A model generated the notes under the pieces. That model was not told where the DNA came from and searched no databases. It saw only the letters and a program-made list of their open reading frames with translations. Made by a program: the position numbers and the translations under genes. Of a stretch of 39,667 nucleotides of DNA, positions 1 to 39,667 are shown in pieces. Source of the stretch: Thermomicrobiaceae bacterium (GTDB lineage: Bacteria; Chloroflexota; Chloroflexia; Thermomicrobiales; Thermomicrobiaceae); assembly GCA_014874455.1 (NCBI GenBank), contig JADBJL010000019.1, positions 1 through 39,667 on the forward strand, given 5' to 3'. The stretch's first letter is position 1. Each line of letters begins with the position of its first letter.

Positions 1-1062
1 CAGCGAGAGCCGATCCGGCATCCCGTCCTCGCGGCACAGGCTGCGGTCGCCGAGGCGCCGCCGGAGCCGGGGCGGGTACGCGCCGCGCCAGCGGTGCGGC
101 GCCTGGCGCGCGAGTTGGGGATCGACCTGTCGCAGGTGCCGGGGTCGGGGCCGCACGGCCGGGTCCGGATCGAGGACGTGCGCGCCTACGCGGCACGCCT
201 GCGTGCGCGGCCGGAGGCACCACCCGAGATGGTACCGGCGGCTCCGGTGGAGGAAGAAGCGGCGGCGGTCGTCGCCCCGGCGCCGCGGCCGGCCATCGGC
301 GCGCCAGCGGCATTCCCGGCACCCCCGGCCTATCGCACGCCGAAGGGCTACGAGGGCCTGGAGGAGCGGGTGCCGCTCTCGGCCGTGCGCCGGGCCATCG
401 CCCAGCAGATGGTCGTTAGCCACCTCTACACCGTGCGCACGCTGGCGGTCGACGAGGCCGACCTGACCGAGCTGGTGCGGCTGCGGGAGCAGCTCAAGCC
501 GGAGGCGGAGCGGCAGGGGGTGAAGCTGAGCTACCTGCCGTTCATCTTCAAGGCTGTGGTGCGGGCATTGAAGAAGTACCCGCAGCTCAACGCCAGCCTC
601 GACGAGGCCCGTGGCGAGATCGTGCGGAAGCGCTACTACAACCTGGGCATGGCGGTAGCGACCGAGCAGGGGCTGATGGTACCGGTGGTGAAAGACGTCG
701 ACCGCAAGAGCGTGCTGGAGCTGGCGGCGGAGATCGAGGATCTGGCCGAGCGGGCGCGGGCGGGCAAGCTGAAGCTGGAGGAGGTGACTGGGAGCACGTT
801 CTCGGTCACCAACATCGGGCCGATCGGCTCGCTCTTCTCGTTCCCGATCATCAACGTCCCGGACGCGGCGATCCTGGGGGTGCACAGCATCAAGAAGCGG
901 CCGGTGGCGATGCCGGACGATACGATCGCGCTGCGGCAGATGATGTACCTCTCGCTGTCGTTCGATCACCGGCTGGTGGACGGGGCGGAGGCGGTGCAGT
1001 TCCTCAAGGAGGTGATCCGCCTGCTCGAGCGTCCCGAGCTGTTCGTCCTCGAGGTGGTGTGA
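1..1062 (+). CDS. Dihydrolipoamide acyltransferase (E2), 5'-truncated by window edge
   Basis: The frame is open from base 1, so the true start and the N-terminal lipoyl domain lie upstream of the window. The visible part opens with an Ala/Pro-rich linker, then a peripheral subunit-binding domain (about bases 103-190: VRRLARELGIDLSQVPGSG, then GRVRIEDV), a second Pro/Ala-rich linker, and the 2-oxoacid dehydrogenase acyltransferase domain. This ends in the active-site signature FDHRLVDGA (catalytic His codon 967-969, with the Asp three residues on). The family transfers acyl groups from lipoyl-lysine to CoA in the cytoplasmic pyruvate, branched-chain or 2-oxoglutarate dehydrogenase complexes. 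Which complex cannot be told without the E1 genes expected upstream. The gene ends its transcription unit: an imperfect hairpin follows and the next gene has its own promoter. Confidence 0.95.
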   Translation, partial: QREPIRHPVLAAQAAVAEAPPEPGRVRAAPAVRRLARELGIDLSQVPGSGPHGRVRIEDVRAYAARLRARPEAPPEMVPAAPVEEEAAAVVAPAPRPAIGAPAAFPAPPAYRTPKGYEGLEERVPLSAVRRAIAQQMVVSHLYTVRTLAVDEADLTELVRLREQLKPEAERQGVKLSYLPFIFKAVVRALKKYPQLNASLDEARGEIVRKRYYNLGMAVATEQGLMVPVVKDVDRKSVLELAAEIEDLAERARAGKLKLEEVTGSTFSVTNIGPIGSLFSFPIINVPDAAILGVHSIKKRPVAMPDDTIALRQMMYLSLSFDHRLVDGAEAVQFLKEVIRLLERPELFVLEVV

Positions 1063-1077
1063 GGGCACGCCAGCCGG

Positions 1078-1108
1078 CCGAGAGGGCAGTCTCCTCCTGG
1101 AGTCTCGG
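1078..1108 (+). terminator. Possible terminator hairpin after the E2 gene
   Basis: CCGAGA (1078-1083) pairs with TCTCGG (1103-1108), and directly inside it CTCC (1091-1094) pairs with GGAG (1099-1102) around a TCCT loop, giving about 10 stacked pairs with a 7-nt bulge on the 5' side. It begins 15 bases after the E2 stop codon. No T-tract follows, so intrinsic termination is inference from position only. A second small hairpin, CGGCGC (1119-1124) with GCGCCG (1129-1134), follows. Confidence 0.3.
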
Positions 1109-1198
1109 CATCCGAGCGCGGCGCTGACGCGCCGGGCCAGGCGAGCGCGTCCGCCGCGAGCCGGTGCGCACCGTTCGCGCGCCGGACACGGTTCGACC

Positions 1199-1241
1199 TT
1201 GACAGCGCCGCTGGCTTGTGTAAGAGTGTAATTACGTAATT
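1199..1241 (+). promoter_or_regulatory. Promoter with perfect 12-bp palindromic operator candidate
   Basis: A consensus -35 box TTGACA (1199-1204) is followed 16 bp later by a weak -10 (TAAGAG, 1221-1226). Immediately downstream is a perfect palindrome, AATTACGTAATT (1230-1241), an AT-rich island in very GC-rich DNA that would lie over the transcription start. The next gene, 36 bp further on, encodes a probable ribbon-helix-helix DNA-binding protein, so autoregulation is a natural reading. The boxes and palindrome are visible; the operator role is inference. Confidence 0.55.
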
Positions 1242-1276
1242 GCCAGGGCGGCCGTGCAACCGGGCAGGAGGGCACG

Positions 1277-1798
1277 ATGGTCGAGGGGCTGGAGGCGGAG
1301 GTGCTCGGCTGGTTCATCGGGCGGATCCCGGAGGGCTGGTTCACTGGCCCCCCGGAGATCACCATGGATCGCGACGAGATCCTCGTCGTCGGGCGACTGG
1401 CCGAGCCGAGCCTGCCCGACGACGCCAGCCCGGAGGTACGCGCTGAGGCCACGGTCGCCCGCATCCAGCGCTTCCGCGAGGAAACGCGGCCACAGCGGAT
1501 GCGGATCGCCGCCGAGGCAGAGCACCGGTTCGCACGCAAGGTCTCCTGGGGCGTGGTCTGCGGTGAGCGGCGGGAGCTGTTCACCGTGCTGAGCCTACCG
1601 GTCATGACCCGGCTGCGACTGCCCGAGCGGCGGACACTCGATACGCTGGTCGAGGCGGGCGTCGCCCGCAGCCGTAGCGAGGCGCTCGCCTGGTGTGTCC
1701 GGCTGGTCGCCAAGCACCAGTCGGACTGGCTGGCCGAGTTGCGTGACGCGCTGGTGCGCGTGCAGAAGCTGCGCCAGAGCGGCCCGGACATCGAGTAA
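1277..1798 (+). CDS. Conserved hypothetical protein with C-terminal ribbon-helix-helix-like segment
   Basis: 173 residues, ATG start preceded by AGGAGGG (1266-1272) at 4-bp spacing. I do not recognise the N-terminal 100 residues (acidic, no membrane segment). The C-terminal part, from about residue 112 (MTRLRLPERRTLDTLVEAG, then a SRSEALAWCVRLVAKH helix), has the pattern of a ribbon-helix-helix fold: a short basic beta strand, helix, turn at SRSEA, second helix. It is the first gene of a likely two-gene operon with the downstream HtrA-like protease (32-bp gap) and sits behind a promoter carrying a perfect palindrome. A role as a repressor of its own operon is inferred from this arrangement. 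Confidence is high that it is a gene, moderate for the DNA-binding reading. Confidence 0.75.
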   Translation: MVEGLEAEVLGWFIGRIPEGWFTGPPEITMDRDEILVVGRLAEPSLPDDASPEVRAEATVARIQRFREETRPQRMRIAAEAEHRFARKVSWGVVCGERRELFTVLSLPVMTRLRLPERRTLDTLVEAGVARSRSEALAWCVRLVAKHQSDWLAELRDALVRVQKLRQSGPDIE

Positions 1799-1830
1799 TC
1801 GGGTAGACGAACAGGAAAGAGGCGAACGAC

Positions 1831-2883
1831 ATGCGACGGAAGACGATCCTCGTGCACTCCACCGGAGGCTCGAACGGTAGCGGCCAGCCCGGCGTGTCGG
1901 TCAGCCCGGAGGAGGCCGAGCTGCTGCTCGACGCCTACTCGCAGGCCGTCATCGCGGTGGTGGAGCAGGTAGCACCAGCCGTGGTCAGCATCGCCTCCAC
2001 CCGCCGCGGCACGGTGCGCACGCCGCGCGGGCCCGCCCAGTACGACCTGCCCGGCGCGGGCTCCGGCTTCCTGATCACGCCTGACGGCTACATCCTGACC
2101 AACAGCCACGTGGTGCACGGCGCCCGGCGCCTGGAGGCGACGCTCGCCGATGGTCGCACGCTCCCGGCGGAACTGGTGGGGGAGGATCCGGCGACGGATC
2201 TGGCGGTGGTGCGGGTGCAGGCCAGCGGGCTGCCCGTGGCCGAGCTGGGCGACTCGGATCGGCTGCGAGTGGGCCAGCTCGTGATCGCCATCGGCAATCC
2301 CTACGGTTTCCAGGCGAGCGTCACGACCGGCGTGGTGTCGGCCCTGGGACGCTCGCTGCGCAGCCAGACCGGCCGGCTGATCGAGAACGTGATCCAGACC
2401 GATGCCGCGCTCAACCCCGGGAACTCCGGTGGCCCACTGGTCGACAGCCGGGCGCGGGTGATCGGGGTCAACACGGCGATCATCGCCGGGGCACAGGGCA
2501 TGAGCTTCGCTATCCCGTCCAACACCGCGCGCTGGGTGGCTGGCCTGCTGATCAAAGAGGGCCGGGTACGGCGCGCCTTCCTCGGTATCACCGCTGAGCT
2601 CCGGCCGGTAGCGGGCCGCATCGCGCGCGAGCAGCGGCTGGCGCGGGGCGTCGGCATCAGCGTGCTCCAGGTCGCGCCAGGAGGGCCGGCCGATCGCGCT
2701 GGCATCAGGCCGGGCGACATCCTCGCCAGCATCGACGGTATCCCGCTCACGGGCATCGACGACTTGCACCGCTTTCTGAGTCGAGCGGCTATCGGGGCGA
2801 CAGTGACGGTCGGCGTCGTGCGCGACGGGCGGCTGCTGGCGCTCCCGGTCACCCTGGGCGCGGAGCAGGAGTCCAGCACCTAG
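1831..2883 (+). CDS. HtrA/DegP-type trypsin-like serine protease with PDZ domain, no signal peptide
   Basis: 350 residues; ATG start with an AAAGAGG ribosome site. The trypsin-like domain spans about residues 40-245 with the complete triad: His93 in TNSHVV, Asp123 in ATDLAV, Ser199 in GNSGGP. One PDZ domain follows (about 250-340, with GPADRAGIRPGDILASIDG). The family degrades or refolds damaged proteins, normally in the periplasm or at the membrane. Here the N-terminus (MRRKTILVHSTGGSNGSGQ) has neither a hydrophobic signal sequence nor a membrane anchor, so the protein appears cytoplasmic unless a non-classical route exists. It lies 32 bp after the ribbon-helix-helix-like gene and probably shares its promoter. 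It converges on an MFS gene only 15 bp away. Confidence 0.93.
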   Translation: MRRKTILVHSTGGSNGSGQPGVSVSPEEAELLLDAYSQAVIAVVEQVAPAVVSIASTRRGTVRTPRGPAQYDLPGAGSGFLITPDGYILTNSHVVHGARRLEATLADGRTLPAELVGEDPATDLAVVRVQASGLPVAELGDSDRLRVGQLVIAIGNPYGFQASVTTGVVSALGRSLRSQTGRLIENVIQTDAALNPGNSGGPLVDSRARVIGVNTAIIAGAQGMSFAIPSNTARWVAGLLIKEGRVRRAFLGITAELRPVAGRIAREQRLARGVGISVLQVAPGGPADRAGIRPGDILASIDGIPLTGIDDLHRFLSRAAIGATVTVGVVRDGRLLALPVTLGAEQESST

Positions 2884-2898
2884 CCTGCAAGCCCTCTC

Positions 2899-4227
2899 TC
2901 ACGGCAGCTCGCGCACCTCAGGGAACGCTCGGTAGGCCAGCGCGGCGAACAGCACGACGAGGAGAGCCGCGACCCCGACGACCGGTGGCACGCCGAACTG
3001 CTCGCCGAGCGTGCCCAGCAGCATCGTGCCGAGCGGCATGAAGCCCATCGGGATCAGCGTGTAGACGCTCATCACCCGGCCGCGAACCTCCTCCGCCACG
3101 TTGAGCTGCAGCAGCGTATTGGTCAGCGCCATCATCATCGTCTGGCTGGCGCCGATGAGCAGGAGCAGGGCGGCTGAGACCAGGAACCAGTGCGAGAGGC
3201 TGAAGACGATGAGCGCGGCGCCGAACGTGGCGCTGACGACGAGGAGGCGCTTCCCCTTGCCACGCCGCGACCCCATCGCCCCGACCGACAGCGCCCCCAG
3301 CAGGGCACCCATGCCGTTGATCCCCATCAAGAGGCCGTAGCCGGAGGCATCGACGTGGAGGACGTTGCGAGCGAAGACCGGCATGAGCTGGAGGTACGGC
3401 CGCCCCAGCAGCGTGGGGACGGCGAGCATGGTCAGTAGGCCCCAGATCCGGCGATCGCTGCGGATGAAGCGGAGTCCCGCCACCAAGTTCTGCGCCAGCC
3501 CGGTACCAGGCCGCGGCTGGGCCGGCGCCGGGTGGATCGCCATGACGGCCCAGATCACCGGAAAGTAGCTCAGCCCATTGAGGATGAACGCGCTACCAGT
3601 GCCGGTCGCTGCCACCAGCAGCCCGGCCAGCGACGGCCCGACCACCGCCGCGGCGTTCCAGGCCGCCGAGTTGAGGCCGACCGCGCTCGCGATCCGCTCG
3701 CGCCCGACCAGGCTCGGCACCAGTGACTGGCGGGCCGGGTTATCGAACGCCATTACCGTCGCGGTGAGGAACGCGATCGCGAGCACGTGCCAGATCCGTA
3801 CCAGCCCGGTGAGATCCAGCACCCCCAGCAACAGCGCGAGCGACGACGCCAGCACCTGGGTCACCAGCAGGATACGGCGGCGATCGACGCGGTCGGCGAC
3901 GACCCCGCCGACGAGGGTGATCGTCAGCGCCGGGATCGAGCGCAGCAAGCCGAAGAGACCGAGGTAAAAGGGAGAGTTGGTGAGCTCGAGGATCAGCCAC
4001 CCTTGCGCGACCAGTTGCATCCAGCTCCCGACGTTGGAGACGATGAGCGCAGCCCAGAAGCGACGGTAGTCGGGAACCGCCAGCGCGCTGCCTTCCAGCC
4101 GGAACCGCCGGAAGGTCGGCCTGGCGAGGAGAACCAGGTCGCCTCGGATCTTCGCACCGGATGGAGGCTCACTCGCTGCCCGGCCGGCGCAGCGCCCCGG
4201 CATGGGAGTTTTCGCCATCGCCGCCAC
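2899..4227 (-). CDS. MFS exporter, EntS/MFS_3-like
   Basis: 442 residues from a GTG start at 4227; an in-frame ATG at 4218 is an alternative and neither has a clear Shine-Dalgarno. About 12 membrane segments follow a 45-residue cytoplasmic leader. After the first helix pair comes the MFS signature loop GGVVADRVDRRRILL, and a second copy-like loop (SVGAMGSRRGKGKRLLV) marks the start of the C-terminal half. NVGSWMQLVAQGWLI near residue 65 is typical of the enterobactin-exporter-like MFS_3 group, proton-driven exporters of small molecules. The substrate cannot be read from sequence. The gene ends 15 bp from the convergent protease gene and is the last of three minus-strand genes. Confidence 0.9.
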   Translation of the reverse strand: MAAMAKTPMPGRCAGRAASEPPSGAKIRGDLVLLARPTFRRFRLEGSALAVPDYRRFWAALIVSNVGSWMQLVAQGWLILELTNSPFYLGLFGLLRSIPALTITLVGGVVADRVDRRRILLVTQVLASSLALLLGVLDLTGLVRIWHVLAIAFLTATVMAFDNPARQSLVPSLVGRERIASAVGLNSAAWNAAAVVGPSLAGLLVAATGTGSAFILNGLSYFPVIWAVMAIHPAPAQPRPGTGLAQNLVAGLRFIRSDRRIWGLLTMLAVPTLLGRPYLQLMPVFARNVLHVDASGYGLLMGINGMGALLGALSVGAMGSRRGKGKRLLVVSATFGAALIVFSLSHWFLVSAALLLLIGASQTMMMALTNTLLQLNVAEEVRGRVMSVYTLIPMGFMPLGTMLLGTLGEQFGVPPVVGVAALLVVLFAALAYRAFPEVRELP

Positions 4228-4287
4228 TCACTCAGTCGTCCAGCTCAGCCTACGCTACCACGAGGCGAGCGGTGGGGCCAGGATCGG

Positions 4288-4956
4288 CTAGTCCTGGTTT
4301 GGTCGTTCGCTCAGCCGCTCGGCACGCCGGAGGAGCGCGCGCAGAAGCTCGCGAGCCGGGGGATCGACGCACTCTGCTTCGGCGCCGAGAAGAAACGAGT
4401 CGATCATGACCTCCGGCTGCTCGGAGCGGTACTCGACAGCCTGCAGCGCCGTCTCCACCTTGTCGAGCTGGCGGACGAGCCGGGCTTCCGGCGTGACCCC
4501 GGCCTCGTATTCCTCCCACGCCTGGCTGAGGAGGCGCGCGAGCGCGTCCGGCAAGCCGGCGACCATCTGCCTGAGAGCAGCCCGCTCGCGCGCGGTCTTC
4601 TCTGCCTCGAACTCCGGGTGGTACCGTGGAGGGCTGCGAAAGAGCAGCGCGGGGTCAACGCCGGCTTCGAGATCGCGGTCGAACGGTGTCCAGTCACCGG
4701 CCAGCGCCTCCGGCAGGTCGTGGACGAGCGCGAGGACGACCGCGCGCGAGACGTCGAGGCCGGGGATGAGGGAGCCAGCGAGCAGCGTCAGCAGCGCCAG
4801 CCGGTAGCTGTGGTCGGCTACCGACTCCGGCTCCACTACCCCGCGATCGACCCAGCCCTTGCGGCGCAGCCGCTTGAGCCGGCCAGCCTGTCCCAGCAAG
4901 TCGAGCAGGTTGTCCCAGTCTTGACCCATCGCCTGGCCTGCCCCAGACGGCTTCAC
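4288..4956 (-). CDS. HD-domain phosphohydrolase, YfbR/HDDC2-like
   Basis: 222 residues from a GTG at 4956; an ATG at 4929 (residue 10) is an alternative. The HD metal-binding pattern is complete: His49 in ESVADHSYR, His79-Asp80 in VHDLPEA with Glu83, and Asp165 in RQLDKVE. The ESVADHS and HDxxEA spacing is that of the 5'-deoxynucleotidase YfbR/HDDC2 group, which dephosphorylates deoxynucleoside 5'-monophosphates in the cytoplasm. The specific substrate is inferred from family resemblance. The start is only 6 bp from the stop of the FAH-family gene upstream, so the two are probably co-transcribed, although no shared pathway is evident. Confidence 0.85.
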   Translation of the reverse strand: MKPSGAGQAMGQDWDNLLDLLGQAGRLKRLRRKGWVDRGVVEPESVADHSYRLALLTLLAGSLIPGLDVSRAVVLALVHDLPEALAGDWTPFDRDLEAGVDPALLFRSPPRYHPEFEAEKTARERAALRQMVAGLPDALARLLSQAWEEYEAGVTPEARLVRQLDKVETALQAVEYRSEQPEVMIDSFLLGAEAECVDPPARELLRALLRRAERLSERPNQD

Positions 4957-4962
4957 CCCACG

Positions 4963-5727
4963 CTAGTCGCGCGACGCCACCGGGTTCCGCAGGATGCCGA
5001 TGCCTTCAACTTCGACCTCGATGACGTCGCCGGGCCGCATCGGCCCTACTCCCTCGGGTGTCCCGGTCATGATCACATCGCCAGGCTCGAGCGTCATCAC
5101 GTTGGAGATGAACGAGACCAGAAAAGCCGGCCCGAACAGCATGTTGCTGGTCCGGCTGCTCTGCCGGACTTCGCCGTTCAGGCGCGACTGGATCGCAAGG
5201 TCGCGCGGATCCACTTCAGTCTCGATCACCGGGCCGAGGGGGCAGAAGGTATCGAACCCCTTGGCTCGTACCCATTGACCGTCCTTGCGCTGGAAGTCGC
5301 GGTGGCTGACATCGTTCCCGCAGGTATAGCCGAGCACGTAGGCAAGCGCGGCCGACTCCGGTACCCGGTATGCCTTCCGGCCGATGACGATGCACAGCTC
5401 AGCTTCGTAGTCGATGCGGTTGCCCGGCGGAAGCAGGATGCGGCCGCCGTGGCCCAGAAGCGCGGAAGGAGGCTTCATGAAGATCACCGGCTCGTCGGGG
5501 ATCTGCCGGGTAGGGTCGTTTTCGGTGACGTGAGCCGCGTAGTTGAGGCCCACCGCCACAATCTTTGTCGGCTCGACCGGCGGCAGCACCGCGAGCTGGT
5601 CGAACGGGCCGAGTTCCGGCCCCCGCCGGAGCTGGCCGAACAGGTCACCTTCCGCCCGGTAGGCGATGCCGCCCTCGACGATCGCCAGAGCCGGCTGTCC
5701 AGCTACCAGCACTCGCGCGACCTTCAC
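4963..5727 (-). CDS. Fumarylacetoacetate hydrolase (FAH) family enzyme
   Basis: 254 residues, GTG start with a strong GGAGGGAGGT site directly upstream. A short N-terminal region (about 1-55) precedes the FAH fold. Family features are KIVAVGLNYAAHVTE near residue 56, the metal-binding segment DYEAELCIVIG, GYTCGNDVSHRDFQ, and the C-terminal GDVIMTGTPEGVGPM. Relatives include 2-hydroxyhepta-2,4-diene-1,7-dioate isomerase, acylpyruvases and oxaloacetate decarboxylases; all act on 2-oxo or enol acids with a divalent metal in the cytoplasm. No aromatic-degradation genes lie nearby, so the substrate is open. It heads the minus-strand group 5727-2899. Confidence 0.9.
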   Translation of the reverse strand: MKVARVLVAGQPALAIVEGGIAYRAEGDLFGQLRRGPELGPFDQLAVLPPVEPTKIVAVGLNYAAHVTENDPTRQIPDEPVIFMKPPSALLGHGGRILLPPGNRIDYEAELCIVIGRKAYRVPESAALAYVLGYTCGNDVSHRDFQRKDGQWVRAKGFDTFCPLGPVIETEVDPRDLAIQSRLNGEVRQSSRTSNMLFGPAFLVSFISNVMTLEPGDVIMTGTPEGVGPMRPGDVIEVEVEGIGILRNPVASRD

Positions 5728-5770
5728 GTGACCTCCCTCCGAAACTCAGCGCACGTTCATCGACCAGGCT

Positions 5771-5779
5771 ATCCTAGCA
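5771..5779 (-). promoter_or_regulatory. Candidate extended -10 promoter for the FAH gene
   Basis: On the minus strand, TGC followed directly by TAGGAT forms an extended -10 (TGnTAnnAT-like) 44 bases upstream of the GTG start. No good -35 box is visible, as is usual for extended -10 promoters. Assignment is by motif and distance only. Confidence 0.35.
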
Positions 5780-5939
5780 CGCGGGAGCGCCCGGCACCCG
5801 GCGACAGCCCAACGCCACTGCCTGGCCGTCGACTCGATCGAGAACGAACTGGTAGGCTTTCGCCAGGAGACCCAGCACCGGCGATCCGGCTGGGAGTATC
5901 CGCAGTCCACCGAGGTGATTCACGAGAGGGGAAGTCGCC

Positions 5940-7346
5940 ATGGCCCAGCATGTGCTCGTCCCCGTGCTCCCTACCTATCTCGACCCGGATCGCGTGACCC
6001 ACTGCGCCATCCCCTACGGGCGAGCGATCGCCGCGCGGCATCGCGTCCCCCTGGTCCTCGGCTCGGTCGTCGAACTCGGGGATTACCTTCGCTCGTTTCT
6101 GGAAGCTGAAGGCGAGCGCGCTCAGGAACTCGCCCGGCGCTGGGCCGCCGAGCGCGAGGAGGCGCTCCAGAGGCTCGCGCAAGCCATCACCGATGTCCCG
6201 GTGAAGATCGAGGTGCGCGTCGGAAACCCGGCACGGGAGATCGCCACAATGGCCGAAGAACTCGAGGCCCTGGTCGTCGCCATGACCAGCCATGCGCGAG
6301 TCGGCCTCGCACGCTTGCTCGTCGGTAGCGTCACCTTCAGCGTGGTGCAGCGGGTCGCTTGCCCGGTGCTGGTGGTTCGACCGAAGACGCCAGCGCCGGC
6401 ACCGAACGTGGCAGTGACCCTGACGCCGGTCGTGGTTCCGCTCGATGGGTCGCCGTCGGCCGAGGAGGCGCTCGGCGCGACCACCCGCCTCCTCGGCACG
6501 GATGGGCTGGCGGTGCACCTCCTGCATGTCCAGACGGCCGAAGGCGTGGCCAGGGACTGGGAAGGGTATCTCCAGAACCTGGCCCAGCGCCTCAGCGCGC
6601 AGGGACTGAGCGTCACCTGGAGCCTGCGCCGGGGACCCGTTGTCGAGGCGATCGCTCGGGCCACCGCCGAGCTTTCCGCCGGATTGATCGCCATGACGAC
6701 GCACGGAGCGAGCGACCTGCGCGAGCGATTGCTCGGCTCCACCGCAGAACATGTGCTGCACAACGTCCACGTGCCGCTCCTTCTGGCCCGTCCCAGCACG
6801 GTGCAGCGCCGAGAAGAGGGCCCACCGCCCGCCGCGGCACCCGATGCCACCGGCCAGCCCGACATCGAGGCGCACCGCCTGACGGTGCGGGCACGCGACC
6901 TGATGGCCAGCCCGGTCATTACCGTCTCCCCCGACGACACGCTGGAACACGTGGCGCGGACGATGCTCGAGCACGGCATCGGCGCGGTGCCGGTCGTCGA
7001 TCAGGACGGCCGGCTGCTCGGCATCATCACCGAGCACGACTTGATGGCTCAGGAGCACGCCGTTCCCTTCTCGGTGTACCGGGCCCCGCAGCTCTTCGGA
7101 CACTGGCTCCCGCCGGAGGGGCTGGAGGAGATCTACAACCTCGGGCGCACGATCAAGGCGAAGGAGGTCATGCGCAGCCCGGTGCTCACCGTCAGCGAAG
7201 ACGCGACGGTCTCCGAGATCGCGCAGCTCATGCTCGAGACCGGCCGGGAGCACATTCCGGTCGTGCGCGACGGCCAGGTCGTCGGCATAGTCACCCGCCA
7301 CGACCTGCTCAAGCTGATGGCCAGGGACGTGCGGTTGCCCTCGTGA
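5940..7346 (+). CDS. Tandem universal-stress (USP) protein fused to a CBS pair
   Basis: 468 residues; ATG start with a GAGAGGGG-type site. Four domains are visible: USP 1 (about 3-148, with the nucleotide-binding-like GLARLLVGSVTFSVVQRV and the closing strand CPVLVVRP), USP 2 (about 161-286, PVVVPLDGS at its start and ERLLGSTAEHVLHN near its end), and two CBS motifs (about 315-370 and 405-460, each opening with a M-x-SPV-x-TVS pattern and closing with GI-T-HDL). USP domains commonly bind ATP; CBS pairs bind adenylates and regulate partners. USP 2 lacks the full glycine pattern. The gene lies 44 bp before the P-type ATPase start used here, so the protein may sense energy state and modulate that pump; this coupling is inference. 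Confidence 0.92.
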   Translation: MAQHVLVPVLPTYLDPDRVTHCAIPYGRAIAARHRVPLVLGSVVELGDYLRSFLEAEGERAQELARRWAAEREEALQRLAQAITDVPVKIEVRVGNPAREIATMAEELEALVVAMTSHARVGLARLLVGSVTFSVVQRVACPVLVVRPKTPAPAPNVAVTLTPVVVPLDGSPSAEEALGATTRLLGTDGLAVHLLHVQTAEGVARDWEGYLQNLAQRLSAQGLSVTWSLRRGPVVEAIARATAELSAGLIAMTTHGASDLRERLLGSTAEHVLHNVHVPLLLARPSTVQRREEGPPPAAAPDATGQPDIEAHRLTVRARDLMASPVITVSPDDTLEHVARTMLEHGIGAVPVVDQDGRLLGIITEHDLMAQEHAVPFSVYRAPQLFGHWLPPEGLEEIYNLGRTIKAKEVMRSPVLTVSEDATVSEIAQLMLETGREHIPVVRDGQVVGIVTRHDLLKLMARDVRLPS

Positions 7347-7390
7347 GCCGCCCTCCCAGCGGGGAGCAGGCAGAGAGGGAAGACGATCGG

Positions 7391-10216
7391 ATGCCATCCG
7401 ACCATGAGGCCGGTCACGGAGGCGAGGAGGCGCCCAACCGCCGGAGCTGGCCAGCCGGGATAAGGGGCACCGAGCAGGCTCAGTCAGCCGGCGGCCCGGG
7501 CACGGCTGGCCCTGTCCAGTGGCATGCGCTCCCGGCTGAGCAGTGTGTCCGTCTGCTGCAAAGCTCCTCGGAAGGCTTGACCCATACCGAGGCCCGCCGA
7601 CGGCTCGCCCGCTACGGGCCGAACCAGATCGAGGAGATCCCACCTCCGAGTGTCTTGCGGCTGATCCTCCACCAGTTCACGAGCCCACTGGTCTACATCT
7701 TGCTGGTGGCCGCGGTCGTGACCGCCCTGCTGGGGGAGTGGATCGACACCGGAGTGATCGCCGCTGCGCTGTTGCTGAACGCGGCGATCGGCTTCGCCCA
7801 GGAGCACCAGGCAGAGCAATCTCTCCGCTCGTTGATGCGCTCCCTGGCCCCGAGAGCGCGCGTGCTCCGCGGGGGAGAGGAGCGCCTGATCGATAGCCGC
7901 AACCTCGTCCCGGGCGACATCGTGCTGCTGGAATCAGGTACGCGTGTCCCGGCTGATCTCCGGCTCCTCACGACGATCGCGCTCCAGATCGACGAGTCGC
8001 TACTGACCGGGGAATCGGCTCCGGTCGTCAAGCGACCGGAACCAGTCGCCCCCGAGACGCCGCTAGCCGAGCGGCGCGGCATGGCCTACGCCGGGACGAT
8101 CGTGACGAGCGGGCGAGGCCGTGGCCTCGTCGTGGCGACCGGTCGAGAGACCGAGCTGGGAAAGATCGCGGCAGTGAGCCGCGAGGAAGTGCAGCCGGAG
8201 ACCCCGCTCCAGCGGCAGATCGGCCAGTTCACGCGAACCATCGCGCTCGTGGTGCTGATCACGGTCGCGGCGATCGCGGGAGTCGGCCTGGCCCGTGGCG
8301 AAGATCCTCTCTCGATCTTCACCTTCGCGGTGGCCGCCGCCGTCTCGATCGTCCCGGAAGGCTTGCCGATCGTGGTGACGATCGTCCTGGCCGTCAGTGT
8401 ACAGCGCATGGCCCGGCGCAACGCGATCGTCCGTCACCTTCCCGCAGTGGAAACGCTGGGCAGCACTACCGTGATCGGGACGGACAAGACCGGGACGCTG
8501 ACCGAGAACCGGATGGCCGTCCGCGCCATCTGGTCTGCGGGGGAATTTCTCTGGCTCGAGCCGCCCGGTGGGACTGACCCGGAAGGTACGCCTGGCGGGC
8601 ACAACCCCAGCCTGCCGAAGGTCGAGCAGGTTCAGCGTGTCGAAGAACTCTCGCCGGTCGGGCTCACACTGGTCGCGGGCGTCCTGCCGAACGAGGCGCG
8701 ACTGATGCCCACGGAAGACGGGGCATGGGCAGGCATCGGCGACCCGACAGAGGTGGCCCTGCTCATCGCCGCAGCCAGGCTCGGGCTCGTGCAGAGGGAC
8801 GTGCGCGCGCTCTTCCCGCCGGTGGCTGAAGTCCCCTTCGAGCCTGAGCATCGCTTCTCCGCTGCCGCTTGTCGCTGCGATGGGGAACTGTACCTCTTCG
8901 TGAAGGGCGCGCCCGAACGCGTGCTGGAGATGTCGAGCTTCTGGCTTACGGCGCGCGGGCCGGCGCCGCTGGATCGCGAGCAGATCCTCGCCGCCGCCTC
9001 GACGATGGGCCAGTACGGGCTGCGCGTGCTGGCGATGGCCTACCGCCGACTCGACCACGAGCCGGAAGATGTTGCCGAGTTGCTGCATCCGAGCGGGCTC
9101 ACCTTTCTCGGCCTCCAGGGGATGTGGGATCCACCGCGCCCAGGGGTCAAAGCGGCTATCGCCGAGTGTCGGCAAGCAGGCATCCGCGTCGTCATGATCA
9201 CCGGTGACCACGCCGACACGGCGAGCGCCATCGCGGCGGAGTTGGGGATCGCTCCAGCCGGCGCACCGGTGCTGGTCGGGACTCAGCTCTCGGCACTGGA
9301 CGATGACCAGCTTCGCGAGGCGGTGCGAGACGTCGACGTCTATGCGCGCGTCGAGCCCATTCACAAGCTCCGCATCGTCCGCGCGCTGCAGGCACACGGC
9401 GAGGTGGTGGCTGTGACGGGCGATGGGGTCAACGATGCGCCGGCCCTGCGCGCGGCCAACGTCGGCATCGCCATGGGCCGCAGCGGCACTGACGTGGCCC
9501 GTGAGGCGGCCGATGTCGTGCTGGCTGACGACAACTTCGTGACTATCGCCGCAGCGGTCGAGGAGGGCCGGGGGGCGTTCGACAACCTGCGCAAGGCGAC
9601 CTTCTTCCTCGTCTCGACGAGCGCTGCCATGCTCGTCGCCCTGCCGGCAGCCGTCTTGCTTGGCTGGCCCCTGCCTCTTCTCCCTGCGCAGCTCCTCTGG
9701 CTCAATGTGGTGACCGATAGCCTGCAGGACATCACGATGGCCTTCGAGCCGAAGGAGCCAGAGCTGATGCGGCGGCGACCGCGGCCCCGCGGGGAAGGTA
9801 TCCTGTCACCGGTTCTCTGGGAGCGGATGCTCCTGAGCGGTGTCGTCATGGCCGCCGGAACGCTCTGGCTGTTCGACCAGACGCTGGAGATGACCGGCTC
9901 GCTTGCCCTGGCACGCTCGGTCGCTGTGACCTCAGTCGTGATCTACCAGGTGTTCCAGGCCTGGAACGCTCGCTCCGCCACTCGCTCGATTTTCCAGATC
10001 AACCCGTTCTCCAATCGGTACCTCTTCATCGCAAACGCGGCGTCGCTGGCCATCCACGTGGCGGCGCTGTACCTTCCCCCGACGCAGTTTGTCCTGCGTG
10101 TGGAGCCGATCCCGTTGGAGGTCTGGTGGCATATCGTGCTGGTGGCCGTGTCGCTGCTGGCGGTCGTCGAGCTGCACAAGCTGGTTCGCCGGCGCTGGCC
10201 CCTCGGCAGTCCATAG
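7391..10216 (+). CDS. Cation-transporting P-type ATPase, Ca2+ (P2A) type
   Basis: 941 residues from the ATG at 7391, preceded by an AGAGGGAAG site; a GTG at 7343 overlapping the previous stop is an in-frame alternative. Order of parts: N-terminal cation-ATPase domain, first membrane hairpin, actuator domain with LLTGES, the M4 motif VPEGLP, phosphorylation motif DKTGTLT (Asp365), nucleotide-binding domain with KGAPE, hinge GDGVNDAPALRAANVGIAMG, then the C-terminal membrane region. M6 carries LWLNVVTDSLQD, keeping the Asn/Thr/Asp triad that with the M4 Glu forms the calcium site in SERCA/PMR1 pumps. It exports Ca2+ (or Mn2+) from the cytoplasm at the expense of ATP. Probably co-transcribed with the USP-CBS gene; a Na+/Ca2+ exchanger lies convergently downstream. 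Confidence 0.93.
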   Translation: MPSDHEAGHGGEEAPNRRSWPAGIRGTEQAQSAGGPGTAGPVQWHALPAEQCVRLLQSSSEGLTHTEARRRLARYGPNQIEEIPPPSVLRLILHQFTSPLVYILLVAAVVTALLGEWIDTGVIAAALLLNAAIGFAQEHQAEQSLRSLMRSLAPRARVLRGGEERLIDSRNLVPGDIVLLESGTRVPADLRLLTTIALQIDESLLTGESAPVVKRPEPVAPETPLAERRGMAYAGTIVTSGRGRGLVVATGRETELGKIAAVSREEVQPETPLQRQIGQFTRTIALVVLITVAAIAGVGLARGEDPLSIFTFAVAAAVSIVPEGLPIVVTIVLAVSVQRMARRNAIVRHLPAVETLGSTTVIGTDKTGTLTENRMAVRAIWSAGEFLWLEPPGGTDPEGTPGGHNPSLPKVEQVQRVEELSPVGLTLVAGVLPNEARLMPTEDGAWAGIGDPTEVALLIAAARLGLVQRDVRALFPPVAEVPFEPEHRFSAAACRCDGELYLFVKGAPERVLEMSSFWLTARGPAPLDREQILAAASTMGQYGLRVLAMAYRRLDHEPEDVAELLHPSGLTFLGLQGMWDPPRPGVKAAIAECRQAGIRVVMITGDHADTASAIAAELGIAPAGAPVLVGTQLSALDDDQLREAVRDVDVYARVEPIHKLRIVRALQAHGEVVAVTGDGVNDAPALRAANVGIAMGRSGTDVAREAADVVLADDNFVTIAAAVEEGRGAFDNLRKATFFLVSTSAAMLVALPAAVLLGWPLPLLPAQLLWLNVVTDSLQDITMAFEPKEPELMRRRPRPRGEGILSPVLWERMLLSGVVMAAGTLWLFDQTLEMTGSLALARSVAVTSVVIYQVFQAWNARSATRSIFQINPFSNRYLFIANAASLAIHVAALYLPPTQFVLRVEPIPLEVWWHIVLVAVSLLAVVELHKLVRRRWPLGSP

Positions 10217-10308
10217 GGCAGTGCGGCCCAGTCATCGGCCACGGCGGACAGTGGAGCCTACACTGCTCTCTCGCCCGGAGCGGCCGCGGACTCGCCTCAC
10301 GAGGCCGA

Positions 10309-11304
10309 TCACCTGGTCGCGAGATAGCTCAGGTAGAGGCCAAGGCCGTAGAGGACGGTCACCGGCAGAGCCCCCGGATCGAGGAGACGGACGCGCGGCT
10401 CGACTTTGACCAGCGTGCCCAGCACGACGAGCGATGTCAGCAGGATCGCGAACATCCCGCCCACCAGAACCGTGGGCGGGATCCCGGCCAGAAGCGACCG
10501 CTCGCCGTCGGTAACGTCCAGCGCGAACAGGATCACCATGTTGAAGGCGTTGCTCCCCAGCAGGTTCCCGACTGCGAGATCGTATGCGCCCATCCGAACG
10601 CTGGCAGCCGAGACCACCATCTCTGGAAGCGTGGTCACGAAAGCCAACAGGGCGAGCCCCATGAACCCGCTGGCAATGCCGAGCAGGTCGGCTAGTTCGG
10701 CTGCCGAGCTGGCCAGATAACGCGCTGCGACGACGATGGCGATGCCGCTCGCTGCGAAGCCGGCGAGTGCTCGGCGGAGCTCGCCAGCGGCCGGCCGGGC
10801 AGTGATGGGCTCGAGGTGCATCGGTTCAAACGGTGGCTCGCGCCGGTGAGCGTGCAAGAGCCACATCCCACCAGCGTAGCCGACCGCCACCAGGTACGTC
10901 GCCCACCCGGCGCCGAAGAGCGTCAGGCCAGGGTCGACGAGGATACCCGCCGCGGCCAACGCCATGAGGCCGATCGCGATGGTGCCCACCAGCGCTTGGT
11001 TGATAGCGACGCGAGTGAGGAGACGCACCTGTACCGTCAGCACGTCGGCGATCGAGAGGATCAGCATGTTGGTCATACACGCCCCGAAGAGATTACCGAG
11101 TGCCAGGTCGGGTGTCCCCTGCCGCACCGCGTAGAAGTCGGTACTCAGCTCAGGCAGCGAGGTAACGCCAGCGACGAGGATCGCGCCCACCCACGCTCGG
11201 CCGAACCCGGTCAGATCGGCGATTCGATCGCCGGTACGCGAGAGGTGGATGCCAGCCGCCACGACGGCCAGCCCACTCAGGGCGAATACCGCCCACGGCG
11301 CCAC
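10309..11304 (-). CDS. Na+/Ca2+ exchanger family (CaCA) membrane antiporter, YrbG-like
   Basis: 331 residues; GTG start with GGAGGAGG six bases upstream. Ten or so hydrophobic helices form two inverted halves. Each holds an alpha repeat: GVTSLPELSTDFYAVRQG, then DLALGNLFGACMTN, in the first; VTTLPEMVVSAASVRMG, then DLAVGNLLGSNAFN, in the second. The paired TSLPE/TTLPE and GN-x-x-GA/S-x-x-x-N motifs hold the acidic and asparagine ligands for ions. A His-rich cytoplasmic loop (HAHRREPP) joins the halves. The family expels Ca2+ in exchange for Na+ or H+. Convergence with the Ca2+-type ATPase (92-bp gap) suggests this stretch serves calcium homeostasis, although the two genes are on opposite strands. 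Confidence 0.92.
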   Translation of the reverse strand: MAPWAVFALSGLAVVAAGIHLSRTGDRIADLTGFGRAWVGAILVAGVTSLPELSTDFYAVRQGTPDLALGNLFGACMTNMLILSIADVLTVQVRLLTRVAINQALVGTIAIGLMALAAAGILVDPGLTLFGAGWATYLVAVGYAGGMWLLHAHRREPPFEPMHLEPITARPAAGELRRALAGFAASGIAIVVAARYLASSAAELADLLGIASGFMGLALLAFVTTLPEMVVSAASVRMGAYDLAVGNLLGSNAFNMVILFALDVTDGERSLLAGIPPTVLVGGMFAILLTSLVVLGTLVKVEPRVRLLDPGALPVTVLYGLGLYLSYLATR

Positions 11305-11375
11305 GTTGGCCTCCTCCAGGGATCGTCGCGCCGAAGGAAATCCCCTCGACCTCAGGTACCGGCATACCCGGCCGC

Positions 11376-13889
11376 TCAGCGGCGCGCGTCCTCGTACAGC
11401 AGCTCGCGTGTCCGCGCGGCGACCTCCTCCGGGTCGACCGTGACCCGGGCTACGCCGGTCTCGATGGCCGCGCGGGCGACGGCAGCGGCTACGGCCGGCG
11501 GAACCTTGAGGTCGAGGCTATCGGGGATGATGAAGCGCGGGGAGAGCTCACGCTCCGGTACTAGGGCCGCGATCGCCTCGGCCGCGGCAAGCTTCATCGC
11601 GTCGTTGATGTCGCGGGCCCGCACGTCCAGCGCGCCGCGGAAGATGCCGGGGAAGGCGAGAGAATTGTTGACCTGGTTGGGAAAGTCGGAACGCCCGGTC
11701 GCCACCACGAGCGCGCCGGCCTCGAGGGCGAGATCGGGGTGGATCTCCGGATCGGGGTTGGCGAGGGCGAACACGATAGGATCGGAGGCCATCGAGCGGA
11801 TCATCTCTCGTGTCAGGATGTCGGGGGAGGAGAGCCCGATGAAGACGTCGGCATCCTGGAGCGCGTCAGCGAGCGATCCTCGCACGCCGGCCTTGTTGGT
11901 CAACCGCGCGATCTCCATCTTATAGCGGTTCATTCCTGCCTCGCGCTCCCGGTAGATGGTGCCCAGGCGGTCACAGAGGATCAGGTCGCCGACGCCGTAG
12001 ACCAGGAGCAGCTTCGCGGTCGCGATGCCGGCAGCGCCGGCCCCGTTGATCACGATCTTCGCCTCGGAGAGCGGGGTGCCGCGCAGCCGGCAGGCGTTGA
12101 TCAGCGCGGCCAGCACCACGACCGCGGTGCCGTGCTGGTCGTCGTGAAAGACCGGGAGGTCGATTCGCTCCTTGAGGGCCGCCTCGATCTCGAAGCAGCG
12201 GGGAGCCGAGATGTCCTCCAGGTTGATGCCGCCGAAGGACGGCGCGATAGCGGCGACGATATCGACGATCCGCTGGGGGTCGCGTTCGGCGATGCAGATC
12301 GGGAACGCCTCGACCCCGCCGAGCGATTGGAAGAGAACGGCCTTGCCTTCCATCACCGGCAAGGCTGCCTGCGGGCCGATGTCGCCCAGGCCGAGCACGG
12401 CGCTGCCGTCGGTGACGATCGCGACCAGGTTGCCCTTGACCGTCAGGTCGTAGGCCGCCTGGCGGTTCGTGCGCACCTCGTCGACCGGGGCCAGTGCGGC
12501 GGGTGGGAGGTAGACCAGGTTGAGGATATGATGGTCGCGGATCGGGATGCGGCTGCGGATCTCGAGCACGCCCCGGTTGCGGCGGCGCAACTCCAGCGCC
12601 TCTTCGCGGGGCGTGGCTGGTCGCTTGCCGGTACGCTGCCGGGGTTCGAAGACCCCCTCGTAGACGTACCGCCGGGTGTTCTCCGCCACGGTAACTGGAT
12701 CGACCGCACGAGTCGCCTCACCCGTCTCCAGAGCCGCTTGGACGACCGCAGCCGCGATCGCTGGTGCCACCCGGAAGTCGAAAATCTGGGGCACGATGTT
12801 GTCAGCCGCGCGCTGGGCAGGCGGAACGAGGCTGGCCAGGGCATCGGCCGCGTAGACCAGCGTGCGCAAGCGGATGTTGCGGGCGCCCGAATCGAGCAAC
12901 CCGCGGAAGACGCCCGGGAAGACCAGGGAGATATCCATCATATTGGGGTAGTCGGAGCGTCCGGTCGCGACGACAGCGGCGCCGGCAGCCTGGGCCTCCT
13001 GGGGATCGATCTCGGGAGTGGGCAGCGCCAGCGCGAAGATAATCGGATCCGGTGCCATAGAGCGAACCATCTCCGGCGTGAGGATGTTCCCGCGTGCCAG
13101 GCCGATGAAGACATCGGCTCCTACGAGCATCTCAGCCAGCGAACCGCGCCGCCGTTCCGGGTTCGTCTCCTTGGCGAGGTACGCCTTCGCCCAGTTCATC
13201 CGGTAGGGTCGCCCCTGGTAGATCGCTCCGGCACGATCACAGACCACGAGGTCGCGCACGCCGACCCGGTAGAGCAGCCGGGCAACGCCGATCCCGGAGA
13301 GCCCAGCCCCGGCGATGACCACTCGTACCGACTCGAGCCGCTTGCCGACGACCTCGAGTGCGTTCTTGAGCGCGCCGAGGACGAGGATGGCGGTGCCGTG
13401 GTGCTGGTTGCTGAAGACCGGGATCGGTGCCCCCTTCTCCAGGTGATCGGCGATGGTAAAGCTGTGCGGCGCCCGGATATGGTCAATGCAGATTGCCCCG
13501 AAGGTCGGGGCAAGCGCCAGGGCAGCCTCGACGGTCGCCAGTGGATCGTCGAGGTCGACGCAGATCGGCACAGCGTCGACGCCAGCGAAGGTCTTGAAGA
13601 GCACGCTCTTCGCTTCGAGGAGCGGCAACGCGGCCTCGACCGGGCCGCGGGTGGGGCCGAAGAGATCCGAGGCGTCGGTCAAGAGCGCGACCGCGTTGCC
13701 GCGCGAGGTGAGATCGAACGAGGCGACCTCGTCCTGGCTGATGACGCGGCAGGCCTCGGCGACTCCGGGGGTGTAGACCAGGCTGAGCATGGCACGATCG
13801 CGTAAGGGAACCTTACTGGCGATCCCGATCAGCCCCCGGTACCGGCGCCGGAACGCTAGGGCGGCGTCCGGCTGGTCAAGCAGGTACAC
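11376..13889 (-). CDS. Double-length malic enzyme: two fused NAD(P)-malic enzyme modules
   Basis: 837 residues; GTG start with a GTGAGGA site. Two malic-enzyme modules (about 1-412 and 430-837) lie in tandem. Module 2 keeps the catalytic features: Lys516 in VMEGK, metal ligands Glu558-Asp559 (NLEDI) and Asp583-Asp584 (HDDQHGT), the nucleotide-binding NGAGAAG, Asn711 in NPDPEI, and Asn741-Asn742. Module 1 has lost most of these: DH at 136-137, NQ at 161-162, Leu289 for the Asn, Asp319-Ile320 for the Asn pair, although Lys94 and a GAGLSG loop remain. Conversely, module 1 keeps the catalytic-tyrosine loop YTPGVAE (Tyr39), which in module 2 reads YLPPAALAP. The family decarboxylates malate to pyruvate with NAD(P). 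The usual bacterial small form is about 400-450 residues, so this is a duplication and fusion, perhaps a covalent pseudo-dimer. Confidence 0.9.
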   Translation of the reverse strand: MYLLDQPDAALAFRRRYRGLIGIASKVPLRDRAMLSLVYTPGVAEACRVISQDEVASFDLTSRGNAVALLTDASDLFGPTRGPVEAALPLLEAKSVLFKTFAGVDAVPICVDLDDPLATVEAALALAPTFGAICIDHIRAPHSFTIADHLEKGAPIPVFSNQHHGTAILVLGALKNALEVVGKRLESVRVVIAGAGLSGIGVARLLYRVGVRDLVVCDRAGAIYQGRPYRMNWAKAYLAKETNPERRRGSLAEMLVGADVFIGLARGNILTPEMVRSMAPDPIIFALALPTPEIDPQEAQAAGAAVVATGRSDYPNMMDISLVFPGVFRGLLDSGARNIRLRTLVYAADALASLVPPAQRAADNIVPQIFDFRVAPAIAAAVVQAALETGEATRAVDPVTVAENTRRYVYEGVFEPRQRTGKRPATPREEALELRRRNRGVLEIRSRIPIRDHHILNLVYLPPAALAPVDEVRTNRQAAYDLTVKGNLVAIVTDGSAVLGLGDIGPQAALPVMEGKAVLFQSLGGVEAFPICIAERDPQRIVDIVAAIAPSFGGINLEDISAPRCFEIEAALKERIDLPVFHDDQHGTAVVVLAALINACRLRGTPLSEAKIVINGAGAAGIATAKLLLVYGVGDLILCDRLGTIYREREAGMNRYKMEIARLTNKAGVRGSLADALQDADVFIGLSSPDILTREMIRSMASDPIVFALANPDPEIHPDLALEAGALVVATGRSDFPNQVNNSLAFPGIFRGALDVRARDINDAMKLAAAEAIAALVPERELSPRFIIPDSLDLKVPPAVAAAVARAAIETGVARVTVDPEEVAARTRELLYEDARR

Positions 13890-13934
13890 GCGTCCTCACT
13901 CCGACTCCAGCGGCCACGCCTCCTCCAGCGGCCG

Positions 13935-13963
13935 ATTGTACGCCCTTACTCCGGCGGCGGCAA
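13935..13963 (-). promoter_or_regulatory. Promoter of the malic enzyme gene
   Basis: Minus strand: -35 TTGCCG (13963-13958), 17-bp spacer, -10 TACAAT (13940-13935), 46 bases upstream of the GTG start. Four of six and five of six matches to the sigma-70 consensus with ideal spacing. Confidence 0.55.
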
Positions 13964-14161
13964 TTGCGAGGAATTTCGCCGCAGGTCGAGCCATCGCTCA
14001 GGCAGCCGGGCGAATGCAGACCTTGTGTGAGAGAGCGCTTGCGGGCCACTCGCCAGGGCCTCCAGACAGGCGCGGGCCAGCGACCTTGTCCTCCTCAATA
14101 GGCGTGCAGCGCCGGTACCGCTAAGCCTCGCGCTCTGCTGGTCTCGGCGTGAGCTGGGGTG

Positions 14162-14170
14162 TGGTATACT
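14162..14170 (+). promoter_or_regulatory. Extended -10 promoter of the DHA2 exporter
   Basis: TGG followed directly by TATACT (14165-14170) is an extended -10. No -35 box is recognisable. The roughly 55-base AT-rich leader that follows contains three purine-rich ribosome-site-like motifs (AAGGAGGAAG near 14181, GAGGAGG near 14209, GGAGG near 14219); only the last is correctly placed for the ATG at 14231. Confidence 0.5.
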
Positions 14171-14230
14171 TGCAGCGGCAAAGGAGGAAGATAATTTTAG
14201 GTAGAATTGAGGAGGATCGGAGGAATTCCG

Positions 14231-15856
14231 ATGAGTATATCATCGCGGACACGATGGATCGGCCTCGCGGGACTCGCGCTCGGCCTCGCGCTCATCATCG
14301 TCGATGCGACGATCGTCAACGTCGCCATTCCCAGCATTATCCAGGATCTGCGCCTCGAACTCACCGATGCTGAGTGGGTGAACACGGTCTATTCGCTCGT
14401 CTTCGCCGCACTGCTGATCACGGTAGGACGACTGGGTGACCTCTTCGGGCGCAAGCGGATGTATTTGCTTGGGCTTGCCCTGTTCGTCCTCGCAAGCCTC
14501 CTCGCGGCGCGGGCGACTTCAGGAGCGTTCTTGATCGCCGCGCGTGCCTTGCAGGGCGTCGGAGCAGCTTTCATCCTCCCTTCGACGTTGTCCTCGGTCA
14601 ACGCCACGTTTCGCGGACGCGAGCGAGCTATCGCTTTCGGTATCTGGGGATCCGTCATCGGTGGGATGGCCGCGCTCGGCCCACTCCTGGGCGGCTGGCT
14701 CACGACGGACTACTCCTGGCACTGGGCCTTCTACATCAACCTCCCGCTCGGGCTTGTGGCAGCCGCGCTGGCGGTACTGACCGTGCCTGAGACACGCGAC
14801 CTATCAGCGCAGCGTGGTCTCGATGTCGTCGGCATCGTTCTCAGTGCTGCCGGCTTCGGCGCCCTGGTGTTCGGCCTCATCGAAGGAGAGCGCTACGGCT
14901 GGTGGCGGCCGATCGAGGCATTCCGGATCAGTTCCTGGAGCTGGCCGATCGACAACCTCTCACCGGTGCCGGTCTCGCTCGGCATCGCAGCCGTCCTCCT
15001 GCCCGCCTTCGCCCTCTACGAGTGGCATCGTGTCTCGCGGGGGCAACCGGTGCTCCTCGACCTGCGCCTCTTTCGTTACGCCAGCTTCCGTTGGGGTAAC
15101 TTGGCAGCTTTTATCGTCAGCCTCGGTGAATTCGGCATCGTGTTCGTCTTGCCACTGTATCTCCAGGCGGTGCTGGGCTACACCGCATTCCAGACCGGGC
15201 TCGTCCTCATTGCCGTCGCGTCTGGTGCGTTCCTCGGGGGTCCAGCCGCCGCCAACCTTGCGACTCGCTTTGGCGCGCGGCAAGTGGTACGGGCCGGCAT
15301 GCTCCTCGAGGCAGTCGGCTTGCTGGGACTTGTTCCTCTGCTCGATCCCACCACGACCGGATGGCGCATCGCTCCAGCGTTGTTCGTCTATGGCACCGGG
15401 GTCGGTCTCGCGACCGCGCAGCTGACCAGCATCATCCTGGCCGAGGTTCCGACTGCGCAATCTGGTCAGGCGTCCGGGACGCAGAGCACGACCCGACAAG
15501 TCGGCGCCGCTTTGGGCATCGCCATCCTTGGCACCATCCTTGCGGCCTCGCTCGGCTCGGAAACGGAGGCGCGGCTGCGCGCACTCCCCGGCTTCCCGGC
15601 AGCGCAGGCGAGCCAGCTTGCCCGTGCGACAAAACAGTCGGCCGGCCAGATCCTCGTCCAACTACGGGCTCAGCCCGGGGCCGAGCCGGTAGTGCGCGCC
15701 ATTGAGGAAGCCTTCACGACGGCCGCTCACCGGCCCGTCATCGCTGCGGCGGCCTTTATCGCGCTCGGGTTTCTGGCGAGCTGGCTGCTTCCGGAAATCC
15801 GCCCGAGTCGTGAGGACAGGGTCGCGACGCCACAGACCGTGCGCCGCATGACATGA
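14231..15856 (+). CDS. DHA2-family (14-helix) MFS drug exporter, EmrB/QacA-like
   Basis: 541 residues from the ATG at 14231, chosen because GGAGG lies 7 bases upstream; an in-frame TTG at 14207 is less likely. The DHA2 family's motif C-like and motif A patterns are present: LIIVDATIVNVAIPSI in helix 1 (motif D1), GRLGDLFGRKRMYLLG between helices 2 and 3, RALQGVGAAFILPSTLS in helix 4, and GGWLTTDYSWHWAFYINLPLG at the helix 5-6 turn. Fourteen membrane segments are expected. The C-terminal region has the usual large loop (about 450-500) before the last helix. These proton antiporters export drugs, dyes or biocides. The gene has its own promoter and a strong hairpin 20 bp after its stop, so it is monocistronic. 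Confidence 0.92.
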   Translation: MSISSRTRWIGLAGLALGLALIIVDATIVNVAIPSIIQDLRLELTDAEWVNTVYSLVFAALLITVGRLGDLFGRKRMYLLGLALFVLASLLAARATSGAFLIAARALQGVGAAFILPSTLSSVNATFRGRERAIAFGIWGSVIGGMAALGPLLGGWLTTDYSWHWAFYINLPLGLVAAALAVLTVPETRDLSAQRGLDVVGIVLSAAGFGALVFGLIEGERYGWWRPIEAFRISSWSWPIDNLSPVPVSLGIAAVLLPAFALYEWHRVSRGQPVLLDLRLFRYASFRWGNLAAFIVSLGEFGIVFVLPLYLQAVLGYTAFQTGLVLIAVASGAFLGGPAAANLATRFGARQVVRAGMLLEAVGLLGLVPLLDPTTTGWRIAPALFVYGTGVGLATAQLTSIILAEVPTAQSGQASGTQSTTRQVGAALGIAILGTILAASLGSETEARLRALPGFPAAQASQLARATKQSAGQILVQLRAQPGAEPVVRAIEEAFTTAAHRPVIAAAAFIALGFLASWLLPEIRPSREDRVATPQTVRRMT

Positions 15857-15875
15857 CAGGCGTGCTCCTCGACGT

Positions 15876-15908
15876 CGTGGCGCCGCGCCTCGCGCTGGCG
15901 GCGCCACG
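15876..15908 (+). terminator. Strong hairpin after the DHA2 exporter gene
   Basis: An 11-bp perfect stem, CGTGGCGCCGC (15876-15886) with GCGGCGCCACG (15898-15908), closes an 11-nt loop 20 bases after the stop codon. No T-tract follows. Position and stability make it the likely 3' end of the exporter transcript; T-less hairpins after genes are common in such GC-rich genomes. Confidence 0.5.
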
Positions 15909-16036
15909 CGGCGTGCCGCCACGCTCATCGTCCAGCACTGGGGAGCGGAAGAGCAAGCGTGACTCCGGCATGAGCACAGCGTGACCATGGCGACGGGAGT
16001 GCAGGCGAGATCGGCGTCGGGGCAGCGCGCGATCTT

Positions 16037-16064
16037 TTTGCGCATAAGAACCCTTATGCGCAAA
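16037..16064. other. dif-like XerC/XerD recombination site (11+6+11)
   Basis: A 28-bp site lies between two convergent genes. Left arm TTTGCGCATAA (16037-16047) matches the E. coli dif XerC arm (GGTGCGCATAA) at 9 of 11 positions. Six central bases, GAACCC, follow. Right arm TTATGCGCAAA (16054-16064) matches the XerD arm (TTATGTTAAAT) at 7 of 11, including the whole inner TTATG. The arms are perfect inverted repeats of each other, and the palindrome extends one pair into the centre. Architecture and inner-arm sequence are exactly those of a chromosome-dimer resolution site. A simple terminator is less likely: there is no T-tract on either strand and a 12-bp GC hairpin already follows the plus gene. 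The reading as dif is inference from this match. Confidence 0.65.
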
Positions 16065-16079
16065 CTGTCAGGCTCCCGG

Positions 16080-17294
16080 TCACGGCGAGAGCAGTCGCGC
16101 GAGCAGGCCGCTCACCCCGCCCCCGACCACCAGCCACGCCGAGTTGACTCTGAACCTGATCAGCAGCACGAGCGACGCCAGCGCCAGCCCCGCGGTCAGC
16201 GGGTCGACGATCGCCTCCCGGCCGAGCTGCCAGCAGACGGCCGCCATCAGCGCCACCGCCGCCACGTTCACGCCGTCTAGCAGTGGCGCCGCCCATGGCG
16301 AACCACGCAGGCGCGGCACGAAGGGCTCGATGGCTGCCACGAAGAGAAACGACGGCAAGAAGATCCCGATCGTCGCCAGCGCCGCGCCCGGCAAGCCAGC
16401 CACCAGGTAGCCGACGAACGTCGCGGTCGTGAAGACCGGCCCTGGGGTGAACTGCCCGACGGCCACCGCGTCCAGAAGCTGCTGGTCGGTGAGCCAGCCC
16501 AGCCGCTCGACGAAGTCGCGCCGCAGGAAGGCCAGGAGCACATACCCGCTGCCGTAGAGCACCGAGCCGATCTTGAGGAACGTGAGGAAGAGCTGGAGCA
16601 GGGTCACCGGCGCCGAGGGCGCGGCAAGCGACAAGGCCGGCAGCGGCAGGCCACCGAGCGGCAACAGCATCGCGGCCGAGCCGCCGCTCCACCGGCGCGC
16701 GATCCGGGCTAACAGCACCGCCATCGCGCCGCCGAACAGGATGGCGATCTCGTTGACTTGCAGGAAGTACAGTGCGAGCGCCACCAGGCCGACTCCCGCC
16801 AGGAACGGGCTTCGCACGGCCGTGCGTGCCAGCCCCCACAGCGCCTGGCCGACGATGGCGATAATCACGGGTTTGACCCCGTAGAGCAGCCAGCCGACCT
16901 CGGGCGTCGAGCCCCAGCGCACGTACGCCCAAGAAAACGCCAGCACCATCAGCGCGGCCGGCGCGATGAACAACGTCCCAGCGGCGACCAGCCCCCGCCA
17001 GCCAGCCCGCAGGTACCCGCAATGGATAACCATTTCTGTCGAGTTCGGGCCAGGGATGAGGTTCGTGGCGCCGATCAGGTCGAGGAAGTACTGCTCGCTC
17101 AGCCAGCGCCGGCGGACGACCACCTCCTCGCGGAGCATGGCGATGTGCGCCGCCGGGCCGCCGAAGGCGGTAAACCCCAGCTTGAGCGCGACCCACGCCA
17201 CTTCGCCGAGCGGCCCCGGCTCCGCGGCTGGCACCACGCGCTCTGTTGCTCGCTCCCGATCGGGCACCCGCCTCCCCTTCGCGCGAACCCGCAT
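16080..17294 (-). CDS. chrA: Chromate transporter, two-domain ChrA
   Basis: 404 residues from the ATG at 17294, which has AGGT close upstream and starts a plausible cytoplasmic leader; an ATG at 17381 would add 29 residues and is less convincing. Two homologous CHR domains are visible. The first has KLGFTAFGGPAAHIAMLREE and NLIPGPNSTEM; the second has FLKIGSVLYGSGYVLLAFLRRDF and AVAVGQFTPGPVFTTATFVGYL. Ten to twelve membrane segments are expected. Long-chain ChrA proteins export chromate from the cytoplasm and so give resistance; many homologues have unproven substrates. The gene ends 15 bp from the dif-like site. Confidence 0.9.
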   Translation of the reverse strand: MRVRAKGRRVPDRERATERVVPAAEPGPLGEVAWVALKLGFTAFGGPAAHIAMLREEVVVRRRWLSEQYFLDLIGATNLIPGPNSTEMVIHCGYLRAGWRGLVAAGTLFIAPAALMVLAFSWAYVRWGSTPEVGWLLYGVKPVIIAIVGQALWGLARTAVRSPFLAGVGLVALALYFLQVNEIAILFGGAMAVLLARIARRWSGGSAAMLLPLGGLPLPALSLAAPSAPVTLLQLFLTFLKIGSVLYGSGYVLLAFLRRDFVERLGWLTDQQLLDAVAVGQFTPGPVFTTATFVGYLVAGLPGAALATIGIFLPSFLFVAAIEPFVPRLRGSPWAAPLLDGVNVAAVALMAAVCWQLGREAIVDPLTAGLALASLVLLIRFRVNSAWLVVGGGVSGLLARLLSP

Positions 17295-17549
17295 CGATAC
17301 CTGCCGGCTCGCTGTGCCCGGCAGCAGACCAACAGTCAATTCGGCCTCAGTGAACGCTCGATGGCCACCCTTGTAGCCCATCCCCAGCAGGCACCCTCCC
17401 CTCGCTCGGGGGCCGGGGTAGCCTTGCGCCGGTGCGCCCCGCTCGGCTCGCGTGGAGCACAGCGGCGGGGCGTGGTATGACGCGCGGGATGCCCGGCTTC
17501 AGGTGGCGGGCTTCGTCGATCGCCTGGGAGAGGCTGCGACCAGCCGGTG

Positions 17550-18812
17550 TCAGCGCGCGGCCGCGGCCAGCGCGAGCGTGACGTCCCAGGTCGCCGGGTC
17601 GCCCTCGTAGTCGGTGCGCTGGGCCAGGCACGAGGCCACGAGCGCCTGCGAGTCGAAGGCTCGCTCAGCTTCCTCCGCCTGAGCCAGAGTGGCATGGGTG
17701 GCCGGGTGGCGCGGGATGAAGACGGTACAGCAGTCGTCGTCCGGCACCCGGGAGATCGGCTCGGTGCCGATCTGAACCGCCTCGGCCAGGATCTCGTCCT
17801 TGTTGAAGCCCACCAGTGGGCGCAGCAGGGGCAGGTCGGTTACCGCTCCGATCACCCGCATGTTCTCGAGCGTCTGCGAGCTGACCTGCCCCAGGCTCTC
17901 CCCGGTCACCACCGCGCCAGCGCCCTGCTCGTAGGCGATCGCGGTGGCGATCCGCATCATCAGCCGCCGGTAGAGCACCACGCGCAGGGCCGGCTCGCTG
18001 GCCAGCGCGATCTCGCGCTGCGCGTCGCCGATCGGCACGATGCTGAGCCGCACTCCCGGCTGGTAGCGCCCGAGGTGCCTGGCGATCTCGACTACCTTCT
18101 CGATCGAGATCGGGCGGACGTAGGGGTAGGCATGGCAGTGTACCAGCGTCACGAAGCAGCCGCGCTTCATCATCCGGTAGGCCGCCACCGGCGAGTCGAA
18201 CCCGCCGGAGAGCAGGACGACAACGCGGCCGCTGACGCCGACCGGCAGCCCGCCTGGCCCCTTCACTGCCTCGCCGCTGACCAGCGCGCGGTCATAGAGG
18301 ATCTCCACCTGGTAGGTGACGCCGGGCGCGGTCAGGTTCACCGGCGCACCGGTGCGATCCTTGACGAACTGGCCGAGCATACGCTCGAGTTCCGGCGAGG
18401 TTAGCGGATAGCTCTTGTTCGTCCGCTTGACCCGCACGCGATAGCTGCCCGCTGGCGGCCCGAGGAGATCGAGTAACCGGGCCAACCCGTCCTGCAGTTC
18501 TTCCATCCGCAACCCGGTCTCGAGCGCCAGCGAGAAGTTGGCGATCCCGAAGACCCAGGCCAGCCGCTCGCGAACTGCCGGCCATACCTCGAGACCCGGG
18601 ATCGGGATCACCACCCGGGTGTTGCGCACCCGGGCACGCTCGTGGGGCACGTCTCGCAGCGCGTGCTCGATGTTCTGCACCAGCGTGTGCATAAACCAGG
18701 GGCGATTCGCCCCCTTGAGCGCGATCTCGTGCACCCGGGCCACGACGATCGGCTTGAACGCCTCTTCCGCTCGACCGTCTACGACCATGTCGTTCGGCAT
18801 CACCACACCCAC
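17550..18812 (-). CDS. thiI: tRNA 4-thiouridine synthase ThiI, without rhodanese domain
   Basis: 420 residues from a GTG at 18812 (an ATG at 18800 is possible; neither has a good ribosome site). Order: N-terminal ferredoxin-like region, THUMP domain (about 60-175), then the PP-loop ATPase domain opening with VVVLLSGGFDSPVAAYRMMKRG. Further AANH-type motifs are VTGESLGQVSSQTLENM and GFNKDEI, and a CC pair in PDDDCCTVFIPRHPATHA near the C-terminus. ThiI adenylates U8 of tRNA and sulphurates it, and in many bacteria supplies sulphur for thiazole synthesis. The C-terminal rhodanese domain of the E. coli enzyme is absent, as in most non-enterobacterial forms. It lies 85 bp after the selenoprotein gene on the same strand and may share its transcript. 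Confidence 0.95.
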   Translation of the reverse strand: MGVVMPNDMVVDGRAEEAFKPIVVARVHEIALKGANRPWFMHTLVQNIEHALRDVPHERARVRNTRVVIPIPGLEVWPAVRERLAWVFGIANFSLALETGLRMEELQDGLARLLDLLGPPAGSYRVRVKRTNKSYPLTSPELERMLGQFVKDRTGAPVNLTAPGVTYQVEILYDRALVSGEAVKGPGGLPVGVSGRVVVLLSGGFDSPVAAYRMMKRGCFVTLVHCHAYPYVRPISIEKVVEIARHLGRYQPGVRLSIVPIGDAQREIALASEPALRVVLYRRLMMRIATAIAYEQGAGAVVTGESLGQVSSQTLENMRVIGAVTDLPLLRPLVGFNKDEILAEAVQIGTEPISRVPDDDCCTVFIPRHPATHATLAQAEEAERAFDSQALVASCLAQRTDYEGDPATWDVTLALAAAAR

Positions 18813-18897
18813 TGTGAGCCAGAGGAGGGCCCTCCTCGACCCCTCGCCACGCCGCGTGCCGGCACCGGGTGAGCGAGCCGCCCCGCCGCGCAGGTGC

Positions 18898-19143
18898 CTA
18901 GGCCCCCAACCGCTCGCCGACCAACCGGATCAGCTCTTCCTCCTCGGGAAAGCGACCGGTCGCGTGCTTGGAGAAGACCAGCTCCCCGTCGACCGTGACC
19001 TCGAATCGTCCACCATCGGACGGCTTCAACGCAATCTCGCCGATATACTCTTCGAACCGATCCAGCAGCAACTCCACCACACGGGTGGCACGCTTCTGGT
19101 AGCCTCAGCTCGTGCAATATTCGATCCGAATACGATGCTCCAC
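18898..19143 (-). CDS. SelW-like (Rdx family) selenoprotein with in-frame UGA = selenocysteine
   Basis: 81 residues if UGA codon 13 (19107-19105) is read as selenocysteine. The GTG start at 19143 has a very strong AAGGAGGGAGGT site. The N-terminus reads IEYCTS-U-GYQKRATRVVELL, so UGA falls exactly on the second redox position of the CxxC/CxxU motif (Cys10, Sec13) of Rdx/SelW/SelT/SelH proteins. Downstream the frame continues with the family's conserved GGRFEVTVDGELVFSK and TGRFPEEEEL. The fold is thioredoxin-like with a presumed thiol-redox role in the cytoplasm. A SECIS-like hairpin follows the UGA. Starting after the UGA would leave a 60-residue fragment without the active site or a ribosome site. 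A nonsense mutation is possible but would have to have hit precisely the Sec position in an otherwise intact gene. Sec machinery (selA, selB, selC, selD) must be encoded elsewhere. Confidence 0.85.
19062..19099 (-). promoter_or_regulatory. Candidate bacterial SECIS element
   Basis: On the minus-strand RNA a hairpin begins 5 nt after the UGA. The apical stem CCACC (19088-19084) pairs with GGUGG (19078-19074) around a 5-nt loop CGUGU whose second base is G. Below it AGC (19094-19092) pairs with GCU (19069-19067), and CCAG (19099-19096) with CUGG (19065-19062). The loop starts 21 nt after the UGA. As I recall the bacterial SECIS consensus, it needs a small apical loop with G in its first two positions about 16-37 nt after UGA; this fits. 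SelB binding is inference. Confidence 0.65.
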
Positions 19144-19176
19144 GCTGACCTCCCTCCTTGAGCCTCCAAGCCAGAA

Positions 19177-19182
19177 AGTATA
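19177..19182 (-). promoter_or_regulatory. Candidate -10 box for the selenoprotein gene
   Basis: TATACT on the minus strand, 34 bases upstream of the GTG start, preceded by TGGG. No -35 box at the right distance. Moderate motif, good position. Confidence 0.4.
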
Positions 19183-19300
19183 CCCACTCGCGAGGCCACG
19201 TCTCGCAGCAACCCGGTGAATCCCTGCGCTCGGTCATCATCCGCTCAACGCGTGGTCGCCGCGGCACGGACCGTCCCTTCTACGCGATCACTGGGCTGTG

Positions 19301-19315
19301 TGACACCAGGTGTCA
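19301..19315. promoter_or_regulatory. 15-bp palindrome, operator candidate
   Basis: TGACACC and GGTGTCA are perfect 7-bp inverted arms around a single A. It lies 158 bp upstream of the selenoprotein gene in otherwise non-coding DNA. The form (odd-length dyad with short arms) is typical of a dimeric repressor site. No regulator is adjacent and I cannot name one. Confidence 0.35.
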
Positions 19316-19431
19316 TTGCCCGGGTTCACGTCGGCCCCGGACGGAACCATAGCGTACGCGCAAACTGAGCGTCATCGCCCCCTGGCTCACCCGGTCGTGA
19401 GTTGCACACCGGGCGGGCACGCGCCCGTTCC

Positions 19432-19530
19432 GACGTTGGTGACCGCAATATTAGCCGTATAGATACCATTACCCATTTCGTTGCCCATTTCAACACGGAA
19501 GGCATCCAACGCTTACAGGCGGCTGGTCAG
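19432..19530 (+). pseudogene. Possible remnant of a transposase helix-turn-helix (IS630-like)
   Basis: The plus strand can be read as DVGDRNISRIDTITHFVAHF followed by NTEGIQRLQAAGQ. This resembles the helix-turn-helix segment of IS630-type transposases, which end in a xLVxRFNxxGLxxLxxxxGRG pattern. The stretch 19445-19500 is AT-rich and unlike its surroundings, and lies between two minus-strand genes. No start codon, catalytic domain or terminal repeats are seen, so only a fragment would remain. This is a resemblance from memory, not a search result. Confidence 0.3.
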
Positions 19531-20828
19531 CTACAGGTGAGCCCGATGGTATGGAAAGAACCGCGTGGGGCGCGCAATTCCTGCAGCCCACGCCCCAGCA
19601 GCGCTTGCCCATCCCACGTCACCTCGGCGAGCGGCGCAGCGAGCTGGATCTCGACCGGTAGACCGGCGAGCCTGATCTCCGCCACCTCGCGCATCACCCT
19701 CACGGTCAGCGTCCCGGCCGGCACACGGAAGTTCCTCACTTCCCCGGGCCGGAACTCCGACGGCACACCGAGCAGCCATGCCGCCGCACTCGCTGGCTGG
19801 CCGAACTCGAGTTCGAGCGGCGGGCAGTGGCTCGTCGCGACAGCGACCGTCGCCGTGCCGAAGGTCAGCCATCCCCCCACGGCCCCCACGACCACCACAA
19901 CCGCCCCAAGCGTCCCCAGCACCGCCTTCCCCGGGGCAGTGCCCGACAGCCAGCCGCGAAACTGCGCGATGACCGAGCTTAGGCCACCCGGGGCCGGTGC
20001 TGCGAGTGCCTGCTGCAGAGCCGTATCCAGTACGGCGCGGAGTTCGGGCGTCGGGAGGATCGGTGTCGCCGCTGGCAGGAGTTCGGCAGCAGTGGCTACC
20101 TTGCTCCGGGTGCGCCGGCAGACCTCGCACTGCTCGACATGCCGCGCGACGGTACGTCGGAGCTGGGGTGTGAGCCCGCTCGGCAGTTCCACCCCGTCCA
20201 ACAGACGATCGAGCTCGGCACAGTCGTGCCGGCCCCAGCGTGCCAGAAGCAGCGCCGTCAGGCTTTCCTCCAGCGCATCGCGCAGCCGGCTCAACCGCGT
20301 GTTGATCGCGCTGCGCCGGGCGCCGACGACCTGCGCCAGTTCGGCTGGCGAGAGATCGTGCCGGAGCGAGAGGTCGAGCAGCGCGTAATCGCTGGGGTTG
20401 AGGCCGCGCGCTGCCTGCCAGACCAGCTCCGCGAGCTCGGCTCGTCGCGCCACGTCCTCGGGCTGGGCCTCCAGTCCGCTCGCGGGGATCTCCGGCTCCC
20501 ACTCCTCGCCCTCCGACGTCGCGAGACGCGAGAACGCCGTTGTGCGCTGTCGACGCAGGCTGTCGATCGCCGTGTTGCGGGCGATCGTGAAGAGCCAGGC
20601 CCGCACTGAGCCCTGGACACGGCGAGCGCGCAGCCCGGTGAGCGCCTTGACGAACGTCTCCTGCGTGACGTCGGCTGCCACCTCGCGGTCACCGACGAGG
20701 CGCGCGACGAAGTCGTAGACGCGGTCGACGTAGCGCTCATAGAGCGTCGCGAACGCCTGGGCGTTCCCGGCGCGGAAACGGTCGACGAGTTGGTCGTCGG
20801 TGGCTGCACGGAGGTCGAACTCGGGCAT
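19527..20828 (-). CDS. ECF sigma factor fused to an anti-sigma-like zinc-finger/membrane half
   Basis: 433 residues from the ATG at 20828 (MPEFDLRAATDDQ); the frame stays open further upstream but the added residues are Arg-rich non-coding translation. Sigma region 2 lies at about 10-92 (AFATLYERYVDRVYDFV, then VTQETFVKAL and FTIARNTAIDSLRR). Region 4 lies at about 133-192 (LSPAELAQVVGARRSAINTR). Then comes a zinc-finger-like HVEQCEVC (His230, Cys234, Cys237) as in zf-HC2 anti-sigma proteins, a linker, one membrane helix (about 302-324) and a 109-residue outer domain with two cysteines (335, 432) that could form a disulphide. Sigma factor and membrane anti-sigma are normally separate proteins; here they form one chain, so activation may need proteolytic release. 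The outer domain is not recognised. Confidence 0.85.
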   Translation of the reverse strand: MPEFDLRAATDDQLVDRFRAGNAQAFATLYERYVDRVYDFVARLVGDREVAADVTQETFVKALTGLRARRVQGSVRAWLFTIARNTAIDSLRRQRTTAFSRLATSEGEEWEPEIPASGLEAQPEDVARRAELAELVWQAARGLNPSDYALLDLSLRHDLSPAELAQVVGARRSAINTRLSRLRDALEESLTALLLARWGRHDCAELDRLLDGVELPSGLTPQLRRTVARHVEQCEVCRRTRSKVATAAELLPAATPILPTPELRAVLDTALQQALAAPAPGGLSSVIAQFRGWLSGTAPGKAVLGTLGAVVVVVGAVGGWLTFGTATVAVATSHCPPLELEFGQPASAAAWLLGVPSEFRPGEVRNFRVPAGTLTVRVMREVAEIRLAGLPVEIQLAAPLAEVTWDGQALLGRGLQELRAPRGSFHTIGLTCS

Positions 20829-21140
20829 GGCCGCAGCGCGCTTCCTTCCTGGATCGTCTCTCGCGAAGCTCGGCGATCCTGGTGGTGATATCCTACTCTC
20901 GCTGCTCACCGAGCGTGTCCCCGCCCGACGATCGCGTCTCGCGGACGCGCAGCGGGCGACGCAAGCCTTCGGTTCGGATCGGGGTCGTAGAGCGACAGGC
21001 TCCGCACGGTTTCTGTTGGACGACCAGCGCAGCAGCGCGGCATTGTGCGCAGGACTTCCGACTCGCCGCACTCTCCGTACCGCGGTATCCTTGCCCACTC
21101 GGGAACGACGCATGGGTGTCCGTCGGCAGGAGGGCAGGCG
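20829..21140. other. Divergent intergenic region between the sigma fusion and aspartate kinase genes
   Basis: 312 bp with no gene that I can support. Weak -10-like boxes are present on both strands (TATCCT at 21086 plus; TAGGAT near 20888 minus) but neither has a matching -35. No lysine-riboswitch or T-box-like structure is apparent upstream of the aspartate kinase. Confidence 0.4.
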
Positions 21141-22556
21141 ATGCGGGTGATGAAGTTCGGGGGGACGTCAGTCGGCAACGCGGAGGCCATCGCCCAGACG
21201 GCCCGGATCCTGACCGAAGCCTACCGGTCGGGTGGCCCGGTCGTCGCGGTCGTCTCGGCGATGAGCGGCGTGACGAACCAGCTCCTGGCTTCCGCCGCGG
21301 CCGCCGCAGCCGGCGAGAGCGACGCCAGCGGCGAGCTGAAGCAAGAACTGCTCGACCGCCACCTCGCCGTCGTCGCCGAGCTGGTGCACGACCCGGAGCG
21401 CCGGTCGCACGTCTCCGCGAGTCTCGAAGCCCTGGCAGCCCGCTGCGCTCGACTGGTGGAGTCGGTGCACATCCTCGGCGACCTCTCGCCGAGGGCACAG
21501 GACTGGATCGTTTCCTTCGGTGAGCGGATGAGTTGTGCCGTCGTTGCCAGTGTGCTCGAAGAGAGCGGTATTCCAGCGGTCGCCGTCGAGAGCGACCAGG
21601 TGATCGTCACCGACGATGCCTTCGGCAACGCTTCCCCGCTGCTCGACCAGACGCGCGCCCGGGCACGAGCGCACCTGGGGCCGCTCCTCGCGGAGGGCAG
21701 ATTGCCTGTCGTCACCGGCTACTTCGGGGCAACGACGAGCGGGGCGGTGACGACATTGGGCCGAGGCGGTTCCGACTATTCGGCCTCGATCCTCGGCTAC
21801 GCGCTCGACGCCGACGAAGTCTGGATCTGGACGGACGTGGACGGCGTGATGACCGCCGACCCGCGCCTGGTGCCGGAGGCGCGCACGCTGCCGGCGATCT
21901 CGTTCGCTGAGGCGACCGAGCTGGCCTACTTCGGTGCCAAGGTGATCCACCCGCGTACGATGCAACCGGCTGCCGAGCGCGGCATCCCGATCTGGATCAA
22001 GAACACCTTCCGGCCGGAGTACCCCGGCACGCGCATCGGCCCTGATACGACGCTGGACGGCTCCGTCGTCAAGGCCATCACCGCTATCCCCGGCGTCAGC
22101 GTGATCACGGTCGAGGGCAGCGGGTTCCTCAGCGTCGCCGACGTGACCGCGCGCGTCTTCGACACGGTCGGCCAGACCGGTGTTAACGTCTACATGATCT
22201 TTCAGGCATCCTCGCAGCACTCGCTGGGCTTCGTCGTCCGCCAGGCCGATGCGGGGAAGGTGCTGAGCGCGCTGGAGCGGGAGTTCGAGTTGGATCTGCT
22301 CAAGGGCCGGGTACTGCGTATCTGGGAGGATCCGAAGCTGGCAGTGGTGGCGGTCGTCGGCGCCGGGATGCGGGGCACGCCCGGCGTGGCCGGCCGCGTC
22401 TTCCAGACCCTGGGCCAGAACCGGATCAACATCGTCGCCATCGCCCAGGGCTCGTCGGAGTTGAATATCTCGTTCGTCATCGCCGAGCACGAGGTGAGCC
22501 GCGCTGTGCCGATCATCCACGCCGCGTTCGGTCTCGGCAACGCGCGGGACGCGTAG
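21141..22556 (+). CDS. lysC: Aspartate kinase with two C-terminal ACT domains
   Basis: 471 residues from the ATG at 21141, which has AGGAGGG six bases upstream; the frame is open upstream but MRVMKFGGTSVG is the true N-terminus of the family. The kinase domain (about 1-300) carries KFGGTSV, GRGGSDYSASILG and TDVDGVMTADPR, then AYFGAKVIHPRTM. The ACT pair begins at about 315 (ITAIPGVSVITVEGSGF) and 400 (VAVVGAGMRGTPGVAG), ending INIVAIAQGSSELNISFV. The length and the second ACT resemble the ThrA/LysC-III type. It makes 4-phospho-aspartate, the first step to lysine, methionine and threonine, and is expected to be feedback-inhibited by lysine and/or threonine through the ACT domains. It is alone on its strand, so regulation cannot be read from neighbours. 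Confidence 0.95.
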   Translation: MRVMKFGGTSVGNAEAIAQTARILTEAYRSGGPVVAVVSAMSGVTNQLLASAAAAAAGESDASGELKQELLDRHLAVVAELVHDPERRSHVSASLEALAARCARLVESVHILGDLSPRAQDWIVSFGERMSCAVVASVLEESGIPAVAVESDQVIVTDDAFGNASPLLDQTRARARAHLGPLLAEGRLPVVTGYFGATTSGAVTTLGRGGSDYSASILGYALDADEVWIWTDVDGVMTADPRLVPEARTLPAISFAEATELAYFGAKVIHPRTMQPAAERGIPIWIKNTFRPEYPGTRIGPDTTLDGSVVKAITAIPGVSVITVEGSGFLSVADVTARVFDTVGQTGVNVYMIFQASSQHSLGFVVRQADAGKVLSALEREFELDLLKGRVLRIWEDPKLAVVAVVGAGMRGTPGVAGRVFQTLGQNRINIVAIAQGSSELNISFVIAEHEVSRAVPIIHAAFGLGNARDA

Positions 22557-22564
22557 CCTGGGAG

Positions 22565-22918
22565 CTACCGGGGACGCTTCTTGCGGAGGCGGAGGGCCCT
22601 CTTCGCCGCTCCGATCGGCCTCAATCCGCGCTGGCGAATGATCCCGCCGCCCCACCTGCGGCGAACCGGCACGCGGGCAGCGGACGACAACAGCCCCGCC
22701 GCATCAGGTGTGTCTGCCTCTGCCTCATCTGGCACCGGGGGCGCCGGGTCAGCCGCGGGCGACGTCGGCTCTGCCACTGGGTCGTGCTGATAGGACTGAG
22801 CAGAGCGGCGCTGCCGGCGCAGGGAGAGCAGGCTCGTAAGGATGATCAGCACCGGCAAGACCAGGAAACCACCGATGAAGAGGAGGTCACCCCACCCAAC
22901 TGGCCGCACGAGTGCCAT
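22565..22918 (-). CDS. Small single-pass membrane protein of unknown function
   Basis: 117 residues from the ATG at 22918, chosen for the GAAGGGG site upstream; a start at 22993 would add a Ser-rich leader without support. One strong membrane helix (about residues 9-33: GDLLFIGGFLVLPVLIILTS) is followed by a Pro/Ala/Glu-rich, probably disordered, cytoplasmic tail and a very basic C-terminus (RALRLRKKRPR). I recognise no domain. It ends 8 bp from the convergent aspartate kinase gene. The basic tail could bind nucleic acid or ribosomes, but that is speculation. Confidence 0.6.
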   Translation of the reverse strand: MALVRPVGWGDLLFIGGFLVLPVLIILTSLLSLRRQRRSAQSYQHDPVAEPTSPAADPAPPVPDEAEADTPDAAGLLSSAARVPVRRRWGGGIIRQRGLRPIGAAKRALRLRKKRPR

Positions 22919-23007
22919 CCCCTTCGAACACGTGCTCGATTCCCTGGAACCTGTAACGCTCGGCGAGCTCCTCCCGTTCCCGTGTCCCGACACCGCGAGG
23001 TGAGGCG

Positions 23008-23184
23008 ATGCTGGTCTGGATCATGGTCACACTGCTGGCCGCGGCCGTGCTGCACCTGGGAATAGCCTGGCTGCTGCGACGCCTCGGCGTCGAGCCAGCC
23101 GCGCCAGAGCAACTCGCGGGCGGGTTCCGCGATGTGCTGGCTCGCGTGCGACACTGGACAACCGGTCACTCCAGGCGCGGCTGA
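23008..23184 (+). CDS. 58-residue membrane peptide gene
   Basis: ATG at 23008 with a good GAGGTGAGG site; stop at 23182-23184. The first 24 residues form one hydrophobic helix (MLVWIMVTLLAAAVLHLGIA), followed by a basic/amphipathic tail (WLLRRLGVEP and later RDVLARVRHW). It begins 89 bp after the start of the divergent 117-residue membrane protein, and its last 19 bp overlap the 3' end of the protease gene tail to tail. The ribosome site and helix-first layout favour a real small gene. Function unknown. Confidence 0.5.
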   Translation: MLVWIMVTLLAAAVLHLGIAWLLRRLGVEPAAPEQLAGGFRDVLARVRHWTTGHSRRG

Positions 23185-25703
23185 TCCTCTCGCAGGGCCC
23201 CTCGGCCTTGATCTGGCGATTCACAACCGGTGTCGCCCTGCTGGCCGTCGGCCGGTTGAGTGTGCCCGTCTCGCTCGTCTCTTCGAGCGCCGAAGTCACG
23301 CAGGCGCTCCGCATAAGCGCGAAGGCGGTCGGACACCAGGCGATGCACCGTGCCCTCAGGGTACTGGCCGTCCGGCCCGCGCTGGCCGGCCGGCACACCG
23401 GTCAAGATCTCGATCCCCTCGTCGACGGTGTGCACGGCCCAGATATGGAACTGCCCTTGCCTGACCGCCTCGACCACCTCGTCCTTCAGCATCAGGTGCT
23501 GCACGTTGGCCGCCGGGATGATCACGCCTTGCTCGCCGGTCAATCCTTTGACTTTGCAGACCGCATAGAATCCCTCGATCTTCTCGTTGACGCCGCCGAC
23601 CGCCTGGATCTCTCCGTGCTGGTTGACCGAGCCGGTGACAGCGATCCCCTGCTTCAGCTCCAGCCCGGAGAGCGCGGAGAGCAGGGCGTACAGTTCCGTC
23701 GAAGACGCCGAGTCGCCTTCGACCTCCTCGTAGGCCTGCTCGAAGGTGATCGAGGCGCTGACGGACAGGGGGAAGTCCTGGGCGTAGGCTCCGGCGAGGT
23801 AGTTCGAAAGGATGAGAAACCCCTTCGAGTGGATCGGCCCTGAGAGCGCAATCTCTCGCTCGATACTGATCAAGGCGCCGCGGCCGAGGGAGACGCGCGC
23901 GGTCACCCGCGTTGGCCGGCCGAAGGCGTAGTCGCCGAGCTGGATGTACGACAGGCCGTTGATCTGCCCGACTCGCTTCCCCTCGGTCTGGATCTGGAGC
24001 GTTCCCTCGGCGATCAGCTCGCGGATGCGTTCTTCGACGAGGTTGGAGCGGTACTCCTTTTGCTCGATGGCGCGCTCGACGTCCTCGGCGGTGACCACAT
24101 CGCGGTTCGCCTTGCCGGCCCAGTAACTGGCCTCCGCCACCAGGTTGCTGATCTCCAGGAGCTGGAGCGAGAGCTTGCGCTGGTGCTCGACAATTCGAGC
24201 GCCGTACTCGATCACGCGCGCGACCGCTCCCCGATCGAAGTGCCGCAGCCCACTGTCCCGAACACACCGGCTGATGAACGCCGCGTAGTCCAGCGCGTGC
24301 TGCTCGTCCCAGTCCATGTCCGGAGCGAAGTCGGCCCGCACGCGGAACAACTCCTTGAAGTCTTCGTCCAAAGCAGAGATCAGGTAGTAGAGGAGCGGTG
24401 TACCGATCAGCACCACCTTGACATCGAGCGGGATGGGCTGCGGGCGCAGCGCTGCGGTCGGAACCGGGCTCAACAACTGAGCACCGAGATTGTCGATGAC
24501 GATCTCCCGAGTGAGCAGTACCCGCTTGAGCCCGTCCCAGGAGAAGGGGTTTCGCAGCACATCGGAGAGGTTGAGGACGAGGAATCCGCCATTCGCCCGG
24601 TGTAGGGCGCCGGGCCGGATCTGGCTGAAGTCGGTGACCATGGCGCCGAAGGCGGCACGGTAATCGATGCGGCCCAACAGGTTGTAGTACGTGGGGTTCC
24701 GCTCGAAGATCACCGGCGCGCCCTCGCGCTTACTGTTGTCGACGAGCACGTTCACACGGTAACGCGCCAGGTGCTCCTGCTGTTGCAGCACCTGGAGCTG
24801 CGCGATCGGGGCGGGAACGTTGACCACCTGGGGCGGGAAGAAGTCGTGGAGGTGCTCTGGGAGATCCTCACGGACTTCCTCCAGGTACGCGAGGACTCCT
24901 GGCAGGTCGGCATAGCGCTCGCGAAGGTCGTCGAAGAGTGAGCCGACGGCGAACAGTGCCACCTCGCGGTCGAGCTGGCGCAGCCGCTCAGCAGTCTGTT
25001 TCTCCAGTCGCCGCACTTCACGCAGGGTATCGCCGATCCGCGCCTGGATCTCCTGGCTTTTGCGCTCCAGATCCTCGCGCACCGGCTCCGGAAGGAGCTC
25101 GAACGCCTCCGGCGCGATCGGCCGTCCCTGCACGAGCGGTACACTGATCACGCCGGCCGGAGTGGCCTGGAGCGCGAACCCGCGCTGCTGCGCGAACTCC
25201 TGAACCGCCGACCAGAGTTCCTCGCGTTGCCGTTCGAGCATCTCCAGGATCTCCCGGCGACGGCGGTCGTACTCCTCGCTCTCGAAGGCGCGGGGGATCG
25301 CCTGCTGGGCCGCTCGGACGAACTCGTCCATATCTCTCGCGAACTGCGCTCCCTGACCGGCCGGCAGCGCGATCGCGACGGGCTGCTCGGGATCCTTGAA
25401 GTTGTGCACGTAGACCCAATCGGACGGGGTCGGCCGCTGCCGGGCATAGCGCTCCAGGTAGCGCCGTACGGTGCTCTCGCGGCCAGATCCCGGCCGCCCG
25501 GCAACGTAGAGGTTGTAGCCGTCGGTCGGGATCTCCAGCCCGAACTCGAGCGCGCTCAGCGCCCGTGGCTGCCCGATGGTGCCCTCCAGCGGCTCGACCT
25601 CCGCTGTCGTCCGGAACGGCAGGCGCTCTGGGTCGAGCCAGCGCCGCAATTGCTCCGGCGCCAGCTCCAGGTGCGTTATCGCACGTTCGACTGTCTCCGA
25701 CAT
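23166..25703 (-). CDS. Lon-like protease (AAA_32/LonC type) with substituted Walker residues
   Basis: 845 residues from the ATG at 25703 (AAGGGGG site); the open frame upstream is non-coding. The N-terminal AAA_32-type domain has a P-loop-like GRPGSGRES where Arg75 replaces the Walker A lysine, and GGFLVLNLSDVL where Asn378 replaces the Walker B aspartate. A long helical insert (about 150-280) follows the P-loop. The C-terminal Lon protease domain is intact: Ser665 in EGDSASS and Lys708 in VNEKIEG, 43 residues apart as in E. coli Lon (679/722). ATP hydrolysis is therefore doubtful while peptidase activity is expected, as in the LonC proteases of thermophiles. It presumably forms a hexameric cytoplasmic chamber for unfolded proteins. 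The last 30 residues are hydrophilic and unlike the family. The next gene upstream is a Yip1-like membrane protein, 20 bp away. Confidence 0.9.
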   Translation of the reverse strand: MSETVERAITHLELAPEQLRRWLDPERLPFRTTAEVEPLEGTIGQPRALSALEFGLEIPTDGYNLYVAGRPGSGRESTVRRYLERYARQRPTPSDWVYVHNFKDPEQPVAIALPAGQGAQFARDMDEFVRAAQQAIPRAFESEEYDRRRREILEMLERQREELWSAVQEFAQQRGFALQATPAGVISVPLVQGRPIAPEAFELLPEPVREDLERKSQEIQARIGDTLREVRRLEKQTAERLRQLDREVALFAVGSLFDDLRERYADLPGVLAYLEEVREDLPEHLHDFFPPQVVNVPAPIAQLQVLQQQEHLARYRVNVLVDNSKREGAPVIFERNPTYYNLLGRIDYRAAFGAMVTDFSQIRPGALHRANGGFLVLNLSDVLRNPFSWDGLKRVLLTREIVIDNLGAQLLSPVPTAALRPQPIPLDVKVVLIGTPLLYYLISALDEDFKELFRVRADFAPDMDWDEQHALDYAAFISRCVRDSGLRHFDRGAVARVIEYGARIVEHQRKLSLQLLEISNLVAEASYWAGKANRDVVTAEDVERAIEQKEYRSNLVEERIRELIAEGTLQIQTEGKRVGQINGLSYIQLGDYAFGRPTRVTARVSLGRGALISIEREIALSGPIHSKGFLILSNYLAGAYAQDFPLSVSASITFEQAYEEVEGDSASSTELYALLSALSGLELKQGIAVTGSVNQHGEIQAVGGVNEKIEGFYAVCKVKGLTGEQGVIIPAANVQHLMLKDEVVEAVRQGQFHIWAVHTVDEGIEILTGVPAGQRGPDGQYPEGTVHRLVSDRLRAYAERLRDFGARRDERDGHTQPADGQQGDTGCESPDQGRGALREDQPRLE

Positions 25704-25722
25704 ACATCCCCCTTCGGCACGC

Positions 25723-26229
25723 TCAACCCAGAACCGGCGCGAGCATGAGATTAACCAAGATGAAGCCAATCCAGGAGATCGCGGCGACCACCAGCGTGCG
25801 GGCCGTGGTCAGGTCGAGTGCCGCGCGCAAGGCGATGACCGTGGCTAGGAGCACCCAGACGAAGACCAGGGGGCCGAGCACGACAAGCACCGGCGGGAAA
25901 ACTCCGCCCAGTGCCAAAAGTAGCGCAGGCGTCAGGGCGAATCCGAGCGTGCGCACGAGCTCGCCGATTGTGGCCGAGGTCTCGGGGCCGGGCAGGGCCT
26001 TGGTGCCGATCAGGTAAGCGATGACGACGAACAGCGTCCAGGAGATGAACGCCGTGGCCGCTCGGGTATAGACGCCGGCCAGCCCGACAGCGGGCAGAAC
26101 CGCGACGCCGCTCGCCAGCGACACCAGAACCACAACGAGCAATGCCGGCACTGTCGCGCTGTACTCGCGCTCCAGTTCCTCGTAGATCGCCGGGTCGAGC
26201 CTGGCCGCCCCGATCATCCAGCGCAGCAC
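25723..26229 (-). CDS. Yip1-like integral membrane protein
   Basis: 168 residues from a GTG at 26229 with GGGAGG upstream; an ATG at 26217 is an alternative. After an amphipathic start (RLDPAIYEELEREYSAT) come about five hydrophobic helices. The pattern, with the helix-breaking ALPGPETSATIGELVRTLGFALTPALL loop in the middle, is that of bacterial YIP1-domain proteins. Their function in bacteria is unknown. It lies 20 bp upstream of the Lon-like protease and 27 bp downstream of the recombinase-like gene, all on the same strand, so the three probably form one transcript. Confidence 0.75.
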   Translation of the reverse strand: MLRWMIGAARLDPAIYEELEREYSATVPALLVVVLVSLASGVAVLPAVGLAGVYTRAATAFISWTLFVVIAYLIGTKALPGPETSATIGELVRTLGFALTPALLLALGGVFPPVLVVLGPLVFVWVLLATVIALRAALDLTTARTLVVAAISWIGFILVNLMLAPVLG

Positions 26230-26256
26230 ACCTGCTCCCTCCCTACTGGGCCGCTC

Positions 26257-26634
26257 TCAATCCTGGCGCGGCCAACCGTACTCCTTCACGACCCATACAT
26301 ATGGCTCCGGCACCTCGAGGAACTCGACCCGGAGCCCGAGTACCCGCGCTTCCCAGAGGAAGCGCGCCACCCGGTCAGGATCCACGTAGAGCCGGTCGGG
26401 CGAAGCGACGACGACCACGTCGAACTCTTTGTGCCACATCGCGGTCCGCAGTCGCTTGAGCTCGGGGCGGCTTTCCGGCAGCTCCGGCAACACCTCGCGA
26501 AAGACCGCAGTCACCTGGTAGCTGGTGGCAGCGGCATAGTCGCGACAGCGCTGCTCCTGCTGGGCGAGTTCGGTCTGAGGGTCGCTCTTCTTCTGCAGCC
26601 GGGCGCCGAGGAAGAGCGCGGCACGTTCAGGCAT
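26257..26634 (-). CDS. Stand-alone serine-recombinase (resolvase) domain lacking the catalytic serine
   Basis: 125 residues from the ATG at 26634, which has GGAGGAA upstream. The fold pattern of the resolvase N-terminal domain is clear: first strand and helix (FLGARLQKKSD, then QQEQRCRDYAAATSYQVTAVF), SRPELKRLRTAM, DVVVVASPDRLYVDPDR and a final LGLRVEFLE strand. Active enzymes read YxRVS at the first strand; here the aligned position is GARLQ, so the nucleophilic serine is Gln. The DNA-binding domain is also absent. The Asp-Arg-Leu of DRLS-type motifs remains. It probably does not recombine DNA and may serve as a binding or regulatory protein. It appears to head the operon with the Yip1-like and Lon-like genes. 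Confidence 0.75.
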   Translation of the reverse strand: MPERAALFLGARLQKKSDPQTELAQQEQRCRDYAAATSYQVTAVFREVLPELPESRPELKRLRTAMWHKEFDVVVVASPDRLYVDPDRVARFLWEARVLGLRVEFLEVPEPYVWVVKEYGWPRQD

Positions 26635-26759
26635 GGCGAAAGTTCCTCCGCTCTCCAGCTCCGCCACCGACGCCATTCTGCCACGACGGCGACTCGTCCG
26701 GGGATTCCGTCCCCGGAAGAAGCGAGAGTCCGGCCCCCGTTATCGCTTGAGAATAGATC

Positions 26760-26788
26760 TTGACCGGGAGCGCACGCCACCGTATCAT
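26760..26788 (+). promoter_or_regulatory. Promoter of the cupin/SnoaL-like operon
   Basis: -35 TTGACC (26760-26765), 17-bp spacer, -10 TATCAT (26783-26788), each five of six to consensus; 62 bp upstream of the cupin start. Confidence 0.7.
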
Positions 26789-26849
26789 AGCCCGGTAATC
26801 CAACCGAACTGGACCAGGGTGACGTTCAGCCAGGGCCAGAGGAGGCTTC

Positions 26850-27242
26850 ATGAGGGTCGTTCGACGCGGCGAGCAGCCGGCCCAGCGCGGCACGACCTTC
26901 ACCGGCGAGGTCACGCTCGAGCGGATGCTCGAGGCGCAGCAGCCCGGTGGTGTCAGCGTGGCGCGGGTCACGTTCCGCGACGGCGCTCGCACCCACTGGC
27001 ACATCCACCCAGGCGAGCAGGTGCTCGTGATCCTCGAAGGACGCGGGATCGTCGGTAACGAGACCGAGCAGGTCGAGGTGGAGCCAGGCGACCTGGTCTA
27101 TACCCCGCCGGGCGAGAAGCACTGGCACGGCGCAGCGCCTGGCCAGACGATGGTGCACCTGAGCGTCACCACCGCCGGCCCGGCCGAGTGGTACGGGCCG
27201 GTGGAGCAGCCACCCGTGGGCGTGTCCCCGGATCAGGACTGA
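26850..27242 (+). CDS. Cupin-2 domain protein
   Basis: 130 residues; ATG with AGGAGG upstream. A single small cupin barrel: first motif THWHIHPGEQVLVILEGRG supplies the two or three metal-binding histidines and a glutamate, second motif VEVEPGDLVYTPPGEKHWHGA supplies the last histidine. Such mono-cupins, often annotated as carboxymuconolactone-decarboxylase-associated, bind a divalent metal and act as small oxygenases, isomerases or quality-control proteins. The neighbour 24 bp downstream is a SnoaL-like protein; both small folds act on hydrophobic or carbonyl compounds and they share a promoter. Confidence 0.85.
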   Translation: MRVVRRGEQPAQRGTTFTGEVTLERMLEAQQPGGVSVARVTFRDGARTHWHIHPGEQVLVILEGRGIVGNETEQVEVEPGDLVYTPPGEKHWHGAAPGQTMVHLSVTTAGPAEWYGPVEQPPVGVSPDQD

Positions 27243-27266
27243 GCAGAATCGAGGGGAGAGAGAGCG

Positions 27267-27659
27267 ATGCACGAGATGGAGCACCGAGACCCAGTGACAG
27301 GCTCCACCCTGGAGGCGGTCGAGCGCTTCAACCAGGCCTTCAGCCGCCACGACGTCGACGCGGTGATGGCCGCCATGACCGAGGACTGCGTTTTCGAGAA
27401 CACCTTCCCGCCGCCGGACGGCGAGCGGTACGAGGGCCAGGCGGCTGTCCGCGCCTTCTGGGAGGCGTTCTTCCGCTCCTCTCCGAACGCGGTCTTCGAG
27501 GTCGAGGAGATGTTCGCAGCCGGCGACCGCTGCGTCGTCCGCTGGCTGTACCGCTGGGCTCCGGACGCCGAGAGCAAGCCTGGGCACGTCCGCGGCGTCG
27601 ACCTCTTCCGCGTCCGTGATGGCAAAGTCGCCGAGAAGCTCTCGTACGTGAAGGGCTAG
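27267..27659 (+). CDS. SnoaL/NTF2-like protein
   Basis: 130 residues; ATG with a GGGGAGAGAGAG site. The alpha+beta cone fold is recognisable: helix AVERFNQAFSRHDVDAVMAAM, then MTEDCVFENTFPPPDGERYEG, then AVRAFWEAFF, and the closing strands VVRWLYRW and VDLFRVRDGKVAEKLSYVKG. The family includes polyketide cyclases, ketosteroid isomerases and limonene-epoxide hydrolases; the catalytic residues differ and the function here is unknown. Second gene of the cupin operon. Confidence 0.85.
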   Translation: MHEMEHRDPVTGSTLEAVERFNQAFSRHDVDAVMAAMTEDCVFENTFPPPDGERYEGQAAVRAFWEAFFRSSPNAVFEVEEMFAAGDRCVVRWLYRWAPDAESKPGHVRGVDLFRVRDGKVAEKLSYVKG

Positions 27660-27772
27660 CAGCGGGAGTTGGCCATTCGGACAGCAGGTCGACCGGGAGC
27701 GAGACGAAACCAGGCAGAGCGTGTCGGGACACGTTGGGCGGAGATTGTTTCATCCGCGGTGATTCAGTGCGA

Positions 27773-27791
27773 CGGCAACGCACCGTTGCCG
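27773..27791. terminator. 8-bp hairpin downstream of the cupin/SnoaL operon
   Basis: CGGCAACG and CGTTGCCG are perfect arms around CAC, 114 bp after the SnoaL stop and 144 bp before the Uma2 gene. There is no T-tract. It may end the operon or be an operator for the next gene; the sequence does not decide. The rest of 27660-27934 shows no gene. Confidence 0.3.
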
Positions 27792-27934
27792 AGATGTGAT
27801 GTCGTGTGCCCAGAGGCTGGCCCACCATCCGCCCAATGGTGATGTGAGGCCAGCATGCTTGCCCCCGTCGCCTGCGTGGTGTTCACTTCGAACGATACGA
27901 CCAACGACCAGGAGTCAGGCACGCGAGGTCAGGG

Positions 27935-28537
27935 ATGAGCGCAGCCAGGCAAGAGGCGCTTTCGCCGCCCGCAGCCGGTCAACCGGCACGACTGATGACC
28001 GCCGAGGAGCTCTGGGAGCTGCCCGAGAGGCCGGGCGTGCGCTACGAGCTGGTGAGAGGAGTGCCGGTCGAGGTGCCGGGTGCGGGAGCGTTGCACAACC
28101 TGATCGCGGCGCTGGTTTATCGCCTGATCTATGAATTCGCGAGAACACGGAACCTCGGCTTGGTGTTCACCGATGGAGTAGCCTACATCCTTGGCCATAA
28201 TCCCGATACCGTGCGCATCCCCGACGCCTCGTTCGTCTCGCGCGAGCGCATCCCCGAGAGCGGCATTCCTGAGGGCTTCTGGCCGGGTGCCCCTGACCTG
28301 GCAGTGGAAATCGTCTCGCCCAACGACCGGGCCGAGGACGTGCACGACAAGGTGCGCGACTACCTCGCCGCTGGCACCCGGCTGGTCTGGGTGCTCTGGC
28401 CCAAGAGCCGCTCGCTTACCGTCTACACCCCCGATGGCCAGGCGCGCGAGCTCGGCCCCGAGCAGGAGCTGGACGGGGGCGACGTGCTCCCCGGCTTCCG
28501 CGCGCCGGTGGCGGCGCTCTTCGCGGTCGAGTCTTGA
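27935..28537 (+). CDS. Uma2-family (DUF820) putative nuclease
   Basis: 200 residues, ATG start. Typical Uma2 layout: MTAEELWELPERPGVRYELVRG near the N-terminus, an N-terminal helix pair, PDASFV, the PD-(D/E)xK-like core PDLAVEIVSPND, and KVRDYLAAGTRLVWVLWPKSRSLTVY. The family is restriction-endonuclease-like in fold and is expanded in cyanobacteria and Chloroflexi; its biological role is not established. It stands alone between the SnoaL-like gene and a convergent EamA gene 3 bp away. Confidence 0.9.
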   Translation: MSAARQEALSPPAAGQPARLMTAEELWELPERPGVRYELVRGVPVEVPGAGALHNLIAALVYRLIYEFARTRNLGLVFTDGVAYILGHNPDTVRIPDASFVSRERIPESGIPEGFWPGAPDLAVEIVSPNDRAEDVHDKVRDYLAAGTRLVWVLWPKSRSLTVYTPDGQARELGPEQELDGGDVLPGFRAPVAALFAVES

Positions 28538-28540
28538 ACC

Positions 28541-29464
28541 TCATCCCAGGCTGATCGCACTCACGCCGGCTAGCACCGTCCCCACACCGGCGAGCTGTAT
28601 CGGGCGTAGCCGCTCCCCGAGAACGAAGCGGGCCAGCAGCACCGTGCTGACCGGGTAGAGCGAGCCCAGCAACCCGACGACACTCAGCGCCCCGAAGCCC
28701 GAGGCGATGCCGAAGAGGAGATTCGACCCAGCATCCAGCGTCCCGGCAGTGACGATCAACGTGGTCGTGAACCGCCACGGATCCGGTTGAGGGCCATCAG
28801 CCCCAGTCCCCGGCTCCACGGCAGCCGGCTCCGGCAGCTCGAGAGACGGCGGCGCACCGGGAGCGCGGCGGAGCAACTGGCGGAGCGCCAGCCCGCTGGC
28901 CAGCGCTGTGACGACGGCCAGGCGCAGCACGAGCACCGCCCAGCCTGGATGAACCGCGCTGGCCGCGTGCAGCCCGACCAGTGCGCTCCCGAGCCCGGCC
29001 GCGGCCAACAGCCCGAGCCCAGCAGCCACCCATCCGGGCTGGCCACCCGGCGGGCCCGAGGGTGCCGCAGCCGCCGCGGCCACGCCGAGCAGGCTCAGCG
29101 CCATCCCAACGAGCTGCAGCCAGGACGGTCGGTCACCCAGTGCCAGGCCCACGAGCAACGGCACGGCGCCGGAGAGCGCCGAGATCGGCGCTACCACGCC
29201 CATCGGGCCGAGCGCCAGCCCCCGGTACAGCGCCCCGAGCCCCACCATCGCGCCGGCCGCTCCGAGAGCCGCATAGCCGAGGCGGGCATCGCGAGGCAGT
29301 CCGTCGCGATGCACCAGGAGCACCAGGCAGACCAGCGCCAGCCCGGCGAGCTGGGTGCCGAGCAGCACGGTGACGAGCGGCGCGCGCCGGTTGGCCAGCC
29401 CGGCGAGGAAGTCGGCAGTCCCCCAGAGGAGGCTCGAGGCCAGTGCCAGCCCGATCCCGACCAC
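28541..29464 (-). CDS. EamA/DMT-superfamily transporter
   Basis: 307 residues from a GTG at 29464. Ten hydrophobic helices in two EamA repeats (about 1-130 and 150-307), the first opening with SSLLWGTADFLAGLANRR, the second ending LYPVSTVLLARFVLGERLRPIQLAG, a hallmark of the family. A hydrophilic Pro/Gly-rich loop (about 200-230) separates helices in the second half. DMT proteins mostly export metabolites. The start lies 5 bp after the hyuB stop, so it belongs to the hyuA-hyuB operon and may move the substrate or product of that pair; this is inference. Confidence 0.88.
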   Translation of the reverse strand: MVGIGLALASSLLWGTADFLAGLANRRAPLVTVLLGTQLAGLALVCLVLLVHRDGLPRDARLGYAALGAAGAMVGLGALYRGLALGPMGVVAPISALSGAVPLLVGLALGDRPSWLQLVGMALSLLGVAAAAAAPSGPPGGQPGWVAAGLGLLAAAGLGSALVGLHAASAVHPGWAVLVLRLAVVTALASGLALRQLLRRAPGAPPSLELPEPAAVEPGTGADGPQPDPWRFTTTLIVTAGTLDAGSNLLFGIASGFGALSVVGLLGSLYPVSTVLLARFVLGERLRPIQLAGVGTVLAGVSAISLG

Positions 29465-29469
29465 ACGCG

Positions 29470-31212
29470 CTACCCTGGTGTCTCTATCGCGGCCACGCCG
29501 ACCTGTGCGTCTAGTAGCCGCTCGGCAGCCCGGCGCAGCGACTCCGGCAGGCGCGCCGGGCTGACCAGGCCCGACCGCAGGTCAGCAGCGACCAGTTCCG
29601 GATCGCGCCGCTCCACTGGCCCGTAGCCGGCCCCGCCAGGCAGGCGCAGTTCGAGCCGGTCATCCGGCGTCTCCAGGGTGATCTGCCCGGAGCGCAGCTC
29701 CCCCGGGTCGAGCCTCCGGCCGTTGACGATCACCTCGGTACAGGGGCCGTCCTGCCCTCCAGCGAGGCCCTTCGGTGGGAAGCGCAGGCGGTCGGGGTCG
29801 ATGAAGACGTTCACCGGGAGCGGGTAGCCGGGTAGCGGGCTGAACTCGAGCTGGTGGCCAAAGGCGCCGCGCCATTGCCCCAGCCCGGCTGAATCGGGCC
29901 GCAGCGAGCGCCTGCGTACCAGCACCGGCGTGCGGCTCTCGAAGATCTCGACCGGCACGTTGCGGGCGCTGGAGGGGAAGCAGTTCCGCCCGATCCCGTC
30001 CCGCCCCAGGCTCGCACCCCGCCCACCGGCAGTGAAGAAGTGCGCGTTGTAGAAGTGCCCGTCCGGCTCCTGGCCGTAGACGTGGATCGAGTGCATGAGG
30101 CCGTTACCGGCCTGCACCCGGTCGGGCAGCGCGGATGCGAGCGCGCCGAAGATCAGCGCGTGCAGGTGCCAGCCGGTGCGGGTGCGGGAGCCGACCGAGG
30201 CGGGCACCGTGCAGTTGAGGATCGAGCCTTCCGGCGCGATCACCTTGATCGGCCGGAAGGTGCCCTCGTTGGCGGGCACCGTCGGGGAGAGCAGGCACTT
30301 GAGCGGATACGCCGTGTGGGCTCTGGTATAGGTCAGCGTGCAGTTGATGCCGCCGCGCGGTCGCTGCCGGTCGGAACCAGTGTAGTCGACCAGGATCTCG
30401 TCACCCCACACGGTGATCCGGCAGCGCAGGTAGACCGGCTCGTCCAGGCCGTCGGCCCAGACTTCGTGCTCGTAGACACCGTCCGGCACGGCAGCGATCG
30501 CCTCGCGCATCGCTCGCTCGGAGTATCGCTGGATGACCTGAGACACGGCCTTGAGATCCGGCAAGTCGTACTCGTCGAGGAAGGCGAGCACCCGCTCGGC
30601 GCCGAGCCCGTTCGCGGTGAGCTGCGCCTCGATGTCGGTCAGCACGAGGTCGGGCGTGCGCACGTTCTCGCGGATGAAGGCGAAGGCGGTCTCGTTCGGC
30701 CGGCCGGCGTCGTAGAGCTTGAGGATTGGGATACGCAGGCCGTCCTCGTAGATATCGCGCACGGTACGGCGGTCGAGCGAGCCGCCGATGCTGGTGGTAT
30801 GGGCGACGCTGACGGCGAAGGCGACCACCTGGCCATCGCGGAACACCGGCGTGATCAGGGCGATGTCGTCCAGGTGACCGGCACAGAGCCAGGGGTCGTT
30901 GGTGATGTAGACATCGCCAGGGCGCATCTGCTCGACCGGATAGCGCGCTATCACTCCGCGTGTGACAGTCGGCATCACCAGATTGAACACGGGCATGCTG
31001 CGGTTGGAATGGGCCACCGAGCCAGCGTCGGCATCCAGGATCTCGCAGCCGAAATCCTGGGCCGCGCCGATGATCGTCGAGACCGCGGTGCGCAGGATCG
31101 TCACCCACATCTCGTCGGCGATGCCGATGAGCCGGCTCCACATGATCTCCAGGCTGACCGGATCGAACGACGGCATGGCCGTACCCTGACCAGCGACTCG
31201 CGCCTCACCCAT
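29470..31212 (-). CDS. hyuB: Hydantoinase B / acetone-carboxylase-alpha-like subunit
   Basis: 580 residues from the ATG at 31212 (GGGAAGGTG upstream); an ATG at 31173, directly before SFDPVSLEIMW, is also possible. Hallmarks of the HyuB family: DPVSLEIMWSRLIGIADEMW, DAGSVAHSNRS, MRPGDVYITNDPWLCAGHLDD, the metal-binding-like AHTTSIGG, and C-terminal NPGG-type loop replaced here by RLPGGAGYG. It forms a complex with HyuA and hydrolyses N-carbonyl rings (5-oxoproline, hydantoins) with ATP in relatives. The exact substrate cannot be assigned. The gene starts 45 bp after the hyuA stop. Confidence 0.9.
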   Translation of the reverse strand: MGEARVAGQGTAMPSFDPVSLEIMWSRLIGIADEMWVTILRTAVSTIIGAAQDFGCEILDADAGSVAHSNRSMPVFNLVMPTVTRGVIARYPVEQMRPGDVYITNDPWLCAGHLDDIALITPVFRDGQVVAFAVSVAHTTSIGGSLDRRTVRDIYEDGLRIPILKLYDAGRPNETAFAFIRENVRTPDLVLTDIEAQLTANGLGAERVLAFLDEYDLPDLKAVSQVIQRYSERAMREAIAAVPDGVYEHEVWADGLDEPVYLRCRITVWGDEILVDYTGSDRQRPRGGINCTLTYTRAHTAYPLKCLLSPTVPANEGTFRPIKVIAPEGSILNCTVPASVGSRTRTGWHLHALIFGALASALPDRVQAGNGLMHSIHVYGQEPDGHFYNAHFFTAGGRGASLGRDGIGRNCFPSSARNVPVEIFESRTPVLVRRRSLRPDSAGLGQWRGAFGHQLEFSPLPGYPLPVNVFIDPDRLRFPPKGLAGGQDGPCTEVIVNGRRLDPGELRSGQITLETPDDRLELRLPGGAGYGPVERRDPELVAADLRSGLVSPARLPESLRRAAERLLDAQVGVAAIETPG

Positions 31213-31257
31213 CGATCGAGCACCTTCCCAGCCCACGCGTCATCGTCCGACTCCGTC

Positions 31258-33372
31258 TCACTCGACCGCTTCACCGTCAGCACGTTCGAGGATCAGGTTA
31301 CGGTAGGCATCCACCTCCGCACGCCAGCCTGGTGGCACCACGACGGTGGTCTCCCGCTCCTCGACGATCGCCGGGCCGGCCAGCCGCATGCCGGGCGCCA
31401 GCCGGTAGCGGTCGTAGACCGGGCACTGTCGCTCGCCGGGCTCCGGATCGTCGAAGTAGACGGCTCGCTCGCCCCGGAGCGCTGGCGCCGGGTCGGGCGA
31501 ACCGACCGGCTCAGGCGCCAGCCGAAAGCTCGGACGGGGCACCGAGACCGTCAGGTGCCAGTTGAGCGCCTCCACCCCGAGCCCCGACGGCACCCGGCCG
31601 TAGACCTCGCGGTAGCGCCGGGCGAAGGCCGCCTCGAGCGCGTCCTTCGACCCGGCCGCGAGCTCCAGCTCCTCGGGGATCGTGACGCGCAGCTCGTGGT
31701 ACTGCCCGGTGAAGCGCAGGTCGACCGCCCGCGTCTCGACCAGCGCCGCCTCACCAGCTACCGGGGCTAAGGCGCGGGCAGCCTCGGCTCGCATCTCCTG
31801 GTAGAGGTCGCGCACCACCGACCAGTCGCAGTCCTCGAGGGTCGTCATGTAGGTACGCGTGAACGGCATGGCCAGCGGCGCGGTCAGCGCCCCGATCGCT
31901 GAGGCCACCCCGGCGCCCAGCGGCACGATGACCCTGCGGATACCGAGGATGCGCGCCACCGGTGCCGCGTGCGCTGGCCCGGCCCCGCCGAAGGCGACCA
32001 TCGCCAGGGAACGCGGGTCGCGGTTGCGCTCGATGATATGCGTCCGCGCGGCCTGGGCCATGTTCTCGTTGACGATCGCGTGCACACCGCGGGCGGCCGC
32101 GTCGAGTCCCAGCCCGAGCGGCTCCGCGATGCAGCGGGCGACCGCCCGGCGCGCCTGCTCCGGCCGCAGCGCCATCCGGCCGCCGAGGAAGTTCGCCGGG
32201 TCGAGGTAACCGAGCAGCAGGTTGGCGTCGGTCACTGTCGGCTGATCGCCGCCGAGCCCGTAGCAGGCCGGCCCGGGGTCGGCCCCGGCGCTCTGCGGCC
32301 CCACTTTGAGCAGCCCCAGCCGGTCGATCGAGGCGATACTCCCGCCGCCGGCGCCGATCTCGATCAGATCGACCGTCGGTGTCATCACCGGCAGCCCGCT
32401 GCCAGGCTTGAAGCGGTGCACCCGGTCGACTTCGAGCATGCGCACGACCTCGGGCGTGCCGCACTCGATCAGGCACGCCTTGGCAGTGGTGCCACCCATG
32501 TCCAGCGAGAGCACGTCCTCGTGCCCGGCCAGCCGGCCGTAGAAGCTCGCGGCAAAGGCGCCGGCCGCCGGGCCGGACTCGAGCAGCCGTACCGGGAAGT
32601 CCATGGCCGCCTCCAGCGTCGTGACCCCGCCGGAGGAGAGGACGAGGAAGAGCCGGCCGGTGAAGCCCTCGGCCTGGAGCGCGTCGCGCAGGTCGGTGAG
32701 GTAGCGCCGGAGCAAGGGCTTCACGTAGGCGTCGGCGACGACCGTCGAAGTGCGCTCGTACTCGCCGATGAGCGGGGCCACCTGCGACGAGAGCGAGACC
32801 GTGACCTCTGGGAAACGCGCGGCGATGAGCTGGGCGATGCGTCGCTCGTGCGCCGGGTTCCGGTAGGCGTGGATCAGCGAGACGGCGATCGACTCCACCC
32901 CCTCGGCGACCAGCCCATCCACCTGCGCCAGCACACCGCCCTCGTCGAGAGGCTCCAGTACAGTGCCGTCGCGGCTGATCCGCTCGCGCACCTCGCGCCG
33001 CCAGTGGCGGGGCACGAGCGGCTCGGGGTACGGCGCGAACAGATCGTAGATGTCGTAGAGCTGCTCGATGCCGATCTCGAGGACATCCCGGAAACCCTGT
33101 GTCGTGAGGAGCGCCGTGCGCGCGCCCCGCCGCTCGACCAGCGCGTTGGTCACCAGCGTCGTGCTGTGGACGACCTCGGCGACTTCACTTGGCTCGATGC
33201 CGGCCAGCTCTAGCAGCTCGCGCCAGCCCTGGAGCACCGCGCGGGCCGGCCGCCGGGCATCAGTGAGCACCTTGTGCAACCCCGCAACGGTTCCCGCCTC
33301 GATGTCGAAGAGCACCAGGTCAGTGAAGGTACCTCCCACATCGATACTGACAGCGTACCGTGGCGCGGACAC
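31258..33372 (-). CDS. hyuA: Hydantoinase A / 5-oxoprolinase-like ATPase subunit
   Basis: 704 residues; GTG start with GAGGAGG and GGAAAG upstream. The N-terminal ASKHA ATPase motif IDVGGTFTDLVLFD is followed by STTLVTNALVERRGA, then the second phosphate motif SLDMGGTTAKACLIE, IGAGGGSIASIDRLG, GPQSAGADPGPACYG and AFGGAGPAHA. These are the canonical signatures of the hydantoinase A/oxoprolinase family. It phosphorylates the ring amide and, with HyuB, opens it; cytoplasmic. First gene of the hyuA-hyuB-EamA operon. Confidence 0.93.
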   Translation of the reverse strand: MSAPRYAVSIDVGGTFTDLVLFDIEAGTVAGLHKVLTDARRPARAVLQGWRELLELAGIEPSEVAEVVHSTTLVTNALVERRGARTALLTTQGFRDVLEIGIEQLYDIYDLFAPYPEPLVPRHWRREVRERISRDGTVLEPLDEGGVLAQVDGLVAEGVESIAVSLIHAYRNPAHERRIAQLIAARFPEVTVSLSSQVAPLIGEYERTSTVVADAYVKPLLRRYLTDLRDALQAEGFTGRLFLVLSSGGVTTLEAAMDFPVRLLESGPAAGAFAASFYGRLAGHEDVLSLDMGGTTAKACLIECGTPEVVRMLEVDRVHRFKPGSGLPVMTPTVDLIEIGAGGGSIASIDRLGLLKVGPQSAGADPGPACYGLGGDQPTVTDANLLLGYLDPANFLGGRMALRPEQARRAVARCIAEPLGLGLDAAARGVHAIVNENMAQAARTHIIERNRDPRSLAMVAFGGAGPAHAAPVARILGIRRVIVPLGAGVASAIGALTAPLAMPFTRTYMTTLEDCDWSVVRDLYQEMRAEAARALAPVAGEAALVETRAVDLRFTGQYHELRVTIPEELELAAGSKDALEAAFARRYREVYGRVPSGLGVEALNWHLTVSVPRPSFRLAPEPVGSPDPAPALRGERAVYFDDPEPGERQCPVYDRYRLAPGMRLAGPAIVEERETTVVVPPGWRAEVDAYRNLILERADGEAVE

Positions 33373-33781
33373 CTTTCCTGCCTCCTCAGCCTATGCCGGC
33401 CGGCTGTCGTTCCCCGCAGATTACCTGGCGGGGCCGGTTCCCGCCGCCCGTTTCTACCACCGAGTGCCGCTTTCGCCAACGGCTGCAAGCGGACGGAACG
33501 CTGACTCCGGCTCAGTCACTCGCCCGCTGGCTTAGCCTGCCCGCAGGCTGCTGTGCGGGGAGGCACCACACCGGCCGAAGCACGTCCGAGAGCCAGGCTC
33601 GTAACCGGGAGACAGGATCGCCTCCCTGGCGAACTCGCCCTCGATGCGGTGTTACCTGTTGACAGGTGGAGCCGGCACGCTTGACAACCCCTTCCCCCTG
33701 CGCGACAACAGGCGCTGCGCGTCATCGACGCTAAAGGGAGACGGGCGCGCGGCGGTGAGGCGAACGGGAGGGAGCAGGGCG
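33373..33781. other. Divergent intergenic region hyuA / Asp-box protein with palindrome and paired TTGACA boxes
   Basis: 409 bp without a supported gene. At 33654-33667 a dyad ACCTGT-TG-ACAGGT overlaps a TTGACA box (33659-33664); a second TTGACA follows 22 bp later (33681-33686), so the two lie on the same face of the helix. Neither has a good -10 (TGACAA and GACAAC at 17 bp). This is probably the regulated promoter of the plus-strand propeller gene. No clear minus promoter was found for hyuA. Confidence 0.35.
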
Positions 33782-36700
33782 ATGGCCGAAGGTGGACGAC
33801 GTAACCTCGATCAGGCGCTCGAGTTCCGGCTGATCGGGCCGTATCGGGGCGGGCGTGTGGGGGCGGTCGCGGGACACCCGACTGACCCGCTCACCTTCTA
33901 CTTCGGCTCCACCGGGGGTGGCGTCTGGAAGACGACCGACGGCGGGCGCTACTGGAAGAACATCTCCGACGGCTACTTCAAGCGCGCCTCGGTCGGCGCG
34001 ATCGCCGTCAGCGAGGCCGACCCCAACGTGATCTACGTCGGCATGGGCGAGGCGTGCATCCGCGGCAACGTCTCCCACGGCGACGGCGTCTACAGGTCGA
34101 CCGACGGCGGCCGCACCTGGGTACACTGTGGTCTGGCCGACACGCGCCACATCGGTGAGATCGTGATCCACCCCCACGATCCCGACATCGTCTACGTCGC
34201 CGCGCTGGGCCATGCCTTCGGCCCCAACGAGGAGCGCGGCGTCTTCCGCTCGAAGGACGGCGGCAAGACCTGGGAGAAGGTGCTCTACCGCGACGAGCAC
34301 ACCGGCGCCATCGACCTGGCGCTCGACCCGAACAACCCCCGCATCCTCTACGCCGCCCTCTGGCAGGCGATCCGGCGGCCCTGGGAGCTGGTAAGCGGCG
34401 GGCCGGGGAGCGGGCTCTTCCGCTCCTTCGACGGCGGTGACACCTGGGAGGAGATCACCCGCAACAAGGGCCTGCCCAAAGGTAACGTGATCGGCAAGAT
34501 CGGGGTGACCGTCTCGCCAGCCAAGCCCGGCCGCGTCTGGGCCATCGTCGAGGCCGAGGACGGCGCGGTGTTCCGCTCCGATGACTACGGCGAGACGTGG
34601 GAACGCTGCTCAGAAGACCGCAACCTGCGGCAGCGCGCCTGGTACTACCACCACATCTACGCCGATCCGCAGGATCCCGAGACCGTGTGGGTTCTGAACG
34701 TCGAAGCCTGGAAATCGAACGACGCTGGCAAGACGTTCTTCCAGGTTCCGATCCCGCACGGCGACAACCACGCGCTCTGGATCGATCCCCGGAATCCGCG
34801 TCGCATGATCAACGGCAACGACGGCGGCGCCTGCGTCAGCTTCGACGGCGGGCAGACCTGGTCGAGTCTCTACAACCAGCCGACGGCCGAGATGTACCAC
34901 GTGACGGTCGATACCCGCTTCCCCTATCGGGTCTACGGTGCCCAGCAGGACAACACCACCATCTCCGGCCCCAGCCGCTCGCACCTGGCCGCGATCAGCC
35001 AGGGCGAGTGGCATGAGGTGGGCGGCGGCGAGAGCGGCTACATCGCCGTCCACCCGAAGAACCCTGATATCGTCTACGCCGGCAGCTACCTCGGCTATCT
35101 CACTCGCTACGACCGCAAGAGCGGCCAGATCCAGAACATCCAGGTCTGGCCCGAGAGTACGCTCGGCGCTGGCGCGAGCGAAGCGAAGTACCGCTTCCAG
35201 TGGACGTACCCGATCGTCATCTCCCCCCACGACCCGGATACCCTCTACGTCACCTCGAACGTCGTCCACCGCTCGCGCGACGGTGGCATGAGCTGGGAAG
35301 TGATCAGCCCTGACCTCACCCGCAACGACCCGGAGAAGCTTCAGCCCTCCGGTGGGCCGATTACCAAGGACAACACGGGAGCCGAGTACTACTGCACCAT
35401 CTTCGCCTTCGCCGAGTCGCCCGCGGCACCGGGCATCCTCTGGGCCGGCTCCGACGACGGCCTGGTACACGTCTCTCGTGACGGCGGCCAGACCTGGCAG
35501 AACGTCACCCCGCCCGACTTACCTGAGTGGGCGCTGGTCAGCATCATCGAGCCCTCCCCCCACGACCCGGCGACCTGCTATGTGGCCGCTACCCGCTACA
35601 AGCTCGACGACTTCCGCCCTTACCTCTTCAAGACGGCCGACTACGGCCAGACCTGGACGAAGATCACTGAGGGTATCCCCGAGCACGACTTCACCCGGGT
35701 CATCCGCGAGGATCCAGCGCGGCGCGGGCTCTTGTACGCCGGGACGGAGACCGGCCTCTACGTCTCCTTCGACGACGGGGGGAGCTGGCAGCGCTTCCAG
35801 AGCAACCTGCCCGTCGTGCCCATCCACGACCTGGTGGTCAAGGACAGCGACCTGGTGGTGGCGACGCATGGGCGGAGCTTCTGGATCCTGGACGACCTGA
35901 CCCCGCTGCGACAGTTCCAGCCCGCCCAACTCGAGCAGCCGGCACACCTGTTCCCACCCCGCGTCACGGTGCGCTTTCGCACCTACCGTGGCTTCGGTCA
36001 TCCACCGACGCCTGGCAAGAACTACCGCATGACCGGCGCGACGATGGCCACCTTCGAGACCCGCGAGACCGAGACGGGAGAGAAGGTCGAAGTCTACGTC
36101 GATGCCGGGCAGAACCCGCCGGACGGCGCCATCATTACCTACTACCTGCGCGAGCAGCCGGAGGGTGAGGTCAGGTTGACCATCCTCGATGCCGAGGGGA
36201 ACGAAGTCCGCTCCTACTCGAGCGAGAGGAAGGAGCCACAGCCCGGTGAGGAGGAGTCGAAGGAACCGCTGGTTCCGAAAACGCCCGGCTTCCATCGCTT
36301 CGTCTGGAACCTGCGTTATCCCGACGCCGTGAAAGTGCCGGACGACAAGTCGCTCGAGTTCTCCGGCGGCGTGCTGGGGCCGCTCGTCCCACCAGGCCGC
36401 TACCAGGTGCGGCTCACCATCGGCGAGCAGTCCTGGAGCGAGTCGTTCGAGGTCGTGCGCGATCCGCGGATCGACGCGAGCGACGCCGACCTCCGCGAGC
36501 AGTTCGAGCTGGCGCTCCGGGTCTGGCGGAAACTCTCCGAGACACACGAGGCGGTCAACCGGATCCGGAAGCTGCGCCGCCAGCTCGAGGTGTGGGAGAC
36601 GCGAGAAGATCTCGCCGAGATCCGCGAGAAGGCCAAGGAGCTACGCGAGAAGCTCCTCGAGGTCGAGGGCGAGCTGATCCAGTACAAGGCGCAGGGCCGG

Positions 36701-36922
36701 CAGGACGTGCTGAACTACCCGCTCAAGCTGAACGCCAAGCTGGCCGGCCTGGCCACGGCCATCGGCTCGGCCGACAGTCGGCCCACACGGCAAGCATACG
36801 AGGTCTTCGCCGACCTCAGCGGGCGCGTCGATGCCCAGCTCGCCCGGCTCAAGGAGCTGATCGAGCGCGACCTGGCCGAGTTCAACCGCATGGTGGCCGA
36901 GACTGCGGCAGTCGTCGCCTAG
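33782..36922 (+). CDS. Large Asp-box (BNR/sortilin VPS10-like) beta-propeller protein without signal peptide
   Basis: 1046 residues from the ATG at 33782 (GGGAGGGAG site). Eleven Asp-box-like repeats of the form S/T-x-D-x-G-x-T-W can be read, from KTTDGGRYW near residue 55 through RSTDGGRTW, RSKDGGKTW, RSFDGGDTW, RSDDYGETW, KSNDAGKTF, VSFDGGQTW, RSRDGGMSW, VSRDGGQTW and KTADYGQTW to VSFDDGGSW. They give a double propeller to about residue 700. Then come an Ig-like segment (KTPGFHRFVWNLRYPD is typical of this family) and a C-terminal helical, probably coiled-coil, region (about 910-1040). The family is related to sortilin and sialidase propellers and is usually secreted; here no signal sequence precedes the first repeat. 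The ligand is unknown. Confidence 0.9.
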   Translation: MAEGGRRNLDQALEFRLIGPYRGGRVGAVAGHPTDPLTFYFGSTGGGVWKTTDGGRYWKNISDGYFKRASVGAIAVSEADPNVIYVGMGEACIRGNVSHGDGVYRSTDGGRTWVHCGLADTRHIGEIVIHPHDPDIVYVAALGHAFGPNEERGVFRSKDGGKTWEKVLYRDEHTGAIDLALDPNNPRILYAALWQAIRRPWELVSGGPGSGLFRSFDGGDTWEEITRNKGLPKGNVIGKIGVTVSPAKPGRVWAIVEAEDGAVFRSDDYGETWERCSEDRNLRQRAWYYHHIYADPQDPETVWVLNVEAWKSNDAGKTFFQVPIPHGDNHALWIDPRNPRRMINGNDGGACVSFDGGQTWSSLYNQPTAEMYHVTVDTRFPYRVYGAQQDNTTISGPSRSHLAAISQGEWHEVGGGESGYIAVHPKNPDIVYAGSYLGYLTRYDRKSGQIQNIQVWPESTLGAGASEAKYRFQWTYPIVISPHDPDTLYVTSNVVHRSRDGGMSWEVISPDLTRNDPEKLQPSGGPITKDNTGAEYYCTIFAFAESPAAPGILWAGSDDGLVHVSRDGGQTWQNVTPPDLPEWALVSIIEPSPHDPATCYVAATRYKLDDFRPYLFKTADYGQTWTKITEGIPEHDFTRVIREDPARRGLLYAGTETGLYVSFDDGGSWQRFQSNLPVVPIHDLVVKDSDLVVATHGRSFWILDDLTPLRQFQPAQLEQPAHLFPPRVTVRFRTYRGFGHPPTPGKNYRMTGATMATFETRETETGEKVEVYVDAGQNPPDGAIITYYLREQPEGEVRLTILDAEGNEVRSYSSERKEPQPGEEESKEPLVPKTPGFHRFVWNLRYPDAVKVPDDKSLEFSGGVLGPLVPPGRYQVRLTIGEQSWSESFEVVRDPRIDASDADLREQFELALRVWRKLSETHEAVNRIRKLRRQLEVWETREDLAEIREKAKELREKLLEVEGELIQYKAQGRQDVLNYPLKLNAKLAGLATAIGSADSRPTRQAYEVFADLSGRVDAQLARLKELIERDLAEFNRMVAETAAVVA

Positions 36923-36950
36923 TCTCGGATGGCCGAGCACCAGCGTGGCT

Positions 36951-37022
36951 CCCGCGGCAATCGCGGCTCGGAGGGCGGCAGGGCCTCCACATGGCTCGCT
37001 CGCCTGCCGCGGTTGCCGCGGG
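36951..37022. terminator. Large inverted repeat between convergent genes
   Basis: Arms of 16 bp at 36951-36966 and 37007-37022 match at 15 positions (the one mismatch can pair as G-U). They lie between the propeller gene stop (36922) and the amidohydrolase stop (37090). No T-tract. Probably a bidirectional terminator. Confidence 0.45.
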
Positions 37023-37089
37023 CGGCTCGCTCCCGCAGGCTGACCAGCCCACCCCGCTGGCCGCGCGGGGGCCAGCCACCGGAGACCCC

Positions 37090-38322
37090 CTACCAGCGGT
37101 GCTGGAGGATCGGCCGCTGATGCTCGGGCAGCACCGCCCAGACCGGCCGCTCGCTCTCCGGGATCGCTGGCAACGGCTCGCCACCGACCAGCGTCAACGT
37201 GTTCACCAGTCGCTTGGTGCCTCGGCGGGCCGTCATGTTCACGTCATAGAACGTGAAGTCGCCCTCCTCGACGCGGAAGATGGCGACATCGGCCAGGCTG
37301 CCCGGCTTGAGCGTCCCGAGATCTGACCGGCCGATCACCCGGGCCGGCGCGGCGGTGGCGCGCTCGATCACCTCCGGCAGGCTCATCCCCAGAGCCAGGA
37401 ACTTGGACAGCGTGGTCGGCAGGTCGAACATCGGCCCCTGGATGGCGAGCTGGTGGATATCGCTGCTGATCACGTCGGGTAGCAGGCCTTGCTCGAGCAG
37501 CGCCTCGGCCACCGGGAAGCTGAACGAGCCTGCCCCATGCCCGATGTCGAGCACCAGCCCGCGCTCGTGCAGCTCGCGGATGACCGGGTGCACCTTGCCA
37601 TCCTCGGTCAGGATGCGCATGGTGCCGCCGGTGAAGCAATGGGTCAGGATATCGCCAGGCCGCAGGAGCTCAGCCACCTCGTCGATGGTCGGCGGGCCGA
37701 AGCCGATGTGCACCATCAGTGGCAGGCCGAGCCGGTCGGCCAGCTCGCGAGCCAGCTCCAGCGGCCGGATGCCCACTCCGCGGGTCGTATTGCGGTCGAT
37801 CCGCGCCTTGATGCCCAGGATCAGGTCGCGGTTGCGCTCGACGATCTGCGCCGCCAGCTCCAGGTCGCAGTAATCAAGGTTGGCGAACTCCCAGGTGGGT
37901 GCCACTAGCCCGATCGACGAGAGGTTGAGCAGGGCGTAGATCCGCACCCGGCTCGGCTCGGCGATGTAGCGCCGGAAGCCAGCGAAGGTGTACGAGCCAG
38001 CGCTGCCGACGTCTAGCCAGGTGGTCACGCCGCTGCGCGCCGCGACCGGGTCGGCCTCGATGCCCCAGTAGGTGACGCCCCAGTAGACGTGCGTGTGCAG
38101 ATCGATCAATCCGGGCGTGACAACCTGACCCCGAGCATCGATCACCCGCTCGGCCCGGGCTCCGGCCAGCGAGGGCTCCACCGCCGCGATCCGCCCCTCG
38201 CGGATGCCGACGTCGTAGCGCCCGATCAGCCCCCCGCCGGGATCGATGACCTCGCCGCCGAGAAGCACGGTGTCGAACTGCTGTGTCACGCCCTCCGTCA
38301 TTGTTGTTGTCTCCCCAACCAT
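37090..38322 (-). CDS. Amidohydrolase/deacetylase-family metallohydrolase
   Basis: 410 residues from the ATG at 38322, preceded by GAGGAGAG; an ATG at 38301 is nearly as good. The amidohydrolase TIM barrel is complete: HTHVYWG after strand 1 (PGLIDLHTH), the carboxylatable lysine in LGIKARIDRNT, His in LMVHIGFGP, His in ILTHCFTGG, and Asp in VISSDIHQLAI. This set matches the dihydroorotase-like deacetylase group (EF0837/Atu3266 type), which cleaves N-acetyl-D-amino acids or acetyl esters. The exact substrate is inferred. The N-terminal small beta domain (FDTVLLGGEVIDPGGGL) and its C-terminal half are present. Its role may overlap the amide chemistry of the hyuAB operon. Confidence 0.9.
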   Translation of the reverse strand: MVGETTTMTEGVTQQFDTVLLGGEVIDPGGGLIGRYDVGIREGRIAAVEPSLAGARAERVIDARGQVVTPGLIDLHTHVYWGVTYWGIEADPVAARSGVTTWLDVGSAGSYTFAGFRRYIAEPSRVRIYALLNLSSIGLVAPTWEFANLDYCDLELAAQIVERNRDLILGIKARIDRNTTRGVGIRPLELARELADRLGLPLMVHIGFGPPTIDEVAELLRPGDILTHCFTGGTMRILTEDGKVHPVIRELHERGLVLDIGHGAGSFSFPVAEALLEQGLLPDVISSDIHQLAIQGPMFDLPTTLSKFLALGMSLPEVIERATAAPARVIGRSDLGTLKPGSLADVAIFRVEEGDFTFYDVNMTARRGTKRLVNTLTLVGGEPLPAIPESERPVWAVLPEHQRPILQHRW

Positions 38323-38364
38323 CGGACTCTCCTCGCCTCCCGGCCGATCGACTCTCCCCGCCAC

Positions 38365-38392
38365 ACTTTACCGCGTCGAGCGTCGTCCGCAA
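38365..38392 (-). promoter_or_regulatory. Candidate promoter of the amidohydrolase gene
   Basis: Minus strand: -35 TTGCGG (38392-38387), 16-bp spacer, -10 TAAAGT (38370-38365), 43 bases upstream of the ATG at 38322. Moderate match; good position. Confidence 0.4.
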
Positions 38393-38493
38393 GTCATGGC
38401 ATAGCGCTGTTATCTGCCTGTGGGAACACCCGTCTCAAGTCCACACCTCCTCGGCCTACTCGCCGACGCTGGTTCAAGCGGGTGGTCGCGTCG

Positions 38494-39279
38494 TTACTCG
38501 CTCGCGCGCAACTGGTCGATGAACTGCTGCATGCGCAGAAAATGCGATCCCTTCCAGTAGACGCGAGTGCACTCGCGGCAGCGATAGAACTCATCATAGG
38601 AGCGTCGCGTCCGGGGTGGGAGCTGGTCGATCACGTCCTGCTTGGCGACGGGAGCCAGGAGCCCGTTACACCGCATGCAGCGACGGAACGGGGCGATTGA
38701 GCCCAGGAGGTCGAAGCGGCGGATGACTTCGACGAGCTGTTGCCGGGGTACCGTCGCCCGGACGTAGTAGCCGTGGGTGACCACGCTGCGCCTGAGCAGG
38801 CCCCGGTCACGGGTCAGTAGGATCCGGCGTTGGTCAGCCGCCAGGCGGGCCAGGGTCGCGTCGTCGTAGTCGTTTCCGTACAGCGTGTCGAACCCCAGCA
38901 TCCGGAGGTACACCGCGAGCTTGCCGAGGTGGACATCGAGCACGAAGCGCGGCACCCGCAGCGGGCGCGGCCGCAACCGCGTCAGCGGCGAGATATCGAT
39001 TGACTCGAACACCGGGTAGACACTGATGCGGTCGCCGTCCTGAACGATGTACGCGAAGTCGACCGGCTCGCCGTTGACCAGGATGAGGTCGACTTCGGTG
39101 TGCGGGACGCCGAGTCCCTCGACGAGGTCTTTGACCGAGGTGCGGCCGCTGAGCGGCTGGACGAACGCCACCTGCCGTCGATACGGTGGCAGGAAGTCGT
39201 TCAGCTCAGCGTAGAACCGGAGCGTCACCTGACCCAGCAGGGCACGCATTGGGCTCGCCTCGACCGGATCATTGACCAT
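38494..39279 (-). CDS. Mut7-C RNase with N-terminal ubiquitin-like domain
   Basis: 261 residues from the ATG at 39279; an ATG at 39249 is possible. The N-terminal part (about 15-95) is a ubiquitin-like beta-grasp domain (VTLRFYAELNDFLPP, LVEGLGVPHTEVDLILVNG, VQDGDRISVYPVFE). The C-terminal part (about 105-250) is the PIN-like Mut7-C domain: RFVLDVHLGKLAVYLRMLGFD with the first acidic residue, DYDDATLARLA, LLTRDRGLL, and a four-cysteine zinc ribbon (CMRC, then CRECTRVYW). Mut7-C proteins are putative ribonucleases related to the C. elegans Mut-7 C-terminus. The ubiquitin-like fusion is known in bacteria. A long hairpin lies in its 5' leader. Confidence 0.9.
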   Translation of the reverse strand: MVNDPVEASPMRALLGQVTLRFYAELNDFLPPYRRQVAFVQPLSGRTSVKDLVEGLGVPHTEVDLILVNGEPVDFAYIVQDGDRISVYPVFESIDISPLTRLRPRPLRVPRFVLDVHLGKLAVYLRMLGFDTLYGNDYDDATLARLAADQRRILLTRDRGLLRRSVVTHGYYVRATVPRQQLVEVIRRFDLLGSIAPFRRCMRCNGLLAPVAKQDVIDQLPPRTRRSYDEFYRCRECTRVYWKGSHFLRMQQFIDQLRASE

Positions 39280-39305
39280 CTTTCTCTCATTGTCGCGCAG
39301 AGCCA

Positions 39306-39351
39306 GCCTCGTGAACAGCCTGGCCCACTGCCGGCGCTCTGCTCACGAGGC
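39306..39351. promoter_or_regulatory. Long hairpin upstream of the Mut7-C gene
   Basis: GCCTCGTGA (39306-39314) pairs with TCACGAGGC (39343-39351); after one mismatch CAG pairs with CTG; inside, a further 5-bp stem (39320-39324 with 39330-39334) is possible. On the minus strand this would sit 27 nt before the start codon. It could be a 5' leader structure or the terminator of something upstream. Confidence 0.35.
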
Positions 39352-39479
39352 GAGCGTCCGCCCGGGGCTCCTTGGCTGTGGCCGTTGCACGCGTACCGCT
39401 CGGGATCCGGACAGGAGCTGGCGAGGTTGTTGCCGTAACGGAGACAAAAGGGGTCTTGCCTCGCCGGAAGCGGTTCATC

Positions 39480-39509
39480 TTGACGGTCAGAAGAACGCTC
39501 GCCTACAAT
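39480..39509 (+). promoter_or_regulatory. Strong promoter directed out of the window
   Basis: -35 TTGACG (39480-39485), 18-bp spacer, -10 TACAAT (39504-39509). Downstream to the window end only a weakly supported frame opens, ATG at 39579 with GGAGGAGGAG upstream, running off the edge after about 29 codons; I recognise nothing in it. The rest of 39352-39667 shows no gene. Confidence 0.55.
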
Positions 39510-39667
39510 ACGCGTGACCTCATCGATGCGCTGCGCGCGGAGAGGACAGCGCCGGAGGAGGAGCGAGCGGCGAGCCGCATGGCCTGGGGAAGATCTTTCG
39601 TCCGGTGCTGCCCGCTGCGGGCTGTTCTGGTATGGTATGGCTCGAGTGATGCAGCGGCCTCTGAAGG

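Follow-up and report, generated by a model that had tools for sequence, protein, structure and literature searches.

A predicted SelW-like selenoprotein gene with a conserved in-frame UGA codon in a Thermomicrobiaceae bacterium

The selW-like locus and its reading frame

In the stretch of DNA analyzed here (39,667 nucleotides of a Thermomicrobiaceae bacterium, referred to below as the window), profile matches and homologues revealed a selW-like gene of the Rdx family at 18898-19143 on the minus strand, which comprises 81 codons with a GTG start, a TAG stop and one in-frame TGA. The upstream region (19144-19165, minus) contains a purine-rich Shine-Dalgarno site (AAGGAGGGA) immediately 5' of the start codon (GTG at 19143-19141), and both the site and the start were conserved in relatives. 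The minus-strand sequence here is GGCTCAAGGAGGGAGGTCAGC-GTG, with the GTG at 19143, followed by 12 codons and then TGA at 19107-19105, which is the sole interruption before the frame ends with TAG at 18900-18898. With the TGA taken as a residue, the product reads VEHRIRIEYCTSUGYQKRAT..., and codon 13 (19105-19107, minus) is the predicted selenocysteine (Sec) of a conserved CxxU motif (C10-T-S-U13), in which the UGA occupies the second redox position and the Cys lies three residues earlier. The Rdx profile PF10262 matched residues 4-75, that is, across the UGA (E 5.7e-27, 94.2 bits against a cut-off of 22.6), and TIGR02174 also matched the product (E 7.1e-22, 77.5 bits against a cut-off of 34.2).

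These results bear out what an earlier note on this DNA had described from the letters of the sequence: a strong ribosome site and a GTG, 12 codons, a TGA and then an open frame (19143-18898, minus), with the body of an Rdx/SelW protein and the TGA placed exactly on the second redox position (CTSU). The same note expected standard annotation to yield a fragment of 60 residues, and the longest start-to-stop ORF 3' of the TGA was indeed 60 aa. Thus, annotation that stops at UGA would lose or truncate selW, while our analysis confirms the gene. Taken together, the locus very probably encodes an Rdx-family (SelT/SelW/SelH) selenoprotein of the SelW-like type, with the UGA at the second redox position read as Sec. 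We favored this reading because an intact UGA-interrupted frame, a conserved 3' hairpin and a full Sec pathway were all present.

The 60-residue frame could also be regarded as a protein in its own right, whose translation begins at an internal GTG (residue 22) 3' of the UGA and which lacks the redox motif; in-frame GTG codons do occur at residues 22 and 23. However, the best Shine-Dalgarno site precedes the upstream GTG (19143) rather than the internal ones, conservation extended across the UGA and included both the N-terminal strand and the CTSU motif, and an internal start would leave the conservation of the UGA without a reason. We consider such translation very improbable.

Conservation of the UGA codon

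Homologues of selW were present in 46 of the 61 genomes compared (the source genome and 60 relatives). The closest matches came from an uncultured Thermomicrobiaceae (98% identity), bacterium HR26 (93%) and Thermalbibacter longus (85%); these matches place the source organism within Thermomicrobiaceae (Chloroflexota). Exactly one TGA, and no other stop, was found in the homologue of all four genus members and of each of the 18 matching genomes of the family (the genus included). In addition, a scan of the genomes of 84,980 species yielded 47 selW loci, a few of them being the same records, which were distributed in Chloroflexota, Gemmatimonadota, Planctomycetota, Acidobacteriota, Myxococcota, Actinomycetota, Proteobacteria and others; the codon was TGA in every scan locus whose match spans the site (one locus, L093, does not span it). 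In the pooled non-redundant set, which covers the genus, the family, the order and other phyla, TGA occupied the aligned position in 82 loci. Eight more distant homologues of the same order contained Cys (six) or Arg (two) at this position.

By the standard bacterial code (table 11) alone, the selW frame ends after 12 codons, and the locus might then be a pseudogene or a sequencing error, with the UGA a true stop or a miscalled Cys codon (TGC or TGT) and the remainder in decay. Several observations argued against this: the same TGA recurred in 82 distinct loci, no TGC or TGT was found at codon 13 among the relatives of the genus or family, and the Shine-Dalgarno site and start were conserved. 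Moreover, substitution rates 3' of the TGA amounted to dN 0.08 and dS 0.86 between the window and Thermalbibacter, and to dN 0.31 and dS 1.31 between the window and a second relative (G008). As judged from these comparisons, synonymous changes predominate per site 3' of the TGA and dN/dS is well under 1, that is, this part of the gene is under purifying selection. Because the TGA is conserved and later substitutions are mostly synonymous, a pseudogene or error is practically excluded, and we assign it only a minute probability. Of the findings that the earlier note would have counted against a selenoprotein, neither a Cys codon nor gene decay was met with: independently assembled relatives, including the one with 98% identity, also carried TGA at codon 13, and relatives kept the gene with dN/dS well under 1. 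Our results point to a Sec form of SelW that has been kept throughout Thermomicrobiaceae.

Two further observations concern the diversity of these homologues. One genome (G050) contained two UGA-containing selW copies in tandem (L048:1483-2019) and a separate Cys copy elsewhere (L098). In two distant Rdx-like homologues (L104 and L106), Arg occupied the Sec position and no Cys preceded it, so that the redox pair is lost, which suggests a possible non-redox role for these proteins.

Selenocysteine machinery and its co-occurrence with the UGA form

The source genome is a 3.37 Mb draft in 114 contigs (99.9% complete, with a contamination estimate of 4.6%), and the window is contig 6. The whole set for Sec synthesis and insertion (selA, selB, selC and selD) was found in this genome, on contigs other than the window because the genome is a draft: a tRNA-Sec scoring 73.5 bits (cut-off 47), whose anticodon is tca according to ARAGORN, i.e. 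UCA; selA (E 1.4e-160) with no internal stop in frame; selB (E 1.5e-97), matched as two segments within one 659-residue frame, also with no internal stop; and selD (E 7.1e-112), the frame of which contains one TGA. Close relatives carried the same set. The selD gene (L017:1501-2433; C106:13932-14864 in the source genome) appears to be a selenoprotein gene itself, as its TGA lies in the active-site motif CAGU and the surrounding sequence reads ...ASCAGUAGKLGP; this is a known Sec position of SelD.

We also examined concordance between selB and the UGA form in 30 genomes that were at least 90% complete, our own included. All 24 genomes with the UGA form had selB over the cut-off, and three others (G026, G034 and G058) had neither. 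Among the genomes with selB, one (G012) had no selW homologue, and two (G022 and G031) had selW in the Cys form. The UGA form without selB over the cut-off was observed in less complete genomes, such as G002, G042, G046 and G047 (72-81% complete).

The earlier note had deduced that the organism decodes UGA as Sec, a claim to which absence of the machinery would have been contrary; with the tRNA-Sec, selA, selB and selD all present and the codon conserved, the claim is supported by the sequence data. Alternatively, a changed code might assign UGA to another amino acid, for example Trp. No support for this reading was found; on the contrary, the neighboring thiI gene ends in UGA as a stop, no internal stop interrupts selA or selB, the closest homologues without UGA have Cys and not Trp at the position, and the genome possesses tRNA-Sec. 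The chance of a changed code therefore seems negligible. Sec insertion would presumably follow the E. coli model, in which SelB carrying Sec-tRNA binds a hairpin and UGA is decoded as Sec (PMC1794560): SelB-GTP with Sec-tRNA(UCA) would bind the mRNA hairpin and selenocysteine would be inserted at the UGA. The product would be a protein of approximately 81 residues with a thioredoxin-like fold, whose CxxU pair may act, as in the family, as a thiol/selenol oxidoreductase.

A putative SECIS element

Directly 3' of the UGA we identified a putative bacterial SECIS apical stem-loop, CCACC-CGTGT-GGTGG (19074-19088, minus), with G at loop position 2 and the loop approximately 21 nt after the TGA. All five pairs of the apical stem were retained in 64 of the 82 TGA loci, and in 17 of 17 within the family; Cys and Arg homologues could form only two to three of the five pairs at the same place. 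Base pairs changed on both sides (G-C/A-U and C-G/U-A). In 49 loci thinned to <75% identity, 228 of 245 cells were paired, compared with 200.7 +/- 2.7 when the 3' arms were shuffled (10,000 permutations, maximum 212). The shuffle statistic is somewhat inflated by the kinship of the sequences, a weakness from which two other controls, the Cys homologues and a displaced arm, are free: when the 3' arm was shifted by one to four bases, the mean number of pairs fell from 4.63 to 1.3-2.9. Loop position 2 was G in 80 of the 82 TGA loci, and the residue encoded at the loop varies among Ser, Gly and Arg, yet the middle G of the codon is kept.

Single-sequence folding was dropped as evidence. The fold of the hairpin was within the range of shuffles (z -1.16), and a comparable hairpin followed 34% of the TGA triplets present in the window, which is GC-rich; therefore, the case for a SECIS was built on conservation only. 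The hairpin proposed in the earlier note was thus retained in part: the 5-nt loop, its G at position 2 and its distance of approximately 21 nt from the TGA all held, whereas the longer hairpin, which starts 5 nt 3' of the TGA, was poorly conserved. The value of the hairpin as evidence was weak when taken alone (34% of window TGAs, z -1.16) and came from the conserved apical stem. Outside the family the longer outer stem was poorly retained, and conservation across the order was limited to the 5-bp apical stem; an Rfam search over 2 kb around selW gave no match at E<=1. A G-containing hairpin directly 3' of the UGA fits a bacterial SECIS, and SelB binding is predicted. The selW alignment thus supplies a well-supported SECIS apical stem.

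Gene neighborhood and thiI

The next gene downstream of selW is thiI (tRNA uracil 4-sulfurtransferase; 17550-18812, minus; TIGR00342 E 1.8e-102), which starts at the GTG at 18812 or at a later one. On the same strand, thiI was located approximately 85-170 bp 3' of selW in the genus and in several further genera of the family; in others the distance was approximately 650-780 bp. The order selW-thiI was conserved in much of the family (relatives L021-L038 and L051-L054), the two genes being immediate neighbors in several genera. Within the flanks examined, selW had no thiI match nearby in any other family of the order. Either a functional link or simple inheritance may underlie this order. Because it is conserved, it hints at a link in which SelW might cooperate with the persulfide relay of ThiI, perhaps by reducing it, and connect selenium use to tRNA 4-thiouridine formation, a proposal that we regard as speculative and unlikely. 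The conserved order could give a handle on the function of bacterial SelW.

Several other features were noted around the gene. A perfect palindrome, GAGGAGGGCCCTCCTC, lies in the selW-thiI gap just 5' of the thiI start (18822-18837, minus). Between selW and an aspartokinase-like gene lies a gene (19527-21113, minus) for an ECF-type sigma factor (528 aa) whose C-terminal extension is long; apart from the window genome, only the relative with 98% identity (L051) was seen to carry it next to selW. An ORF on the minus strand (21168-22655) with matches to the DNA 5' of selW in many relatives was rejected as a family-less selW neighbor, being the antisense of the aspartokinase-like gene (21045-22556, plus).

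Comparison with known SelW-like selenoproteins

SelW-like proteins are among the commonest bacterial selenoprotein families and have been described since 2005-2006, so that the selW gene reported here is a further member of a known family. The Sargasso Sea data set contained 48 SelW-like genes (PMC1088965, 2005), the GOS data set contained 427, more than for any other selenoprotein family there (PMC2398784, 2008), and few Cys homologues were reported in Sec-using organisms (PMC1794560, 2006). As far as naive annotation is concerned, the earlier note rightly called the selenoprotein "hidden"; the novelty that it implied is not supported for so well known a family (PMC1794560, PMC1088965, PMC2398784). 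The gene is an ordinary member of a widespread, long-described bacterial family, with which it shares membership of the Rdx family, the CxxU motif, a UGA with a 3' SECIS whose small apical loop contains G, the Sec machinery, and the predominance of Sec over Cys forms in Sec-using organisms. It differs from reported SelW-like genes in its host, a member of Thermomicrobiaceae (Chloroflexota), and in its adjacency to thiI. In the open literature searched, there was no explicit report of SelW in Thermomicrobiaceae, and open selenoprotein literature on Thermomicrobium and Sphaerobacter contained nothing on SelW.

Solved Rdx structures (3dex, 2fa8, 2obk and 2p0g; PF10262/TIGR02174) were homologous over the whole domain. 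The closest of them, 3dex, is a SelW protein with Cys at the position of the UGA found here. Mammalian selenoprotein W (2npb), which has a CxxU site as well, belongs to the same family but is distant (E 0.0015). In eukaryotes, as in mammalian SelW, the SECIS is located in the 3' UTR, whereas the hairpin described here lies inside the coding region.
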